From positions 372,001-436,000 of the forward strand of contig VANK01000001.1 of NCBI GenBank assembly GCA_008682415.1: a stretch of DNA of 64,000 bases, in the 5' to 3' direction. Positions 1-64,000 of the stretch are shown here, piece after piece. Made by a program: the position numbers and the translations under genes. This stretch comes from Acidobacteria bacterium AB60 (GTDB taxonomy: Bacteria; Acidobacteriota; Terriglobia; Terriglobales; Acidobacteriaceae). How positions within the stretch are numbered: the stretch's first letter is position 1; each line of letters starts with the position of its first letter. The notes beneath the pieces were generated by a model. That model searched no databases, was not told the origin of the DNA, and saw only the letters and a program-made list of their open reading frames with translations.

Positions 1-117
1 GTTGGGTTCGTGGTGAACGAAGATGCGGTGAACGAAGCAACAGGCAAACGGTCGTTGGTGACGGATCTCAAAAATCGATCCGCAGAGGAAGAGAGCAAAA
101 CACGGAAGACACCCTGA
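1..117 (+). CDS. Possible C-terminal end of a truncated upstream gene
   Basis: Frame 1 is open from the window edge for 38 codons and stops with TGA at 115-117. The residues are charged and polar, with an in-frame 15-bp direct repeat (GGTGAACGAAG at 13-23 and 28-38). No domain is recognisable and the other frames are not clearly worse, so this may be chance. If real, it is the tail of a gene to the left. Confidence 0.25.
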   Translation, partial: VGFVVNEDAVNEATGKRSLVTDLKNRSAEEESKTRKTP

Positions 118-480
118 ATTCCGTGTCGTCGAGAGCCAAAAGACGTACCGAACAAACTGTATGCGTTCGAACCCGGCGTTTCCCGGACCATGAGTAACCG
201 TTTCACCAGAGGGTGCCACTCCCTCCAGCTCCAGGACCCGTTCAAGTTCTCAGCGATTGGTTGAATATGACTTTCGCATCGTCTGGATGGAAAGTCTGTG
301 ATTTAGCTCACTCGATTTACTTCAAGGGAATTGAAGGGTTTTTTCGGGTTCGGCAGGTATTTGAGGGCGCCCCGGGAGGGATTTTTCTCGGGCGGAAGCG
401 CTCGACTTCGGGGTGAGCGGTTTCTGTCAAAACCGGGGTGGCCCGTGTCTCCGGAATCGGAGACATGGGCTTGCCGATTC
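118..480. other. Intergenic stretch without a supported gene
   Basis: No reading frame here has recognisable protein features. The only structure I see is the near-perfect palindrome at 441-470, listed separately. A stretch resembling a tRNA T-loop near 161-190 does not fold into a tRNA. Confidence 0.6.
441..470. repeat. Palindromic REP-like element, copy 1
   Basis: Two 13-base arms (441-453 and 458-470) are complementary with one mismatch around a 4-base loop. The core TGTCTCC...GGAGACA is shared with three palindromes at 54947-55211, so this is a dispersed family. It sits 10 bases past the stop of the minus-strand dehydrogenase, followed on that strand by a TTTT tract, so it could also terminate that transcript. 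Confidence 0.7.
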
Positions 481-1839
481 TCAGCAGCGAACGACGTTCG
501 GGGACTGGATGCCCTTGGTGGCATTGCGGGTGTCGATGACGAGCTGTGCCTGAGCCACGATCTCCCGGTAGTTGTAGCTGGTGTGGTCGGTGACGATGAG
601 GACGGCGTCGAACTGGCCGAGGTTTTCCAGGGGCGTGTTGACCATGTTCAGGTCGTAGTGACGTCCCCGGCCCACGGTGGGGAAGAAGGGGTCGTTGTAG
701 GAGACGAGGGCGCCCTTGTCGCGGAGCAGCTCGATGACGGTCAGGGACGGAGATTCGCGGAGGTCGTCGATGTCGCGCTTGTACGCGAGGCCGAGAACGA
801 GGATCTTGGAGCCCTTGATGGATTTGCAGCGCTCGTTGAGGGCGGAGGCGGTCTGCTCGATCACGAAATAGGGCATGGCGGTGTTCACTTCGCCGGCGAG
901 CTCGATGAAGCGGGTGCGGAAGTCGTATTCTTTGGCCTTCCAGGAGAGGTAAAAGGGATCGATGGGGATGCAGTGGCCGCCCAGACCGGGTCCGGGGTAG
1001 AAGGCCTGGAAACCGAAGGGCTTGGTCCTGGCGGCGTCGATGACCTCATGGATGTCGATGTCCATGCGCATGCAGAGCTGCTTGAGCTCGTTGACGAGGG
1101 CGATGTTGACGCAGCGATAGATGTTTTCGAGGAGCTTGGTCATCTCGGCGGCGGCGGGGCTGCTGACGGCGACCACGCGGCGGAAGATGGAGCCGTACAT
1201 GGCGGAGGCAAGCTCAAAGGCACCCTGGCCGCATCCACCGACGACCTTGGGAATGTCGTGCCGTGCGACGGTATCGTTGCCGGGATCTTCGCGTTCGGGG
1301 GAGAAGGCGACGTGCACGCCCTGCTCGGCCGATCCGCGCGCGACTTTGAGGCCTCGCGGATTGTTCTTTTCGAGGATGGGGACGACGACGTCATCGGTGG
1401 TGCCAGGATAGGTGGTGCTTTCCAGCACGATGAGCTGCCCTTCGCGGATGTGCGGGGCGATGGAGTGCACGGTGCCGGTGACGTAGCTCAGGTCGGGCTC
1501 GTGGTACTCGTTGAGGGGCGTGGGAACGCAGATGATGACGGCGTCCATGGCAGCGATCTCGGAGTAGTCGGCGGTGGCGCGGAAGCCAGCCTTTTGCGCC
1601 TGCTGAATGGATTCCGGGGAGATGCGAACAATATAAGAACCGCCGGAGTTCAAGGTACTGACTTTATCGGCTGCAATGTCGAAGCCGGTGACGCGGAAGC
1701 GCTCGTTGCTGAAGAGAAGCGCAAGAGGCAGGCCCACATAACCCATGCCCACGATTCCAATACGGGCTTCACGGGAGGCAATACGTTGCTTCAGCTCCGC
1801 GAGCGAGCTGCCAGCAGTAATTGTAGTCATGGGGAACAT
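481..1839 (-). CDS. Nucleotide-sugar dehydrogenase (UDP-GlcNAc/UDP-ManNAc dehydrogenase family)
   Basis: A cytoplasmic NAD-dependent enzyme that oxidises C6 of a UDP-hexose(amine) to the uronic acid used in capsule or O-antigen repeats. A Rossmann signature GMGYVGLP lies at residues 31-38. The active-site motif GPGLGGHCIPIDP places the catalytic cysteine at about residue 290, and a C-terminal UDP-binding domain follows. The length, 452 aa, is normal for the WbpA/WecC/TviB group; the exact substrate cannot be read from sequence. A second ATG at 1830 is an equally possible start, and neither has a clear Shine-Dalgarno. It diverges from the epimerase at 1953, which fits joint supply of sugar precursors. 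Confidence 0.88.
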   Translation of the reverse strand: MFPMTTITAGSSLAELKQRIASREARIGIVGMGYVGLPLALLFSNERFRVTGFDIAADKVSTLNSGGSYIVRISPESIQQAQKAGFRATADYSEIAAMDAVIICVPTPLNEYHEPDLSYVTGTVHSIAPHIREGQLIVLESTTYPGTTDDVVVPILEKNNPRGLKVARGSAEQGVHVAFSPEREDPGNDTVARHDIPKVVGGCGQGAFELASAMYGSIFRRVVAVSSPAAAEMTKLLENIYRCVNIALVNELKQLCMRMDIDIHEVIDAARTKPFGFQAFYPGPGLGGHCIPIDPFYLSWKAKEYDFRTRFIELAGEVNTAMPYFVIEQTASALNERCKSIKGSKILVLGLAYKRDIDDLRESPSLTVIELLRDKGALVSYNDPFFPTVGRGRHYDLNMVNTPLENLGQFDAVLIVTDHTSYNYREIVAQAQLVIDTRNATKGIQSPNVVRC

Positions 1840-1846
1840 TGTACGC

Positions 1847-1876
1847 TTGCAACGGATGACACGAGAGCGTTATCAC
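1847..1876 (+). promoter_or_regulatory. Candidate sigma-70 promoter for the epimerase gene
   Basis: TTGCAA (1847-1852) and TATCAC (1871-1876) are 18 bases apart in the 113-bp gap between the divergent dehydrogenase and epimerase genes. The -10 match is only moderate, so this is a weak prediction. Confidence 0.3.
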
Positions 1877-1952
1877 AATTTTCGCCCCGCGACGGCTGTA
1901 TTCTGAAGGTTCGGCTCAGCAGAAGCGGCCGGCAGTCGGTGAGGGGGCGGGA

Positions 1953-2924
1953 ATGGCGAAGTATCTGGTGACGGGCGCTGCGGGATTCATTGGCCGTTCG
2001 ATTGCGGCAGCGCTCCTGGCGCGGGGCGAGACGGTGCGCGGCGTGGACAGCTTCATCACTGGGAAGCGCGAGAATCTTGCCGGACTCGAGGGGATGGAGT
2101 TCGTCGAAGGCGATCTGGCCAACCCGGTCGTCTGCGGCACGGTCTGCGACGGCGTGGAGGTGATCTTTCACGAGGCCGCGCTGGCATCGGTTCCTCGCTC
2201 GGTGGCGGATCCGATCGGGACCAATGTGAATTGCGTGGATGCCACGCTGAATTTGCTGGTGGCGGCGCGAAGCGCAGGGGTGCGGCGGGTGATCTACGCG
2301 GGATCATCTTCCGCATACGGGGACACGCCGACGCTGCCGAAACACGAGCAGATGACGCCGAGTCCGATTTCGCCGTACGCGGTGGCGAAGCTGGCGGGCG
2401 AGCATTACATGCGCTCCTTCTGGCGCGTGTACGGGCTGGAGACGGTGGTGCTGCGGTACTTCAATGTGTTTGGGCCCTACCAGGATCCGAACTCGCACTA
2501 TTCGGGCGTGTTGGCTGTTTTCTGCCGCAAGATGCTGGCAGGAGAGCAGCCGACGATCTACGGGGACGGCGAACAGAGCCGGGATTTCACCTTCATTGAG
2601 AATGTGGTGCACGCGAATCTGCTGGCCGCGGCGGCGCCGCGCGAGAAGGTGGCGGGGCAGGTCATGAATGCGGCAACCGGGTCGCGGATCACGCTGAATG
2701 ACACCTTCCGAACGCTGTGCGGGGTGACCGGATACCGCGGGGAGCCCGCCTATGCTGCGCCGCGGGCGGGGGACATCCGCGACTCGCTCGCCGATATCGG
2801 TCTGGCCCGGGATCTGATGGGATACACGCCGCAGGTGAACTTCGAAGAAGGCCTGCGTCGCACGGTGGCCTGGTATCGGCAAGTGGAAGAGAGACAATCG
2901 GCTACCCCGACAAGTGTGATGTGA
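1953..2924 (+). CDS. NAD-dependent sugar epimerase (UDP-GlcNAc 4-epimerase-like SDR)
   Basis: An extended short-chain dehydrogenase/reductase, 323 aa. It has the GAAGFIG nucleotide-binding motif at residues 8-14, the catalytic serine in AGSSSAYG near 118-122 and the Y-x3-K pair at Tyr142/Lys146. Such enzymes interconvert UDP-GlcNAc/GalNAc or UDP-Glc/Gal, or dehydrate or reduce related sugars. The pattern is closest to WbpP/GalE-type epimerases. Its place opposite a UDP-sugar dehydrogenase suggests that together they make a UDP-hexosaminuronic acid. A purine-rich stretch (gagggggcggga) precedes the ATG. Confidence 0.85.
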   Translation: MAKYLVTGAAGFIGRSIAAALLARGETVRGVDSFITGKRENLAGLEGMEFVEGDLANPVVCGTVCDGVEVIFHEAALASVPRSVADPIGTNVNCVDATLNLLVAARSAGVRRVIYAGSSSAYGDTPTLPKHEQMTPSPISPYAVAKLAGEHYMRSFWRVYGLETVVLRYFNVFGPYQDPNSHYSGVLAVFCRKMLAGEQPTIYGDGEQSRDFTFIENVVHANLLAAAAPREKVAGQVMNAATGSRITLNDTFRTLCGVTGYRGEPAYAAPRAGDIRDSLADIGLARDLMGYTPQVNFEEGLRRTVAWYRQVEERQSATPTSVM

Positions 2925-2990
2925 CTCACCAGCGATTAGGAAACGCGTGGGGGACACTGCTGAGGTAATCTCGGCGGGTGCTATGCGCGT

Positions 2991-5564
2991 TTGCAAAGGA
3001 GCCGTCCGCCGAAGAATTTCCTAGGTGGCGAGGTTCTGGGATTGGCGGACGCAGCCGCACTCGAACATCCCGCGGAGCACCTCACTACAGGTGTGCTCCC
3101 GCAGCCTCCCTCGCGACACGACGTCAATCTGAGTCTGCGAGCGGCATGGCGTGTTCTGGTGAGCCGGCGAGGGCTTGTCCTGTCGATCGTGGCTGGGGCG
3201 CTGGCAGCTTGTCTGGTGTACTGTGCGCTGGCTCCGGCGCAGTATGAGTCACGCGCGCGGCTGGCGTTGCGGACGACGCCGGCGACGACATTGCGGATGG
3301 ACGCAGGCGAAGGGTCATTCTCGGGGTCGCTGGCCTCCGGGCAGACGCAGTTGGAGACTCTGGCGAGCGTGTTCCGCAGCGACCAGCTTGCGTGGCGCGT
3401 AATTCTGGAAGAGCGGCTATATCGCCAGCCTTCATTTTCGGGGGACTTCGCGCGCCGGTTTCCGGGTTTTCACGCGGAGCGCCCAACGCCCGAGGCAGAA
3501 GCTTACCTCATACGCCGATTCGAAGACCGCCTGCGCGTGAGCACCATTCCGCGCACGCTGCTGCTGGAGGTTGGTTTCCGGTGCGGCGATGGAGCGATCG
3601 CCGCGAAGACCGTGCAGGCCTTGATCCGTGCCTACGGAGTGCAGGAAGAGGAGGCTCGCGTACAGGCGACGGCGCAGGCCGCGGACTGGCTACGGGAGCA
3701 ACTGCGAGCGCTCAAGACGAAGTCGGTCCAGGACGATGAGCGCCTGACGAGCTTTCAGCGCGAGCATGGGCTGGTGATCGCACCCGAGGTTCTCTCGAAT
3801 GGCAGTACGAGCGACGTGCAACATGTGTCCGCGTATACGGCTCTGGACGAACTGGCGCGGGAGCTGGCCGCGGCAAGGGCGGAGCGGATTCTGCGCGAGG
3901 CGGAGTATCGCGCTGCTTGGCAAGGGGACCCCGAGCTTGTTTTGGCCGCCGATCCGCGGGCGGGGCAGGACAGCGGGGATGCGCTCATCGCGGTGTTTCG
4001 CCAAATCCGTGAGCGCCGCAGCCACCTGCAGGAGGAGTTCTCGCAGCTGAACCCTGAACGCGGACCCAACTATCCGCGGGTGGTGGAGATCCGGGAAGAG
4101 CTGGCGGAACTCGAGAAGCAGTTACAGACGGAGGATGGCAGGCTGCGCGAGCGTTACCGGCGAGCCTGGGAGCTGTCGGCACAACGCGAGCAGATGCTGC
4201 AGCAGGATCTCGAGAAGAGAACCGCGGAGGGGTTGCAAGCGAACGCCGCGGCTCTTCAATTTGAAGCCATGCGGCGGGAGGCGGACGCGAGCCGGGAGCT
4301 GTATCTGAAGGCGCAGGGAAAGGCGGAGGAGGCGGGACTGGCAGCGGGAGTGCCGAATCCGGAGTTTCGGGTTGTGGACGAGCCCCGCATTGCGGCGAAG
4401 CCGATTGCGCCGAACCTGCTGCTTTACTCGGCGATCACGCTATTTGTGGCCGCATGGGTGGCGATGGGTATGGCGTTCGCTGTGGAATCGAGATGGCCGA
4501 GGGCGAGAAGTCCTCTGGTTCTGTTGCTGGCCGTTGTGCTGGCACCGGCAACGATGCGGGGCCAAGCGCCGACGCCGAGCACGTCGGGGCTTCCCACGGG
4601 AGTGGCGCGCATTCCGCAGAGTAGCGATACGCGACCTATGCCCGATCCGAGGGACGCTCCCCCGGAGGTGGCCCCGGGCAGGTTAACAACAGCGGGGGCA
4701 CCGGTTGCGAGTCTTACGGGAGCGGTGCCAGCCCCGATTGGGCCGGGTGATCTGCTGGACGTGAGCGAGTTTCACACACCGGAGTTCCACTCCACCGTGC
4801 GCGTGACGGCGGGGGGAATGATCCGGCTGCCCCTGGCGGGAGATGTCGCGGTGCAGGGAATGGACGAGTCGCAGGCGGCGCAGGCCATTGCGGCAGCACT
4901 CACGGAGAAGGGGATGCTGCGGCATCCGCAGGTTCATGTGCTGGTGATCGCTTCGATGGGGCAGGATGTGAGCGTGCTGGGGGAGGTGATGCGTGCGGGA
5001 GTGTACCCGTACGGTGTTCATCACCAGCTGCTTGACCTGATTGCCGCGGCGGGAGGAACGACGCCTGTGGCCGGGACGCTGGCGTATATCTTTCATCGCG
5101 ATGATCCGATCGCGCACGCGGTGGCGCTCGATCGAAGCGGGAAGGATGTTGAGGGAGCGAGCAATCCTGAGTTGCGGCCCGGCGACACGGTGCAGATGAG
5201 CCGCTCCGGCCTGGTGTACGTGGTGGGCGACGTGATGCGGCCGGGGGGCTTCGTCCTGGATCCGGGACATCCGATGACGGTGTTGCAAGCGGTGTCGCTG
5301 GCCTGGGGACCGAGCCAGAATGCGGCGCTGAAGAAGACGCTTTTGATCCGGGAGCAGGCGGGCGGCAGCCGCACTGTGATGACTTTGGATCTGAAGCGCA
5401 TGCTGCGCGGCCAGGATCCGGATGTGCCGATCGGCGAGCGCGACATCTTGTTTGTGCCGAATTCGGCGGTCAAGAATCTGTGGAACCGCACCATGGAGTC
5501 GGTGGTGCAATCGACGGCCGGGGTCAGCATCTACGCGGGCCTGGTTTACTCGCAGAGGTTTTAA
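2991..5564 (+). CDS. Fused Wzz-type polysaccharide co-polymerase and Wza-type export protein
   Basis: One uninterrupted 857-aa frame carries what is normally two proteins. Residues about 45-500 are a Wzz/GNVR chain-length regulator: TM1 at about 61-80, a long coiled-coil periplasmic part, and TM2 at about 474-497. No tyrosine-kinase domain follows. Instead a basic patch and a signal-peptide-like segment (about 500-527, ending MRGQA) lead into a proline-rich linker. A polysaccharide export domain beginning IGPGDLLDVSEF near 583 and SLBB domains run to the end. The start is TTG at 2991; a GTG at 3093 also precedes TM1. I infer either a polyprotein cut by signal peptidase or internal initiation, for example GTG 4482. 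It belongs to the polysaccharide assembly genes around it. Confidence 0.8.
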   Translation: MQRSRPPKNFLGGEVLGLADAAALEHPAEHLTTGVLPQPPSRHDVNLSLRAAWRVLVSRRGLVLSIVAGALAACLVYCALAPAQYESRARLALRTTPATTLRMDAGEGSFSGSLASGQTQLETLASVFRSDQLAWRVILEERLYRQPSFSGDFARRFPGFHAERPTPEAEAYLIRRFEDRLRVSTIPRTLLLEVGFRCGDGAIAAKTVQALIRAYGVQEEEARVQATAQAADWLREQLRALKTKSVQDDERLTSFQREHGLVIAPEVLSNGSTSDVQHVSAYTALDELARELAAARAERILREAEYRAAWQGDPELVLAADPRAGQDSGDALIAVFRQIRERRSHLQEEFSQLNPERGPNYPRVVEIREELAELEKQLQTEDGRLRERYRRAWELSAQREQMLQQDLEKRTAEGLQANAAALQFEAMRREADASRELYLKAQGKAEEAGLAAGVPNPEFRVVDEPRIAAKPIAPNLLLYSAITLFVAAWVAMGMAFAVESRWPRARSPLVLLLAVVLAPATMRGQAPTPSTSGLPTGVARIPQSSDTRPMPDPRDAPPEVAPGRLTTAGAPVASLTGAVPAPIGPGDLLDVSEFHTPEFHSTVRVTAGGMIRLPLAGDVAVQGMDESQAAQAIAAALTEKGMLRHPQVHVLVIASMGQDVSVLGEVMRAGVYPYGVHHQLLDLIAAAGGTTPVAGTLAYIFHRDDPIAHAVALDRSGKDVEGASNPELRPGDTVQMSRSGLVYVVGDVMRPGGFVLDPGHPMTVLQAVSLAWGPSQNAALKKTLLIREQAGGSRTVMTLDLKRMLRGQDPDVPIGERDILFVPNSAVKNLWNRTMESVVQSTAGVSIYAGLVYSQRF

Positions 5565-5566
5565 TC

Positions 5567-6778
5567 ATGCGCCGCGTCGCCTGGGGATTGCTGCTGCTCT
5601 TTGCCTTCACGATTCCCTGGGAGTATTCGCTCGACTTTGGCGCGCCGCTGGGGAATGTATCACGCATCGCGGGAGCCGCAGCCCTGTTCGCGTTTATCCC
5701 GGCTGTGCTGCAGGCGGGACGAGTCCGGAGGCCGGGAGCGCTCCACGGACTGGCGCTGGCGCTGTATCTATGGACTTGTTGTACTTGCCTTTGGAGCATC
5801 GACGCTACTGCCAGCCTGGAGCGCCTGCGGACTTACGCGCAGGTGATGATGATCGTGGCGCTGGTGTGGGAGTTGGCGGAAGGGCAGGAGGATCTTCGCG
5901 ACCTGCTGCGCGCCTACGTGGGAGGAGCCTGGGTTCTCGCGTTGCTGACGCTAGCCGACTTCGTGTCCTCCGCTGATGCGGGCCAGATTCGGTTTGTGGC
6001 GGCGGGACAGGATCCAAACGACGCCGCGCGCTTTTTGAACCTGGGCTTTCCCTTCGCGGCTCTTCTGCCGTATTGGGAAGAACGAGGGTGGGCGCGGACG
6101 CTTGCCCTGGGCTATTTTCCGATTGGTCTTCTGGCGGTGATGTTGACTGCTTCCCGGAGCGGAGCGCTGGTGGCAGCGATTGCTATCGCTGGTTGCGGGT
6201 TGCGATTCCTTCGCTTCCATCGTGTGCGTTTACTGAAGGCACTCATGGCCTTGCCGCCGTTGGCGTTCGCGCTATGGCTGACGGTACCGGGGGCCACGAT
6301 TGCACGCATCGCGACCATTCCGCAGCAACTGACAAGTGGCGATCTCAACCAGCGATTGAATATCTGGGCTTTTGGCTGGCGAGCGTTCGCCGGCGCGCCT
6401 TTTGCGGGATGGGGCGCGGGAGCTTTCGTGGAGGCCGCTCACCTTGCACGGATTGATACCGCGCATAACACCGCGCTCTCCCTTGGGGTCGAAGGAGGGC
6501 TGGTCGCCGTTGGGCTTGGCTGCGGGATCCTGCTTAGTTCGGTCGTGTCGTGGGCCAGGACGCAGGGACCGGTTCGATTAGCACTGGGAACAGCATTGAT
6601 GGTCTGGACGGTGAGCTCCGCGGTGGCCACGGTGGAGACAAACCGGTCCACCTGGTTCGTGCTGGCGGTGGTGGCTGTGGCCGGACGGATTGCATCGGAG
6701 TCGCCGGCCGTGTCCAAGGTCTCGGATTGTCGTACGGAGCGGGGGTGGCGCATGGCCGATCCCGGGAGTCATGCCTGA
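5567..6778 (+). CDS. O-antigen ligase/polymerase-like integral membrane protein
   Basis: A 403-aa inner-membrane protein with about ten hydrophobic segments and a Wzy_C-type region. The family pattern of a periplasmic loop followed by an HN motif and a glycine-rich helix is visible (AHNTALSLGVEGG, near residue 305-320). These proteins polymerise or ligate lipid-linked glycans on the periplasmic face. The ATG lies two bases after the stop of the Wzz/Wza fusion, and its own TGA overlaps the next ATG (TGATG), so all three are probably translationally coupled. A polymerase (Wzy) and a ligase (WaaL) cannot be told apart from sequence; the fusion and flippase on either side favour Wzy. Confidence 0.72.
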   Translation: MRRVAWGLLLLFAFTIPWEYSLDFGAPLGNVSRIAGAAALFAFIPAVLQAGRVRRPGALHGLALALYLWTCCTCLWSIDATASLERLRTYAQVMMIVALVWELAEGQEDLRDLLRAYVGGAWVLALLTLADFVSSADAGQIRFVAAGQDPNDAARFLNLGFPFAALLPYWEERGWARTLALGYFPIGLLAVMLTASRSGALVAAIAIAGCGLRFLRFHRVRLLKALMALPPLAFALWLTVPGATIARIATIPQQLTSGDLNQRLNIWAFGWRAFAGAPFAGWGAGAFVEAAHLARIDTAHNTALSLGVEGGLVAVGLGCGILLSSVVSWARTQGPVRLALGTALMVWTVSSAVATVETNRSTWFVLAVVAVAGRIASESPAVSKVSDCRTERGWRMADPGSHA

Positions 6779-8142
6779 TGTTGACTCCTGCGGCCGTTAT
6801 CGAGAATGACGCGATTGCGAGGCCGAATGCCTACGGCCAGAAGATCGTGCGCGCGGCGGTTTCAGTGACCGCAGCCAGTTTGCTGGTGAAGGTGATCGCG
6901 ACGGTCAAGGAGATCGTATTGGCGGGAGTCTACGGGCGTTCCGACGCGATGGATGCGTTTCTGGCGGCTTTGCTGATTCCCAACCTGCTGGTTAACGTTA
7001 TCTCCGAGTCGATGAATCAGGCGCTCCTTCCGACGCTGGTGCGGGTACGCCTGCGGGAGGGAGAGGAGCGGGCTCAGGAACTGCTCTCGAACGCGATGGC
7101 GCGCCTGGTGGCGCTGTTGGCTGTCATTTGCGGCGTGATGGCGTTCACGGCCCGGTTGTTCTTTCCGATCATTACCTGGGGTTTTCCGGCGGCAAAAGTG
7201 GATTTGTGCGTTCGAATCTTCTGGATGCTGTTACCCACGGTGTTGATCACTGGAATGGCGACCAACGGTGCAGCGGTCCTGAACACGCTCGAACGCTTCG
7301 TGCTGCCCGCCCTGGCTCCGGCCGTGGTGTCAATTCTTGTGATAACAGGAGCGTTGCTGCTGCACAGGCAACTGGGGATTTGGGCGGTGGTGGGGGCAAC
7401 GGTTCTGGGAACGGCAGCGCAGCAGGTTGCAATTGCCAGAAGCATGGCGAGGCAAGGCTATCCGCTGCGATGGCACTGGGGTGCGACGGGAGAAGCGGAA
7501 AGAGAGGTTCAGCGGCAGTACGGGCCAGTTCTCTTGAGCGCGGTGGTGGCATCGGCGGGACTTTTGGTGGATCAGGCGCTGGCTGCGGCCCTTCCCGCGG
7601 GGAGCGTCTCATCGATGGCCTACGCCGGGCGCTTCGTGGGAGTCGTGCTCACGCTGATTGCGGGGGCCGCATCGTCGGCGTTGGCGCCGTACTTCTCAAT
7701 GATGGCGGCGCAGAGCGATTGGAAGGCTTGCCGGGTAACGTTGCGGCGGGGAATGCTCGCCAGTGCGGCGGCGACTCTCCCGATTTCCCTCGCGATGATC
7801 GCCGGTGCACCGGCGCTGGTGCGCATAACACTGCAGCACGGTGTCTTTGGTGCGCGCGACACCGCAGAGGTAGGACGGGTGCTTGCGATGTACGCCCTGC
7901 AGATCCCGTTTTTCGCAGCCAGCCGCGTCGATTATCGATTCGTGCTGGCGATGCGGCGCACCGATCTGGTGCTCCGCTGCGGAGTTCTCAACCTGGTTCT
8001 GGACGTCGCTCTCGATCTGGTGCTGATGCGATACTTTGGCGTGGCGGGGCTTGCCCTGGCCACTTCGCTATGGGCCGTGAGCACATGGGTTTTCTTCCGC
8101 GTTTGTGCACAACGTCTTCTGGCGCAAGCGGAGGCTTCGTGA
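6778..8142 (+). CDS. MurJ/Wzx-like lipid-linked oligosaccharide flippase
   Basis: A 454-aa MOP-superfamily exporter with about 12-14 membrane segments. The N-terminal stretch with KEIVLAGVYGRSDAMDAF and PNLLVN, then SESMNQALLPTLV, is the MurJ/MviN signature. Members flip undecaprenyl-linked precursors from cytoplasm to periplasm. The start ATG at 6778 shares one base with the preceding stop. Because it sits inside a polysaccharide locus I infer a dedicated glycan flippase rather than the housekeeping lipid II flippase, but the family signature is that of MurJ. Confidence 0.78.
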   Translation: MLTPAAVIENDAIARPNAYGQKIVRAAVSVTAASLLVKVIATVKEIVLAGVYGRSDAMDAFLAALLIPNLLVNVISESMNQALLPTLVRVRLREGEERAQELLSNAMARLVALLAVICGVMAFTARLFFPIITWGFPAAKVDLCVRIFWMLLPTVLITGMATNGAAVLNTLERFVLPALAPAVVSILVITGALLLHRQLGIWAVVGATVLGTAAQQVAIARSMARQGYPLRWHWGATGEAEREVQRQYGPVLLSAVVASAGLLVDQALAAALPAGSVSSMAYAGRFVGVVLTLIAGAASSALAPYFSMMAAQSDWKACRVTLRRGMLASAAATLPISLAMIAGAPALVRITLQHGVFGARDTAEVGRVLAMYALQIPFFAASRVDYRFVLAMRRTDLVLRCGVLNLVLDVALDLVLMRYFGVAGLALATSLWAVSTWVFFRVCAQRLLAQAEAS

Positions 8143-8187
8143 CTGGGATCGAAGAATCTGGGCAGAGGAGAAGCTAGGAGCGCCGGC

Positions 8188-8955
8188 ATGCAGAGCCTAC
8201 CTAAACCAGCGCGTTACCTCTTGAGAGTCGACGATCTGTGCCCGACCGTGCATCGCGAACGCTGGGGTGCGATCCGCGCCCTGGTGCAGGAGCTCGGCGT
8301 CCGGCCGATTCTTGCCATCATCCCCGACAACCAGGATGAGGCGATGGAGAAGTCTCCGGCCGATCCCGAGTTCTGGCAGGAGATGCGCGGGATGCAGGAG
8401 GCCGGCGCGACGATCGCGATGCACGGCTTGCATCATGCATGCCGCATTCGCGCCAGGAGTCTTGTGCCTCTGCACCACCGGTCTGAGTTTGCGGGCCGCC
8501 CCTTTCCGGAGCAATGTGCGGATGTGCGTGCCGGACTGCAACTTCTGCGAGACCAGGGATTGAATCCGCATTTGTTTGTCGCGCCAAAACACAGCTTCGA
8601 TCGCGTAACGTTGCAGGCTCTTTGCGCAGAGGGTCTGCCCTACATCTGCGACGGGTTTGCGCGGGTCCCATTTCAGCGAGATGGGGTCACGTGGATTCCG
8701 CAACAGCTATGGGGCCCTTCACGGCGGCAGGCGGGGCTATGGACGATCTGCCTGCACCCGAATACCGCGGGATCCGCGCAGATCGAACAACTCCGCAGGT
8801 TCCTCCGGAGGCACGCAAATCAATTCACCTCATTCGGGGAGGTGATCGCACATGATCCGCCGGGAAGGCTTGGCCTTGCGGAGCAAGTGTATGCGCAGTA
8901 TGCGATGCGGCGAGTGATGCTCCGGATGAAACGCCGTCGGGATGTGCGCAGCTAA
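8188..8955 (+). CDS. DUF2334/polysaccharide-deacetylase-like protein
   Basis: A 255-aa protein with the layout of the NodB-like barrel in DUF2334. It has a VDD motif at residues 14-16 (metal-binding Asp), MHGLHH with the metal-ligand histidines, FVAPKHSFD, and a late LHPN motif. No signal peptide is visible, so a cytoplasmic or unconventional location is implied. It is the last plus-strand gene before two convergent glycosyltransferase genes. An N- or O-deacetylase acting on a surface glycan or its lipid-linked precursor is the natural inference; activity is unproven for most of this family. Confidence 0.65.
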   Translation: MQSLPKPARYLLRVDDLCPTVHRERWGAIRALVQELGVRPILAIIPDNQDEAMEKSPADPEFWQEMRGMQEAGATIAMHGLHHACRIRARSLVPLHHRSEFAGRPFPEQCADVRAGLQLLRDQGLNPHLFVAPKHSFDRVTLQALCAEGLPYICDGFARVPFQRDGVTWIPQQLWGPSRRQAGLWTICLHPNTAGSAQIEQLRRFLRRHANQFTSFGEVIAHDPPGRLGLAEQVYAQYAMRRVMLRMKRRRDVRS

Positions 8956-8991
8956 CCTTCGCTACCCAACTCAGGGCCTCGCGCTGCGCAT

Positions 8992-10149
8992 TCAGGATCT
9001 GGCTCGAGAGTCCAGAGTGGCGACGTATGCGACTGGTTCTCGGGAATGGATAAGACGGTCGTAGAGGGCTTCCCACTGATCGACGATGGTCTCGAGTTCG
9101 AATCGAGATTGGATGTGCATTCGCGCATCTGCTCCCATTCTCTGGCGTGTTAGGGGATCCAGATCCATAAAGGTGCGCATGGTGTGGGCGAGGGCTGAGG
9201 ATCCTGGCGTGGAGGCGAGTAGCCCGGTTTTGCCATGAACGATGACATCCTGACAGCCTGGCACGTCCGTCGCGACGGCGGGAAGGGCGCAGGCGCCGCA
9301 TTCCAGGAGGACCATGGGGAGGCCCTCGCCCAGTGACGGAAGGACAAACCCGTCAGCTACCTGCATCCAGGAAAGCATGTCTTGCCGGAAGCCAAGGAGG
9401 CATGCACGGTTATCCATTCCGAGCCGCCGAATTTGCGCGCTCAAGGGGTCGGCCAGCCGGCCTGTCCCGGCGATCACGAGACGGGATTCTGGGGAGAGCG
9501 TGACGAACGCGTCCAGCAGGGAAGAGAAGTTCTTCACAGATTCGAGCCGTCCTGCGGCGAGCCACAGGAATTCGTTTCGAATTCCTAATCGCGCGCGAAG
9601 GGTGATGCGTTCGGAATGCGGCGAAGGTCGCCAGTGCTGCGTGTCGATGCCGTTTGGAATGATCATCAATCGTTCTGGGAGAACCACGCCGGCGTCGATG
9701 GATGCCTGCGCAGCGCCTGGACTGACCGCCGTGACCGCGTCAGCGAGGCTATCGCTGCAGCGGTAGCCGAGGCGGCGGCCAACGCTCGTCCAGGCCGAGT
9801 TGTGAATGGTGTCGAGAACAACAGGCACCGGAGATAGCAGCCGGGACCATCGGGCCATCCAGGCGGCGTGCGGCAGATGCGCGTGGAGAATGTGCGGTCG
9901 ATGGCGATGAACCCAACGGGCGAGACGGAACCAGCCCATCGGATCAGCCAACCCTTTGCGCATCCGGAGGGTAAGGAAATCGATGCCACTTTTGGCCAAT
10001 TCCGTTGCAGCGGCATCGCCCGTGCCGGAGAGAGCGATCACGGTCACGCGCCGGCCACGCTTGTGAAGGGAGAACGCCAGTTGGAGCACCTGGGATTCTG
10101 CTCCGCCGAGGACATCGAGTCCTGGAAGCATGAGTGCAACGTGCATCAT
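8992..10149 (-). CDS. GT4-family glycosyltransferase
   Basis: A 385-aa cytoplasmic retaining glycosyltransferase with the GT-B fold. The N-terminal acceptor half has GGAESQVLQLA. The C-terminal donor half has the family E-x7-E signature in EGLPMVLLECGACALP. It would add a nucleotide-activated sugar to the lipid-linked repeat unit. The ATG overlaps the stop of the upstream glycosyltransferase by four bases (ATGA), so the two are co-translated. Donor and linkage cannot be assigned. Confidence 0.83.
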   Translation of the reverse strand: MMHVALMLPGLDVLGGAESQVLQLAFSLHKRGRRVTVIALSGTGDAAATELAKSGIDFLTLRMRKGLADPMGWFRLARWVHRHRPHILHAHLPHAAWMARWSRLLSPVPVVLDTIHNSAWTSVGRRLGYRCSDSLADAVTAVSPGAAQASIDAGVVLPERLMIIPNGIDTQHWRPSPHSERITLRARLGIRNEFLWLAAGRLESVKNFSSLLDAFVTLSPESRLVIAGTGRLADPLSAQIRRLGMDNRACLLGFRQDMLSWMQVADGFVLPSLGEGLPMVLLECGACALPAVATDVPGCQDVIVHGKTGLLASTPGSSALAHTMRTFMDLDPLTRQRMGADARMHIQSRFELETIVDQWEALYDRLIHSREPVAYVATLDSRARS

Positions 10150-11240
10150 TCCGCGCCCACAGTTTGGAGGATGAGCTGCCGGTACTGGGCGGTAACTCGC
10201 GGCAGATTGAAGGGCTCAAGCCAATCGTGACGGAAGCGCTGGCCGGTCCGCAGGACAGCGAGGGCAGCCTTGAGAGATTCTGCCAGAGACGCGGCAGAAC
10301 AGTCGCGGGCCAGCCAGATTCCCGCCTTGCCATGCAGCAATTCGGCTACGCCAGTCGAGCAGGGTGTCGCCACGATCGGAAGCCCGGCGGCGGCGCCCTC
10401 GAGAAGCACGTTGGGCAGCGCGTCGTTTCGCGAGGGAAGGACCAGTAGGGATGTTCCGGGGAACCAGGCGGCAGGGTCGGAGACGTATCCTGCGAACCGA
10501 ACTTTGCCTCCGAGACCGAGAGCTACGGATCTGGCCTCCAGGGTGAGCCGATCCGGACCCTCTCCAAGTATCGTGAGGTTGGCCCGCGGGTGCCGGAGAC
10601 GCACTTCGGCGAAGGCATCGAGAAGCAGGTCGAATCCTTTTTCTGGAGAGAGCCTTCCGATTGCCAGCAGGTGAGGACCAGGGCCGCCCCACCGGGTCGG
10701 GAGTCTTTCAGAGGACCGCCGGATGCCGTCCAAATCGACTGGATTGCGGAGCACGTGGACGGGCGCGCGCTGCCCGAGCAGCTGTGTGATTTCCTTTGCC
10801 ATGTCGCTTGTCTGGCTGATGATTCCTTCGGCTTTGCGGTAGGTGACGCGATAGAGAAGGCGTTCCCATCGGGAGAGGGCCGGGATCCGGCCGGCGAGCA
10901 TTCCATTTTGCCGAACGAGGATGCGAGTCGTCCGAGGAAATAAGGGACGCAATAGGAGGAGCGCCTGATTCAGATGGAACATCCCGGAGAGAATCAGGTC
11001 GGGCTTGAGCTGCCGCACAATGCGAAGGAGCCCGGGAGTCCCGAAGAGGACACGGGTGGCCTTGATGCGATGCAGCCGCGGGAAAAGTGCGTCGGAGGAC
11101 GAGGGGCTCCCCACGACAACGCCGAGGTGCACCTCGAGTTGCGAACACGGCAGGGACCGGGCGAGATGCGCCATCACGCGCTCCGCTCCTCCACCCCCAA
11201 GGTGGGGAATGAGTAACAGAATGGTGTACTTTCGTGCCAT
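10146..11240 (-). CDS. GT4-family glycosyltransferase
   Basis: A 364-aa GT-B glycosyltransferase. I chose the ATG at 11240 because the first beta strand and the glycine-rich loop (IPHLGGGGAERV) follow at once. An in-frame TTG at 11297 would add 19 residues without a ribosome site or family match. The donor-site pattern NDALPNVLLEGAAAGLPIVATP is present, with Asn-Asp where many members have a glutamate. First gene of a two-gene minus-strand unit with the downstream GT4 gene; it faces a third GT4 gene across a 149-bp gap. Confidence 0.82.
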   Translation of the reverse strand: MARKYTILLLIPHLGGGGAERVMAHLARSLPCSQLEVHLGVVVGSPSSSDALFPRLHRIKATRVLFGTPGLLRIVRQLKPDLILSGMFHLNQALLLLRPLFPRTTRILVRQNGMLAGRIPALSRWERLLYRVTYRKAEGIISQTSDMAKEITQLLGQRAPVHVLRNPVDLDGIRRSSERLPTRWGGPGPHLLAIGRLSPEKGFDLLLDAFAEVRLRHPRANLTILGEGPDRLTLEARSVALGLGGKVRFAGYVSDPAAWFPGTSLLVLPSRNDALPNVLLEGAAAGLPIVATPCSTGVAELLHGKAGIWLARDCSAASLAESLKAALAVLRTGQRFRHDWLEPFNLPRVTAQYRQLILQTVGAE

Positions 11241-11389
11241 CGGATTCGGTACGACAGTACACGTGTGTGCTGTATGAAACCGTGACGGGAGGCACAAACT
11301 TTACTGTTGCGAATTGCTACAGTTCATTCACTTCATTCTCAGGATCGATGCATCGCGACTATTGAGAACCGATGGATTGAGGCACATCC

Positions 11390-12631
11390 ATGGGGAGTTA
11401 CCAGGCTCAATCGCGCCGTGGCGAGGCGTCTCTCGCGGCGGGCCGGCCACTTATCGTGATCGGGATCACGAATCCACAGACGTGTCTGGTGATGACGGGG
11501 AGACTGCGGGCGCTGCGGCAGGCTGGATTTCGGGTAGTCCTCATTGCGTCGCCCGGAGCCTTGCTGGAATCGACGGCGAGGAAGGAAGGCGTCGCAGCGC
11601 TTCCCATTCCGATGCGACGCGGAATTGAGCCGCTGGCGGACATCGTGTCTCTGTTACGGCTGGTTCGCGCGCTGCGCCGGCTCCGTCCCCAAATGACGGA
11701 ATTCAGTACGCCGAAGGCCGGGCTGCTGGGCAGCATCGCGTCGTTGCTCTGTAGGGTTCCGTGTCGAATCTATGTGCTCCGCGGGCTGCGACTGGAGACC
11801 GCTCGCGGTATCACACGTCAGGTTCTGACCGCGACGGAGAAGATTGCGGCGGCGTGCAGTCATATCGTGCTGTGCAATAGCCCAAGCCTGCGCAGCAAAG
11901 CTTTGGACCTTCGTATTGCCGGGGCGGAAAAGCTCCATCTGCTGGGGTACGGGAGCAGCAATGGAGTAGACGTGCAGAGATTCGCGCCAGGGCCGCGAGC
12001 CCGCGAGGCGGCAATCGCGTGGTCCAAAGGCGAGCAGATCATTGGGTTCGTGGGCCGGCTGACGTGCGACAAGGGCATTCCCGAGTTGCTGCGTGCCTTT
12101 GATGCCGTTCTGGATAGACAAGCAAAGGCGCGACTCCTGCTGGTGGGATGGTTCGATGAGTCCGAAGATGCCCTGGATCCAGAGCTGCGCGAATGGATCA
12201 AGAGGCACCCCAGAATCTGGTGCACCGGTTTTGTTCCTGACACAGCGCCGTGGTACCGGATGATGGATTTCCTGGTTCTTCCGACCCACCGGGAGGGCCT
12301 TCCCAACGTGGTGCTGGAGGCAGCGGCTGCGGGACTGCCGGTGGTTACGACGACAGCAACCGGAGCATGCGACGCGGTTCTACCCGGGGTGACCGGGCTT
12401 CTCACGCCGAAGGGCGACCCACGATCACTGACCGACGCCATGATGGAATTGCTGGAAGACGCGGGACGCCGGAAACAGATGGGGGCTGCGGCACGTCGCT
12501 GGGTGGTGGAGCACTTTCCGCAAGAGCGGGTACATGCGCGGACGGTGCAATGGTACCGGGAGCTAGTAGAGGGAAGGGAGGGAAAAAGCGCAGCTCTTTC
12601 GATTACGGATGCGGCTGCGGCGACTGACTGA
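11390..12631 (+). CDS. GT4-family glycosyltransferase (PglA/CapM-like)
   Basis: A 413-aa GT-B glycosyltransferase. It resembles enzymes that extend undecaprenyl-diphosphate sugars: [18 protein letters not shown] at the N terminus, [14 protein letters not shown] in the middle and [16 protein letters not shown] in the donor site. The family is often the second transferase of capsule or O-antigen repeat synthesis; the exact sugar is not known. Its 3' end overlaps the 3' end of nuoN on the other strand by 29 bases, so the polysaccharide locus and the complex I operon collide tail to tail with no terminator visible. Confidence 0.83.
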
Positions 12632-14129
12632 CACCGGGCTGATTCACTGCGGCGGCCGGAGCTTCCCCGGCAGGAACCTGGAGGGTGTGGGCAGCCATCT
12701 CGGCTGCTCGGAGGACTGCGTTTGGCCGTATTCCCAGCCAGAGGGTGGTTCCGGTGGTAAAGAGCAGTGCCGCACCCACCGCAACCCCCAACTGGGGCAG
12801 AGCGATCCGAAGAGGTTCGTCGCCATCAGCGGGCCGCTGCGCTGCCGCAAAGGCCAGACGCAGGTAATACGCTGCGGCGATTCCGGAGTTGAGAAGGCCA
12901 ATGATCGCCAAAGCGACGGCGCCGCCGCCCACGGCGGCAGAGAACGCATAGAACTTGCCGAAGAAGCCGCCCGTGAACGGAATTCCGACCAGCGAGATCA
13001 AGAAGAAGATGAGAAGGATGCCTAAGAACGGCGAGCGGTAGAGCAGCCCGCGAAAGTCGCGGATCAGGGGCAGGTGATCGTCATAGCCGCTAACCACGGT
13101 GATGACGGCGAACACGCCCACGTTCATGGCGGCATACGCAGCGGTGTAGAAGGAGGCGGCCGCAATGCCGCTGGGGCCCATTCCGGCGAATGCTGCGAGA
13201 AGATAGCCGGCATGCGCGATGGAGGAGTAGGCCAGCATGCGCTTGACATTCTGTTGACGCAAGGCAGCCAGATTGCCGATGGTCATGGACCCGACGGCGA
13301 CGGCCCAGAGTAGCGGTTCCCATACAGATCGCAGGGCGGGCAGCATCTCATAGGTCACGCGCAACAGCAGAGCGAAGACTCCGGCCTTGGGCGCGGTGGA
13401 CAGGAGTGCAACTACGGGGGAAGGCGCTCCTTCGTAGACGTCAGGCGTCCACAGGTGAAACGGCGCCGCAGAGACCTTGAAGAGCATCCCCACCATCATC
13501 AGCATGAGAGCCATGACGACCAGAGCATGATTCTGCGAGCCGCCGACCTTTTCAGCGATCTCATAAATCTGTGTAGTGCCGGTGGCTCCGAAGATGAGGG
13601 CAATGCCGTAGAGCAGGAAAGCCGTCGCAAATGACCCGAGGAGGAAGTACTTGATCCCGGACTCCGGACCCTGCGCATTGTGCTTGCGGTATCCGGCAAG
13701 GATGTAGGTGGAGATCGAGGAGATTTCGAGTGCGATGAAGACAACCAGCAGTTCGATGGCGCTGGTGAGGAGACACATCCCCACGGCACCAAACACGATG
13801 AGCGCGAAATATTCGCCCTGGTGGTGGCTTTCTTCCGGCAAAGAATCGAGGGCGATGAGGATGGCGACCAGAACAATGCCGCAGATGAGCACGTGAAAGA
13901 AGACCGTGAAGGGGCTGGTCTCGACGGCTCCGAAGAAACCGGTACCGGTACCGAGGCTCAGCTGCCAGATGCTCGCCCACAGGGCAAACATGGTGCCGAA
14001 GGCGGCGATCCAGCCCAGAGGACGGCGGGTGACAGCGGGGGAGAGGGATGCATCCACCAGCATGAGCAGGACGCCGGTGAGGGTGAGGATGATCTCGGGC
14101 AGGATGCGGAGACTGTCGGCGGAGTTCAT
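12603..14129 (-). CDS. nuoN: NADH-quinone oxidoreductase subunit N
   Basis: A 508-aa antiporter-like membrane subunit of complex I, last gene of the nuo operon. About 14 transmembrane helices are predictable, with the conserved Lys/His-bearing helices of the Mrp-like proton channel ([40 protein letters not shown]). It pumps protons in the membrane arm. The start overlaps the nuoM stop by four bases. The C-terminal tail is alanine- and proline-rich. Confidence 0.95.
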
Positions 14130-15649
14130 CGGGCGGTCTCCTGCTGAGAATTAGAAAACAACTCAGGGTTCGCGATGGCCTGCTTGCTTGGAGGCTGAGC
14201 GGTGGAGCGCTCGATCGAGCGCAGCCACAGGGATGGCGCCACGCCCATGACCAGCATCAGGACGGCAAGTGGCACGAGAGCGACCCATTCGTGGAGGTGC
14301 AGGTCGGCGGCGGGGGTGGCGGCGGTCATCTGGCTTTGCGGTCCGTAGAAGAGCCTCTGCACGAGCCAGAGCGCATAAGCGGCGCCCAGGATGATCGTGA
14401 GGGTGGCGGCGACGGCCCATCCCCGGCTCACGTTCATGAAGGTGCTGGAGAGGATGAGGAACTCGCCAACGAAGCCATTGAGCATGGGAAGGCCGACCAT
14501 GGCTAACGTCGTAATGACGAAGAAGGTTGCGGTGCGGGGAAGCCGCGAGGCGACTCCGCCGAAGCTGGCGATCTGGCTGTTGGCGTAGCGCGTATCGAGA
14601 ACGCCGAGCAAGACAAATAAGGCGCCTTCGATCACGCCTTCATTCAATATCTGGTAGATGGCGCCGTTACGGCCGGTGAGGTTGAGGCCGTAGATGCCGA
14701 GGGTGGTCAGGCTGAAGTGGCTCAAGGTTGCGAAGGCGATCAGGCGCCAAAAATCACGCTGTACCAGCGCCACGCATGCTCCGTAGAGAATGCCGATGAC
14801 GGTGAGAGCGATGAGCAGGGGAGCGATGGCCCGTGCCTGAACGGGAAACAGCCCGACGTGGAAGCGCAGCATGGAGTAGAGCCCAAGCTTGCCGGCAATG
14901 ACCATGGCCAGGGCGACGGGGGCTTCGCAGAAGGCGTCGGCGAGCCATCCATGCAAGGGGAATACGGGAACCTTGACGGCGAAGGCAAAGAGGAAAGCCA
15001 GGGCCGTCCAGAAAAGCGCGTCAGCGGGCAAGGAGCCGTTGGCGACGAGCATCTGGAGGTCGCTGAAGTTGAACGAACCAGTGCGAACGTAGAGCCAGAT
15101 GATGGCGACCAGCAAAGGCGCCGAGGGAACGAAGGTAAAGATGAAGAACTTGATGGCTGCCTTGACGCCATCCTTGCGGCCGTACATGGCGATCAAGATC
15201 GCCATCGGGACCAATGACAGTTCCCAGAAACCGTAGTAGACCATCAGATCGAGCGAGACGAAGACGCCGAACATGGCGGTCTGCTGGACCAGGAAGAGCG
15301 AGTAAAAGATCTTTTGGCGTTGGCGAATGGGGTTCCAGCTGGCGAGCACTCCCACGGGGGCGAGAAGTCCCGTCAGCACGACCATCCAGAGGCTGAGGCC
15401 GTCGACCCCGACGTGATAGAAGATGGCGGGATTGTCGATCCAGGGCTTGTTGATCTCGAACTGAAAGCCGGGCTGACCGACGATGAAGTGCGTGGGCAGG
15501 TGCAGCGTCAGGCCGAAGCTCACGAGCGCGGTAATGAGGGCCAGCCAAGCTGAGAGTTTTCCCCGATCCGGCAGGATGGCGATAACCACGGCGCCGATGA
15601 TGGGGACCAGCAGGATCCACGTGAGAATCGTTTGATTCAATTCATTCAT
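14126..15649 (-). CDS. nuoM: NADH-quinone oxidoreductase subunit M
   Basis: A 507-aa membrane-arm antiporter-like subunit. Family landmarks include [17 protein letters not shown] with the conserved glutamate of helix 5, [19 protein letters not shown], and the [17 protein letters not shown] region. It forms the middle proton channel between NuoL and NuoN. A four-base gap separates it from nuoL upstream and an ATGA overlap from nuoN downstream, so these genes are one translational block. Confidence 0.95.
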
Positions 15650-15653
15650 GTTC

Positions 15654-17696
15654 TCAGTGCCCCGCCGAGTTCAAGTGGATGCCGACGTCTGCCAGCACCG
15701 TGGTCCATGGCACCAGCGCAAAGAGCAGGAGCGCGGCGGCTCCGGCGGCAAGCCAGGCCGCGTAGGAGCGCAGGTTGCCGGACTGCCAGCGCTGCAGAAG
15801 GGCTCCGCCGAAGCTGGCCATTCCGGCGAGTAGCCAGGCGATTCCGCCCAGAATCGCGAAGTCCACGAGCATTTCGAGGACGAAGCGCGAAACGGCGAGG
15901 ATGGGTTTGACGATCAGAGTTCCGTAGAGCTCATCGACCCAATATTTGTGCGTCAGGAGCTTGTAGGGGAACGACGCCCTGGCCAAGGGCTCTTCGCCGG
16001 CGTAGTTGCGGTAGAGGCGGTGCGCCACAAACCAGCCGATGACCGCGATGAGGACGGCCAGCGCGGTCAGGGTAATTTCGAGAGTATTGCTTGCGGCTTC
16101 CGCGGTTCTGGCGCCGACCGAAGGTGCGAGGAATGCGCCGAAGCGGCCTGCGCCGACCCAGCCCCCAATGACGGAGAGGACCGCCAGGATGACGAGCGGC
16201 CCCAGCATCGACCAGGGGCTCTCGTGCGGCGTGTGGTGATGTTCGGCTTCCAGGGTCAACTTTGTGTCGGAGCGCGCGTGAACCAGCGCGCCCTCGTCCT
16301 CGGCGTGGAGATCGGCGCGGCTTTCGCCCAAAAAGGCCAGGTACCAGAGCCGGAACATGTAGAAGGCGGTCAGCCCAGCGGTTAGCCAACCTACGAACCA
16401 CAAGATCTTGCCGCCGGCGCCTTCCTGGTAAGCCGCGTAGAGGATGGCGTCCTTGGAAAAGAATCCGGCGAAGGGCGGGATGCCGGCGATGGCCACAACG
16501 GCGATGGTCATCGTCCAGAACGTGATGGGCATGTTTTTGCGCAGGCCGCCCATCCTGCGCAGGTCTTGCTCCCCACCAAGGCCGTGGATGACGGAGCCCG
16601 CAGCGAGGAAGAGCAGCGCCTTGAAGAAGGCGTGGGTCATCAGGTGGAACACGCCGACGGAATAAGCCGCCACGCCGCATCCCAGGAACATGTATCCAAG
16701 CTGGGAGACGGTGGAATAGGCGAGGACGCGCTTGATGTCCGTCTGGACAAGGGCGATAGTTGCCGCAAAGAGAGCGGTGGCGGCTCCGACGATGGCAACC
16801 ACAGACAGAGCAAAGGGAGAGCGGTCGTAGATCGCATGGGTGCGGGCGATCATGTAAACGCCTGCCGTGACCATCGTGGCTGCGTGGATGAGAGCCGAGA
16901 CCGGGGTGGGACCTTCCATGGCATCGGGCAGCCAGACGTAAAGCGGGAGCTGCGCGCTTTTTCCGGTCGCTCCAACGAGCAGGCATAGGGCAATCGCGGT
17001 GACAACGCCGCCCTGCATTGCCGGGTCGGCGGCAAGCCGAGCGCCGATCTCGGCGAAGGTGAGGTTGCCGAAGGTGCTCAGCAGCAGGAAGATACCGATA
17101 AGGAAGCCGAAATCGCCGATGCGGTTGACGACGAACGCCTTCTTGCCGGCATCCGCGGCGGGGGTCTTCTGAAACCAGAAGCCGATGAGCAGGTACGACG
17201 CGAGACCTACTCCCTCCCAGCCGACAAACATCAGAAGCGCGTTGCCGGCCAACACCAGGACGGTCATGAAGAAGAGGAAGAGGTTGAGGTAGGCGAAATA
17301 GCGCCAGTAACCCCGTTCCTCAGACATGTAGCCGACGGAGTAGATGTGGATGAGGAATCCAACTCCGGTGATGATGAGGAGCATGACCAGCGAAAGCTGA
17401 TCGAGAACGAAGCTGAAATCAATTTGCAACCGGCCTGACGTGATCCAGGCACCGTGAAGTTCGTTCAGCGGAAGGATGCTCCAGCCGTAATCGGGAGGTC
17501 CGCATAGCTTACATCTGCTCACGTAGAGGAAGATGGTCGCCGCGGCATTGACCACCAGTGCGAACGAGCCCAGTGGCGCCAGAAGCGCGATTGTTGTGAC
17601 AAGCGATTTGGGCAGCTTTGCGCCAAAGATCCCGTTCAGCAGAAATCCTGCAAAAGGCAGCGCCGGAATCAACCACAGATATAGATGTCCGCTCAT
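15654..17696 (-). CDS. nuoL: NADH-quinone oxidoreductase subunit L
   Basis: A 680-aa distal membrane-arm subunit of complex I with the C-terminal lateral helix extension expected for NuoL. Motifs include [18 protein letters not shown] with the key glutamate, [20 protein letters not shown] with the channel lysine, and [22 protein letters not shown] histidine-rich loop is present near [16 protein letters not shown]...[10 protein letters not shown]. Its start overlaps the nuoK stop by four bases. Confidence 0.95.
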
Positions 17697-17995
17697 AGTT
17701 TCATCAGGTCGATTCGGTCAACGGCCAGGGTGGCGCGGGTGCGGAAGATGGCGATGATGATGGCCAGGCCGACGGCAGCCTCGGCGGCAGCAACCACCAT
17801 GACAAAGAACACAAAGATCTGCCCCTTTACCAGGTGCCACTGGTGCGCAAAGGTCACAAAGGAGAGATTGACGCCATTGAGCATCAGCTCAATGGACATA
17901 AAGACGGTGATCAGGTTGCGCTTGATGAGGAATCCGATCACGCCCAGCGAAAAGAGGGCCGCGCTCAACAGCAGGTACCAGCTCAAGGGGATCAC
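17693..17995 (-). CDS. nuoK: NADH-quinone oxidoreductase subunit K
   Basis: A 100-aa three-helix subunit of standard length. The two functional glutamates are visible, one in [12 protein letters not shown] and one in [14 protein letters not shown]. It links the quinone site to the antiporter subunits. ATGA overlaps join it to nuoJ before and nuoL after. Confidence 0.95.
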
Positions 17996-18516
17996 TTGCC
18001 GGCCTCCGTTCGGCCGCGACGCTCGTCATGAGCAGGGCGCGCCAGCGCCACTGCACCCAGGATGGCGATCAGGATCAGCACGGATGTGACTTCAAACGGC
18101 AGCAACAATTCGTGGAAGAGCACCTTGCTCAGATCGGCTGTCGACGTGATGTTATCGCTCAGCGCAACAGGGGTAAATCCCTGGGCTTTCAGAATCACGG
18201 TGGCGATAACGCTGAGGACCGCCACCACCGCTGGGAAGCCGATAGCCTTGGCGGAGCGGCTACCGAGCGTTCGCTCCTCTCGGCCGGCGTTCAGCAGCAT
18301 GACGACGAAGGTAAACAGGACCATGATGGCGCCGGCATACACGATGACCTGCGCGGCGGCCAGGAACTCCGCCCCCAGAAGCAGGTAGAGCACAGCCAAA
18401 GAGCTCATGACCACCACCAGCGACAGTGCGCTATTGATGGGATGGCTCTGGAGCAGGAGATTGATAGCTCCGGCCAGGCACAAACCGGCAAACACGATAA
18501 ACAGGACCAGGTGCAT
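17992..18516 (-). CDS. nuoJ: NADH-quinone oxidoreductase subunit J
   Basis: A 174-aa membrane subunit with five hydrophobic segments and the pi-bulge helix signature ([19 protein letters not shown]). The last part is hydrophilic and charged. In most bacteria nuoI lies directly before nuoJ. Here a 155-bp gap with a hairpin, not nuoI, separates it from nuoH. Confidence 0.94.
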
Positions 18517-18565
18517 CGTTCCGTCGCGTACTGCAATGGGCGAGCCCGCCAGGGCCGCCGATTAA

Positions 18566-18605
18566 GGAGAGGTTATGGGCAGATTCGAACGAAAAGAACC
18601 TCTCC
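18566..18605. other. Inverted repeat in the nuoH-nuoJ gap
   Basis: A perfect 9-bp inverted repeat, GGAGAGGTT (18566-18574) and AACCTCTCC (18597-18605), encloses a 22-base loop. It lies in the only sizeable gap of the operon (18517-18671), where nuoI would be expected. It has no U tract, so it is more likely an RNA processing or stability element, or a deletion scar, than a terminator. Confidence 0.5.
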
Positions 18606-18671
18606 GATTGTAAATGAGCCTGTTGGCTGCGCCGGGCCTTCTGATTATTCGAAACAGGCGCAGTAGTGACG

Positions 18672-19721
18672 CTACTTGTAGGCAAGCCAGAGGCTTGTTC
18701 CTACGATGTTGAGGATGGCCAAAGGCAGCAGGTATCGCCATCCGAAGTTCATGAGCTGGTCGTAGCGGAAGCGAGGCAGCGTGCCGCGCACCCAAACGTA
18801 GAGGAAGAGGAACGAGAAGACCTTGAAGACAAACCAGAAGATGGGCACGAAGGCCTGGAGGATCCACACCTGCGGCATCGGAATCAGATCGCCGAAGGGG
18901 CTCGTCCATCCGCCGAGGAAGAGCAACGTGGCCACGCAGCCCACGGTGATCATGTTCGCGTATTCAGCCATGAAGAACATGGCGAACTTCATGGAACTGT
19001 ACTCGGTGTGGTAACCCGCGGTGAGTTCGCTCTCCGCTTCCGGCAGGTCGAAGGGCGCACGGTTGGTTTCTGCGTAGGCCGCCATCAAGTAGATGAAGAA
19101 CGCCACGAACTGAAAGCCGCCGAAGAGATTCCAGCTAAGAATGCCGTGGCGCGATTGAATTTCCACGATGCTGCGCAGGTTGAGTGATCCGGCGCGTAAG
19201 ACAACGCCGACGAGAGAAAGGCCAAGCGCGAGTTCGTAGCTGATCAACTGGGCGGAGGAGCGCAGCGACCCAAGGAGAGAGTACTTATTATTTGACGACC
19301 AGCCGGAAAGCGCGATGCCGTAGACGCCAATGGAGGTGATGCCAAGAATCACCAGCAGGCCGATGTTGACATCGGAGATCTCGAAGAACCGGAAGCCGCC
19401 GTCTGTTTGTACATTGGGCGAGCCGAAGGGCACGACCGCGATGGATACGAGCGCGCAGCCGAGAGATAGGATTGGCGCCAGCAGATAAAGAGGGCGGTAC
19501 ACCGCTGTGGGAATGATGTCCTCTTTCAAAAAGGACTTGGCGCCGTCAGCCAGCGGTTGGAGCAGCCCGAACGGCCCCACGCGGCTGGGGCCCCAGCGGT
19601 TCTGGATGCGGCCCACGAGCTTGCGCTCCAGCAGCACCGTGTAGGCGACGCCCATGAGCAGCACCACCGTCACCACGATGATCTTGAGCAAGCTCCACAA
19701 AAAGAACTGCAGAATCGTCAC
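18672..19721 (-). CDS. nuoH: NADH-quinone oxidoreductase subunit H
   Basis: A 349-aa membrane subunit that forms part of the quinone-binding cavity. The hallmarks RIQNRWGPSRVGPFGLLQPLADGAK, ETNRAPFDLPEAESELTAGYHTEYS and a final RYDQLMNFGWRYLLPLA are present, with eight predicted helices. A 29-bp gap separates it from nuoG. The downstream partner is nuoJ rather than the usual nuoI. Confidence 0.95.
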   Translation of the reverse strand: MTILQFFLWSLLKIIVVTVVLLMGVAYTVLLERKLVGRIQNRWGPSRVGPFGLLQPLADGAKSFLKEDIIPTAVYRPLYLLAPILSLGCALVSIAVVPFGSPNVQTDGGFRFFEISDVNIGLLVILGITSIGVYGIALSGWSSNNKYSLLGSLRSSAQLISYELALGLSLVGVVLRAGSLNLRSIVEIQSRHGILSWNLFGGFQFVAFFIYLMAAYAETNRAPFDLPEAESELTAGYHTEYSSMKFAMFFMAEYANMITVGCVATLLFLGGWTSPFGDLIPMPQVWILQAFVPIFWFVFKVFSFLFLYVWVRGTLPRFRYDQLMNFGWRYLLPLAILNIVGTSLWLAYK

Positions 19722-19750
19722 GTGCCTTCAGCCTCTCTCCAAAAAAAAAG

Positions 19751-22072
19751 TCAGTCTGCCGCAGTCTCTGCGAGTTGGTGCGCCTGGTGCTCCTCGATCT
19801 CGCGCAGATAGGCGCTGTATCGGCCCAGGGTGCCGGAGGTGAACAGTCCGTCGTGCGCGGGGTTGACGAGGTCAGCGCGGGGTTGCGTCAGGGCCGAGAC
19901 AGGAACAAACGCGGGCTCGGTGGGGACATCGTTTCCTGCGAATAGGTTCAGGCGATCGAGTTTGTAGGCCGGGACGAGCCGTTCGATTTCGTCGAGGACT
20001 GCCAGCGGATCGAACGGGCTCAGCTTTGGCTCCAGTCCATGAGATGCAAGCCAGACGGCGTGGCGGTCGGCTTCCCCCGATTGCGCGCCACGCGATTGGC
20101 CAAAGTCGGCGCGCATGCCGCGCTTGCCGAAGGGGACGAGCGCCTTCACGTCCGCACCCATGGCATCGGCGAGGCGCACAAGAATTTCGAAGTCGGGACG
20201 AACGCCGGGGCGATCCGCAGCCTTCTTCGCCAGTTGCACATCGCCGAAGGTGTTGGTGATGGTGCCGGTCTTTTCATACAGGCTCGCGGCAGGGAAGACG
20301 ACATCGGCCTGCAGCGCGGTCTCGGTAAGAAACAGGTCCTGTACCACCAGGAAGGTCTTGCGGAGCGCATCCGGCGCCCAGCCAAGACGCTGGGCAGGAT
20401 TTTCGCCCACCACCACAAGCGCGCCGAGCTGCCCGCTCTGGGCCATCTCCAAGAACTCCGGTGCCGTCTTGCCGGGAGCAGCCGGCATGCCCGCGTACTC
20501 TTCTGCGAAGGCGCCCGGCGCGTTCACTGAGACGTATCCAGGCAGCAGATCGGGAAGCACACCCATGTCGGCTGCGCCGCGGGAGTTGGAGTGATCTCCG
20601 AGATAGGCAAAGCGCACATTGCCGCGCTTCAGTCCCCAGGAGACGAGCGCTTCCATCTGCTCGCCACGGTACTCCTGTCCGAAGATCAGAAGCAGGGACT
20701 CTTCCGCCATGACTGCCTTGGCCAGATCGCCTTCGTTGCGGTCAAGCAAGGCAGTCAGGTCGCGATAGCCGTTGGGCGGCACGCCTTGCACTGCCTTCGC
20801 CTGGCGTTCCAGCTTGATGGTGCGGTGATTCACGACATAGAGGCGCGCCTTGTTCAAGCGGACATTGCTGCGCAATTGCCAGGCAAGCAGCGGATGCTCT
20901 TCAGTGGGATTGCCGCCGACAAGAAGAATGGCGGGAGCGTTCCCGGCATCGCGAAGGCTGGCGGCTTTATGCTCCTGGCCCGCGAGAGAGCGCGCAAAGG
21001 TGGCGTAGTCGGCGGTGCGGACGTGGTCGATGTTGTTGGTCCGCAGCACCGTGCGCGCCAGCTTCTGCAGAAGATAGTTCTCCTCGTTGGTGGTGCGATT
21101 CGAACCGAGAACGGCAATCGAGTCGCCGCCGCGGCTGTCGCGGACCTCCTTCAGCTTGGCGGCCGCTACGCGGAGAGCGTTTTCCCAGGTGGTCGGTTCG
21201 AGCCTGCCCGACGCATTGCGCACCAGCGGCCTGGCCAGGCGCTCCTCGCTATTCACGAAATCGAAGCCGAAGCGCCCCTTGGCGCAAAGGAAATCGCCAT
21301 TGATGCCGCTCTTGTCGCGATTATCACCCCGCACCAGGTCAGTGCCTTCATGGGACTGCCGGACGCCAAGCGTCACTTTGCAGCCGTCACCGCAGTGCGT
21401 GCAGATGGTGGAGACGTGATTCATCTCCCAGGGCCGCGTCTTGTAGCGATAGCTGCCGCTGGTGAGCGCGCCCACCGGGCATACATCGATACACATGCCG
21501 CACTCTTCGCAGTCCAGATGATCTTCCCCGTTGGGAGCAATGACCGAGCTGACGCCGCGATTCTGCACGCCGAGCGCCCACACGTCCATGCCCTCGCCGC
21601 ACATGCGCACACAGCGATAGCAGAGGATGCAGCGGGGCCGATCGAAGAAGACCGCCGGCGACCACTGCTGCTCGTCACGGTGCTGCTTGGCCTCGGCGTA
21701 GAGGCTTTCCCCAGCACCGTATTTGAAGGTCATGTCCTGCAGCTCGCACTCGCCGCCCGCATCGCAGACCGGGCAATCGAGGGGATGGTTCCCGAGCAGT
21801 AATTGAAGCGTAGCTTTGCGCGCCTGCGCGATCTCGGGCGATTCCGTGACGAAGACTTGTCCCTCGGCGACGGTGGTCGTGCAGGCGGTTTGCAGCTTAG
21901 GCACCTTTTCCTGGCGCACGACGCACATGCGGCACGCCGCCTGCAGGCTGAGTCCGGGGTAATAACAGAAGGCGGGGATTTCGATGCCCGCCTTGCGGCA
22001 AGCCTCGATCAGCAGCGTTCCCGCGGGCGCTGTCAGCTTCTTGCCATCGACAGTAAAGGTTACGTCAGCCAT
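19751..22072 (-). CDS. nuoG: NADH-quinone oxidoreductase subunit G
   Basis: A 773-aa iron-sulfur subunit. An N-terminal [2Fe-2S] ferredoxin domain has Cys36, Cys47 and Cys50. An H-x3-C-x2-C-x5-C motif (HPLDCPVCDAGGEC) and two 4Fe-4S groups (CILCYRCVRMC, CEECGMCIDVCP) follow. A further cluster motif (CTHCGDGC...FLCAKG) opens the molybdopterin-oxidoreductase-like domain, which has lost its cofactor in complex I. It passes electrons from NuoF/E towards NuoI and NuoB, both of which are absent from this operon. The gap to nuoF is 15 bp. Confidence 0.94.
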   Translation of the reverse strand: MADVTFTVDGKKLTAPAGTLLIEACRKAGIEIPAFCYYPGLSLQAACRMCVVRQEKVPKLQTACTTTVAEGQVFVTESPEIAQARKATLQLLLGNHPLDCPVCDAGGECELQDMTFKYGAGESLYAEAKQHRDEQQWSPAVFFDRPRCILCYRCVRMCGEGMDVWALGVQNRGVSSVIAPNGEDHLDCEECGMCIDVCPVGALTSGSYRYKTRPWEMNHVSTICTHCGDGCKVTLGVRQSHEGTDLVRGDNRDKSGINGDFLCAKGRFGFDFVNSEERLARPLVRNASGRLEPTTWENALRVAAAKLKEVRDSRGGDSIAVLGSNRTTNEENYLLQKLARTVLRTNNIDHVRTADYATFARSLAGQEHKAASLRDAGNAPAILLVGGNPTEEHPLLAWQLRSNVRLNKARLYVVNHRTIKLERQAKAVQGVPPNGYRDLTALLDRNEGDLAKAVMAEESLLLIFGQEYRGEQMEALVSWGLKRGNVRFAYLGDHSNSRGAADMGVLPDLLPGYVSVNAPGAFAEEYAGMPAAPGKTAPEFLEMAQSGQLGALVVVGENPAQRLGWAPDALRKTFLVVQDLFLTETALQADVVFPAASLYEKTGTITNTFGDVQLAKKAADRPGVRPDFEILVRLADAMGADVKALVPFGKRGMRADFGQSRGAQSGEADRHAVWLASHGLEPKLSPFDPLAVLDEIERLVPAYKLDRLNLFAGNDVPTEPAFVPVSALTQPRADLVNPAHDGLFTSGTLGRYSAYLREIEEHQAHQLAETAAD

Positions 22073-22087
22073 TCTTCTCCAGAATCT

Positions 22088-23398
22088 CTACACCACGGCC
22101 AATTCCACGTGCTTGGCGAATGGACACGGCTTTCCGTTCAGGTGGTCCTCGAATTCCTTGCGGAACTTCTTCACAAATCCGAGAGTAGGCATTGCTGCCG
22201 CATCGCCAAGAGGACAGAAGGTGCGGCCCATCATGTTCTCGGCAAGATAGCGGATGTTGTCGATGTCCTTCGCCTCGCCGAATCCCGCATGGAAGCGGGT
22301 CAGCGACTTCTTCAGCCAGTCCGTGCCCTCCCGGCAGGGGATGCACCAGCCACAGCTCTCGTGCTGATAAAAGCTGATGGTGCGCAGCGCGAACTCTACG
22401 ATGCAGGTTTGATCGTCAATGACGACCACGCCGCCCGATCCCAGCATCGATCCAGCTTTCCCCACCTGGTCGAAGTCCATGCCGAGGTTCTCGATCTCTT
22501 CCGGCAGCAGAACCGGTGTCGACGAGCCGCCGGGAACAACGGCCTTCAACTTCCGGCCGCCGCGAACGCCGCCTCCGACCTCATAGATCATCTTCTTGAG
22601 GTTGTAGCCCATGGGCAGTTCGTAGACGCCAGGACGCTCCACATGACCGCTCAAGCCGAAGAGACGCGTGCCGCCGTTGCGTTCCGAGCCGACCGCCGCA
22701 TAGGCCGCGCCGCCCATCGCAATCACGTGGGGGACAGTCGCGATGGTCTCCGCGTTGTTGATGACGGTCGGTCCACCGTAGAGGCCTACAACCGCGGGGA
22801 ACGGCGGCTTGATGCGCGGTACGCCGCGCTTGCCCTCCAGGGACTCCATCAAAGCGGACTCTTCGCCAACCTCGTAGGCTCCGGCTCCGGTCTGCGTTAC
22901 TACCTCGAACTCGGTATCCGAGCCAAAGATCCCTTTGCCCAGGAACCCCTTGCTGTAGGCGTCGGCAACTGCCTTCTCCATGATCTCGAGCAGGTACCGG
23001 TACTCGCCGCGCAGGTAGATGAAGCCCATCTTTGCGCCGATGGCCAGCCCGGCGATGATGGTTCCCTCGATCACGGCGTGCGGATCGTGCAGGAAGATCA
23101 GGTGGTCCTTGCAGGTGCCGGGCTCGCTCTCATCGCCGTTCACCAGAACGTACTTGGGCTTGGCGGATTGCTTGGGCACAAACGACCACTTCAATCCTGT
23201 GGGGAAGCCCGCACCGCCGCGTCCGCGGAGGTTCGAAGCCTTCATCTCGTTAATGATCCAGTCCGGACCCTGCGTCAGGCACTTCTTGGCTGCCTCATAG
23301 CCGCCAAGCTCCAGATATTTCTCGATATTGGCCGCGCCCTGGCCGAATCGCCGGGTGACAATCTTCACTTCATCGGGATGGGAGACCAGTCTCGGCAT
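22088..23398 (-). CDS. nuoF: NADH-quinone oxidoreductase subunit F
   Basis: The 436-aa NADH- and FMN-binding subunit. RGRGGAGFPTGLKWSF is the nucleotide/FMN glycine-rich segment, GAGAYEVGEESALMESLEG follows, and the N3 cluster ligands are in ESCGWCIPCREG near the C terminus. It is the electron entry point of complex I, paired with NuoE, whose gene ends one base upstream. Confidence 0.95.
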   Translation of the reverse strand: MPRLVSHPDEVKIVTRRFGQGAANIEKYLELGGYEAAKKCLTQGPDWIINEMKASNLRGRGGAGFPTGLKWSFVPKQSAKPKYVLVNGDESEPGTCKDHLIFLHDPHAVIEGTIIAGLAIGAKMGFIYLRGEYRYLLEIMEKAVADAYSKGFLGKGIFGSDTEFEVVTQTGAGAYEVGEESALMESLEGKRGVPRIKPPFPAVVGLYGGPTVINNAETIATVPHVIAMGGAAYAAVGSERNGGTRLFGLSGHVERPGVYELPMGYNLKKMIYEVGGGVRGGRKLKAVVPGGSSTPVLLPEEIENLGMDFDQVGKAGSMLGSGGVVVIDDQTCIVEFALRTISFYQHESCGWCIPCREGTDWLKKSLTRFHAGFGEAKDIDNIRYLAENMMGRTFCPLGDAAAMPTLGFVKKFRKEFEDHLNGKPCPFAKHVELAVV

Positions 23399-23399
23399 A

Positions 23400-23921
23400 C
23401 TATCGTCCCCCGTTCGCAGCGGCCCGTTCGCGGTACTGCTGCAGGATGCCCGGTACGCTGTCGGCGGCCAGTTCGTCGTGGAAATCGTAGTTCACCTGGA
23501 TAGCAGGAGCCCAGCAACAGGCGCCAATACACTCGACCTCTTCGAGAGAGAAGACTCCATCCGGCGTGATGCCCTTGTGGCCAACACCGAGTTCTTCCTG
23601 GAACCGGTCAAACAAGTCGTAGGCCCCGCGCAGCATGCAGCTGATATTGGTGCACACCTGGATATTGAATCGCCCCGCAGGTTTGAAGCGGAGCATGGAG
23701 TAGTAACTCGCCACATTGCGAACATCAAGTTCGGTCAAACCCAGGCGATCGGCAATCTCCGCGATGACGGCGTCGGAGAGATAGCCAATCTCGTCCTGCG
23801 CGTATAGCATCATTGGGATCAGCGCCGAGCGCTTGACGGGATACTTCTCCACCAGCGCGTCAAAGCGCGCGGCCAGCGCCGGCGAAAAGATCGACATGGT
23901 CTCGGATTCCCTTGGGGTCAT
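23400..23921 (-). CDS. nuoE: NADH-quinone oxidoreductase subunit E
   Basis: A thioredoxin-like [2Fe-2S] subunit, 173 aa from the ATG at 23921. I chose this start because it forms an ATGA overlap with the gene upstream; a start at 23942 would add seven residues inside that gene. The N1a ligands are visible as CTNISC and, about 40 residues later, CIGACC. It supports NuoF in the NADH module. Confidence 0.93.
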   Translation of the reverse strand: MTPRESETMSIFSPALAARFDALVEKYPVKRSALIPMMLYAQDEIGYLSDAVIAEIADRLGLTELDVRNVASYYSMLRFKPAGRFNIQVCTNISCMLRGAYDLFDRFQEELGVGHKGITPDGVFSLEEVECIGACCWAPAIQVNYDFHDELAADSVPGILQQYRERAAANGGR

Positions 23922-24244
23922 GCCATCAGCTCCCGTGCCCATGCCTCTGCCACCATATCCATCTCTTCCTCGTGATCCCCTTCAGACCGTTTCAGGCGGC
24001 CGGCCGCGGTGAGTTCCAGGATCCCGCCTTTGCCGTTCTGCCGGCCCCACCGGATCATTGCCCCGTCGCGCTGTAACTTCAGCCAGTCATCCCCGTGGCG
24101 GACTGTAATTTGTTCCTCGCCCAGTTCCACCGTGGCCTGCGTGTTCCTGTTGAGCCCGTGCGCCGCGGTGTAGCTGCGGAGCAGGGAAGCCAGCGATACC
24201 CAGAGCTCCACGTACAGCTGATCAAAATCCGGCTCTGGCACCAC
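23918..24244 (-). CDS. Small conserved-looking protein encoded between nuoD and nuoE, function unknown
   Basis: A predicted 108-aa protein (107 if the second GTG at 24241 is used). It begins two bases after the nuoD stop and overlaps the nuoE ATG by four bases, so it is locked into the operon. It has a predicted helix (FDQLYVELWVSLASLLRSYTAAHG), then beta-like strands (TQATVELGEEQITVRHGDDWLKLQRDG, MIRWGRQNGKGGILELTAAG) and an acidic helical tail. No cysteine cluster, membrane segment or signal peptide is seen. It is not a subunit I recognise. A lineage-specific accessory or assembly factor is an inference from position only. Confidence 0.7.
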   Translation of the reverse strand: MVPEPDFDQLYVELWVSLASLLRSYTAAHGLNRNTQATVELGEEQITVRHGDDWLKLQRDGAMIRWGRQNGKGGILELTAAGRLKRSEGDHEEEMDMVAEAWARELMA

Positions 24245-24246
24245 GA

Positions 24247-25464
24247 CTAGCGATCGATCTCCCCCAGCACAATGTCGATGGATCCGATCGCTGCGACCAC
24301 ATCGGCCAGCAGCCGCCCCTGGCACATCGTCTCCAACGCCTGCAGGTCGGCGAACGACGGATAGCGCATGTGCACACGCCAGGGTTTCGCCGTGCCGTCT
24401 GAAACGACATAGTAGCCGACCTGCCCATGTCCCGATTCAATGCTTTGATACACCTCGCCGGCCGGCACGGCAAAGCCTTCCGTCACGATCTTGAAGTGAT
24501 GGATCAACGCCTCCATCTGCGTCTTCATCTGCTCGCGGTCAGGCAGGATGATTTTGGGAGCGTCGGCTTTGATCGGGCCTTCCGGCATACCGTCCAATGC
24601 CTGCTGCACGATCTTCACGCTCTCCCGCATCTCCTGCAGACGGCATTCGTACCGTGCCCAGCAGTCGCCGACGTTGGACACCGGCACGTTGAACTGAAAT
24701 TTTTCGTAGCTGGAGTACGGCATATCCCGCCGCACGTCGAAGTCGATTCCAGACGCCCGCATGACCGGACCGGTGACTGCCAGCGCCAGAGCGTCGTCGC
24801 CGGAGAGATATCCAACGCCTTTCAACCGGTTCATGAAGATGGGATTTCCGGTCAGAAGATTGGAGTACTCGTCGATCTTTTCCGGGAACGTCTTGAGGAA
24901 TGCCTGCACCCGCGGCAGAAAATCCAACGGCGGATCCAGGGCCAACCCGCCGATACGGATGTAGCTGGTCATCATCCGCTGGCCCGAGATCATCTCGAAC
25001 ATGCGCAGAATCTCTTCGCGCTCGCGGAAGGTGTAGAGAAACACGGTCAGCGCGCCGATGTCCATGGCGTGCGTCCCTAACCAGATGAGGTGCGAGTTGA
25101 TCCGGGTCATCTCGGCCAGCAGGACGCGCATCCACTGCGCCTTGGGCGGAATTTCCAGCTGCAGCAACTTCTCTACGGCAAGCGAATACACCAGGTTATT
25201 CGCCATCGGCCCAAGATAATCGACGCGATCGGTCAGCGGCACGACCTGCTGATAGAACTTGGCCTCGCAGGTCTTCTCGATCCCCGTGTGCAGATACCCG
25301 ATCTCCGGATAGAGTCGGACAACGATCTCGCCATCGATCTCCAGGACCAGGCGCAGCACGCCATGAGTCGAGGGGTGCTGCGGGCCCATGTTCAGCACCA
25401 TGTGCTGGTCGCGCGAACCCTCGGCTACAGGAACGTCCAGAATGGGTGTGCCAACGTCGGGCAT
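24247..25464 (-). CDS. nuoD: NADH-quinone oxidoreductase subunit D
   Basis: A 405-aa 49-kDa subunit that lines the quinone site. Landmarks are NMGPQHPSTHGVLRLVLEIDGE, EIGYLHTGIEKTCE, NRLKGVGYLSGDDA and a C-terminal VLGEIDR. The ATG at 25464 shares one base with the nuoC stop (TGATG), which decides the start; a longer frame to 25515 would run into nuoC. In many bacteria C and D are fused; here they are separate but coupled. Confidence 0.95.
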   Translation of the reverse strand: MPDVGTPILDVPVAEGSRDQHMVLNMGPQHPSTHGVLRLVLEIDGEIVVRLYPEIGYLHTGIEKTCEAKFYQQVVPLTDRVDYLGPMANNLVYSLAVEKLLQLEIPPKAQWMRVLLAEMTRINSHLIWLGTHAMDIGALTVFLYTFREREEILRMFEMISGQRMMTSYIRIGGLALDPPLDFLPRVQAFLKTFPEKIDEYSNLLTGNPIFMNRLKGVGYLSGDDALALAVTGPVMRASGIDFDVRRDMPYSSYEKFQFNVPVSNVGDCWARYECRLQEMRESVKIVQQALDGMPEGPIKADAPKIILPDREQMKTQMEALIHHFKIVTEGFAVPAGEVYQSIESGHGQVGYYVVSDGTAKPWRVHMRYPSFADLQALETMCQGRLLADVVAAIGSIDIVLGEIDR

Positions 25465-25976
25465 CAGCGATAGCCCTCCACCGGGTAATCTTTGCGCAGC
25501 GGATGGCCGACCCATTCGTCGGGCATCATGATGCGTCGCAGGTTAGGATGCCCCTCAAAGCGGATTCCAAACAGGTCAAACACCTCGCGCTCGTAATAAT
25601 TCGCGCCCGCCCATACCGGTGTGATCGATTCCACCGAAGCCTCCGACTCATCGACCATCACCCGCAGCCGAAGCACCTCTCTGTATTGGTGCGAACAGAT
25701 GTGATAGCTGAGCTGAAAGCGGGGCGTTGAAGGAAGCCAGTCAACCGCGGTCATATCCTGAAATGCCTTATAGCCGGCATCGCGAACCACCCTGCAGGCC
25801 TCGCGGATACAGTTGGGTGCGATCGTCAGGGTTACCTCCCCGCGATCGAGCTTCGCATCAACGAGAGCGTCGCCGTTCCACGCCAGGAGGGCTTTGATGC
25901 CGGGATGCTCCGGCAGGGCCTCGAGGACAGCGGCTTTGTCCAGGAGCGTGAGCTTGGGATCGAGGGTCTGCACCAT
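25464..25976 (-). CDS. nuoC: NADH-quinone oxidoreductase subunit C
   Basis: A 170-aa 30-kDa-type subunit of the peripheral arm. The signature YYEREVFDLFGIRFEGHPNLRRIMMPDEWVGHPLRKDYP is complete near the C terminus. Its ATG directly follows the nuoA stop (TAGATG) with no space for nuoB, which normally lies between A and C. Confidence 0.94.
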   Translation of the reverse strand: MVQTLDPKLTLLDKAAVLEALPEHPGIKALLAWNGDALVDAKLDRGEVTLTIAPNCIREACRVVRDAGYKAFQDMTAVDWLPSTPRFQLSYHICSHQYREVLRLRVMVDESEASVESITPVWAGANYYEREVFDLFGIRFEGHPNLRRIMMPDEWVGHPLRKDYPVEGYR

Positions 25977-26378
25977 CTACAGGTCCGCCTTATCCAGGCT
26001 CCAGTCCAGGATGCCCTTGCGCACAATGTAGAACAGGCCCACCGCGACGAAGCCGAGATACACGATCATTTCCCAGAAGCCAAAAAGCTTGGACCCCGTG
26101 ATCTGAGGAAGCTGGCGGTAGATCACCGCCCAGGGCATCATGAAGACCGCCTCTACGTCGAAGAGGATGAAAAGCATGGCGACCATGTAGAAGCGCACGC
26201 TGAACCTGCCGCGAGCATCGCCCACGGGCGTAATGCCGCACTCGTAAGCAGACAACTTTACCGAGGTATTGCGATGGCGGCCGATGAAATACGAGCCCGC
26301 GACCATACTCGCGCCCATGCCGAAGGCCACGACAATTTGCATGAGTAACGGCAGATACTGCCAGTGGTAGGGAATCAT
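25977..26378 (-). CDS. nuoA: NADH-quinone oxidoreductase subunit A
   Basis: A 133-aa, three-helix membrane subunit and first gene of the operon. The conserved loop YECGITPVGDARGRFSVRFY and the acidic helix FILFDVEAVFMMPW are intact. A sigma-70-like promoter lies about 80 bp upstream and a ggggcg stretch precedes the ATG. Confidence 0.95.
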   Translation of the reverse strand: MIPYHWQYLPLLMQIVVAFGMGASMVAGSYFIGRHRNTSVKLSAYECGITPVGDARGRFSVRFYMVAMLFILFDVEAVFMMPWAVIYRQLPQITGSKLFGFWEMIVYLGFVAVGLFYIVRKGILDWSLDKADL

Positions 26379-26765
26379 CGTAGCGCCCCAAAATGTTGAA
26401 GAAAAATCGATCTTTGAGCCTGGGCATCGACGACTCCGCTGTCTCAGGCCGATGGTTTGAGATTAGGTGCTCAGGTTGCTGCAGTCAAGGCAGCTACCAT
26501 TCGTCGCATTCTTGCATCGTAAGGGCAAGCGTAATGGGGCACAGGCCCCGCCGCGTCAAGAAATGGCCTTGAAGTCCGCCGAGACTTTTCATTTGCAATG
26601 TGCGCGCGATCACGTATGATCAGGGACTGTTTCCCCTACATTAGCAAAGTTCATAGTTGCCGGAACGGAATGGTCCGACTTGCGCTTTCCCAGGAAGGGA
26701 AGGCGATCTCGCCCTGTGCGGATTCGGATCGTCCCACGATTCAAGAAGAAGGCGAGGATTGAGGA
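26379..26765. other. Divergent intergenic region upstream of nuoA
   Basis: This 387-bp stretch is less GC-rich than its surroundings and holds the nuo promoter. It also has a small GGGGC-ACAG-GCCCC hairpin at 26536-26549. I see no gene in it. Confidence 0.6.
26460..26488 (-). promoter_or_regulatory. Predicted sigma-70 promoter of the nuo operon
   Basis: On the minus strand TTGACT (26488-26483) and TAATCT (26465-26460) are exactly 17 bases apart. Transcription would start near 26453 and leave a leader of about 75 bases before nuoA. Both hexamers are close to consensus and no other gene could use it. Confidence 0.6.
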
Positions 26766-27083
26766 ATGGCTGCCTCCACAACTTCCGGCTTTTCGCTGCA
26801 CGCGCCTTCGGCCCTGACGGCCGAGGTTACCCGTGTCACCCGTACGAAGCGACCCCGGCGGGTCAGCCCTGAAGCTGGACATGCGCTCGAAATTCTGGGA
26901 CACGCCATCGAGTACCTCTCCGACGAGTTCGTCCACAATGGCGGAGAGATGACCGCGAGTGATCCCCAGGTGGAAGCTGTTCAGCTGTTAATGGCCTTGA
27001 ACCGGGAGGTGTACTTCAGCTGCCCCGAGGTTCCGTCCCTGGCGGACCGGCTCCGCTCCTTGTTGCACGCCCGGACACATTGA
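26766..27083 (+). CDS. Small protein of unknown function
   Basis: A 105-aa protein. Residues 1-33 are Ser/Thr/Ala- then Arg/Lys-rich. The remainder looks like a helical domain (AGHALEILGHAIEYLSDEFVHNGG, then VEAVQLLMALNREVYFSCPEV and SLADRLRSLLH). No signal peptide or membrane span is seen. It diverges from nuoA. The patterned helices and normal codon use suggest a real gene; I do not recognise the family. Confidence 0.6.
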   Translation: MAASTTSGFSLHAPSALTAEVTRVTRTKRPRRVSPEAGHALEILGHAIEYLSDEFVHNGGEMTASDPQVEAVQLLMALNREVYFSCPEVPSLADRLRSLLHARTH

Positions 27084-27132
27084 CCGCATCCTCCGCGTCC
27101 GGTTCCACCGTTCCGGATGATAGATTAAGCGC

Positions 27133-28188
27133 GTGCGCTCTCCGCAGTCGGGCATGACCCGTGTCGGCTTGGCCCTTCTTCTAGCCTTTTTTTCACGTTT
27201 CGCCTCCTCAACACCGCCCCCTCCTGCCCAAGGGGTTGCGGATTCCCATCCAACGCTGGTCTTCCCGAAGTTCGCACCGGGTCAACCGCTGCACCTGGTC
27301 GCCTACGGGGACACGCGCTTCACTGATCCCTCCATTACCGGGGTCACGAATCCCCGGGTGCGCCAATGGCTGGCGCAACAGATCGGGGAGCAGCACCCCC
27401 AGGCGATTCTGTTGACCGGCGATACGCCGTTCCACGGAGGGAATGCCGCCGACTGGTCGGTGTTCCAGCATGAGACCGAGTCCTGGAGAACGTCGGGAGC
27501 GCTGCAGCTGCCCACCACCGGCAACCATGAGAGTCTCGGTGGTCCGATCTGGATCGAGAACTACTTCCAGAACTTTCCCGAGATCGAGCGGCATCGCTAT
27601 TACTCGGCTCTGCTGGGCAGTCTGGAAGTGATTTCGCTCGATTGCACGCAGCCGTCCGGCGCCTCTTCCGGGCAGGGCCGCTGGTTCGCCGCGCAGCTGG
27701 ACCATTTGCCGGCGCAGGTCGAGTTCCTGATGATCCTCTACCACGTTCCCTGGATGGCCGACCGACAATCGGAGGTGTTCGTAGGCTTGCCCACCAAGGA
27801 AGCGCTTGCCTTGCGCGAGATTCTGGAGGCGCGTCTGCCCAGAATCCATGCCCGGGTAATCGTCTTCAATGGACACATTCACAACTACGAGCGCTTCGAG
27901 CGCCGGGGAGTGGAATACGTGGTGACCGGCGGGGGAGGAGCGATCCCGTATCCCGTGCTAATTCGAGGCGGGGGAGACCTTTACCGGGACACCGGCTACC
28001 CGGTCTATCACTATTTGGTCGTCGACATTGCAAATCACAAGCTTCATGCCGTCATGTGGAAGGTCAAAGATCCCGAGGCTTCGAGCTTGGAAGCGGAGGT
28101 CAAAGATGAGTTCGCCGTCGAAGCCGACGCGCGCGTCGCGAACAGGGCGGCGCAAAAGCACGGAAAGGTCCACAGCCATCCGGACTGA
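27133..28188 (+). CDS. Secreted calcineurin-like metallophosphoesterase
   Basis: A 351-aa exported phosphatase. It starts at GTG 27133 or at ATG 27154 just before a hydrophobic signal peptide (GLALLLAFFSRFASS). Two-metal site motifs run in order: GDTR near residue 59, LLTGDTPFHGG, TTGNHES, YHVPWM and GHIHNYERFE, which is close to the purple-acid-phosphatase pattern. The first block has DTR in place of the usual D-x-H. The lysine/histidine-rich tail follows a beta-sandwich-like end. Substrate unknown; periplasmic or extracellular phosphomonoesters are likely. Confidence 0.82.
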   Translation: MRSPQSGMTRVGLALLLAFFSRFASSTPPPPAQGVADSHPTLVFPKFAPGQPLHLVAYGDTRFTDPSITGVTNPRVRQWLAQQIGEQHPQAILLTGDTPFHGGNAADWSVFQHETESWRTSGALQLPTTGNHESLGGPIWIENYFQNFPEIERHRYYSALLGSLEVISLDCTQPSGASSGQGRWFAAQLDHLPAQVEFLMILYHVPWMADRQSEVFVGLPTKEALALREILEARLPRIHARVIVFNGHIHNYERFERRGVEYVVTGGGGAIPYPVLIRGGGDLYRDTGYPVYHYLVVDIANHKLHAVMWKVKDPEASSLEAEVKDEFAVEADARVANRAAQKHGKVHSHPD

Positions 28189-28201
28189 GGGGAGAGGTGC
28201 A

Positions 28202-28969
28202 CTATTGACCGACGGTGAGAACAGCCAGCAATAGGATCCACGCGGCGCCAAGTGTGTGCCAGTACCACGCCGTCACGTCCACCGCGATCTGCCGTTGCTC
28301 CACACGGCGGAAGAGGCCAAGAGCCGTCAGACAGAGCACAAGCGCCACCACGCCCAGGAAAAGATGGCCCGCATGCAGGCCCGTGACCAGGTAGAAGAAG
28401 TAGCTGGCTGGAGTGGTGTGCCAGCGATCGAATGCAAACCCCTGCGCCGTGAGCTGCTTCCAGGCGATCACCTGGCCGGTGAGGAACATGGCGCCAAGAA
28501 CCAGCGTGGCTCCGACCCAGGGAAGCGTACGGCGCAGGGCGGGTCGGCCCAGGCCGAGCCACTCCTCCAGAACATCGATTTCACGAAATATATTGCGCCG
28601 GCCAAATTCCATGGCAAGGCTGCTCAGGAGCAGCACCGCTGTATTCAAGTAGACGATGGGAGGAAGCTGGATCGGATGCCAGTCGCCGATCAGTTCGTGA
28701 CTGCGCGGATCCATGTGCATGCCGGCCTGGCGCGCAAAGAAAAGAACCACCAGCGCTGCAAAGAACATCATGTCGCCGGCCAGAGCAAAGAACACGAAGA
28801 AACGAATCCGCTGCAGGCGCTCGCGAGGTCCTTTTCGAGGATGTTGCCAGTCGTCATCGCCTCCGCCGCCTCCACCACCGGTTGGACGGCGATCTACGGG
28901 TGGCTTGCCGCCAATTCCTGGTTCTTTCCTCTCGATTTCCGCGGGGGCTCGGGTAAAGGCGATGGGCAT
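28202..28969 (-). CDS. Cytochrome c oxidase subunit III-like protein
   Basis: A 255-aa membrane protein with a cytosolic N terminus carrying a run of seven glycines, then about seven helices. The subunit III hallmarks ALAGDMMFFAALVVLFFARQ, YLNTAVLLLSSLAMEFGRR, GQVIAWKQL, YFFYLVTGLHAGHLFLGVV and a final AWYWHTLGAAWILLL are present. The family stabilises heme-copper oxidases. No subunit I or II lies nearby, so this copy is detached from its partners, although it sits close to complex I. Confidence 0.87.
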   Translation of the reverse strand: MPIAFTRAPAEIERKEPGIGGKPPVDRRPTGGGGGGGDDDWQHPRKGPRERLQRIRFFVFFALAGDMMFFAALVVLFFARQAGMHMDPRSHELIGDWHPIQLPPIVYLNTAVLLLSSLAMEFGRRNIFREIDVLEEWLGLGRPALRRTLPWVGATLVLGAMFLTGQVIAWKQLTAQGFAFDRWHTTPASYFFYLVTGLHAGHLFLGVVALVLCLTALGLFRRVEQRQIAVDVTAWYWHTLGAAWILLLAVLTVGQ

Positions 28970-29238
28970 CGGGGAGGCCTCTATGGTGGAGATATCTTAC
29001 GGCAATTCCCAATTTACTGTGACTTTTTTGGCGCCGTACGGTCGCCGTTCCTCGCCGGTCCCGCCACGAGAAAACGTGGGTTGGTCCTTCGAGCTCACGC
29101 CGACTTTGTTGTGCCGCCTCCAGCCACCGTCACTCAGGAGTTGTGCAGCCCCACCTCTCCTTGGACGCACGGAGTTTCAGATGAGATGGTTTTATTTGAC
29201 GGTCAACCCCTCACCATTTCTCAATATGGCACCAACCC

Positions 29239-29832
29239 CTAGGTTTTCTTTTGCGCTATCGCAGTCTCCACGAACATTCTGTGCACTCGGCGGTCGCTCG
29301 AGAGTTCGGGATGAAAAGTTGCGGCCATGAGCTTGCCCTGGCGCACCAGAACCGGGAATCCATCGCGGCGGGCAAGAACCTCGACGCCTGCCCCGGCTTC
29401 AGTGATCCGCGGAGCGCGGATGAATACCATCTCCAGCGGCTCGCCGGGAAGGGAAGTGGGCTCGCGGAGAATCGTCGAATCGATCTGACGTCCATAGGCG
29501 TTGCGCTCCACCACCGCATCCAGCGCACCCAGGCTGCGCTGATGGGGATGACGAACCTCCCGCGCAAGAAGAATCGCTCCGGCACAGGTGCCGAAGACCG
29601 GTCGCGCGTTGACATACTCTTTGAGCGCATCAAAGAAGTCTCGCCGCTCCAGGAACTTCAGCATCGTGGTCGATTCCCCGCCGGGGATGATCAGGCCGTC
29701 CAACGCCTCGAGTTGCTCAGGATTCCGCACCTCGACAGGTTCGGCGCCCACCTCGGCGAGCGCCTCTGCGTGTGCGGCGTAATCCCCCTGGATCGCGAGG
29801 ACACCAATGCGTGGCTTTGCGTGTGAGCTCAA
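29239..29832 (-). CDS. pdxT: Pyridoxal 5'-phosphate synthase glutaminase subunit PdxT
   Basis: A class I glutamine amidotransferase of 197 aa that feeds ammonia to PdxS for pyridoxal phosphate synthesis. The core IGVLAIQGDYAAH, the GGESTTM motif, the nucleophile in FGTCAGAILLA and the HPEL pair are all intact. I chose the TTG at 29832 because an AGAGGA ribosome site lies four to five bases upstream and the length then equals the family's. The gene follows pdxS on the same strand after 90 bp. Confidence 0.93.
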   Translation of the reverse strand: MSSHAKPRIGVLAIQGDYAAHAEALAEVGAEPVEVRNPEQLEALDGLIIPGGESTTMLKFLERRDFFDALKEYVNARPVFGTCAGAILLAREVRHPHQRSLGALDAVVERNAYGRQIDSTILREPTSLPGEPLEMVFIRAPRITEAGAGVEVLARRDGFPVLVRQGKLMAATFHPELSSDRRVHRMFVETAIAQKKT

Positions 29833-29922
29833 TTTTCCTCTTCGGATGATGATTGCCCCAAAAGCGAAGGGCCGGAGATCTCCCCGGCCCACGTCAATTC
29901 GCAAATCCCCGGAGCGGAGCCG

Positions 29923-30876
29923 CTACCAGCCGCGGGTCTGCAGCAACTGCGCCTCTTCAATGGCAGCCGCCGCCAGGCCCTTCATGGTGCCCGTCACCTG
30001 CTCGGCGACTTCGGCCAGAATCTTGGGATCGTTGTAGTGCGTCGTCGCGATCACGATCGCCTTGGCACGCGAGACTGCCTCTTCGCGTTCCACGGGATTG
30101 TTCTCCACATCGAGCGGCGTGGCACGCTCCTTCATGAAGATGCCCGACCCCACGAAGATCGCCTCTGCCCCCAATTGCATCATCAGGGCTGCATCCGCCG
30201 GCGTCGCGATTCCTCCCGCCGAAAAGTTTGGCACCGGCAGCTTGCCCGTCTGCGCCACCATGCGGATCAGCTCGTAGGGAGCCTGGTGCTCCTTGGCCGC
30301 CGCGTACAACTCCTGCTCGCTGAGCACCGTCAGCGCCTTCATCTCTTTCACGATCTGGCGCATGTGCTGCACCGCGTGCACCACGTCGCCGGTGCCCGCC
30401 TCGCCCTTGGTGCGCACCATTGCCGCGCCCTCCGCAATGCGACGAAGCGCCTCTCCCAGGTTGCGCGCGCCGCAGACAAACGGCGTCTTGAAGGCGTGCT
30501 TGTCGATGTGGTGCGTTTCATCGGCGGGGGTGAGTACCTCGCTCTCGTCGATGAAGTCCACCCCGAGCTCCTGCAGAATCTGCGCCTCGGCAAAGTGCCC
30601 AATGCGCGCCTTCGCCATCACTGGAATCGAAACGGCCTCGACAATCTGCCGGATCAGCTTCGGATTGGCCATCCGCGCCACGCCGCCTTCCGCGCGAATC
30701 ATGGCGGGCACGCGCTCCAGCGCCATCACCGAGACGGCGCCTGCCTCCTCGGCGATCCGGGCTTGCTCCACGTTCATCACGTCCATGATGACGCCGCCCT
30801 TCAGCATCTCCGCCAGCCCCACCTTCAGGCGCAGGCCCGTTCCCGTAAAGCTCTTGTTTCCGTTCAGTTCCGACAT
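29923..30876 (-). CDS. pdxS: Pyridoxal 5'-phosphate synthase subunit PdxS
   Basis: A 317-aa (beta/alpha)8-barrel synthase that makes pyridoxal phosphate from ribose 5-phosphate, glyceraldehyde 3-phosphate and glutamine-derived ammonia. Active-site segments [31 protein letters not shown] and [12 protein letters not shown] are intact. The ATG at 30876 has AGAGG nine bases upstream. It forms the DXP-independent vitamin B6 pathway with pdxT. Confidence 0.96.
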
Positions 30877-31067
30877 GACGAGTAACCTCTGCTGCACGGC
30901 GCGTCCGCGGTTTCAGACACCTCTCGGCGGCTCGTGGATGACAATCTCTAGTGTAACAGTGAATGGATGCGGCAGAGGGATGCGACGACTCGCGCGCGGG
31001 CGCATTTGTGAGTCCGTTCTAATCCACTCGCCCCAATGTTGGTCAGAGTGCTGCTTCACCGTGGGTC

Positions 31068-31415
31068 ATGGCCACTCTCTCCACTCCCCAGGCTCAGCCG
31101 GCGGCGCCACCCAGTGCGACCTCCCACGAGAATGCCTCCCCCACAGCGCTGGTTCCCGCCCCGCCGCAGGAGAAACGCCTCGAGGGCCGGATCGAAGGCT
31201 CGATCGCACGCCTGCCGGTTGAACTCGATGTTGCCGTTCCTATCCGCGAGTTCCGCCTGCGCAACCTGCTGTCCCTGTCGCCCGGCGCCGTAATCGCCTC
31301 CCAGTGGGTCCATACCGACGACCTGCCTGTGCTCTCCGGCCAGCACCCCCTGGCCTGGAGCGAGTTCGAAGTTGTGGACACGCACCTCGCTGTCCGTCTC
31401 ACGCGACTGCCATGA
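31068..31415 (+). CDS. fliN: FliN-family (SpoA domain) flagellar switch/export protein
   Basis: A 115-aa protein with a Pro/Ala-rich N terminus and one C-terminal SpoA domain (GSIARLPVELDVAVPIREFRLRNLLSLSPGAVIAS to the end). FliN forms the base of the C-ring and helps dock export substrates. It is the first gene of the fliN-O-P-Q-R-flhB-flhA series. A second FliN-type gene sits beside fliM at 38547, so the two may have divided the export and switch roles. Confidence 0.78.
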   Translation: MATLSTPQAQPAAPPSATSHENASPTALVPAPPQEKRLEGRIEGSIARLPVELDVAVPIREFRLRNLLSLSPGAVIASQWVHTDDLPVLSGQHPLAWSEFEVVDTHLAVRLTRLP

Positions 31416-31699
31416 CCAGACCTGCCCAGATCGGGAAGAGGGAGCAAGCTCCGGCGCGGATCGGAGGATTGCTTGGGTGGGTGTTGCGCCTTCTGCCCTC
31501 TTCGCGCCTCGATCGGCCGCCCGGACTTGTTCTTAGGGAGCGCATCACGCTGGCCCCGCGGCAGACCCTTTCCCTGGTCGAAGCCGATGGACGCCGGCTG
31601 CTCATCGCCACCTCGGCGGAGGGAACACCCGCCTTCTACGCCCTCGAAGAGCCTCGCCCGGGCCGATCCCAGGCGCACGCGCGGAGGACCTCGTGGTGA
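31412..31699 (+). CDS. fliO: FliO-like flagellar export assembly protein
   Basis: A 95-aa protein starting at the ATGA overlap with the preceding gene. The C-terminal half has the FliO pattern of short strands (ERITLAPRQTLSLVEADGRRLLIATS). The usual strong N-terminal membrane helix is weak here, only a short hydrophobic patch (IGGLLGWVLRLLP). The identity rests mainly on the fold pattern and on its place before fliP. FliO helps assemble the FliP ring. Confidence 0.6.
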   Translation: MTRPAQIGKREQAPARIGGLLGWVLRLLPSSRLDRPPGLVLRERITLAPRQTLSLVEADGRRLLIATSAEGTPAFYALEEPRPGRSQAHARRTSW

Positions 31700-32388
31700 T
31701 CCTGGCGACACATGCGGCTGCCTCGGTTCCTCTGATCCCCGACCTGAATGCCCGGCTTCATCCCTCAGATTCCACGCCCTGGACTATCGTCTTCGTTCTC
31801 ACCCTGATCACGCTGCTGCCCGCTCTGCTGATGGCCATGACCCCCCTCGTGCGCCTGCTCGTGGTCTTTCATTTCCTGCGCCAGGCGCTGGGCACCCAGA
31901 CCGCGCCCTCCAATCCCACTCTGCTGGGCCTGGCCCTCATGATGACCTGGTTCCTCATGACCCCCGTCCTCACCCAGGTCGATCAGCAGGCGGTCGAGCC
32001 CTATCGCACCAGCCAGATCACCGGATGGGAGGCCATCGCCCGAGGCTCCGTGCCGGTGAAACATTTTCTGCTGCACTACGCGCGCGAGAAAGATCTGGCC
32101 CTCTTCACCGCCGCGGGGCAGGTGGCCCGGCCGGCACGGCCCGATGATCTGCCCCTGCGCGTTGTGCTCCCGGCGTATGTCCTCTCCGAGCTCAAGGCAG
32201 GCTTCGCCATCGGCGCAGTCCTCTTTCTCCCGTTTCTTCTCATCGACATCGTGACCGCCTCCATCACCACCTCGATTGGCATGTTCCAGTTGCCGCCGGT
32301 GGTCGTGTCCACGCCGCTCAAGATCCTGCTGTTCGTCATGGTCGACGGATGGAATCTGCTGGCCAACTCCTTGCTCAAGAGCTTCTGA
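31693..32388 (+). CDS. fliP: Flagellar biosynthetic protein FliP
   Basis: A 231-aa export-gate membrane protein. Signature regions MTPLVRLLVVFHFLRQALGTQ, SNPTLLGLALMMTWFLMTPV and SELKAGFAIGAVLFLPFLLIDIV are clear. Two adjacent GTG codons at 31693 and 31696 can start it; the second forms a GTGA overlap with the fliO stop. It assembles with FliQ and FliR into the export pore. Confidence 0.94.
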   Translation: MVILATHAAASVPLIPDLNARLHPSDSTPWTIVFVLTLITLLPALLMAMTPLVRLLVVFHFLRQALGTQTAPSNPTLLGLALMMTWFLMTPVLTQVDQQAVEPYRTSQITGWEAIARGSVPVKHFLLHYAREKDLALFTAAGQVARPARPDDLPLRVVLPAYVLSELKAGFAIGAVLFLPFLLIDIVTASITTSIGMFQLPPVVVSTPLKILLFVMVDGWNLLANSLLKSF

Positions 32389-32404
32389 CCCTCCGGAGTC
32401 GCTC

Positions 32405-32674
32405 ATGAATCCCGATATGGTTGCCGAGCTTCTTCGCCAGCTGATGCGCGAGGCGATGATTCTGGCCGGGCCGGTGCTGCTGATCGCGGTGGCCTTGAGT
32501 TTTGTCCTGAGCCTGGTGCAGACCCTCACCAGCCTGCAGGATCAGTCCCTGACCTCCGTGCCCCGGCTGCTGGCCATCGCTCTGCTTCTGCTGGCCGGCA
32601 TGCCCTGGTTCCTCAGCCGCATGACCGCCTATACGCGTCTGCTGCTCCTCGATCTGCACCGCTACCTGGGATGA
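32405..32674 (+). CDS. fliQ: Flagellar biosynthetic protein FliQ
   Basis: An 89-aa, two-helix protein of exactly the family length. The ATG at 32405 precedes MNPDMVAELLRQLMREAMILAG, and QTLTSLQDQSLTSVPRLLAI is the conserved cytoplasmic turn. Part of the FliPQR gate. Confidence 0.93.
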   Translation: MNPDMVAELLRQLMREAMILAGPVLLIAVALSFVLSLVQTLTSLQDQSLTSVPRLLAIALLLLAGMPWFLSRMTAYTRLLLLDLHRYLG

Positions 32675-32681
32675 GAACCCG

Positions 32682-33461
32682 ATGCCGGAGTGGAGTTCCT
32701 ATCTCGCCGCCCTCACCCTCGCGCTGGTCCGCGTGAGCGGGGTCGTCGCCTTTGCTCCGTTCTTTTCGTCAACCGCTCTCCCCATCCGCGCCAAAGCGGT
32801 CTTTGTTCTCGCCTTCGCATGGCTGCTGGCTCCGCTTGTGGCGGCGCTGCCCCGGGCGCACGTGGAGATCACCCTGGCCGCTCTGCTCGGAGAAGTTGCG
32901 GTAGGGCTGCTCTACGGCCTGTCTCTGGCGATGCTCAACGAGATGCTGCTCTTCGCCGGACAGATCGCCGGTGCGCAGTTCAGCTTCTCCCTCGTCAACC
33001 TCATGGACCCCTCGTCCTCCATTGAGACGCCGCTGCTCGGCAACCTGTTCCAGCTGATGGGCACCCTGGTTTTGATTACCGCCGGCCTGGATCGCATCCT
33101 CCTCGCCTCGCTGGTACGCAGCTTCCGGGCGGTTCCGCTGGGAACCTGCGCGCTGGTTCCCGCAGGTGGGCTCGCCCTGGTACGCGCTGCCGGCGGCATC
33201 TTCGTGGCGGCGGTGGAACTCGCCGCCCCCCTGCTGGCGGCCACCCTCCTGGTTGAGATCGCAATCGCCCTGATCGGAAAGCTCAGCCCCCAACTGCCGG
33301 TGATGTCCCTGACGGTTCCCGCCAAGACGCTGACCGGGTTCCTTATCCTGACAGGCTCTCTGGCGCTGTGGCCGCGGTTCGTGCAGGCGCGTTTCAGCGC
33401 CCTCCTCGACCTCGCCCAGCAGCTCATCGCCGGCACCGCCGCGAAGCCCCTGGGAGGATGA
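32682..33461 (+). CDS. fliR: Flagellar biosynthetic protein FliR
   Basis: A 259-aa, six-helix export-gate protein. RVSGVVAFAPFFSSTALPIRAK and GQIAGAQFSFSLVNLMDPSS are typical. It lies seven bases after fliQ and three before flhB, so the unit is co-translated. Confidence 0.92.
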   Translation: MPEWSSYLAALTLALVRVSGVVAFAPFFSSTALPIRAKAVFVLAFAWLLAPLVAALPRAHVEITLAALLGEVAVGLLYGLSLAMLNEMLLFAGQIAGAQFSFSLVNLMDPSSSIETPLLGNLFQLMGTLVLITAGLDRILLASLVRSFRAVPLGTCALVPAGGLALVRAAGGIFVAAVELAAPLLAATLLVEIAIALIGKLSPQLPVMSLTVPAKTLTGFLILTGSLALWPRFVQARFSALLDLAQQLIAGTAAKPLGG

Positions 33462-33464
33462 CCA

Positions 33465-34592
33465 ATGCCCGGCGACCGCACCGAACAGGCCACTCCGCAT
33501 CGCCGCGAGAAGGCGCGCAAAGAGGGCGATGTTCTGCACAGCCGCGAACTCACCGCCGCGGCAGGCACCCTGGCCGGTGTTCTCACCCTGACCTTCCTGG
33601 GCGCCCGGTTTCTGCTCGCATGGCGCACGGCATACGCCGGATTCCTTGAGCTCGGGCAGGCTTCGCGATGGGAGCCGGCCTCGCTCGGGTCCACACTCGC
33701 CGCTCTGCGCAGACTGGCTCTGGTCGCGCTCATGCCGGTGGGCGGAGTCATGGCGGCTGTGGCCGCCGGGGCTCTGGCCGTGGGAGTCGTTCAGACCGGC
33801 GGCCTCAGCCTCCACGCCGAGGCTGCGGGATTCCGATTCAGCCGCATCAATCCCCTGGCCAATGCCAAAAACCTCGTTTCGGTGCGAGGCTTGTCCCGGC
33901 TGGGCAAGTCGCTCATCCCGGCTGGCCTGCTGGCCGTCTTCGCCGTGCAGCGTGTCGCCCGCCAGCTCACCCTGCCGCCTTTTTCTGCGGAACGGCTGCA
34001 TGCCCTGGCCGCCGATCTTTGCGGTCTCCTGCAGGCGGCGGCCTGGCTTCTGTTCGCCTGGGCCCTGATCGACTATGCGGTGGAGTGGCAGGCCCGGGAG
34101 TCGCGGCTGCGCATGAGCAAGCAGGATGTGCGCGACGAGTTCAAGGAGACCGAAGGCTCGCCCCAGATTCGCAGCCGCATCCGCGGCCTGCAGCGGCAGA
34201 TGCGGCGCCGCCAGGTCAAGGCGGACGTAGGACGCGCCGCGGTCGTGTTGACCAACCCCACCCATTACGCCGTGGCCCTGGGCTTCGACTTCACCACCAT
34301 GGACGCTCCCAAGGTGCTCGCCAAAGGGCGCAACCTGCTGGCCGAAGAGATCAAAGCCGAGGCGCGCTGGGCAGGGGTGCCCATCGTCGAGAATCCGCCT
34401 CTGGCGCGCTCCCTCTACCGCTCCGTCGAGGTGGGCCGGTCCATTCCGGTCGACCTTTACGCCGCGGTCGCCGCCATCCTCGCCTACCTGTATCGCCAGC
34501 GGGTCGAGGCCGAGGTGCGGGAGCGCCGCCGTCGCGCCACCGCCGCGCGTCCTTCCCGCACTAACCCACCCGTTGCCGGAGCATCGCAATGA
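33465..34592 (+). CDS. flhB: Flagellar export switch protein FlhB
   Basis: A 375-aa protein with four N-terminal helices and a cytoplasmic domain. It keeps the self-cleavage motif NPTH at residues 264-267 (context VVLTNPTHYAVAL), so the rod/hook to filament specificity switch should work. The start has the usual DRTEQATPHRREKARKEGD stretch. Its stop overlaps the flhA start by four bases. Confidence 0.94.
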   Translation: MPGDRTEQATPHRREKARKEGDVLHSRELTAAAGTLAGVLTLTFLGARFLLAWRTAYAGFLELGQASRWEPASLGSTLAALRRLALVALMPVGGVMAAVAAGALAVGVVQTGGLSLHAEAAGFRFSRINPLANAKNLVSVRGLSRLGKSLIPAGLLAVFAVQRVARQLTLPPFSAERLHALAADLCGLLQAAAWLLFAWALIDYAVEWQARESRLRMSKQDVRDEFKETEGSPQIRSRIRGLQRQMRRRQVKADVGRAAVVLTNPTHYAVALGFDFTTMDAPKVLAKGRNLLAEEIKAEARWAGVPIVENPPLARSLYRSVEVGRSIPVDLYAAVAAILAYLYRQRVEAEVRERRRRATAARPSRTNPPVAGASQ

Positions 34593-36691
34593 GCACCGCT
34601 GTAGCCAACCCTGCGCCGCTGCGCCCCCTCGCCTTTCTGACCCGCTTCCGCGACTACGCTCTTCCCCTGGCTGCGATCAGCGTGATCTTCGTCATGCTGA
34701 TACCGCTCCCTGCCGCGGTTCTCGATCTGCTGCTCGCCCTCTCCATGGCCGCATCCATGGTGGTGTTTCTCTCCTCGGTCCAGATTCGCCGGGCGGTCGA
34801 GCTCAGTGTCTTTCCCACGCTGCTCCTGCTGCTTACGCTCTTCCGGCTCTCCCTCAATATCGCCTCCAGCCGGCGCATTCTTCTGCACGGCTCCGAGGGG
34901 ACCTCCGCGGCGGGCAAGGTCATCGAGGCCTTCGGCCAGTTCGTGGTGGGCGGCAACTATGTCGTGGGTTTTGTCCTGTTCCTGGCTCTCATCGCCATCC
35001 AGTTTCTGGTGGTCTCGCACGGCGCGGTGCGCACCGCCGAGGTCACCGCGCGCTTCACCCTCGACGCTCTTCCCGGCAAGCAGATGGCGATCGACGCCGA
35101 CATGAATGCCGGCCTCATCGACGAGGCGGAGGCGCGCCGCCGCCGCCAGGCCATCGCCCGGGAGGCCGAATTCTACGGAGCCATGGATGGCGCGGCCCGT
35201 TTCAACCAGCGCGACTCGCTGGCCACCATCCTTATTACCGCGATCAACATCATCGCCGGACTGCTGATCGGCACGCTGCAGCAGGGCGTCAATCTGAGCG
35301 AGGCCGTACGCACCTACACGGTGCTGACCGTGGGCGATGGCCTGGTCACGATGATCCCCTCACTGCTGGTCTCGGTCGCCGGCGGCATCACCCTCACCCG
35401 GGCCAATTCGGCGGGCCTCCTGGGCGGCGAGATTCGCCAGCAGCTCCTTGCCCGCCCCGCCACGCTCTACCTCGCCAGCATGGTCACGGGCGCCTTGTGC
35501 CTGATACCGGGCCTGCCCAAGTTTGCCTTTCTGCTGGTTTCGGCGGGACTCTTCCTCGGAGCACGCCGCGTGTCGGCCAGCGCCTCCACCCCCGCTTCCG
35601 GAGAGACGGCGCCCTCCTCATCGAAAAAGCCGGACCAGGCGCCCGCCGCCGAGATCGCTGCCATGATGCGGCTCGAGGACCTGACCCTGGAGATCGGCTT
35701 TCAGCTCATCCCCCTGGTGGACGAGAATCAGGGCGGTCAGTTGCTGAACCGGGTGCGCGCTCTGCGCCGGCACCTCTCCGCGGAGATGGGCTTCCTCATC
35801 CCCCCGATCCATATCTCGGACAACCTCCGGCTGAAGCCGCGGGAGTACGTCTTCTCCCTTCGGGGGCTTGAGATCGGCCGCTGGCAGACCGAGGGACCCC
35901 TGTTGCTGGCCGTCTCGGCCGATCCCAACCGCCGCCCGCTCCCCGGCCGGGAAACGCGGGAGCCCGCTTTTGGCGTCCCTGCCGTCTGGATCGCGCCCAA
36001 CCTCGAGGAGCAGGCCATCGCCTCCGGCTACTCGGTCGTGAATGCGGTTACGGTCATGACCACCCATCTCGGCGAACTGATTCGTCAGCACGCCGGGGAG
36101 CTGCTGGGCCGCGCCGAGATCAAGCGCCTCCTGGACGGCCTCAATGAGTCGCACCCCAAGCTGCTGGAGGAGCTGGTTCCCAAGCTGCTGACCCTGGGCG
36201 AGGTCGCACGGGTGCTGGAACAGCTTCTGCGCGAGCGCGTCTCCCTTCGCGATCTGGGCGCCATCCTGGAAGCTCTGCTGGAGACCGCACCGGTCAACAA
36301 GAGTACCGACGCGCTGGTCGAGGCGGCCCGCCAGGCGATGGGGAGGCGGCTGGTGCAGCCGCTGCTCGATGCCGACGGCCAGCTTCCCGTCCTTCTCCTC
36401 GATCCTCCCCTGGAGGAGGAGATTCATGCCACGGTCTCCCCCGAATCCGGCAGCCGCCTGCTCTCCGTGGCAGCCGCGCCCGCCACGCCCCTGGTGCGCC
36501 GCCTGGTCGATTCTTTGAAGCCGCTCATCTTTGCGGGAGCGCCAGCGGCCCCTCCCGTGCTCCTTTGCTCAAGTCCCGCCCGCTACCACGTGCGGCGGTG
36601 GCTGGAGCCGGTCTACCCCAGACTCTCCGTGGTCTCCGCCGCGGAGATTCCACCCGAGGTACGGCTCCGCCTGGTGGGAACGGTGCGTTGA
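34589..36691 (+). CDS. flhA: Flagellar export gate protein FlhA
   Basis: A 700-aa membrane protein with eight helices, the FHIPEP-type cytoplasmic loop (LDALPGKQMAIDADMNAG...RRRRQAIAREAEFYGAMDGA) and a large C-terminal export-docking domain. It uses the proton gradient and receives chaperone-substrate complexes. The usual partners flhF and flhG do not follow; fliA does, 42 bp downstream. Confidence 0.95.
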   Translation: MSTAVANPAPLRPLAFLTRFRDYALPLAAISVIFVMLIPLPAAVLDLLLALSMAASMVVFLSSVQIRRAVELSVFPTLLLLLTLFRLSLNIASSRRILLHGSEGTSAAGKVIEAFGQFVVGGNYVVGFVLFLALIAIQFLVVSHGAVRTAEVTARFTLDALPGKQMAIDADMNAGLIDEAEARRRRQAIAREAEFYGAMDGAARFNQRDSLATILITAINIIAGLLIGTLQQGVNLSEAVRTYTVLTVGDGLVTMIPSLLVSVAGGITLTRANSAGLLGGEIRQQLLARPATLYLASMVTGALCLIPGLPKFAFLLVSAGLFLGARRVSASASTPASGETAPSSSKKPDQAPAAEIAAMMRLEDLTLEIGFQLIPLVDENQGGQLLNRVRALRRHLSAEMGFLIPPIHISDNLRLKPREYVFSLRGLEIGRWQTEGPLLLAVSADPNRRPLPGRETREPAFGVPAVWIAPNLEEQAIASGYSVVNAVTVMTTHLGELIRQHAGELLGRAEIKRLLDGLNESHPKLLEELVPKLLTLGEVARVLEQLLRERVSLRDLGAILEALLETAPVNKSTDALVEAARQAMGRRLVQPLLDADGQLPVLLLDPPLEEEIHATVSPESGSRLLSVAAAPATPLVRRLVDSLKPLIFAGAPAAPPVLLCSSPARYHVRRWLEPVYPRLSVVSAAEIPPEVRLRLVGTVR

Positions 36692-36733
36692 AGCTGCATT
36701 CCGGAGATGGGGCGCGAGACGAGGGAGGAAGCG

Positions 36734-37573
36734 ATGTTGGAGATGGCGCAAGCAACCCAGGCAAGAACCCGAAGCCGGCGCCCGGCGCTGCCCGAGGTTT
36801 ATCCTCCCAGCGGGCTCCCCGGCGCCCTGACCGTCGAACAGGAGCGGGTGCTGCTCGAGCACCTGCCGGTGGTGCGTTTCCTGGCGCGGCGCATTCACGA
36901 GCGCCTGCCCCAGCACGTCGACATCGAAGACCTGATCTCGGCCGGCATTCTTGGCCTGATGGACGCCTTCGCCAAGTTCGACCCCGACAAGAACGTGCAG
37001 TTCCGCAGCTATGCGCAGTTCCGTATTCGCGGCGCCATCCTCGACAGCCTGCGCACCCTGGACTGGAGTCCGCGCGAACTGCGCCGCAAGGGCCGCGCGG
37101 TGGAGGAGGCGATCCGGGTGCTGACCGCCCGCCTGGGTCATCCTCCCGGAGAACCCGAGATCGCCGCCGAGCTGGGCCTGAGGCTGGAGGAGTACCAGCA
37201 GCTGCTCGGCGAGCTCAAAGGCCTCGAGATCGGCACGCTGCACACGGAGCACAACGACGACTCGGGAGATGAAGAGCTGGCCTACATCCCCGGACGTCCC
37301 GAAGATGATCCGCTCTTCCGGTGCCTGCGCGGAGAGATGGTAGACCGACTCGCCGAAGCCATCCAGGAGCTGCCCGATCGGGAGCGCCTGGTGATGACCC
37401 TCTACTACTACGAAGAGATGACCATGCGCGAGATTGGCCTGGCCATGGGAGTCGTCGAATCCCGCGTCTCCCAGGTGCATGCCTCGGCCGTGGTTCACCT
37501 TCGCGCGGCGCTTCGCGACCTGGCCACCGCCGCTGCCGCTGTTCCCACCGCGCGCCCGGGACGCCGCGCCTGA
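36734..37573 (+). CDS. fliA: Flagellar sigma factor FliA (sigma-28 family)
   Basis: A 279-aa sigma factor of the FliA/WhiG group. Region 2 is VRFLARRIHERLPQHVDIEDLISAGILGLMDAFAKFDPDK...QFRSYAQFRIRGAILDSLRTLDW. Region 4 is LPDRERLVMTLYYYEEMTMREIGLAMGVVESRVSQVHASA. I prefer the ATG at 36734, which has a strong GGGAGGA site, over the one at 36707. It should direct late flagellar genes. Its expected anti-sigma factor flgM at 45643 is frameshifted here. Confidence 0.93.
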   Translation: MLEMAQATQARTRSRRPALPEVYPPSGLPGALTVEQERVLLEHLPVVRFLARRIHERLPQHVDIEDLISAGILGLMDAFAKFDPDKNVQFRSYAQFRIRGAILDSLRTLDWSPRELRRKGRAVEEAIRVLTARLGHPPGEPEIAAELGLRLEEYQQLLGELKGLEIGTLHTEHNDDSGDEELAYIPGRPEDDPLFRCLRGEMVDRLAEAIQELPDRERLVMTLYYYEEMTMREIGLAMGVVESRVSQVHASAVVHLRAALRDLATAAAAVPTARPGRRA

Positions 37574-37590
37574 ACGCCCGGAGGCTGGTT

Positions 37591-38550
37591 ATGGACAAGA
37601 AACTTCGCCAGGAAGAGATCGACGCCCTCTTTGAGACAGCGCGCGCCGGGTCTCCCTCCGCGCCCGCCGCAGAGCACGCCGCCTCCGCGCCGTACAGCTT
37701 CACCTCCTCGGGACAGATCTCCACCGAGCAGCTGCACGCCATCAGCATTCTGAACGACCTCTTTGCCCGCAATCTGACCCATAACCTGGCCGCGTCGCTG
37801 CGCTCCCGCTTCGAGGTCAACCTGGTCTCCGCCGAACAGATTCCGTTCAGCGAATTCCTGCTGCGCATTCCCGAGGTTAGTTACGTCGCCTCGGTGCGCC
37901 TGGAACCGCTCGGCGCGCTGTCCGTGCTGCAGCTGGAGATGTCACTCGCCCCGCCCATCATCGACCTGCTGCTGGGCGGCGATGGCAGAGAGGGGCCGCT
38001 GCGCGAGCTCACCGACATCGAGGAGTCCATCCTCGGCTCGGTGGTCGAGCTCGTCTGCCGCGAGCTCACCAGCGCGTGGCACCAGGTGGGCCTCTCCTTC
38101 ACCTTCGAACGGCGCCAGATGCAGACCCAGGTGGCGCGCATGATGAGCGTGACGGAGAAGTCACTCTGCCTGAGCTTCGAGATCCGCATGCCGCAGAGCG
38201 CAGGCTTGCTCAATCTCGCCTTTCCCGCCGTAGTCTCCAACACCATCCTCCGCCGGCTCACGTCAGACTGGGCCCGGGGCCGGAGCCACGGGCCGGAGAT
38301 GCGCGCCCGTATGGAGGCTGCCGCCCGCGGCATTCGCTTTGGGGCATCGCTGCAGCTGCCCAGCGTGCGCGTGCCCGCTCGCACACTGCAGCAGCTCTCC
38401 CCCGGCCAGGTCGTCTGTCTCGATCTGCCGGCGGCCACCGCTCCGCTGTGGTGTGTCGGGGGACAGCCTCTGGCCACCGCCCAGCCGGTGATCCAGGGAG
38501 AACGCCGCTCCGCCCGCCTCGAAAGATATCTTCCGGGAGGTAAGCCATGA
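37591..38550 (+). CDS. fliM: Flagellar motor switch protein FliM
   Basis: A 319-aa C-ring protein. The N-terminal CheY-P-binding motif LRQEEIDALFETA is intact, followed by a CheC-like middle domain (SILNDLFARNLTHNLAASLRSRFEV, SLAPPIIDLLLGGDGREG) and a C-terminal SpoA domain. Its stop overlaps the next ATG by four bases. It connects chemotaxis signalling to rotor direction. Confidence 0.94.
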   Translation: MDKKLRQEEIDALFETARAGSPSAPAAEHAASAPYSFTSSGQISTEQLHAISILNDLFARNLTHNLAASLRSRFEVNLVSAEQIPFSEFLLRIPEVSYVASVRLEPLGALSVLQLEMSLAPPIIDLLLGGDGREGPLRELTDIEESILGSVVELVCRELTSAWHQVGLSFTFERRQMQTQVARMMSVTEKSLCLSFEIRMPQSAGLLNLAFPAVVSNTILRRLTSDWARGRSHGPEMRARMEAAARGIRFGASLQLPSVRVPARTLQQLSPGQVVCLDLPAATAPLWCVGGQPLATAQPVIQGERRSARLERYLPGGKP

Positions 38551-39257
38551 GCCCGTACAGCGCGTGCTGGATCGATGCCGCCCGCGCCCTCTTTTCTCAA
38601 GCCCTGGCCGGGGAGCCGCAACTGGTCGAATCGCCCGCCGCCGCCCTCTCCGGAGAAGTCTTCGGCTTCATTGCCCGGTTTCGGGGGGACGCGAGCGGAG
38701 ACTTCACGGTTGTTCTCGACCGCACCGTCCTCGACAGCCCCCTTCTCGGGGAGGGCGCCGACCAGAAGCTTGCCTGGAGCGACTTGCTGCGCGAGGTGGC
38801 CGAGGCCGCGGCCGGCGACGCTCTGGCCCGCAGCGGCCTCAAGGTCCGGATGGAGGCCTTTGAGGATACGACTGCGCTCCCAGCCGGGGGACGCACCTTC
38901 CTGCTCCAGACGCCGGAGCGCGCCTGGACGATGCGCGTCCACGACGGACTGGAGACCGAAAAGAAGGCTGAAGAAACGCCGGCTCCCGCGTCCGGACTCG
39001 ATCTGCTGCTTGACATCGAGCTCGAAGCGACCTTGCGTTTCGGGTGTCGCGAGCTGCCCCTCGGCGATGTGCTCGAACTCGGGCCCGGCGACGTTGTGCA
39101 GCTGGACCGCACCATCCACGATCCGGTCGACCTCGTCGTCGGCGACAAGATTGTCGCCCGGGGCGAAGTCGTCCTCGTCAACGGCAGCTTCGGCCTGCGC
39201 GTCACCGAGGTCGCCGCTCCCCGCAAGCGCCTGGAGAGTGTCCGATGTCTGTTTTGA
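38547..39257 (+). CDS. Second FliN-type switch protein with extra N-terminal domain
   Basis: A 236-aa protein. Residues about 1-130 form an alpha/beta domain vaguely like the CheC/FliY phosphatase fold (GEVFGFIARFRGDASGDFTVVLD, WSDLLREVAEAAAGDALARSG) but without a clear E-x2-N signature. Residues 150-236 are a SpoA/FliN domain (LLLDIELEATLRFGCRELPLGDVLELGPGDVVQLDR). It is coupled to fliM by an ATGA overlap, so it is the likely C-ring FliN, perhaps a FliY-like variant. It overlaps the following gene by 13 bases. Confidence 0.82.
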   Translation: MSPYSACWIDAARALFSQALAGEPQLVESPAAALSGEVFGFIARFRGDASGDFTVVLDRTVLDSPLLGEGADQKLAWSDLLREVAEAAAGDALARSGLKVRMEAFEDTTALPAGGRTFLLQTPERAWTMRVHDGLETEKKAEETPAPASGLDLLLDIELEATLRFGCRELPLGDVLELGPGDVVQLDRTIHDPVDLVVGDKIVARGEVVLVNGSFGLRVTEVAAPRKRLESVRCLF

Positions 39258-40174
39258 TCCGCCGCATCCCCGCCCAAGGAATCAGTCCGCTCTCCTCCCC
39301 GGCTCCTCGGGGAACGATCCTGCCTCCGTATCCGCAGCGTGCCGTGCGGGGCAGCCTGTTCGAAACCTGTTCGAATCCAGGATGCGCCTCCGGCTGGCTC
39401 CATCTCTGGCGCAGCCGCACGGCTCCCTTCGTCGAAGGCGGCTGGACCTGCTCCGCCGCGTGTACCGCCCAGAGGCTGCAGGCCGCCGTGGCGCGGGAGC
39501 TCGATGGCCGCGGAGGCATCGTCGAGACGCACCGTCATCGCGTGCCGCTGGGGTTGCTGATGCTTGAGCACGGGTGGATTACGGCCGCCCAGCTCCGCGG
39601 CGCCCTGGCCAGCCAGCGGGAGCAGGGATCGGGACGGCTGGGTCAGTGGCTGGTCGCCCGCGAAGGAGTGCCCGAGCGCCTGGTCACCCGCGCTCTCGGC
39701 CTCCAGTGGAGCTGTCCGGTGCTCCCCCTAGAGGCTCACGATCCGGAGGGCCTGGCGCCGCTTCTGCCGCGTCTCTTTCTCGACGCCTTCGGCGCGCTGC
39801 CTCTGCGCGTGGCCGCGGGCCGTCTCGTCTATCTTGGCTTTGAAGATCGTCTGGATCCCGTTCTCGCCCTCGCTCTCGAGCGCATCTCGGGGCTGCGCGT
39901 GGAGAGCGGACTGGTCCAGGGTTCTCTGTTTCAGCCCGCGCACGCCCGCATGCTCCAGTGCGACTTCCCGCCGGTGGAGCTGCTGGAGGCCGCCTCCGCG
40001 CCGGCTCTCGTCACGGCCCTGACCCGCAGGATCGAGCGGATGCGGCCCCTCGATACCCGCATGGTCCGCGTCCATGACTGTCTCTGGGTCCGCCTCTGGA
40101 CGGCGCCGCAGAATGGCCCGGTTCCGGATCGCGCCGCGGTCCAGGACATTCTCTGCACCATCGCCTCCCAGTAG
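39245..40174 (+). CDS. Zinc-finger plus MshEN-like domain protein in the flagellar switch operon
   Basis: A 309-aa soluble protein of unassigned function. Four cysteines (Cys42, Cys47, Cys69, Cys73) form a plausible zinc site. From about residue 101 to 165 it carries the repeated L-G-x2-L...L-x3-L-x2-Q pattern of the GspE/MshE N-terminal (MshEN) domain: PLGLLMLEHGWITAAQLRGAL, then RLGQWLVAREGV. Some MshEN domains bind cyclic di-GMP. The rest (170-309) is alpha/beta, and no ATPase domain follows. It starts inside the 3' end of the second FliN gene and precedes a CheY gene. A c-di-GMP input to the switch is therefore a reasonable but untested inference. Confidence 0.65.
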   Translation: MSVLIRRIPAQGISPLSSPAPRGTILPPYPQRAVRGSLFETCSNPGCASGWLHLWRSRTAPFVEGGWTCSAACTAQRLQAAVARELDGRGGIVETHRHRVPLGLLMLEHGWITAAQLRGALASQREQGSGRLGQWLVAREGVPERLVTRALGLQWSCPVLPLEAHDPEGLAPLLPRLFLDAFGALPLRVAAGRLVYLGFEDRLDPVLALALERISGLRVESGLVQGSLFQPAHARMLQCDFPPVELLEAASAPALVTALTRRIERMRPLDTRMVRVHDCLWVRLWTAPQNGPVPDRAAVQDILCTIASQ

Positions 40175-40223
40175 CTCAAGTGCGCCTGCGCAGCGCCGAT
40201 ACATCGGAGAGAGGCATTCGCGC

Positions 40224-40604
40224 ATGCGAGAAATCACCACCCTGATCGTCGACGACTCCTCCGTGATGCGGAAGATCATCGAACGCTCTCTACGCCAGGC
40301 CGGATTGGAGGCCCTGGTCGTGCACGAAGCCGGCAATGGCCACGAGGGCCTCAAGGTCCTCGCCGCTCACTCCGTGGACCTGATCCTCTCCGACATCAAC
40401 ATGCCCGCCATGGACGGCCTCGAATTCCTGCGCCAGATCCTCGCCCGCAACCTCGCGCCCGGGGTGCCGGTCATCATGATCAGCACCGAATCCAGTGAGG
40501 AGCACGTCAAGCAGGCGATCGCCGCCGGGGCGCGCGGCTATATTCGCAAGCCCTTTACCGCCGAGCAGGTCAAGCAACGCGTGCTTTCTCTGATCGACGC
40601 CTGA
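40224..40604 (+). CDS. cheY: CheY-like single-domain response regulator
   Basis: A 126-aa receiver domain with no output domain. The acidic pair is in LIVDDSSVMRKI, the phospho-acceptor Asp in LILSDINMPAMDG, the conserved Ser in IMISTESS and the Lys in GYIRKPF. It likely binds FliM or the switch when phosphorylated. No cheA is in the window, so the kinase is encoded elsewhere. The next gene is a CheX-like phosphatase. Confidence 0.88.
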   Translation: MREITTLIVDDSSVMRKIIERSLRQAGLEALVVHEAGNGHEGLKVLAAHSVDLILSDINMPAMDGLEFLRQILARNLAPGVPVIMISTESSEEHVKQAIAAGARGYIRKPFTAEQVKQRVLSLIDA

Positions 40605-40672
40605 ATCGCGCCCGGCCGCCCCTGATCGCCGCGCCCGGCCTCGCTCTCGCCTTTGCCCAAGGAACAAAAAGG

Positions 40673-41155
40673 ATGACCACACTGCGCCTCGACGCCTCCC
40701 TCATCTCCAACGCGGCCCGCCTTGACGCTAGTGTCGATGAGGTCTTCCAGCTGATGGTGGGCGTGCGCTGCCGTCCCGGCGCGCCTCCCGCGGAGACCGC
40801 GGCCGACAGCGTGACAGCCATGGTTGGCTTCGGCGGAGCTCTCACCGGAGCCTGCGTTCTCTCCTGCCCCCCGGATACGGCCCGTGCCATCGCCGCCCGC
40901 ATGACCGGCACGCACTTCGCCGTCCTCGACGACACCGTCCGCGACGCAATGGGCGAAGTCTGCAACATGATCGCCGGGACATGGAAGGGGAACGTGCCCG
41001 AGCTCGCATCCGCGTGCGAACTCTCGGTCCCCGCGGTCATCACCGGACGCGACTACCAGCTTCGCGTGCAGGAACCCAGGTTTACCGTCCGCCGGGCCTA
41101 CCGCTTCGCGGAGAGCTTCTTCCTGGTGACCCTCCTCTGCGACGACCTGCGCTAG
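40673..41155 (+). CDS. cheX: CheX/CheC-family CheY-P phosphatase-like protein
   Basis: A 160-aa protein with a CheX fold pattern. It keeps the active E-x2-N signature in DAMGEVCNMIAGTWKG near residue 91-94. Such proteins dephosphorylate CheY-P. It is 68 bp downstream of the cheY-like gene, so the pair probably sets signal decay. The rest of the chemotaxis system is not in the window. Confidence 0.78.
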   Translation: MTTLRLDASLISNAARLDASVDEVFQLMVGVRCRPGAPPAETAADSVTAMVGFGGALTGACVLSCPPDTARAIAARMTGTHFAVLDDTVRDAMGEVCNMIAGTWKGNVPELASACELSVPAVITGRDYQLRVQEPRFTVRRAYRFAESFFLVTLLCDDLR

Positions 41156-41246
41156 CGTCGCCTGTCCCGAAATGTTGGAGTCGTTTAATGCACAGCCCTT
41201 CGGGCCGGTCTGAAGCTTGCAACTCCTCTGTCTGTCGGAGGAGCCC

Positions 41247-41984
41247 ATGGACAGCGGATACTACGCGGCGATGACCGGACTGCTGGCGCGCACGCAGGCG
41301 CTCGATACGGCCGCGGCCAACCTCGCCAACGCCCAGACTCCCGGATATCGCGCCGAGCGCGAATTCTTTCGCTCCGTGCTCCTGGGCCCTGACGCCCTCG
41401 ACTCGCAGCTGGGAATGACGATGAACAACTTCGGGCTGCTCGGCGGGGACCGGCTCGATCTCGGGCAGGGCCCCATCCAGCCAACCGGCAACCCGCTCGA
41501 TCTGGCCATCGAAGGAGCGGGGTTCTTTCAGATCCGCACCCCGGCAGGCCTGCGCTACACCCGGGATGGCAGCTTCCATCGCTCTCAGACAGGACAGCTC
41601 GTCACCGCCGCAGGCGAGCCCGTGCTGTCATCGTCCGGCAATCCCATTCCCGTTCCCCCCGGCCAGGTCTCCGTTGGCGCCGATGGAGTGCTCTCGGTCG
41701 CCGGAGGGGCCGTCGCCACGGTAGGTGTGTTTAACTTTCCCGCGGCCGCCGCGCTCAGGCCGGAAGGCGCCAACCGCTATCTGGCCCCGGCGGGCGTGAC
41801 GCCCATTCCGTCTCGCGACGCAGTCCTCCATCAGGGGTCCCTCGAATCGGCCAATCAAAACGCAATCCAGGGCACGCTCGAGCTCATCGTCATGCAGCGC
41901 CAGGCGGAGATGATGCAAAAGGCGCTGACCGTCTTCCATACCGACTTCAATAAATTCGCCACCGAGGATCTGCCCCGGGTGTGA
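41247..41984 (+). CDS. flgF: Flagellar proximal rod protein FlgF
   Basis: A 245-aa rod protein. The N-terminal rod helix has ANLANAQTPGYRAER, the family motif GNPLDLAIEGAGFFQIRTPAGLRYTRDG follows, and the C-terminal coiled coil ends in LELIVMQRQAEMMQKALTVF. The ATG at 41247 has a strong GGAGGAG site. It is the first structural gene of the rod/ring block. Confidence 0.88.
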   Translation: MDSGYYAAMTGLLARTQALDTAAANLANAQTPGYRAEREFFRSVLLGPDALDSQLGMTMNNFGLLGGDRLDLGQGPIQPTGNPLDLAIEGAGFFQIRTPAGLRYTRDGSFHRSQTGQLVTAAGEPVLSSSGNPIPVPPGQVSVGADGVLSVAGGAVATVGVFNFPAAAALRPEGANRYLAPAGVTPIPSRDAVLHQGSLESANQNAIQGTLELIVMQRQAEMMQKALTVFHTDFNKFATEDLPRV

Positions 41985-41988
41985 AAAG

Positions 41989-42016
41989 CAGGGAACAGGG
42001 AACAGGGATTAGGGAA
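41989..42016. repeat. Heptanucleotide tandem repeat, CAGGGAA type
   Basis: Four units (CAGGGAA, CAGGGAA, CAGGGAT, TAGGGAA) lie head to tail in the flgF-flgG gap. Two other intergenic spots in this window carry 7-bp arrays of different sequence (55048-55089 and 62688-62715). Confidence 0.75.
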
Positions 42017-42060
42017 TAGACAGGCACCCGGGGCATAGAGGTGCCGGCTGAAAGGAACCC

Positions 42061-42849
42061 ATGATTCGAGCCTTGTACACCGCCGCAAGCGGCATGAGCG
42101 CACAGCAGAGGAATCTGGACACGATCGCCAATAACCTGGCGAACTCCTCCACCACGGGCTTTCGCCAGCTCCGCCTCCAGTTCCAGGACATGGTCTACCA
42201 GAACCTCATCACCCCCGGCGCCGCGCAAAGCCAGTCGACCGTGGGGGCGGGACTTCAGATCGGCCTCGGCACCAAGTCTGCCGCGACCGAGGTCATCATG
42301 ACCCAGGGCTCTCTGAATCAGACCTCCAACCCCCTCGATGTGGCGATCGAGGGTTCCGGCTTCTTCCAGGTTCAGAGGCCCGACGGCACCATCGGCTACA
42401 CGCGCGCCGGCCAGTTCCATCTCAACAGTCAGGGAACCATCGTCACCACCGAAGGCGATCCCATCATCCCCACCATCACCATCCCCGCCAACGCCACCGC
42501 CGTGACCATCACCCCCTACGGAGTCGTGAACGCCACCCTCGCGGGCCAGCAGAATCCCTCCCAGCTCGGGCAGCTGCAGCTGGCGACCTTTCCCAACCCG
42601 GGTGGATTGGAGAGCCTGGGCGCCAACCTCCTGCAGGCCACCCTCAGCTCCGGCGATCCGCTCCTCGGCAACCCCGGCGGCACGGAGGGTCTGGGTACGC
42701 TCGAACAAGGCTACCTGGAGAACTCGAACGTCGACATCGTGACCGAATTTGTGCAGATGGTCCTCGCCCAGCGCGCCTACGAATCGAACTCCAAGGTGGT
42801 GAAGGCGGCTGATGATATGTACTCCCAGGTCAACAACATGAGTCGCTGA
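42061..42849 (+). CDS. flgG: Flagellar distal rod protein FlgG
   Basis: A 262-aa rod protein of normal length. The N terminus has YTAASGMSAQQRNLDTIANNLANSSTTGFR. The middle has NPLDVAIEGSGFFQVQRPDG and the end has EFVQMVLAQRAYESNSKVVKAADDM. Its stop shares one base with the next ATG (TGATG). Confidence 0.96.
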   Translation: MIRALYTAASGMSAQQRNLDTIANNLANSSTTGFRQLRLQFQDMVYQNLITPGAAQSQSTVGAGLQIGLGTKSAATEVIMTQGSLNQTSNPLDVAIEGSGFFQVQRPDGTIGYTRAGQFHLNSQGTIVTTEGDPIIPTITIPANATAVTITPYGVVNATLAGQQNPSQLGQLQLATFPNPGGLESLGANLLQATLSSGDPLLGNPGGTEGLGTLEQGYLENSNVDIVTEFVQMVLAQRAYESNSKVVKAADDMYSQVNNMSR

Positions 42850-43385
42850 TGGGAAAGCACTGCATGAAGCCTGAAAGCCATCTTCGGGGTCGCTGGGCGG
42901 GCTTGCTCGTTCTAGCTCTTGCCGCCGCCGCATCCCATCCCCAGACTGTTCCGGATCCTCTCCCGGTCCACGCGACACAGCCGAACGCGGCGGAGAGCGT
43001 GCTCCGCGATCTGGTGGATCTCTCTCTTGGCGCGCACTGGCAGTTATCGCGTGACGCCCGCCATCCCGGCGGCCCTGGACGCCTCGTCCTCGCCGCCGGT
43101 ACCGCGCCTCTGACCGCCCGCCCCGGGATACCCAGCCCCGGCACTCCAACCCCCTCTCCGTCTCCTGAGCCGGCGGCCCCCATCATCCGCACCGGCGATC
43201 GCATCATCCTGGAGCGCCACGAGGGACCGGTGGATAGTTGGCTGGAGGGTGTTGCCCTCACTCCCGCGAAGCTGGGGGCTCGGTTGCGCGCGCGTCTTCG
43301 CATCGGCGGCAGGGTCGTGACAGCGATCGCATCCGGCCGCGGGCGCGCTCTCTTCGCCGGATCCGGTACGGAGGCTCACCCATGA
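42849..43385 (+). CDS. flgA: FlgA-like P-ring assembly chaperone
   Basis: A 178-aa exported protein with a signal peptide (WAGLLVLALAAAASHP), a proline-rich middle and a C-terminal SAF-type domain (IIRTGDRIILERHEGPVDSWLEGVALTPAKLGARLRARLRIGGRVVTAIASG). It is shorter than the usual FlgA and rather divergent. Position between flgG and flgH supports the call. An internal ATG at 42864 is an alternative start. Confidence 0.68.
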   Translation: MGKHCMKPESHLRGRWAGLLVLALAAAASHPQTVPDPLPVHATQPNAAESVLRDLVDLSLGAHWQLSRDARHPGGPGRLVLAAGTAPLTARPGIPSPGTPTPSPSPEPAAPIIRTGDRIILERHEGPVDSWLEGVALTPAKLGARLRARLRIGGRVVTAIASGRGRALFAGSGTEAHP

Positions 43386-44086
43386 AGACCCTCGTCTCTG
43401 CGCTGCTCGCGCTCTCGCTCTCCCTGCAAGCCTCCGCCGCGCGGAAGAAGGGGCAGAACACCCGGCCCAATCCCCCGGAGGCCGCCCTTCGCTCCTACGT
43501 CGAGCGTGTCCGCGCGCAGCAGGCCGCCGAGGTGCGCACCTCCGGCTCCATCTGGAGCCCCAACGGCCAGCTCGTCCGGCTCGGCACCGACGTCAAGGCC
43601 TTTCGCCTCCACGACGTGGTCTCCATCGTGGTCACCGAGAGTCTCGCCGCTTCCACCGACGGCCAGGTCAAGAACACCCGGTCTTCCAATGCCAACTCCA
43701 GCATCACCGGGCTCTTCGGCGCGGTGAAGGCCGGCAATGCCCTGCAGAACCTCGTGGGCCAGACCTCTTCCTCCGGGCTCACCGCCCAGGGCCAGAGCAC
43801 CACCAACTCCAGCCTCGCCACCACCTTCGGCGGAGAGGTGATCGACGTGCTGCCCAACGGCATGCTGGTGGTCCAGGCCACCCGCCAGCTCACCTTCTCC
43901 CAGCAGACCCAGCTCATCCGGCTTCGCGGCCTGGTTCGTCCGGAGGACGTCAGCGCCCAGAACCAGATTCTCTCCACAGCCATGACGGATCTGGAACTCG
44001 AAGTCACGGGCAAGGGCATCATCAATGACTCCACCTACCGCCAGAATCCGCTCGTCCGGTTCCTGGAAAGAATCTTGATCTTTTAG
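43382..44086 (+). CDS. flgH: Flagellar L-ring protein FlgH, without lipobox
   Basis: A 234-aa outer-membrane ring subunit. SGSIWSPNGQLVRLGTDVKAFRLHDVVSIVVTES and the C-terminal RGLVRPEDVSAQNQILSTAMTDLELEVTGKG...RFLERILIF are typical. FlgH is normally a lipoprotein. Here the signal peptide ends in LQASAA and the whole protein lacks cysteine, so it cannot be lipidated in the usual way. It overlaps flgA by four bases. Confidence 0.92.
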   Translation: MKTLVSALLALSLSLQASAARKKGQNTRPNPPEAALRSYVERVRAQQAAEVRTSGSIWSPNGQLVRLGTDVKAFRLHDVVSIVVTESLAASTDGQVKNTRSSNANSSITGLFGAVKAGNALQNLVGQTSSSGLTAQGQSTTNSSLATTFGGEVIDVLPNGMLVVQATRQLTFSQQTQLIRLRGLVRPEDVSAQNQILSTAMTDLELEVTGKGIINDSTYRQNPLVRFLERILIF

Positions 44087-44096
44087 GAGCAGGGAA

Positions 44097-45251
44097 GTGA
44101 TCATGCCCTCGCCCGGAAAATTCGGCCCGCTGGTTCGCCCGGCAGCGTTCTTCCTGCTTCTGCTGCCCTGCATCGTATGCGCCCAGATGGAGGCGCCGCC
44201 GCGCCACAGCCGCGTCAAAGACGTCGCCACCATCGAAGGCATTCGCGACAACCAGCTCGTCGGCTACGGGCTCGTCGTCGGCCTGCGCGGTACGGGCGAC
44301 AGCTCGCAGACCGTCTTTCCCGCCCAGACCCTCGTCTCCGCCCTGCAGCGGATGGGCATCACCGTTCCCCAGACCGGCTCCAACTCCGCCTCCAACATGC
44401 AGGTCAAGAACATGGCCGCGGTCTTCGTCGTGGCCACCTTGCCGCCCTTCAGCCGCCCGGGCTCCAAGCTCGACATCACCGCCTCCTCCGCGGGCGACGC
44501 CCGCTCCCTCGAGGGCGGCATCCTGCTCATGACCCCGCTCTACGGACCCGATGGCCAGATCTATGCCCAGGCTCAGGGAGCCCTCGTTCTGGGCGGCTAC
44601 ATGGCCTCCGCCTCCGGCAATGCCCGCCAGGTCAACCATCCCACCACTGCCCGCATTCCCGGCGGCGCGCTGGTGGAGCGATCCCTCCCCTTCGACCTCC
44701 GTCAGCTCACCACCCTGACCATCGTCTTGAACGACGCCGATTTTCATACCGCCGAACGGCTCGCCGCGGCCACCAATCAGGCGCTCGGCGCCTCCCGCGC
44801 GCACGCCGTCGATAGCCGCCGCGTCGAGGTCACCCCTGCGCCCGACGAGGACCGCGCCACCCTCCTCGATACCATCGAAGGCATCGAGATCGAGGTCTTC
44901 CCCCGGGCCCGCGTCGTGGTCAACGAACGCACCGGGACTGTCGTGATCGGAGGCACGGTCCGTCTTCAGCCTGTCTCGATTCTGCACGGAGGGCTCTCCG
45001 TCAATGTCGTCTCCCAGCAGCTGGTCTCCCAGCCTGGCCCGCTCTCCAACGGCACCACCCAGGTGGTCCGGCAAGCCTCCGTGGAGGCGCAAGACAAGCC
45101 CGTCAACCGCATCGAACTCAAGCAGGGCGCCACCGTCGAAGATCTCGTTCAGGAGCTGCAGCGGATCGGTGCGGGAGCCCGCGACGTCATCTCCATCCTT
45201 CAGGGCATGAAAGAGGCCGGCGCCCTCGAGGCCGACCTGGAGGTGCTCTGA
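44097..45251 (+). CDS. flgI: Flagellar P-ring protein FlgI
   Basis: A 384-aa periplasmic ring protein with an N-terminal signal peptide. SRVKDVATIEGIRDNQLVGYGLVVGLRGTGDS, the VKNMAAVFVVATLPPFSRPG stretch and the C-terminal TVEDLVQELQRIGAGARDVISILQGMKEAGAL are diagnostic. GTG 44097 and ATG 44103 are both served by the AGGAGCAGGGA stretch. The stop shares one base with the flgJ ATG. Confidence 0.95.
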   Translation: MIMPSPGKFGPLVRPAAFFLLLLPCIVCAQMEAPPRHSRVKDVATIEGIRDNQLVGYGLVVGLRGTGDSSQTVFPAQTLVSALQRMGITVPQTGSNSASNMQVKNMAAVFVVATLPPFSRPGSKLDITASSAGDARSLEGGILLMTPLYGPDGQIYAQAQGALVLGGYMASASGNARQVNHPTTARIPGGALVERSLPFDLRQLTTLTIVLNDADFHTAERLAAATNQALGASRAHAVDSRRVEVTPAPDEDRATLLDTIEGIEIEVFPRARVVVNERTGTVVIGGTVRLQPVSILHGGLSVNVVSQQLVSQPGPLSNGTTQVVRQASVEAQDKPVNRIELKQGATVEDLVQELQRIGAGARDVISILQGMKEAGALEADLEVL

Positions 45252-45595
45252 TGCTCTCCACCTCCCTCCAGCCGTCCTTCCGGGAAGCACCTGCCGCGCC
45301 AGAGCCGCGCCTGGTCGCCGCCGCCCACGAGTTCGAGGCGCAGCTTCTGAAAGAACTGCTGAAGCCGTTGACCCGCAGCGAAGACGAAGAAGGGGGCGAA
45401 GGTTCCACCAACGCTCTGGGGGAATATGCCTCCGAGGCTCTGGGAACCGCCCTCAGCCGGCAGGGAGGCTTCGGCATCGCCAACCGTCTTCTGACCCAGA
45501 TCCCCGCCGCCGCTTCCCAATCCGGTAATCGGACCGGATCGGCACCCGTAACGGCGAAACCGCACGAGAATACCGTGCCGGGACACGCCGAATGA
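45251..45595 (+). CDS. flgJ: FlgJ-like rod-binding protein, muramidase domain absent
   Basis: A 114-aa protein equal to the N-terminal rod-capping half of FlgJ (LVAAAHEFEAQLLKELLKPL, ALGEYASEALGTALSRQGGFGIANRLL). The C-terminal muramidase half found in enterobacteria is missing, as in many single-domain FlgJ proteins, so another enzyme must open the peptidoglycan for the rod. Confidence 0.85.
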   Translation: MLSTSLQPSFREAPAAPEPRLVAAAHEFEAQLLKELLKPLTRSEDEEGGEGSTNALGEYASEALGTALSRQGGFGIANRLLTQIPAAASQSGNRTGSAPVTAKPHENTVPGHAE

Positions 45596-45642
45596 CTAAA
45601 GTGATCAGCAGCGCCGCCGATGATCGCCTCAAGGAGTCGTGC

Positions 45643-45944
45643 ATGGACATACGAAGCAGCATGGATGGATTGAGATCCCTTTTCGGCGTCTCGCAGCCGC
45701 CCGCGTCGCAGGCCCAGCAGGTCCGCACCGGCCAGCCCTCGGAGGCCTTCAACGCCGACCGCGCCACCTTTCCACGGCGGGAAGTTTCGCCTCGCAGGCG
45801 CTTGCCGGGGACGAGGTCCGCATGGACAAAGTCGCCGCCATACAGGCCGCCCTCGCCTCGGGCGCGTATAACGTTCCCGCCTCCGCGGTAGCCTCCAGAA
45901 TGGTTGACGCCATGCTTGAGCCCACGGACCCGTCGCAGTCTTGA
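45643..45944 (+). pseudogene. flgM: flgM (anti-sigma-28 factor) interrupted by a -1 frameshift
   Basis: From ATG 45643 (AAGGAG six bases upstream) the frame reads DIRSSMDGLRSLFGVSQ... to ADRATF at about 45771. It then loses similarity and stops at 45889-45891. The -1 frame continues the FlgM pattern at once: LSTAGSFASQALAGDEVRMD, KVAAIQAALASGAYNVPASA, VASRMVDAMLEP, to 45944. One missing base near 45768 explains both halves. No obvious slippery heptamer is present. An ATG at 45822 with GAGG five bases upstream could still make the sigma-binding C-terminal part. This is either a mutation, a sequencing error or an unusual recoding event. Confidence 0.8.
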
Positions 45945-45957
45945 GAGGAAGGATCGC

Positions 45958-46338
45958 ATGCCAGCGGCAGCCAAGCTCGAAACCGGCGCCGGCAACCCGG
46001 AGCGGCAGCTTAACCTGCCGCAGCCGCAACTGCAGGCCTCCGACCTGCGCCGCATCGTCCGCGAAGCCTCCCAGGCGCTTGCGTTTCTCGATGTCCTGCG
46101 CCTCGAAGAACTGGCCGCCTCCTGCCAGAAGCTCATCAGCGATTCCGCCCGCCCCGCATCCTCCCCGGCACTCGCTGTCGAGGTGCGCCAGGCTGCTCCG
46201 GAGATGGCCGTCTTCGCGCGCGTCCTTGAGGCCACCCGCGCGAATCTGGACGTGATGCGCCGCCTCCGTGCGCTGCGCCAGGGCAGCCTCGAGTACAACC
46301 CAACCAGGCAGGGTGAGAGCGGCCATGGGGACGATTAG
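45958..46338 (+). CDS. flgN: FlgN-like flagellar export chaperone
   Basis: A 126-aa helical protein starting at ATG 45958, with AGGAAGGA upstream. Long amphipathic helices (ASDLRRIVREASQALAFLDVLRLEELAAS, VEVRQAAPEMAVFARVLEATRANLDVMRRLRAL) match the FlgN type. Place between flgM and flgK, which FlgN serves, supports the call. It overlaps flgK by 14 bases. Confidence 0.62.
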   Translation: MPAAAKLETGAGNPERQLNLPQPQLQASDLRRIVREASQALAFLDVLRLEELAASCQKLISDSARPASSPALAVEVRQAAPEMAVFARVLEATRANLDVMRRLRALRQGSLEYNPTRQGESGHGDD

Positions 46339-47812
46339 CAGCGCCTTCAGCATCATCTCCGGAGCCCTCGATGCCGACCAGTCCGGACTGAGCATCATCG
46401 CCGGCAACGTGGCCAACGCCAATACTCCCGGCTACACCCGCGAAGTTCCCAACTTCCGGGAGAACCCTCCCGTCGTCATCAACGGCGTCTCGTACGGCGC
46501 CGGCGTCAGCGAGACTGGCGCAACCTCCCTGCGCGACCGCGTCCTCCTCCAGCGCCTGGATCAGCAGCAGCAGCTCGCCTCCGCCTCCGCGGCGCGTCTC
46601 GATGCCCTCAACAACGTCCAGGCCCTCTTCACGCCCGCTTCGGGATCCTCAGCCTCCGCAGCCGGCAACATCGGCAGCGATATCTCAAACTTCTTTAACT
46701 CCTTCTCTTCGCTCGAAGCCAATCCCACCGACAACGCGCTCCGCCAGCAGGTCCTCTCACGGGCCTCTACCCTGGCCGCCGACATCTCCGGCACGGCGAC
46801 AGCCCTTGGCCAGCAGCAGGCGGCGCTCGATCAGCAGGCCGCGGCGGTCATCACCCAGGTCAACGCTCTCACCCGGGCCATCGCCGACCTCAACCAGCAG
46901 ATCCAGTCGCTGACCACCGGAGCAGACGCCGGAACCCTCGAAGACCAGCGCCAGCTGGACCTCTCCAAGCTCTCCCAGCTCATCGGCATCAACCAGATCG
47001 CCACCGAGAACAACGGACTCACCGTCACCGCCACCTCGGGGGAGACGCTGCTCTCTCACGGTGTCGCTCACGCCATCACCGCCGGAATGGTCGGCGGCAG
47101 CACGCACTTCTTCCTCGGCGGCAACGACATCACCGCCAGCCTGACGCGCGGCGGCGGTCAGCTCGGCGGGACCCTCACCGCGCGCGATCAGGACATTCCC
47201 AATCTCCTTGGCAGCCTCGACCAGCTCGCCTTCGCCATCACCACCGAGGTCAACGCGCAAAGCCAGAAGGGCGTCGATCTCAACGGCAATCCCGGTGTCG
47301 CTCTCTTCCAGCAACCCGCGCCCATCGCCGGCAAACCGGTGGACTACGGCAGCGCTGTCCGCATGAGCGTTGCCATCGCCAGTCCGAACCTCGTCGCCGC
47401 CGGAGCTGTCGGGCAGGGAAGCGGAGATAACAGCAACGCCATCGACCTCGCCAACCTCGGCACTCTTGCCAATCCGTCTGTTCTCAACGGCCTCGTTCTT
47501 CCGGATGGCACGGTGCTGGCTCCCGGCCAGACTCTGCTCAACGGCCAGACGCCCAGCAACCACTACTCCGGCCTCGTCACCTCGCTGGGCTCCCTCGTCG
47601 CACAGGTGCAAACCGAAGAAACCGCACACAGCGCCTCCGTCACCCAGTTGCAGACGCAGAACAATGCGCTCTCCGCCGTCAACCTGAACGATGAAGCCTC
47701 CGCCCTCACTACGCTGGAGCGCAGTTATCAGGCGGCATCGCAGGTCTTCGCCATCCTCAACTCTCTCATGGCCTCGGCTCTCAACCTGGGCAGCCCGTCC
47801 ACCGTCGCCTGA
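46325..47812 (+). CDS. flgK: Flagellar hook-associated protein FlgK
   Basis: A 495-aa hook-filament junction protein from ATG 46325. The N terminus has SGLSIIAGNVANANTPGYTREV. The middle has the LNQQIQSLTTGADAGTLEDQRQLDLSKLSQLIGI segment, and the C-terminal helix has VNLNDEASALTTLERSYQAASQVFAILNSLM. All three family landmarks are intact. Confidence 0.93.
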   Translation: MGTISSAFSIISGALDADQSGLSIIAGNVANANTPGYTREVPNFRENPPVVINGVSYGAGVSETGATSLRDRVLLQRLDQQQQLASASAARLDALNNVQALFTPASGSSASAAGNIGSDISNFFNSFSSLEANPTDNALRQQVLSRASTLAADISGTATALGQQQAALDQQAAAVITQVNALTRAIADLNQQIQSLTTGADAGTLEDQRQLDLSKLSQLIGINQIATENNGLTVTATSGETLLSHGVAHAITAGMVGGSTHFFLGGNDITASLTRGGGQLGGTLTARDQDIPNLLGSLDQLAFAITTEVNAQSQKGVDLNGNPGVALFQQPAPIAGKPVDYGSAVRMSVAIASPNLVAAGAVGQGSGDNSNAIDLANLGTLANPSVLNGLVLPDGTVLAPGQTLLNGQTPSNHYSGLVTSLGSLVAQVQTEETAHSASVTQLQTQNNALSAVNLNDEASALTTLERSYQAASQVFAILNSLMASALNLGSPSTVA

Positions 47813-47831
47813 GCCCTTCGCAAAGGAACAC

Positions 47832-48731
47832 ATGCGCGTCGATCCCCACTACGTCACCGGCCTGGTCGCCGCCCTCAACACCGCGCAGGCCTCCACGCAG
47901 CAGCTCTCGTCTCAACTTTCCAGCGGCGTTCGCGTCACCTCGCTGAGCGCCGACCCCCTGGCCGCCGGCGAAAATGTTCGTCTCCTCAACCAGATGCAGC
48001 AGGACGATTCATTCACCCAATCGGCCAACCTGGTCACCGGCCAGCTGCAGGTCGCCGACTCCGCCCTCGGCCAGGTCGTCACCCAGCTCACCCAGGCCGT
48101 CTCCCTCGCTACCAGCGCCAACAACGGCACAATGAACGCCAGCAACCGCCAGTCCATCGCCAACCAGATCGCCGGCATCCGCGGCGAGATCCTCACCCTG
48201 GCCAACTCCAGCTACCAGGGGCAGTACATCTTCGCCGGCACCGCTACGTCCGCGCCCCCTTTCACCCTCGACAACAGCACCACACCGGCCACCATCAACT
48301 ATGCCGGCAATCAAATCGTCAACTACCTCCAGACGCCCGGCGGCCAGAAGATTCAGCTCAACCTGCCCGGCACCGAGATCTTCGACGGGCCCGGCGCAAG
48401 CGTGCTCGCCGCCCTCAACAGCCTCGTCGCCGACTACTCCAATCCTGCCTTCAACGTCGCCGCCGCCATCAACGACACGCAGGCCCTCAGCACCTCTCTC
48501 AACTTTGTCTCGCAGCAGCGCGTCATCCTCGACAACGCCACCACCCAGCTCACCGACAGCTCCAACGCCGTCACCGCCGAGCGCACCCAGCTCACCGCCG
48601 CCCAAACCACGCTCATGCAGGCCGACATTCCCCAGATCGCCACCCAGCTCTCGCTCTCCGAGACCCAGCAGACCGCGCTCGAAGCTGTCATCGCGCGCCT
48701 CGGCTCCGGCAGCCTCTTCGACAAGATGTAG
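47832..48731 (+). CDS. flgL: Flagellar hook-associated protein FlgL
   Basis: A 299-aa second junction protein. It has a flagellin-like N terminus (TGLVAALNTAQASTQQLSSQLSSGVRV), a middle segment YQGQYIFAGTAT and a C-terminal coiled coil (QIATQLSLSETQQTALEAVIARLGSGSLFD). It is the last flagellar gene; filament protein genes are not in the window. Confidence 0.9.
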   Translation: MRVDPHYVTGLVAALNTAQASTQQLSSQLSSGVRVTSLSADPLAAGENVRLLNQMQQDDSFTQSANLVTGQLQVADSALGQVVTQLTQAVSLATSANNGTMNASNRQSIANQIAGIRGEILTLANSSYQGQYIFAGTATSAPPFTLDNSTTPATINYAGNQIVNYLQTPGGQKIQLNLPGTEIFDGPGASVLAALNSLVADYSNPAFNVAAAINDTQALSTSLNFVSQQRVILDNATTQLTDSSNAVTAERTQLTAAQTTLMQADIPQIATQLSLSETQQTALEAVIARLGSGSLFDKM

Positions 48732-48815
48732 TCCCCCCCTCCCCACGTCCCCCCGCCGCCCTTCATCCGCCACTCCTCAAAGCTGCCCCCGTTATACTTA
48801 CTGCAACAGGACTCC

Positions 48816-49040
48816 ATGTTCGGACCCATCCGTTTTCTCTGGAACGCGACCCGCGGCTCCCGCCTTGCCCCATGGCGCAGCCCCTATCTTCGCTGGCGCC
48901 TCGAGACCTACTCCGGCATGTGGGCGGAGAAGATGCAGCTCCGCGATATCTTCAGCTTCGTCTGGGCGCAGCGCTGGGAGTTCCTGAGCTTTCTCTTCTG
49001 GACCGGCCGCGTGCAGCGCGAAGCGCGCCGCCGCCCATAA
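48816..49040 (+). CDS. Small basic protein of unknown function
   Basis: A 74-aa protein rich in Trp, Arg and Phe (FLWNATRGSRLAPWRSPYLRWRLETY, IFSFVWAQRWEFLSFLFWTG). One hydrophobic patch near residues 43-64 may touch the membrane. A TATACT hexamer lies about 25 bases before the ATG. I recognise no family. Confidence 0.5.
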   Translation: MFGPIRFLWNATRGSRLAPWRSPYLRWRLETYSGMWAEKMQLRDIFSFVWAQRWEFLSFLFWTGRVQREARRRP

Positions 49041-49048
49041 TCCTCCCC

Positions 49049-49081
49049 AGACCCGTCCCACACCCGTCCCAGACCCGTCCC
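49049..49081. repeat. Three 11-bp tandem repeats
   Basis: Three units of A(G/C)ACCCGTCCC lie directly before the xylanase gene, the last one ending 10 bases upstream of its ATG and merging into the AGGTG ribosome-site region. Confidence 0.7.
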
Positions 49082-49091
49082 AGGTGATCTC

Positions 49092-50414
49092 ATGGCAGCA
49101 CCCCTCCTCCCCGCGTCCCGGCCCGCTATGACCCGCCGAACCCTCCTGAAATCCGCGGCCGTCGCTGCCGGCGCCCTCGCCGCGCCGCGCTGGCTCCCGG
49201 CCGCCCAGCTCGGTCCGGACTCCCGCGTCTCCTTCACCGGCGCCGACTCCCTCCGCGCCCACGCTCAGGCTCGCGGCCTCTTCTACGGCGCATCCGTTCA
49301 TCCGGCTCTCCTTGACCTCGACGGCCTGGCCAACGGCAACACCGCCGATCCCTACACCGAGCTCGTCGTCTCCCAGGCCAACATCCTCGTTGCCGAGAAC
49401 GCCATGAAGTGGGAGGCCCTCCGTCCTACCGCCGCCACCTTCAACTTCGCTCCCGCCGACCGGCTCCTTCGTTTCGCCACCCTCGCCCAGCAGCGCGTCC
49501 GCGGCCACAATCTCTGCTGGCACGAAGCACTCCCCGCCTGGTTCAAGGCCACCGCCACCACCACCAACGCGCGCAATCTTCTCGTTGAGCACATCCAGAC
49601 CGTCGCCGGCCGCTACAAAGGCCAGATCCACAGCTGGGATGTCGTCAATGAAGCCGTCGAGCCCAAAGACGGCCGCCCCGACGGCCTCCGCACCTCTCCC
49701 TGGCTCGGCCTCGTCGGCCCCGACTACATCGAGCTCGCCTTCCAGACCGCCGCCGCCGCCGACCCCGGCGCCAAGCTCGTCTACAACGAGTACGGCATCG
49801 AGCTCGACACCGCCGAAGACGCCGCCAAGCGCGGCCACGTCATGATGCTGCTCCGCCGCCTCAAGGCGCGCAACATTCCCATCCACGCCGTCGGCATCCA
49901 GAGCCATCTCCAGGCCACCGGCCCGCAACCGGGCATCGGCCTCCAGACCTTGATCCGCGATGTGCGCAAGCTCGGCCTCGACGCCTACATCACCGAACTC
50001 GACGTCAACACCCACAATCTCGAAGGCGGCCCCGAGGCGCAGGACTACGCCGTCGCCCAGGTCTATCGCAACTATCTCGGTCTCGTCCTCGCCGAACCCA
50101 ACGTCCCGGTCGTCCTCACCTGGGGCATCACCGCCGCCCACACCTTCCTCAACGAATCCAGCGAGCCATGGATCCGCCGCGCCGATGGCTTCCGCCAGCA
50201 CCCGCTGCCCTTTGACGACGACTACCGCCCCACCCCGGCCTTCATCGCGCTGCGCAACGCCATCGACTACTCCCGTCCCCTCGTCGCCACGCCCGCCGCC
50301 CCGGCCACCCCGCAGATCGACCCCAACAGCCTCTACAAGCCCTTCCGCGTGCAGGGAAGCCCCACCACCGCACCCCCGCCCGCAAGCCTTCCGCCCACGC
50401 CGCAAGAGCAATGA
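49092..50414 (+). CDS. GH10 endo-1,4-beta-xylanase, Tat-exported
   Basis: A 440-aa glycoside hydrolase that cleaves xylan backbones. The catalytic acid/base is in SWDVVNEAVE (about Glu187) and the nucleophile in ITELDVN (about Glu302). GHNLCWHEALPAWF and a late VVLTWGITAAHTF complete the GH10 barrel. The N terminus TRRTLLKSAAVAAGALAAP has twin arginines, so Tat export is likely; ATG 49128 is an alternative start. The tail (about 395-440) is proline-rich. No carbohydrate-binding module is seen. It fits a plant-polymer-degrading soil bacterium. Confidence 0.92.
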   Translation: MAAPLLPASRPAMTRRTLLKSAAVAAGALAAPRWLPAAQLGPDSRVSFTGADSLRAHAQARGLFYGASVHPALLDLDGLANGNTADPYTELVVSQANILVAENAMKWEALRPTAATFNFAPADRLLRFATLAQQRVRGHNLCWHEALPAWFKATATTTNARNLLVEHIQTVAGRYKGQIHSWDVVNEAVEPKDGRPDGLRTSPWLGLVGPDYIELAFQTAAAADPGAKLVYNEYGIELDTAEDAAKRGHVMMLLRRLKARNIPIHAVGIQSHLQATGPQPGIGLQTLIRDVRKLGLDAYITELDVNTHNLEGGPEAQDYAVAQVYRNYLGLVLAEPNVPVVLTWGITAAHTFLNESSEPWIRRADGFRQHPLPFDDDYRPTPAFIALRNAIDYSRPLVATPAAPATPQIDPNSLYKPFRVQGSPTTAPPPASLPPTPQEQ

Positions 50415-50416
50415 GA

Positions 50417-50478
50417 AAGGGACCAGCTTGACGGTCAGGCCGGGGTTGACCGCATTCACTCTGACGCCGTGCTGATGT
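50417..50478 (-). pseudogene. Short relic of a short-chain dehydrogenase/reductase gene
   Basis: On the minus strand about 20 codons read HGVRVNAVNPGLTVKLVPF, which is the conserved late SDR motif (G-x-R-V-N-x-V-x-P-G). The flanking sequence does not continue the protein. It lies three bases past the xylanase stop, next to an amidase gene that looks imported, so it may be a recombination scar. Confidence 0.45.
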
Positions 50479-50586
50479 TGGTCGGGACCCATGCGCAGCC
50501 CGTTCGATTCCGTGCGGCGGGAAGCGGGAGTGTCTCCCGAAGGGGTTAGAATTCGAATCGACCAACCTCCATAGGAGTCATCCCAC

Positions 50587-51132
50587 TTGATCCGTGGACT
50601 TACGTTTGCCCACTTATCCCAAAACCTGCAAAGGGCCATTCAACTCGGACGGACAACCGACATCAAGCACGGTAACCGATGCGCGATGGTGATGGGGGTT
50701 GCGCTGCACCTACATCCCCGCAAGAACCGCGGAGAGGTGACCATGCGTGACCTCGCCAAGTCCGCCGAGTATAAGTATGCAAATCTCGCCAAGCATCACT
50801 TAGCTCCGCTCTTCGGTGAGAGATATGATGAGTCCGTTGGCCCGTTCGACCAGCCTTTCATGGATAAATTCTTCGTGAAGGCAAAGGACCTTGCCGCCGC
50901 CATACGCGACCGGTATGGACCGCCGGACTTTGCGGGCTCCGGTCCCGACTTTCTAAAGTCCCCACACCACAACAAGCGTGGCGTCATGTATCTGGGCGGA
51001 TTCTGGCATGGAGGAACCGGCGACCACATCGATCTCTGGACAGGGTCGAATCTGGTCATCACGGGAAGCGCGGAAAACTCCCTGAAAGAGATAAGTGGAT
51101 CCAAAGTTTTATGGCTGTGGCTGGTTGCGTAA
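50587..51132 (+). CDS. Tae4-like NlpC/P60-type amidase (orphan)
   Basis: A 181-aa protein resembling type VI secretion amidase effectors of the Tae4 group, which cut peptidoglycan cross-bridges. The probable nucleophile Cys32 is in GNRCAMVMGVAL. The His/Asp part is GTGDHIDLWTG (His147, Asp149), preceded by NKRGVMYLGGFW. It starts at TTG 50587 with AGGAG upstream. There is no signal peptide, and no VgrG, Hcp, PAAR or immunity-like gene is next to it. Codon use is less GC-biased than its neighbours, which suggests transfer. It may be a domesticated or remotely secreted effector. Confidence 0.62.
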   Translation: MIRGLTFAHLSQNLQRAIQLGRTTDIKHGNRCAMVMGVALHLHPRKNRGEVTMRDLAKSAEYKYANLAKHHLAPLFGERYDESVGPFDQPFMDKFFVKAKDLAAAIRDRYGPPDFAGSGPDFLKSPHHNKRGVMYLGGFWHGGTGDHIDLWTGSNLVITGSAENSLKEISGSKVLWLWLVA

Positions 51133-51262
51133 CTACTGATCTCCGGCGTTCCTGGGCGCGTGACACCGCGCCGTCGCGGGCCGCTAGGAACCCGGCAGGT
51201 TAGGGAAGCGCGGGCGATCATACACGCGCAATCTGCGAACATGCCGTTTGGGTTTCGCGCCG

Positions 51263-52282
51263 TTATTCGAGATTTGATTTGTTCCGGATTGCTTCCACGT
51301 CCTCTCGAATCGCTGCCGTCACGTCCGCGGGAGCCTCGAGGTTCATGTTATGGCCGCTGTGAACGATGATCTGCCTGTGATTGCTCGAAAGCAATGCGAG
51401 TCGCGCCTGGCCGTCCTTTCGCTCCTTATCCAGTTGCGCCGCGGGAATCTCCAGATCATTCCCGTACCCGCTTTCGGCGCGCGTCAGCACGACCACGGGA
51501 ATCTTCCCCAATGCGCCAGCCTGGGACTTGGCTAACCATCGCGTAAAGTAATCCGCAGACCATTCGGTTTCGCTGCCTTCAGCGCCGTAGACTCCTGGCA
51601 ACTGCTGCGCCCATACCTGCAGTTTTTGCTCAGCCGGAGGAAGAGCTTTGAACATCGGGTCAAGGGACTTTACTTCGGGCGGAAGGTCCTCCGCTCGCAT
51701 CGTTGGCCTATCAGGTTCAGTCACTGTCTCACGCGGGCTTGGAATTGCTACACCCTTTGCCCCATCCCCGAGCCGAAGCGTCTTCCCGCCGCCGATTGGA
51801 ATTCGCTCCCCTTCAAAGGCGGAGTCCACAAAGACTAATCCAGCAACCAAATGTGGATAGGTCAAAGCGAAGTTTCTTGCTACAGGCCCGCCATAGGAGT
51901 GGCCCACCAGCACGTAAGGGCCGCGCTTGCCGAGCTTGAGCAGGGCGTCGTGTAGTTCGAGATTGAGTTGATCGAAGGTGCGAGGCCTAGGTCCGGGTTC
52001 GCTCCACGCATAACCTGCCCGATCATAGGTACAGATTCGAGTGAAGCGGGAGACTTGCTCCTGCACCAGAATCCAATCGAACGAGAAGTCTCCAAGACCG
52101 CTCTCGACCACGACCGCCGGCACGCCGCGGCCGGTGCAGTGGACGTGCAGCTTGTGCCCTCCCAGGCTCACGAGCTTCCCCGGAGGTTTGGGCGGCACAG
52201 GCTCAGCACGCGCTATCAAGGCCGCACAAGCAACCACAATCGCTGTAGAAACAATGCAAGCGACACCGTACCTCTTTCTCAT
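51263..52282 (-). CDS. Exported alpha/beta hydrolase
   Basis: A 339-aa protein with an N-terminal signal peptide (VACIVSTAIVVACAALIARAEP). It carries the alpha/beta-hydrolase triad: nucleophile in VLVGHSYGGPVAR, an acid probably in the VVVLTRAESGYGNDLE region, and histidine in VHSGHNMNLEAP. CTYDRAGYAWSEPGPRPRT is the typical oxyanion-side strand. The substrate cannot be predicted. Confidence 0.82.
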   Translation of the reverse strand: MRKRYGVACIVSTAIVVACAALIARAEPVPPKPPGKLVSLGGHKLHVHCTGRGVPAVVVESGLGDFSFDWILVQEQVSRFTRICTYDRAGYAWSEPGPRPRTFDQLNLELHDALLKLGKRGPYVLVGHSYGGPVARNFALTYPHLVAGLVFVDSAFEGERIPIGGGKTLRLGDGAKGVAIPSPRETVTEPDRPTMRAEDLPPEVKSLDPMFKALPPAEQKLQVWAQQLPGVYGAEGSETEWSADYFTRWLAKSQAGALGKIPVVVLTRAESGYGNDLEIPAAQLDKERKDGQARLALLSSNHRQIIVHSGHNMNLEAPADVTAAIREDVEAIRNKSNLE

Positions 52283-52654
52283 TCCGAACCGCCTCTCGCG
52301 TTTTGGAAGAAATGTACGCTGTACGCTTCAATCCTGCCCTGGGAATGTCACAAAATGCCTCACAGACGGGATAAGTGACCATCCAGCGATGCCTGCTCGT
52401 CCATAAGCATCTCGCCCAGCGCTCTCCACCCACACTGCCGGGAGCACCGAGGCGCTAATTTCCTGAGATGTCGATTTTGCCTTTGCAATGACAAGCCTGC
52501 CGGGGGATTCTGGAATGTGGTACTTCCTTCCAATCGGTAAACGACGCAGGCTGACGGGAAGCCCGTCCATCAGTGCCTACTCCAAATCACGCATGCAAAC
52601 CACCCTGGAAAGTGATTTGGGCGGTATGCAACATTTGCCGGACTCCCATCCTGC
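52283..52654. other. Intergenic region between the hydrolase and VOC genes
   Basis: These 372 bp are lower in GC than the coding flanks. Apart from the doubtful 80-aa frame listed separately, I see no gene, repeat or terminator. Confidence 0.5.
52328..52570 (-). CDS. Doubtful small gene upstream of the hydrolase
   Basis: An 80-aa frame has an ATG at 52570 with GGAG nine bases upstream and ends 45 bp before the hydrolase start. I see no domain or periodic pattern and cannot exclude chance. Confidence 0.2.
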   Translation of the reverse strand: MDGLPVSLRRLPIGRKYHIPESPGRLVIAKAKSTSQEISASVLPAVWVESAGRDAYGRAGIAGWSLIPSVRHFVTFPGQD

Positions 52655-53038
52655 TCAGCCGAACTTTTTCATCTTTGCCAGAACGACTGGCCTGCCGTCT
52701 GGGTCGCCAATGACCACGAATCTTCCCCATGAGGCCTCTTGGGTCTTCCAGAGAATGGACAGACCTCTGGTCTTTGCCTCTGACTCCCAGGCATCAGGAT
52801 CTTCAACGTTGAAGCGCACAGCGACACCAGTCGCGCCAGTTCCGACCGGGAAAATTCCACGTTCGTCGTGTCCGCGATCGTTGCGGTGCAAGACCACTCT
52901 TCCTGAACCCGCCCTGAGCACTGCCACAATGCCGTCTTCAAAGAGGACTGGGAGGCCCAGCAGGTCGACATAGAATGCCTTGGCCGCATTGAGATCGGCA
53001 ACAAACAGAAGAACGCTTTCAAGTTCTCCCACATTCAT
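52655..53038 (-). CDS. VOC-superfamily (glyoxalase/dioxygenase fold) protein
   Basis: A 127-aa single VOC domain: ELESVLLFVADLNAAKAFYVDLLGLPVLFEDG, then a hydrophobic strand, AVRFNVEDPDAWESEAKTRG, and GRFVVIGDPDGRPVVLAK at the end. The start ATG at 53038 has GGGAGGG eight bases upstream; the next CAT is in another frame. Members bind a metal and act on small electrophiles or confer antibiotic tolerance; the role here is unknown. Confidence 0.8.
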   Translation of the reverse strand: MNVGELESVLLFVADLNAAKAFYVDLLGLPVLFEDGIVAVLRAGSGRVVLHRNDRGHDERGIFPVGTGATGVAVRFNVEDPDAWESEAKTRGLSILWKTQEASWGRFVVIGDPDGRPVVLAKMKKFG

Positions 53039-53120
53039 CGAATAGTCCCTCCCAATCGCTTGGTGGTGGATTTCGGGAGTAGGGCATTCTGTCCCCTCGA
53101 TGTTCCCGCTCCCGGTGGTT

Positions 53121-53702
53121 CTAGTCCGCCTTGGCCTTCGACCCGCCATCCTTCGGCAACTCCACATACACGAGACCGAAGTGATTCGCCGCTCCCTGCT
53201 TCTCCCCGATCCCCACAATGTGCATCTTCTCCGGCGTTCCGGCGCGCAACTCGTGATCCTCCGACGAATCCACGCTCCCTTGCACATTCATGTGATCCTT
53301 GCTGTTCTGCGAACCGCAGGTGAGCCCGCTGCGCGTCACCTTGAGACTGCCCACCGGCTTCCCGTGATCGCACTCCAGCACCTCGCCATAACGGCCCAGC
53401 GGCTTGCGATAGAAGTCCAGAATCTTCTCCGGCGCATCCTCGCTCGTGTAACTGGCCGCAATCAGCCGGAAGTGCGAATCGCCCAAAGTGAATCCCATGT
53501 CCACGGCCGAGTTGTTGTCCGACTTCACCAGCTTCGCCCCGGGATACACCGGCAGTCCCACCTCCGCCGCGGTCACATCGCCGTTCGCATGTACCTCGAA
53601 TCCGCCGCCCGACTTCTGTGCATGCCCCTGCGTCCCTGCCAGCACCAACAACCCCACGCAACCCAGCGCAACAAGCCCGGCCCCGCCACTCCTAAAGCGC
53701 AT
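53121..53702 (-). CDS. Exported protein of unknown function
   Basis: A 193-aa protein with a clear signal peptide (GLVALGCVGLLVLAGTQGHAQ). A domain follows with GLPVYPGAKLVKSDNNSAVDMGF, AASYTSEDAPEKILDFYRKPLGRYGEVLEC and a final strand GLVYVELPKD. GGGAGGA lies five bases before the ATG. The PVYPGAK...IxxFYRxxLxxyG pattern recurs in small secreted proteins of soil bacteria, but I know no function. It diverges from the VWFA gene. Confidence 0.7.
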   Translation of the reverse strand: MRFRSGGAGLVALGCVGLLVLAGTQGHAQKSGGGFEVHANGDVTAAEVGLPVYPGAKLVKSDNNSAVDMGFTLGDSHFRLIAASYTSEDAPEKILDFYRKPLGRYGEVLECDHGKPVGSLKVTRSGLTCGSQNSKDHMNVQGSVDSSEDHELRAGTPEKMHIVGIGEKQGAANHFGLVYVELPKDGGSKAKAD

Positions 53703-53840
53703 AGAAATCCTCCCGTCCGTACGCAGCACAGTACGAATCAGGTGCGTCTCCGGTTCCGCACCCCCGTTGACCTCGCCTGCTCCCCTGCGTCCCACCCACA
53801 GCCGCCTCGTATCATCGACTCGGGAGCACCTTCGGAGACA

Positions 53841-54893
53841 ATGAATCCGGCCATCTTCCTCACCCGCTGCGCCGCAGCCCTTCTTCTCTCCGCGGTCGTC
53901 GTCTCCGCGCAGCAGCCGCAGCAGATTCCGCCGCCCGAACCGCCCCAGCCTCTCCCAGGCTCCAACCCCGACGAACCCACCCTCCGCGTCACCACCCAGG
54001 AGGTCCTCGTCCCCACCCTCGTCGAAGCCCACGACGGCACCATCCTCTACGGCCTCAAGCCCGACGACTTTATCCTCACCGACAACGGCGCCCCCCAGAA
54101 GCTCCGCGTTCAGGAAGAGCTCGACACTGCTCCCGTCGCCCTCGTCGTCGCCGTCGAGCAGGGCCGCATGAGCGCCCTCGAGTTCGAAAAATTCGCCCAC
54201 CTCGGCCCGCTCCTCGACAGCTTCCTCTCCAATCCCCGCAGCCAGGGCGCCGTCATCGGCTTCGACTCCGTCCCCCACCTCGTCCACGACTACACCCACT
54301 CCACCGAAGACCTCGGCCAGTCCCTCAAGACCCTCGAGCCCGGCGACGGCGGCAACGCCATCCTCGACACCGTCAACTACGCCGTCACCCTCCTCGAAAC
54401 TCAGCCCAAGTCCTACCGCCGCGTCCTCCTCCTCATCAGCGAGCCCCGCGATCACGGCAGCAAGCACACCAAAATCACCGGCCTCATCCGCAAGATCGGC
54501 CAGTCCGACGTCCTCGTCCTCACCGTCTCCTTCTCTCCCTTCACCGCCCAGTTCCTCCACGACGTCAAAGACAACGGCGAAAGCCGCACCCTCAACATGA
54601 TGGGAGCCCTCCTCGCCCTCGTCCAGGCGCTCAAGACAAACGTCTCCAAGGAGATCGCCACCATGTCCGGCGGCGAGTACACCACCTTCATCAGCGACAA
54701 GAAATTCCAGCAGCGCGTGCAGGACGCCGCCAAGCACGCCCGCAACCGCTACCTGCTCACCTTCAGCCCCAGCGACCCCACCCCCGGCCTGCACTCCATC
54801 CAGGTCCACCTCGCCCAGGACTACAGCGCCCGCGTCACCGCCCGCGCCAACTACTGGGTAGGCCCCGAAGCCAATATCGGAGGCACCGAGTAG
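53841..54893 (+). CDS. Secreted VWFA-related acidobacterial-domain protein
   Basis: A 350-aa exported protein with a signal peptide ending in VVSAQQ and then a Pro/Gln linker. A VWFA-related domain follows, of the kind highly expanded in Acidobacteria (LRVTTQEVLVPTLVEAHDGTILYGLKPDDFILTDNGAPQ, VALVVAVEQG, RRVLLLISEPRDHGS). The metal-site motif D-x-S-x-S of true VWA domains is not evident; VAVEQGRMS stands in its place. Function is unknown, probably surface binding. It is the best taxonomic marker in the window. Confidence 0.85.
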   Translation: MNPAIFLTRCAAALLLSAVVVSAQQPQQIPPPEPPQPLPGSNPDEPTLRVTTQEVLVPTLVEAHDGTILYGLKPDDFILTDNGAPQKLRVQEELDTAPVALVVAVEQGRMSALEFEKFAHLGPLLDSFLSNPRSQGAVIGFDSVPHLVHDYTHSTEDLGQSLKTLEPGDGGNAILDTVNYAVTLLETQPKSYRRVLLLISEPRDHGSKHTKITGLIRKIGQSDVLVLTVSFSPFTAQFLHDVKDNGESRTLNMMGALLALVQALKTNVSKEIATMSGGEYTTFISDKKFQQRVQDAAKHARNRYLLTFSPSDPTPGLHSIQVHLAQDYSARVTARANYWVGPEANIGGTE

Positions 54894-54946
54894 ACGCCCT
54901 ACCCTCCCCGGTTTTTAGGCACTCAACCAGCCAAGACAAGGGGTCC

Positions 54947-54974
54947 CCCATGTCTCCGATTTTGGAGACATGGG
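54947..54974. repeat. Palindromic REP-like element, copy 2
   Basis: Arms CCCATGTCTCC (54947-54957) and GGAGACATGGG (54964-54974) are perfect inverted repeats around a 6-base loop. Confidence 0.85.
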
Positions 54975-55047
54975 ATACCACGAACCTAACCCACCCGTCT
55001 CCCGCTCCGGCTTGACCTCAAGATGCCGCGAAGGATCTCCTCTCCCT

Positions 55048-55089
55048 TCGTCCCTTGGTACTCGGCCCTCGGCCCTTGGCCCTCGTCCG
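55048..55089. repeat. Heptanucleotide tandem repeat, TCGGCCC type
   Basis: Six imperfect 7-bp units run head to tail: TCGTCCC, TTGGTAC, TCGGCCC, TCGGCCC, TTGGCCC, TCGTCCG. They lie between REP-like copies 2 and 3. Confidence 0.65.
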
Positions 55090-55094
55090 GGTGC

Positions 55095-55123
55095 CCCATG
55101 TCTCCCGGTGTTGGAGACATGGG
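55095..55123. repeat. Palindromic REP-like element, copy 3
   Basis: The same perfect 11-base arms as copy 2 (55095-55105 and 55113-55123) enclose a 7-base loop. Confidence 0.85.
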
Positions 55124-55182
55124 ATCCCTCAACCCTCAATCTCCGGGCCTTTCGGCACTCAACCCAGCACGACCAGGGGTGC

Positions 55183-55211
55183 CCCATGTCTCCCGTAGTT
55201 GGAGACATGGG
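55183..55211. repeat. Palindromic REP-like element, copy 4
   Basis: The same perfect 11-base arms (55183-55193 and 55201-55211) enclose a 7-base loop that differs from copy 3. Arms are conserved while loops drift, which suggests selection on the fold. Confidence 0.85.
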
Positions 55212-55291
55212 ATCCCTCCACCCTCCGCTCTCCGTTTTCCGCCACTCGACCAGTCACGACAGCCCGTGAAATCCTCAATCCGAGGCCAAAA

Positions 55292-55660
55292 ATGTCCCAC
55301 ACCCCCATCAACTTCGCCCAGAAGTTCTCCCTCTTCACCGACCAGTGGCAGCCCCGCGTCATCGCCGAGATGAACGACTACCAGTTCAAAATCGCCCGCC
55401 TCCAGGGCGACTTCATCTGGCACAGTCACGCCGACACCGACGAGGCATTCCTCGTCCTCGAAGGCTCTCTCCGCCTCGACTTCCGCGATGGCGCCGTCAC
55501 CCTCAACGCCGGCGAACTCTACATTGTCCCCAAAGGCGTCGAACACAAACCCTTCGCCGAAAGGGAAGTGAAGATCCTCCTCATCGAGCCGCGCGGCGTC
55601 AAAAACACCGGCGACCTCGATCCCAATCAGCGCACCGCCCCCAACGACGTATGGATCTGA
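55292..55660 (+). CDS. Single-domain cupin protein
   Basis: A 122-aa small beta-barrel protein. Motif 1 is WHSHADTDEAFLVLEGSLRLDF and motif 2 is LNAGELYIVPKGVEHKPFA, which together give His, His, Glu and His ligands for one metal ion. Such proteins are often isomerases, dioxygenases or sugar-binding proteins; the substrate is unknown. The ATG at 55292 lies just after the REP-like region. Confidence 0.83.
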   Translation: MSHTPINFAQKFSLFTDQWQPRVIAEMNDYQFKIARLQGDFIWHSHADTDEAFLVLEGSLRLDFRDGAVTLNAGELYIVPKGVEHKPFAEREVKILLIEPRGVKNTGDLDPNQRTAPNDVWI

Positions 55661-55841
55661 CGCCGCCGGCGATCGCAACCATCGCCTCCTCAGCCCGATG
55701 CGCCCCGCCTCTCCCAGCGCGGCGCACCCTCCCGGGAACCCCCTCCGGCACCCCGCCGCCCTCGCGCCAAACCCCCATTTCTGTTAATCTCAATTAGACA
55801 CTTGAGAGTGGACTGAGAACGCAAGAGGAGTAACACACGCC

Positions 55842-56108
55842 GTGCTGGCGACTGCTAAGAAAACTGACCTGATTCAACGCTTCCGCACCCACGAGTCCGA
55901 TACCGGTTCCCCCGAAGTTCAAATCGCGATTCTGAGTGAACGGATCGGCGAGCTGACCGAGCATTTCAAGACCCACAAAAAGGATCACGCCTCACGCCGT
56001 GGCCTCCTCATGCTCGTCAGCAAGCGCCGCCGCCTGCTGGACTACCTCAAAACGCACGACACCGACCGCTACCGCGACGTGATCGGCAAACTGGGTATCC
56101 GCAAGTAG
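55842..56108 (+). CDS. rpsO: 30S ribosomal protein S15
   Basis: An 88-aa primary 16S rRNA-binding protein of standard length ([57 protein letters not shown]). It begins with GTG; an AAGAGGAG site lies about 12 bases upstream. It precedes pnp, the classical rpsO-pnp order, in which S15 usually represses its own translation. Confidence 0.97.
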
Positions 56109-56182
56109 CCAAGACACAACAGAAAGCTCATCTTTGATTAGGAAGCGCCCAGACCGCTTACTGGTCACGGCCCCTGAACCTC

Positions 56183-56201
56183 CCACGGCATGGGGCCGTG
56201 G
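56183..56201 (+). promoter_or_regulatory. Hairpin in the rpsO-pnp leader
   Basis: CCACGGC (56183-56189) pairs with GCCGTGG (56195-56201) around a 5-base loop. In E. coli a hairpin between rpsO and pnp is the RNase III site through which PNPase controls its own mRNA. This one is in the same place, but an equivalent role is only inferred. The remainder of 56109-56386 holds no gene. Confidence 0.45.
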
Positions 56202-56386
56202 TGTACCTGGCGAATTTCAACCGCAGCCGGGACCTCCGCACATCTGTCGCCTCTCGCAAGGCGTCGTCGCTGGTCCCCCCGCGGTTCCCGGGTCGGCATC
56301 CCCGTCACCCGCCTCTCCGTCAGATCCGCCCCTCCGCGGCGCCCCCTTCCCAGATTTCCCAAGCGAAAACACGAAAAGAGGACACT

Positions 56387-58867
56387 ATGTCGACGAAGCA
56401 TGAAGTATCCGTCGAGCTTGCCGGTGGCAAACGCCTGGTCTTTGAGACCGGGCGCATGGCCAAGCAGGCTTCCGGCGCCGCCCTGGTCACCACCGGCGAA
56501 ACCGTCGTTCTGGCCACCGCCGTCGCCTCCCCCGATCCCCGCGAGGGCATCGACTTCTTCCCCCTCACGGTCGACTACCGCGAGTACACCTACGCCGGCG
56601 GACGCATCCCCGGCGGCTTCATCAAGCGCGAAGGCCGCCCCAGCGAGAAGGAGATCCTCACCTCCCGCCAGATCGACCGCCCCATCCGCCCCCTCTTCCC
56701 CGACGGCTTCCGCAACGAGACCCAGGTCATCGCCCTCGTCTTCTCCGCCGACAAGGAAAACGATCCCGACGTCGTCGCCATCAACGCTGCCTCCGCCGCC
56801 CTGGCCCTCTCCGACATCCCCTTCAGCGCTACCGTCGGCGCCGTACGCGTCGGCCGCATCAACGGCCAGCTCGTCATCAACCCCACCTACTCCGAGCGCG
56901 CCGAAAGCACCCTCAACATCATGGTCGTCGGACACAAAGACGGCATCGTCATGATTGAAGCCGGCGCCAAGCAGGAGACCGAAGAGGTCGTCATCGAGGC
57001 CATCGAGTTCGGCCACGCCGAGATCAAAAAGATCGTCGCCGCCATCGAAGACCTCGTCTCCAAAGGCGGCAAGACCAAGCGCGCCTTCACTCCCCCCGAC
57101 TTCGACGAGGCCTACTACAACGAACTCAAGGCCAAGGTCGGCGAACGCCTCAAAGACGCCCTCGACACCAAGACCCACGAAAAGATCGAGAGCTACGCCC
57201 TGGTCAAGAAGATCAAGGATGAAGCTGCCGCCGAAATCCCCGCCGACGACACCACCGGCCTGAAGAAAAAGCTCGGTACCTACTACGAGATCCTCCGCGA
57301 ACGCACCTTCCGCGAGCAGGTCACCAAGGACCGCATCCGTCCCGACCGCCGCGCCTTCGACGAGATCCGCCCCATCAGCATCGAGACCGGCGTCCTGCCC
57401 CGCACCCACGGCTCCGCCCTCTTCACCCGCGGCGAAACCCAGGCCCTGGTTACCGCCACCCTGGGTACCGCTGATGACGCGCAGCGCATGGAGAGTTACG
57501 AAGGTGAGATGAAGAAAAACTTCATGCTTCACTACAACTTTCCGCCGTTCAGCGTTGGTGAAACAGGACGTATGACCGGCGTCGGCCGCCGCGAAGTGGG
57601 CCACGGAGCCCTCGCCGAGCGCGCCATCTCCGCCGTTCTGCCCGACCCGGAAGACTCTCCGTACTCCATCCGCATCGTCTCCGACATCCTCGAGTCCAAC
57701 GGTTCTTCCTCCATGGCCTCGGTCTGCGGAGCCAGCCTCGCCCTCTACGACTCCGGCATCCAGCTCAAGGGCGCGGTCGCGGGCGTGGCCATGGGCCTCG
57801 TCAAGGAAGGCGATGACTACGCCATCCTCACCGACATCGCCGGCGCCGAAGACCACTACGGCGACATGGACTTCAAGGTGGCCGGAACCCGCAAGGGCAT
57901 CACCGCCCTCCAGATGGACATCAAGATCGGCGGCCTCACCCGTCAGATCCTCTCCGAAGCCATGGACCAGGCACGCCGCGGCCGCTTCTTCCTCCTCGAC
58001 AAGATGGACGCGGTCCTCGACGGGCCCCGCACCGAGCGCTCCAAGTACGCGCCCCGCATTGAGACCGTGCAGATCCCCACCGACAAGATCCGCGACCTCA
58101 TCGGCAAGGGCGGCGCCACCATCCGCGGCATCATCGAGCAGACCGGCGCCAAGATCGACGTCGACGACAGCGGCCGCGTCTCGGTCGCGTCTTCTGACGC
58201 CGACGGCCTCAAGAAGGCCCTCGCCATGATCAGCGACATCACCGCCGTCCCCGAAGTTGGCAAGATCTACCTCGGCAAGGTTGTTCGCCTCGCTGAGTTC
58301 GGCGCCTTCGTCGAGCTCTTCCCCGGCACAGACGGCCTCCTTCACATCTCCGAGATCGCCGAACACCGCGTCAAGGAAGTGAAGGACGAACTCCGCGAAG
58401 GCGATCAGGTCATGGTCAAGGTCCTCGCCATCGAGGGCAACCGCATCAAGCTCAGCCGCAAGGCCCTCATCAAGGAACAGAAGGCCAAGCTGGCCGCCTC
58501 CAATCCGCAACAGGCCCCGCCCGTCGAGGCCGAAGGCGAGCAGCAGGCGCCTCCGCCGCCTCCCCGTCCGCAGCGCCCCGTTCATGAGTTCGACGAGAAG
58601 CAGCCTCGCTCCAACCAGAGCACCATCCTCATCGAAGGCGGAGACGACTTCGACGACGATGAGACCGAGGAGTTCGACGAGGAGAACGAACCCAACTTCA
58701 ACCGCATCGAAGGCGCTCCGGTCCCCGTCGGCGCCAACCAGGGCGGCGGCCAGAACCGTCCCCAGGGCGGTGGCGGCGACAATCGCCGGCGGCGTCGCCG
58801 TCGCGGCGGTCGCCCCGGTGGCGGCGGTGGCCGTCCCAGCGGTGGCGGCGGTGGCCACCACAGCTAA
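56387..58867 (+). CDS. pnp: Polyribonucleotide nucleotidyltransferase (PNPase)
   Basis: An 826-aa phosphorolytic 3'-5' exoribonuclease of the RNA degradosome. It has two RNase PH domains joined by a helical domain (about 1-540), a KH domain (IPTDKIRDLIGKGGATIRGI, near 565-625) and an S1 domain (GKIYLGKVVRLAEFGAFVELFPGTDGLLHISEI, near 625-695). The tail from about 700 is unusually long: proline- and acid-rich, then Arg/Gly-rich (NRRRRRRRGGRPGGGGG). I chose ATG 56387 because the family begins there and AAAAGAGG precedes it. Confidence 0.96.
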   Translation: MSTKHEVSVELAGGKRLVFETGRMAKQASGAALVTTGETVVLATAVASPDPREGIDFFPLTVDYREYTYAGGRIPGGFIKREGRPSEKEILTSRQIDRPIRPLFPDGFRNETQVIALVFSADKENDPDVVAINAASAALALSDIPFSATVGAVRVGRINGQLVINPTYSERAESTLNIMVVGHKDGIVMIEAGAKQETEEVVIEAIEFGHAEIKKIVAAIEDLVSKGGKTKRAFTPPDFDEAYYNELKAKVGERLKDALDTKTHEKIESYALVKKIKDEAAAEIPADDTTGLKKKLGTYYEILRERTFREQVTKDRIRPDRRAFDEIRPISIETGVLPRTHGSALFTRGETQALVTATLGTADDAQRMESYEGEMKKNFMLHYNFPPFSVGETGRMTGVGRREVGHGALAERAISAVLPDPEDSPYSIRIVSDILESNGSSSMASVCGASLALYDSGIQLKGAVAGVAMGLVKEGDDYAILTDIAGAEDHYGDMDFKVAGTRKGITALQMDIKIGGLTRQILSEAMDQARRGRFFLLDKMDAVLDGPRTERSKYAPRIETVQIPTDKIRDLIGKGGATIRGIIEQTGAKIDVDDSGRVSVASSDADGLKKALAMISDITAVPEVGKIYLGKVVRLAEFGAFVELFPGTDGLLHISEIAEHRVKEVKDELREGDQVMVKVLAIEGNRIKLSRKALIKEQKAKLAASNPQQAPPVEAEGEQQAPPPPPRPQRPVHEFDEKQPRSNQSTILIEGGDDFDDDETEEFDEENEPNFNRIEGAPVPVGANQGGGQNRPQGGGGDNRRRRRRRGGRPGGGGGRPSGGGGGHHS

Positions 58868-58889
58868 CCCTCACAACCCAGCAACGCAA

Positions 58890-58916
58890 AAAGGCCCGGA
58901 CCAGCTCCGGGCCTTT
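58890..58916 (+). terminator. Rho-independent terminator of pnp
   Basis: A perfect 11-bp stem (58890-58900 with 58906-58916) has a 5-base loop CCAGC and ends in a U-rich run. It lies 23 bases past the pnp stop. Confidence 0.88.
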
Positions 58917-58940
58917 CTGTTTCATGTCTTCCCTCTACAG

Positions 58941-60342
58941 CGTCGTGTTCCTGAACAAGTGGCTGCGCAGCCGCAACGCCGTGAAGAATCCCCCCTGAAA
59001 ATTCGTCTCCTATCACGAAGTCCGCTCCTCCAGAGAGGTGTCATCCCGCACCCTGAGCACAGCGAAGGGGGAGGGATCCGCAGTTGCTCTTGTTGTTGCT
59101 CTTTTCAGGCTCTTGGGTGCCGCAAGGGCGCCATGGATGACTGCGGTTGCCCACCACGAAGTCTGCTCTTCCAAAGAGGTGTCATCCCGCACCCTGAGCG
59201 CGAAGGGGGAGGGATCCGCAGTTGCTCTTGTTGTTGCTCTTTTCATGCCCTTGGGTGCCGCACCGCTCCCCGGCCTAATTTTCGTGAACCGTCGTGTTCC
59301 TGAACAAGTGGCTGCGCAGCAGCAAGGCCGTGAAGAATCTGCCCTGAAAATTCGTCTCCCACCACGAAGTCCGCTCTTCCAAAGAGGTGTCATCCCGCAC
59401 CCTGAGCACAGCGAGGGGGGAGGGATCCGCAGTTGCTCTTGTTGTTGCTCTTTTCAGGCTCTTGGTTGCCGCAAGCCGCCATGGATGACTGCGGTTGCCC
59501 ACCACGAAGTCCGCCCTTCCAAAGAGGTGTCATCCCGCACCCTGAGCACAGCGAGGGGGGAGGGATCCGCAGTTGCTCTTGTTGTTACTCTTTTCAGGGT
59601 GCCGCAAGGCGCCATGGATGACTGCGGTTGCCCACCGCGAAGTCCGCTCTTCCAAAGAGGTGTCATCCCGCACCCTGAGCACACCGAGGGGGGAGGGATC
59701 CGCAGTTGCTCTTGTTGTTGCTCTTTTCAGACTCTTGGGTGCCGCAAGCCGCCATGGATGACTGCGGTTGCCCACCACGAAGTCCGCTCTTCCAAAGAGG
59801 TGTCATCCCGCACCCTGAGCACAGCGAAGGGGGAGGGATCCGCAGTTGCTCTTGTTGTTGCTCTTTTCAGGGTGCCGCAAGGCGCCATGGATGACTGCGG
59901 TTGCCCACGGCAGGCTCCAGCTCATCCGCGGAACCGTCATTCACTGAGAAGGTCCTCAGTCGCCCCGGAATATCATCGCTCTCCGGCATAGTTTCCGTGA
60001 AGAATTCGTCACGAAGTCCGCCCTTCCACAGAGGTGTCATCCCGCAGCGCAGCGGAGGGATCCGCAGTTGCTCTTGTTGTTGCTCTTTTCATGCTCTTGG
60101 ATGCCGCATCGCTACCCGGCCTAATTTTCGTGAACCCGTCGTGTTCCTGAACAAGTGGCTGCGCAGCAGCAACGCCGTGAAGAATCTGCCCTGAAAATTC
60201 GTCTCCCACCACGAAGTCCGCCCTTCCAAAGAGGTGTCATCCCGTACCCTGAGCACAGCGAAGGGGAAGGGATCCGCAGTTGCTCTTGTTGTTGCTCTTT
60301 TCAGGCTCTTGGGTGCCGCAAGGCGCCATGGATGACTGCGGT
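58941..60342. repeat. Mosaic array of long direct repeats
   Basis: A constant segment of about 100 bases, recognisable by GAGGTGTCATCCCGCA and GAGGGATCCGCAGTTGCTC, occurs eight times, near 59035, 59176, 59384, 59524, 59657, 59797, 60031 and 60231. Copies are joined by one of two linkers. A short one (CGCCATGGATGACTGCGG) gives a period of about 140 bases. A long one (CGTCGTGTTCCTGAACAAGT, starts near 58941, 59290 and 60137) gives about 200. Copies differ by small changes; the one at 60031 is a reduced core. No gene, transposase or CRISPR pattern is seen. The intergenic stretch 58868-60718 holds this array, two terminators and a gene relic. Confidence 0.85.
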
Positions 60343-60392
60343 CGTCGGGCAACTCCACTCTCATCGAACTCCGCCCGGAGTCTCATTGAACA

Positions 60393-60655
60393 TCAGCCAC
60401 AGTCAACCTCTTCAATCGATGAATCGAACCATCGGTTCCATTCCGATTCCGGTATCCGGAATCCGTGACAGACTTCGTTCAGGCTGTTGTTGATGGCGAG
60501 AAAACCGTCCCCATCCTTCAGGTCATCAATCGCCGGCCATCGAGAGATCACCCGGAGAAGCGTCTCCGAATCGACACCAAGCCCCGATATACGCGGCCGT
60601 ACCCTTCATGCACCGCAATCTCTTGCTCTCTCTTCGTCAGTCGCTCGAAGGCCAC
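60393..60655 (-). pseudogene. Degraded small gene, family not named
   Basis: On the minus strand one frame from GTG 60655 reads VAFERLTKREQEIAVHEGYG then RVYRGL. After one missing base the next frame continues GVDSETLLRVISRWPAIDDL, KDGDGFLAINNSLNEVCHGF and RIPESEWNRWFDSSIEEVDCG to a TGA at 60395-60393. Both parts have protein-like composition and are less GC-rich than nearby genes. The INNSLNEVCHG block resembles a small bacterial protein family whose name I cannot give. It lies between the repeat array and the terminator of the diguanylate cyclase gene. Confidence 0.45.
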
Positions 60656-60678
60656 ATAACCACCCCAACAAACGAAAA

Positions 60679-60696
60679 GCCCGGACGCATCCGGGC
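60679..60696 (-). terminator. Rho-independent terminator of the diguanylate cyclase gene
   Basis: A 7-bp stem GCCCGGA/TCCGGGC with a 4-base loop is followed on the minus strand by TTTTCGTTT. It lies 22 bases past the gene's stop and resembles the pnp terminator. Confidence 0.75.
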
Positions 60697-60718
60697 CTTC
60701 CTCCACTCCACAAGACCC

Positions 60719-62041
60719 TCACTGCACCATCCGTAACCCCGAGCGCGGCTCCACCGCCAGAACCTCGTCACAGCGGAACGCCTCATCCCCCTCGCGCGCA
60801 TTCGAGCGCTTGTTCTCATACATCCGCATATCCGCCGTGATGCTCAACGACTCCACGTCGCCCGCATCCTCCGGGAACAACGCAATGCCCAGGCTGCCGC
60901 CCACGCGGATCGTGCGGTTCTTCAGCACCATCGGTTCGTTCAGCAGCTTCAGCAGGTCCTCGCCCACATGCATCGCCTCGTCCCGGCTGATCGGCGACTC
61001 CAGGATCACCGCGAACTCGTCGCCGCCCGTCCGCGCCACCGTGTCCGAGCGCCGTACCCGGCCGCTGAACATCCGCGCCACGTTCTGCAGCAACAGATCG
61101 CCCGCGTGATGCCCCAGCGTGTCATTCACCTGCTTGAAATGATCCAGGTCCATCATCAGCAATGCCGTCTGCGCCCGCGTGCGCCGCGCCCGCTCCACCG
61201 CGCTCGCCAACCGGTCCTGGAACAGCCGCCGGTTCGGCAGCCCCGTCAGATCGTCATGCAGCGCCAGGTGCTTGGTATGCGCAATCTGATCCTCCAGCAG
61301 CAGCAGGATCATCCCGACTGCCACCACGTACTTCGGCAGATTCCAAACCTCGCTCTCCAGGTGCACGCCGGGAAAGAAGGCCATCATCAGCGGGCCCACC
61401 ACAAACACCGACGCCCAGAGAAAGAATCCGATAATCGAGATCAGCGCGCCCGCCGTCGCCCGGCGGTACATGTAGGCAAAGTGCACCGCGCAGCTCAGGT
61501 ACACCGTAAATAGCGTCGCGTTCAGCGCAACTCCCGCGCCGTCTGGTCGGTTCTGCACCACCAGCAGCACCACGCCCAGCGCGGCAGTCAAAATTGCCGT
61601 GAACCAGCGCAGCAGGTGATTGAACCGCCGCACATAGGCAAACGCCACCGCCAGCGGCCCGATCCCCAGCAGTGCAGCCGCCGCGTTCAGAACCCAACCC
61701 GGCGCCTCCAGCATTAGCGCGGCAACATACACCGTGTAGCCCGCCAGCAGCACCCAGAGCATCAGGCGGCTCGAGTGTTCACCCTTGTACGGAACCGAGG
61801 CCCGCGTAAACAACAGGCCCGCTAACACCAGCGCCAGCACTTCGGCGGTGTCCGCCCACTCGCCCAGCTTGCCCGGCCCGTTCACGAAGATCAGAAACGT
61901 GAAGTGGATGACGATCAGCACCCAGCCCGTCATCCAGTGCGCCGAAACCGGCGCATAGCTCCGGCGCGCCACCGACGCGAAACCCCACGCCAGCAGCCCT
62001 ACCGCCAGTACGTCCGGGAGCTTGCTCCAATCCACCTGCAC
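60719..62041 (-). CDS. Membrane-bound diguanylate cyclase
   Basis: A 440-aa protein with about eight N-terminal membrane helices (residues 10-250) as a sensory part and a C-terminal GGDEF domain. The active site is RTGGDEF (339-343), DDLTGLPNR precedes it near 263-271, and MDLDHFKQVND binds metal. An RxxD inhibitory site (Arg330-Asp333) lies exactly five residues before GGDEF, so product inhibition by cyclic di-GMP is expected. No EAL domain is seen. It may feed motility and exopolysaccharide control, both encoded in this window. Confidence 0.9.
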   Translation of the reverse strand: MQVDWSKLPDVLAVGLLAWGFASVARRSYAPVSAHWMTGWVLIVIHFTFLIFVNGPGKLGEWADTAEVLALVLAGLLFTRASVPYKGEHSSRLMLWVLLAGYTVYVAALMLEAPGWVLNAAAALLGIGPLAVAFAYVRRFNHLLRWFTAILTAALGVVLLVVQNRPDGAGVALNATLFTVYLSCAVHFAYMYRRATAGALISIIGFFLWASVFVVGPLMMAFFPGVHLESEVWNLPKYVVAVGMILLLLEDQIAHTKHLALHDDLTGLPNRRLFQDRLASAVERARRTRAQTALLMMDLDHFKQVNDTLGHHAGDLLLQNVARMFSGRVRRSDTVARTGGDEFAVILESPISRDEAMHVGEDLLKLLNEPMVLKNRTIRVGGSLGIALFPEDAGDVESLSITADMRMYENKRSNAREGDEAFRCDEVLAVEPRSGLRMVQ

Positions 62042-62070
62042 ACCTCAGGGATCAGCAGTCTGGATACAAC

Positions 62071-62099
62071 TTGATCTATGTATTTTGACCGATTATAGG
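62071..62099 (+). promoter_or_regulatory. Candidate sigma-70 promoter upstream of the 62233 gene
   Basis: TTGATC (62071-62076) and TATAGG (62094-62099) are 17 bases apart in an AT-richer gap. A leader of about 125 bases would precede the gene. Confidence 0.4.
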
Positions 62100-62232
62100 G
62101 CGCGCTTCCTGTGCATACGACAAACTTTTCGATACACTTGTGTCATTCGCAGCCGCCCAGCCGTTGATTTGCACGATGCTCCAGCGACGTTTTCGCTGGC
62201 GCCGTTGCGGCTGAAAGGTAACACTAGTTCTG

Positions 62233-62643
62233 ATGGCAGCCAGTCTCTACATAGTTGTCGAAGGGGATGACCCCGGGTTCGATATTTTCGTCAACGGCCA
62301 CGCCCTGGCCCGCAACGAAGACGCCCTCGAGCGCCTCGCCGAGCGCCTCCGGGTCAGCCCCCTGCTGGAATTCTTCTCCGCCGACGAGAACTCCATGGCC
62401 CTGCTTCTCGAACAGGGAGCCGGCAACCCCGAGTGGGCCCGCCACCTTCCCAAACCGCAATGGTTCGACCCCGCCTCCGGGCTCGTGACCATCTGCTCCC
62501 TGATCGACTTCCTCGAAGAAACGCCCGCTGCCCTCGGCTCGGAAACCGCCGCCACCCTCTCCGAGCTGCGCGAATACGAGCGCGTCCTGCGCAAGACCGC
62601 CCACCGCGGCCTCCGCTGGCACCTCGCCGTAAGCTGGCGCTAG
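62233..62643 (+). CDS. Small conserved-looking protein of unknown function
   Basis: A 136-aa soluble acidic protein. SLYIVVEGDDPGFDIFVNGHALARNEDALERLAERLRVSPL opens it. A segment with PEWARHLPKPQWFDPASGLVTICSLIDFLEE follows, and the C terminus is a basic helix (ELREYERVLRKTAHRGLRWHLAVSWR). No signal peptide or membrane span. The pattern is convincing as a gene, but I do not recognise a function. Confidence 0.68.
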   Translation: MAASLYIVVEGDDPGFDIFVNGHALARNEDALERLAERLRVSPLLEFFSADENSMALLLEQGAGNPEWARHLPKPQWFDPASGLVTICSLIDFLEETPAALGSETAATLSELREYERVLRKTAHRGLRWHLAVSWR

Positions 62644-62687
62644 TACAGCTATTCGCTATTAGCGCTTAGCCCTCGAGCCACCGGTCC

Positions 62688-62715
62688 CTCGCAACTCGCA
62701 ACTCGAGACTCGCAA
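62688..62715. repeat. Heptanucleotide tandem repeat, CTCGCAA type
   Basis: Four units (CTCGCAA, CTCGCAA, CTCGAGA, CTCGCAA) run head to tail between two convergent genes, ending just before the murA stop. Confidence 0.75.
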
Positions 62716-62720
62716 CTCCG

Positions 62721-64000
62721 TCAGGCATACGCCTCTTCCGCCACGCCCGCCGGGACGTGGCTGACCCGCGCAATCTTCGCTCCCACGCCGCGCAGCTTCT
62801 CTTCGATCCGTTCATAGCCGCGATCCATGTGGTACACGCGATCGAGCACGCTCTGCCCATCGGCCACCAGCGCCGCCAGCACCAGGCTCGCCGAGGCGCG
62901 CAGATCGGAGCACATCACGCTCGCCGCGCTCAGCGGCGTCCGGCCGCGCACCGTGGCCACGCGCCCATCCACCTTGATGTTCGCGCCCATGCGCACCAGT
63001 TCCTGCACGTGCATGAAGCGGTTCTCGAAGATGTTCTCCTTCACCATGCTGACCCCATCGGCCTGGGTGGCCAGCGCCATGTACTGGGCCTGCATGTCGG
63101 TGGGGAATCCCGGATATTCCTCGGTGGAGACGTCCGCCGCCTTCAGCGCGCCCTCCGCCTGCACCCGAACCGCGTCCGGCCGGAGAATGTCGACCCGCGC
63201 GCCGGTCTCTTCCAGCTTGCTCATCACCGCCCCCAGGTGGCGCGGATTGCAGCCCGCCACCGTCAGGTCGCCGCCGGTGATCGCGCCCGCGATCAGGAAG
63301 GTTCCTGCCTCGATCCGGTCCGGGCAGATGCGGTGCCGCGCACCCTTCAGCCGGGCGACGCCCCGCACCCGGATGGTGGGCGTTCCGGCGCCTTCGATCT
63401 TCGCGCCCATGGCGTTGAGCAGACCCGCCAGGTCCACCACCTCCGGCTCGCGGGCGCAGTTCTCCATCAGCGTCTCGCCCTCCGCGAGCACCGCCGCCAT
63501 CAACAGATCTTCGGTGCCAGTGACAGTGATCTTGTCGAAGACGATGTGCGCGCCCAGCAGCCGCTCGGCGCGGGCTTCAATGTAGCCGTGTTCCTGGGTG
63601 ATGACGGCGCCCATCTTCTCCAGCCCCTTGAGGTGCAGGTCGATGGGGCGGCCACCGATGGCGCATCCGCCGGGCATGGCGACGCGCGCCAGGCCGGTGC
63701 GCGCCACCAGCGGCCCCAGCACCAGGGAGCTGGCGCGCATGGTCTTCACAATCTCGTACTTCGCCACCGGGTCGCTGAGGGTGGCGCAGCAGATGCGGGT
63801 GGTGCGGTTGGTGCCGTCGTCGAAGATGTCGACCTCGCCGCCCATGGAGGCCAGCAGCCTCCGCTCGGTGTCGATGTCGCGGACGTGGGGAATGTTTTCG
63901 AGGATGACTTCGTCCTCGGTGAGGATTGCGGCCGCCATGCAGGGCAGGGCGGCGTTCTTGGCGCCGGAGACCCGGATTGTGCCGACGAGGGGGGTGCCGC
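62721..64000 (-). CDS. murA: UDP-N-acetylglucosamine 1-carboxyvinyltransferase (5' end outside window)
   Basis: The cytoplasmic enzyme that transfers enolpyruvate to UDP-GlcNAc, the first committed step of peptidoglycan synthesis. About 425 residues are visible. The frame continues through the window edge with the N-terminal PLVGTIRVSGAKNAALPCMA segment, so only a few N-terminal residues are missing. The catalytic cysteine is in MPGGCAIGGRPIDLH, so the enzyme should be fosfomycin-sensitive. An ATG at 63938 is internal and not the start. Confidence 0.95.
   Translation of the reverse strand, partial: GTPLVGTIRVSGAKNAALPCMAAAILTEDEVILENIPHVRDIDTERRLLASMGGEVDIFDDGTNRTTRICCATLSDPVAKYEIVKTMRASSLVLGPLVARTGLARVAMPGGCAIGGRPIDLHLKGLEKMGAVITQEHGYIEARAERLLGAHIVFDKITVTGTEDLLMAAVLAEGETLMENCAREPEVVDLAGLLNAMGAKIEGAGTPTIRVRGVARLKGARHRICPDRIEAGTFLIAGAITGGDLTVAGCNPRHLGAVMSKLEETGARVDILRPDAVRVQAEGALKAADVSTEEYPGFPTDMQAQYMALATQADGVSMVKENIFENRFMHVQELVRMGANIKVDGRVATVRGRTPLSAASVMCSDLRASASLVLAALVADGQSVLDRVYHMDRGYERIEEKLRGVGAKIARVSHVPAGVAEEAYA

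Follow-up and report, generated by a model that had tools for sequence, protein, structure and literature searches.

A stand-alone MshEN-type protein encoded beside fliN in Acidobacteriota, a candidate c-di-GMP receptor for the flagellar motor

Described c-di-GMP effectors and the ZMsh locus

The closest described relatives of the protein considered here are the ATPases MshE, PilF and PilB, which have in common with it the MshEN (GSPII) fold and a tandem 24-residue core. NfrB, a c-di-GMP-activated glycosyltransferase, resembles it in carrying an MshEN domain without a secretion ATPase. At the flagellar switch, the Cle proteins of Caulobacter are CheY-like c-di-GMP effectors with a receiver-domain fold and FliM as their partner. 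The PilZ-type brake YcgR is a c-di-GMP effector of the flagellar motor, as stated in an excerpt of PMC9303241. A literature search by title and start of abstract, with most subscription journals outside its scope, returned no MshEN protein tied to the flagellar switch.

We analysed a stretch of 64,000 nucleotides (the window) from Acidobacteria bacterium AB60 (contig VANK01000001.1, positions 372,001 to 436,000), in which a 309-aa protein, here called ZMsh, is encoded among flagellar and chemotaxis genes. Its open reading frame starts with the ATG at 39245, ends with a stop codon at 40174 and overlaps the 3' end of fliN by 13 bp. A cheY-like gene and then cheX lie downstream, so that the layout proposed by an earlier sequence-only reading of this DNA, a start inside fliN followed by cheY and cheX, was borne out with Pfam-identified neighbours. 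The genes are as follows.

34589-36691, upstream of ZMsh: flhA, named by eye from sequence
36707-37573, upstream of ZMsh: flagellar-type sigma factor, named by eye from sequence
37591-38550, plus strand: fliM (Pfam FliM, E 3.4e-37)
38547-39257, plus strand: fliN, 236 aa (Pfam FliMN_C, E 1.2e-21)
39245-40174, plus strand: ZMsh (name coined here), 309 aa, a four-cysteine (Cys4) knot, an MshEN domain and a C-terminal module
40224-40604, plus strand: cheY-like single-domain response regulator (Pfam Response_reg, E 3e-31)
40673-41155, plus strand: cheX (Pfam CheX, E 5.1e-20)

The FliN protein of the window is unusually long at 236 aa, and its FliMN_C match is confined to aa 153-222. A CheX-like or FliM-like domain in its N-terminal 150 aa (window 38547-38990) was considered and rejected, as hhalign gave probabilities of 0.2 and 0.1, respectively, and no likeness.

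ZMsh aligned with the PilB-type ATPases of the phylum at a profile alignment probability of 99.8. Unlike MshE, PilF and PilB, however, it lacks an ATPase domain, carries an N-terminal Cys4 knot, has a fixed flagellar position and, in the group of the window, shows Pro at position 1 of motif I. The NfrB model was matched locally by 68/68 ZMsh sequences (aa 94-224 in the window protein), whereas ZMsh has no glycosyltransferase and belongs to a flagellar rather than a glycan locus. Its likeness to YcgR lies only in the proposed job, that of a c-di-GMP effector of the motor, since ZMsh has no PilZ domain and its fold is unrelated. With the Cle proteins it would share the proposed place of a c-di-GMP effector at the switch, but fold and FliM partner differ. 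Judged by its domains, the whole protein is neither a secretion ATPase (no ATPase domain) nor a YcgR-type brake (no PilZ).

Domain architecture of ZMsh

The following parts of ZMsh were delimited.

39368-39463, plus strand: four-cysteine knot, aa 42-73 (C42, C47, C69, C73)
39545-39616, plus strand: MshEN motif I, aa 101-124, with Pro at position 1
39635-39706, plus strand: MshEN motif II, aa 131-154
39707-39961, plus strand: C-terminal subdomain of the MshEN domain, aa 155-239 (Pfam MshEN match 157-224, structural match up to aa 239)
39962-40171, plus strand: C-terminal module, aa 240-309, about 70 residues, in which W281 is invariant and R283 almost invariant

An AlphaFold2 model of ZMsh built on a 68-row alignment had a mean pLDDT of 88.5 and a pTM of 0.84, with low confidence at the N-terminal start. 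Foldseek searches with this model gave 19 matches at E<=0.001, all of them MshEN/GSPII-type domains from the ATPases of pili or secretion systems. The top match was the c-di-GMP-bound GSPII-B domain of PilF (E 2.4e-9; Z up to 12.2 over 135 residues, 3.2 Å), and MshE with c-di-GMP was also found (E 6.8e-8; Z 11.4 over 135 residues, 3.3 Å); the matching part of the model spans aa 98-239. Sequence searches agreed, with PilF found at 1.6e-13 from ZMsh alone and PilF and MshE at 1.5e-28 and 5.9e-12 from a 21-row ZMsh profile. Pfam searches of the window protein detected no ATPase family at E<=10, no match to PilZ, PilZN or PilZNR and no DNA-binding family, and no ATPase family was found in 10 ZMsh relatives at E<=1. 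The sequence-only reading had suggested an MshEN pattern without an ATPase and had named structure prediction as a check; the predicted fold is indeed that of MshEN, which combines a four-helix with an alpha/beta subdomain (Z 12.2 and 11.4), and both parts of that suggestion are retained.

Measured against the published motif and the score thresholds, the window protein is a borderline MshEN member. It scored 17.1 bits against the Pfam MshEN model, below the cut-off of 23.1 that 8/10 relatives passed, and 37.1 bits (cut-off 38; E 2e-9, aa 101-152) against the NCBIfam model c-di-GMP_motif NF053729, which matched 68/68 aligned sequences at E<=0.01. The published relaxed 24-mer was matched once in the window protein, at motif I; motif II deviates from it at positions 10-11, and the two motifs are spaced by six residues instead of five. 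Of 88 sequences, 62 contain this 24-mer one or more times and only 3 contain it twice. A tandem motif core (positions 1, 2, 3, 6, 17, 21 and 24 twice, with a spacer of 4-8), a pattern composed after the alignment had been viewed, was present in 84/88 relatives and in 0/88,000 shuffles. As modelled, the central domain of ZMsh has the MshEN fold and keeps most of the motif.

Conservation within the family was examined at the positions of the two motifs. G103, Q124, G133 and Q154 are invariant in the 68 aligned ZMsh sequences, and position 131 holds R or K in 67 of them. Among 20 further relatives, 16 of which belong to other families, G103, G133 and Q154 were found in all 20 and Q124 in 19. At position 1 of motif I, P101 replaces the usual first Arg in 68/68 aligned sequences; the 4 further relatives that belong to the window's family have P, and the 16 from other families have R (9), K (4), L (2) or T (1), a spread that fits the R/K/L to which this position was widened in the part of PMC11731258 used here. 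Pro at position 1 is permitted by the relaxed search motif quoted in an extract of PMC5013675, and PMC11731258, in the same part, describes it in one of the three motifs of PilF GSPII-C, a domain credited with weaker binding (KD ~0.46 uM). For a repaired domain, a section of PMC12002112 reports that both Gln and the first Arg of motif II were necessary and that Gly was needed for high affinity; all of the residues named in that section (the Gln pair, the motif II Arg and Gly) are retained in ZMsh.

The cysteines C42, C47, C69 and C73 are invariant in 68/68 aligned sequences, window protein included, and Cys fills all four knot columns in 19/20 further relatives; in the L171 protein the first Cys spacing is missing. 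The knot, which faintly resembles PHD-type fingers (YNG1, E 0.0018), is probably a metal (zinc) site. The earlier proposal of a four-cysteine zinc site is thereby upheld for the conserved Cys4 set, and zinc is the metal that we infer.

Foldseek returned nothing at E<=0.001 for a separate model of the C-terminal module (pLDDT 92.8), and the highest Z was 6.0, against BsmI; this absence of matches does not establish a new fold. Whole-protein profile alignments placed the module collinear with the N2 domain of PilB/GspE at overall probabilities of 99.4 and 99.8, values carried by MshEN. Its interpretation as a relic of N2 was rejected, as the probability was 0.2 when the module was aligned alone.

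Linkage to fliN and distribution

A genome-wide scan of an 84,980-species collection with one tight peptide pattern yielded 71 loci, all under Acidobacteriota names, with room left by the tight pattern for relatives in other phyla. Terracidiphilus gabretensis S55 (L086) and Occallatibacter savannae AB23 (L115) are among the named carriers. fliN lies upstream of ZMsh in 69 of the 71 loci, and the other two start at contig ends. With the starts as chosen, 54 of 67 complete genes show the same 13-bp overlap with fliN as the window. The alignment of the scan loci (A2) omits four of them, L071 and L106 (contig starts, without fliN) and L101 and L113 (truncated genes). The recognised order flhA, sigma factor, fliM, fliN, ZMsh was seen in all of the first 20 loci inspected.

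The inspection was extended to 25 further loci, 19 from other families and 6 from the window's family, and in 24 of them fliN was the nearest recognised same-strand upstream gene at gaps of up to about 2 kb, within which unrecognised genes may intervene given that only nine other flagellar or chemotaxis profiles were sought. L170, L207, L253 and L254 are uninformative as to the fliN slot, L168 lacks every gene that was looked for, and L167 breaks off 443 bases past fliN. Counts of ZMsh in other families refer to the matches listed, and weaker stand-alone copies may be missed. One other-family locus has an HDOD-looking gene (named by eye) between fliN and ZMsh (L153:1616-2497). The one exception among the 25 is L163 (G305:C87), where a Cys4-bearing ZMsh-type protein is encoded away from flagellar genes; the fliM-fliN locus of that genome (L206) is without ZMsh.

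Four genomes from the family of the window (G259, G267, G298 and G338) have fliM at a long distance from ZMsh or on a different contig; in each of them the gene order at ZMsh is flhA, sigma factor, fliN, ZMsh, without fliM.

fliN-ZMsh loci of these four genomes: L219, L221, L258, L259
fliM loci of these four genomes: L220, L222, L260, L261

In the remaining 31 genomes of the family with ZMsh, 1.2 to 2.7 kb separate its match from that of fliM. Because the four genomes with fliM elsewhere keep fliN and ZMsh together, the constant neighbour of ZMsh is fliN, not fliM. The relocated fliM is divergent to a second fliN in L220 and L260 and to cheX and fliN in L222. The window genome itself has a second flagellar cluster (L051, G000:C11:28000-43000) that contains further copies of flhA, the sigma factor gene, fliM and fliN together with a ZMsh paralogue; this paralogue is 26% identical to ZMsh and passes the Pfam MshEN cut-off with 25.1 bits.

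We then compared the presence of ZMsh with that of fliM. Within the genus of the window, ZMsh was found in 23/23 fliM-bearing genomes and in 1/12 without a fliM match (Fisher p 2.9e-8, related genomes not being independent); the exception, G018, has ZMsh near a contig end, where fliM could be cut off. In the phylum sample of the window's family, where ZMsh was scored as present at E<1e-50, the counts were 35/37 and 0/7 (p 9.4e-7). Five of the seven genomes without fliM have weaker matches of 1e-14 to 1e-17, in the range of many ATPase hits, and ZMsh is missing from the fliM-fliN loci of the two fliM-bearing exceptions, G188 and G306. Altogether, ZMsh was absent from 29 inspected fliM-fliN loci, most of them in other families and two in the window's family; therefore, it is an accessory and not a core or general part of the switch. 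Absence of the gene from other fliM-fliN loci, an outcome that the sequence-only reading had named as refuting its idea, did not occur: the gene recurs in many genomes, with fliN rather than fliM as its fixed partner and without being present at every fliM-fliN locus.

The c-di-GMP context was examined in the window and its genome.

60719-62041, minus strand: diguanylate cyclase (GGDEF) open reading frame, 441 aa, about 20 kb from ZMsh
about 60800-61264 (C11:432800-433264), minus strand: GGDEF domain

A diguanylate cyclase, which the sequence-only reading had brought forward in favour of a c-di-GMP sensor, is present in the window, but we dropped it as support, since the genome has 26 GGDEF domains in all. 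The genome also encodes 7 PilZ domains, which could serve the motor. Neither of the YcgR N-terminal domains, PilZN and PilZNR, was detected in the window genome by searches that recovered their controls (B. subtilis and Thermotoga; E. coli), and they were found in 0/37 fliM-bearing genomes of the window's family. Across the phylum sample, PilZNR occurred in 15/396 genomes and PilZN in 1/396; G171, G253, G315 and G331 have a ZMsh-type match together with PilZNR, among the matches listed. A phylum-wide exchange between ZMsh and YcgR is not supported, as these four genomes have both and most flagellated genomes that lack ZMsh have neither. Only the narrower statement holds, that the fliM-bearing genomes of the window's family are without either type of YcgR N-domain (0/37).

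Proposed role and alternatives

Our proposal starts from the computed gene with its invariant cysteines, MshEN fold, conserved ligand-contact positions, missing ATPase and a position beside fliN that is kept when fliM leaves. ZMsh would be a stand-alone receptor, kin to the N-terminal regulatory domain (MshEN) of the ATPases that serve type IV pili and type II secretion, and would hold one c-di-GMP between the two 24-residue motifs. It would be made in step with FliN and dock on FliN in the C-ring, and c-di-GMP loading would alter this contact so that the motor is slowed, locked or biased, which is the job of the PilZ brake YcgR elsewhere. The parts of this proposal differ in strength. It is likely that ZMsh binds c-di-GMP, and FliN or the C-ring, linked to ZMsh genetically through fliN, is moderately favoured as its partner; given both, it is an evenly balanced call whether ZMsh acts on rotation or instead on assembly or export. 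Taken as a whole, modulation of the motor by a c-di-GMP receptor docked on FliN is a tentative reading, slightly short of even. In its favour we also count the co-occurrence of ZMsh with fliM, the 26 GGDEF domains of the genome and the missing YcgR N-domains. Against it weigh the two full published motifs in only 3/88 sequences, the Pfam and NCBIfam scores of the window protein below threshold, the 29 fliM-fliN loci that lack ZMsh, the missing exchange with YcgR across the phylum, the 7 PilZ domains and the L163 copy away from fliN. From the earlier idea of a switch-linked c-di-GMP sensor of new architecture we keep the MshEN fold and the link to the switch through fliN, and we give up a bond to fliM and a general place in the switch.

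The fixed neighbourhood of fliN can also be read in terms of flagellar assembly or type III export, with ZMsh binding c-di-GMP and gating, for example, C-ring formation or the docking of the export ATPase complex on FliN. FliN also serves export, flhA lies upstream in the same cluster and relatives of ZMsh regulate secretion ATPases. However, ZMsh is not universal in flagellated relatives, so it is not needed for assembly in general, and we consider this role unlikely. It is rather improbable, in our judgment, that ZMsh is a docking or assembly part whose MshEN fold serves as a protein-interaction platform after nucleotide binding was lost. MshEN-type domains can lose binding, as PilF GSPII-A does in the section of PMC12002112 used here, and they can serve docking, with PilB-PilZ complex structures among the Foldseek matches; the Pro at position 1 of motif I, the departures in motif II and the two full published motifs in only 3/88 sequences point the same way. 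Against this, the Gly and Gln contacts hardly vary over the family, a constraint that a dead site could do without, and 15/16 other-family relatives have R, K or L as the first residue of motif I.

The CheY-like gene present in 58/71 scan loci, together with the faint PHD-likeness of the knot, would suit a regulator of chemotaxis (with CheY/CheX) or of gene expression (via the cysteine knot) that sits in the operon by chance. Yet cheY and cheX do not adjoin ZMsh in L046-L050, in L051 or in most other-family loci, whereas fliN does adjoin it in L046-L051, and the window protein has no DNA-binding Pfam family, which leaves such a regulator very improbable.

Returning to the receptor that docks on FliN, a broader statement would be that a c-di-GMP module of the pilus/secretion-ATPase type became a dedicated FliN partner in a large part of the Acidobacteriota, giving direct control of the switch without PilZ or YcgR; we regard this as possible but more doubtful than the docking receptor itself. 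The best-known c-di-GMP motor brakes are PilZ proteins, and if our reading of ZMsh is true, another domain, unrelated to PilZ, performs a comparable task. Such control would then operate in abundant, little-studied soil bacteria, and the MshEN domain would have a role beyond pili, secretion and glycan synthesis. ZMsh may thus be a route by which the c-di-GMP signal reaches the flagellar motor in many soil Acidobacteriota.
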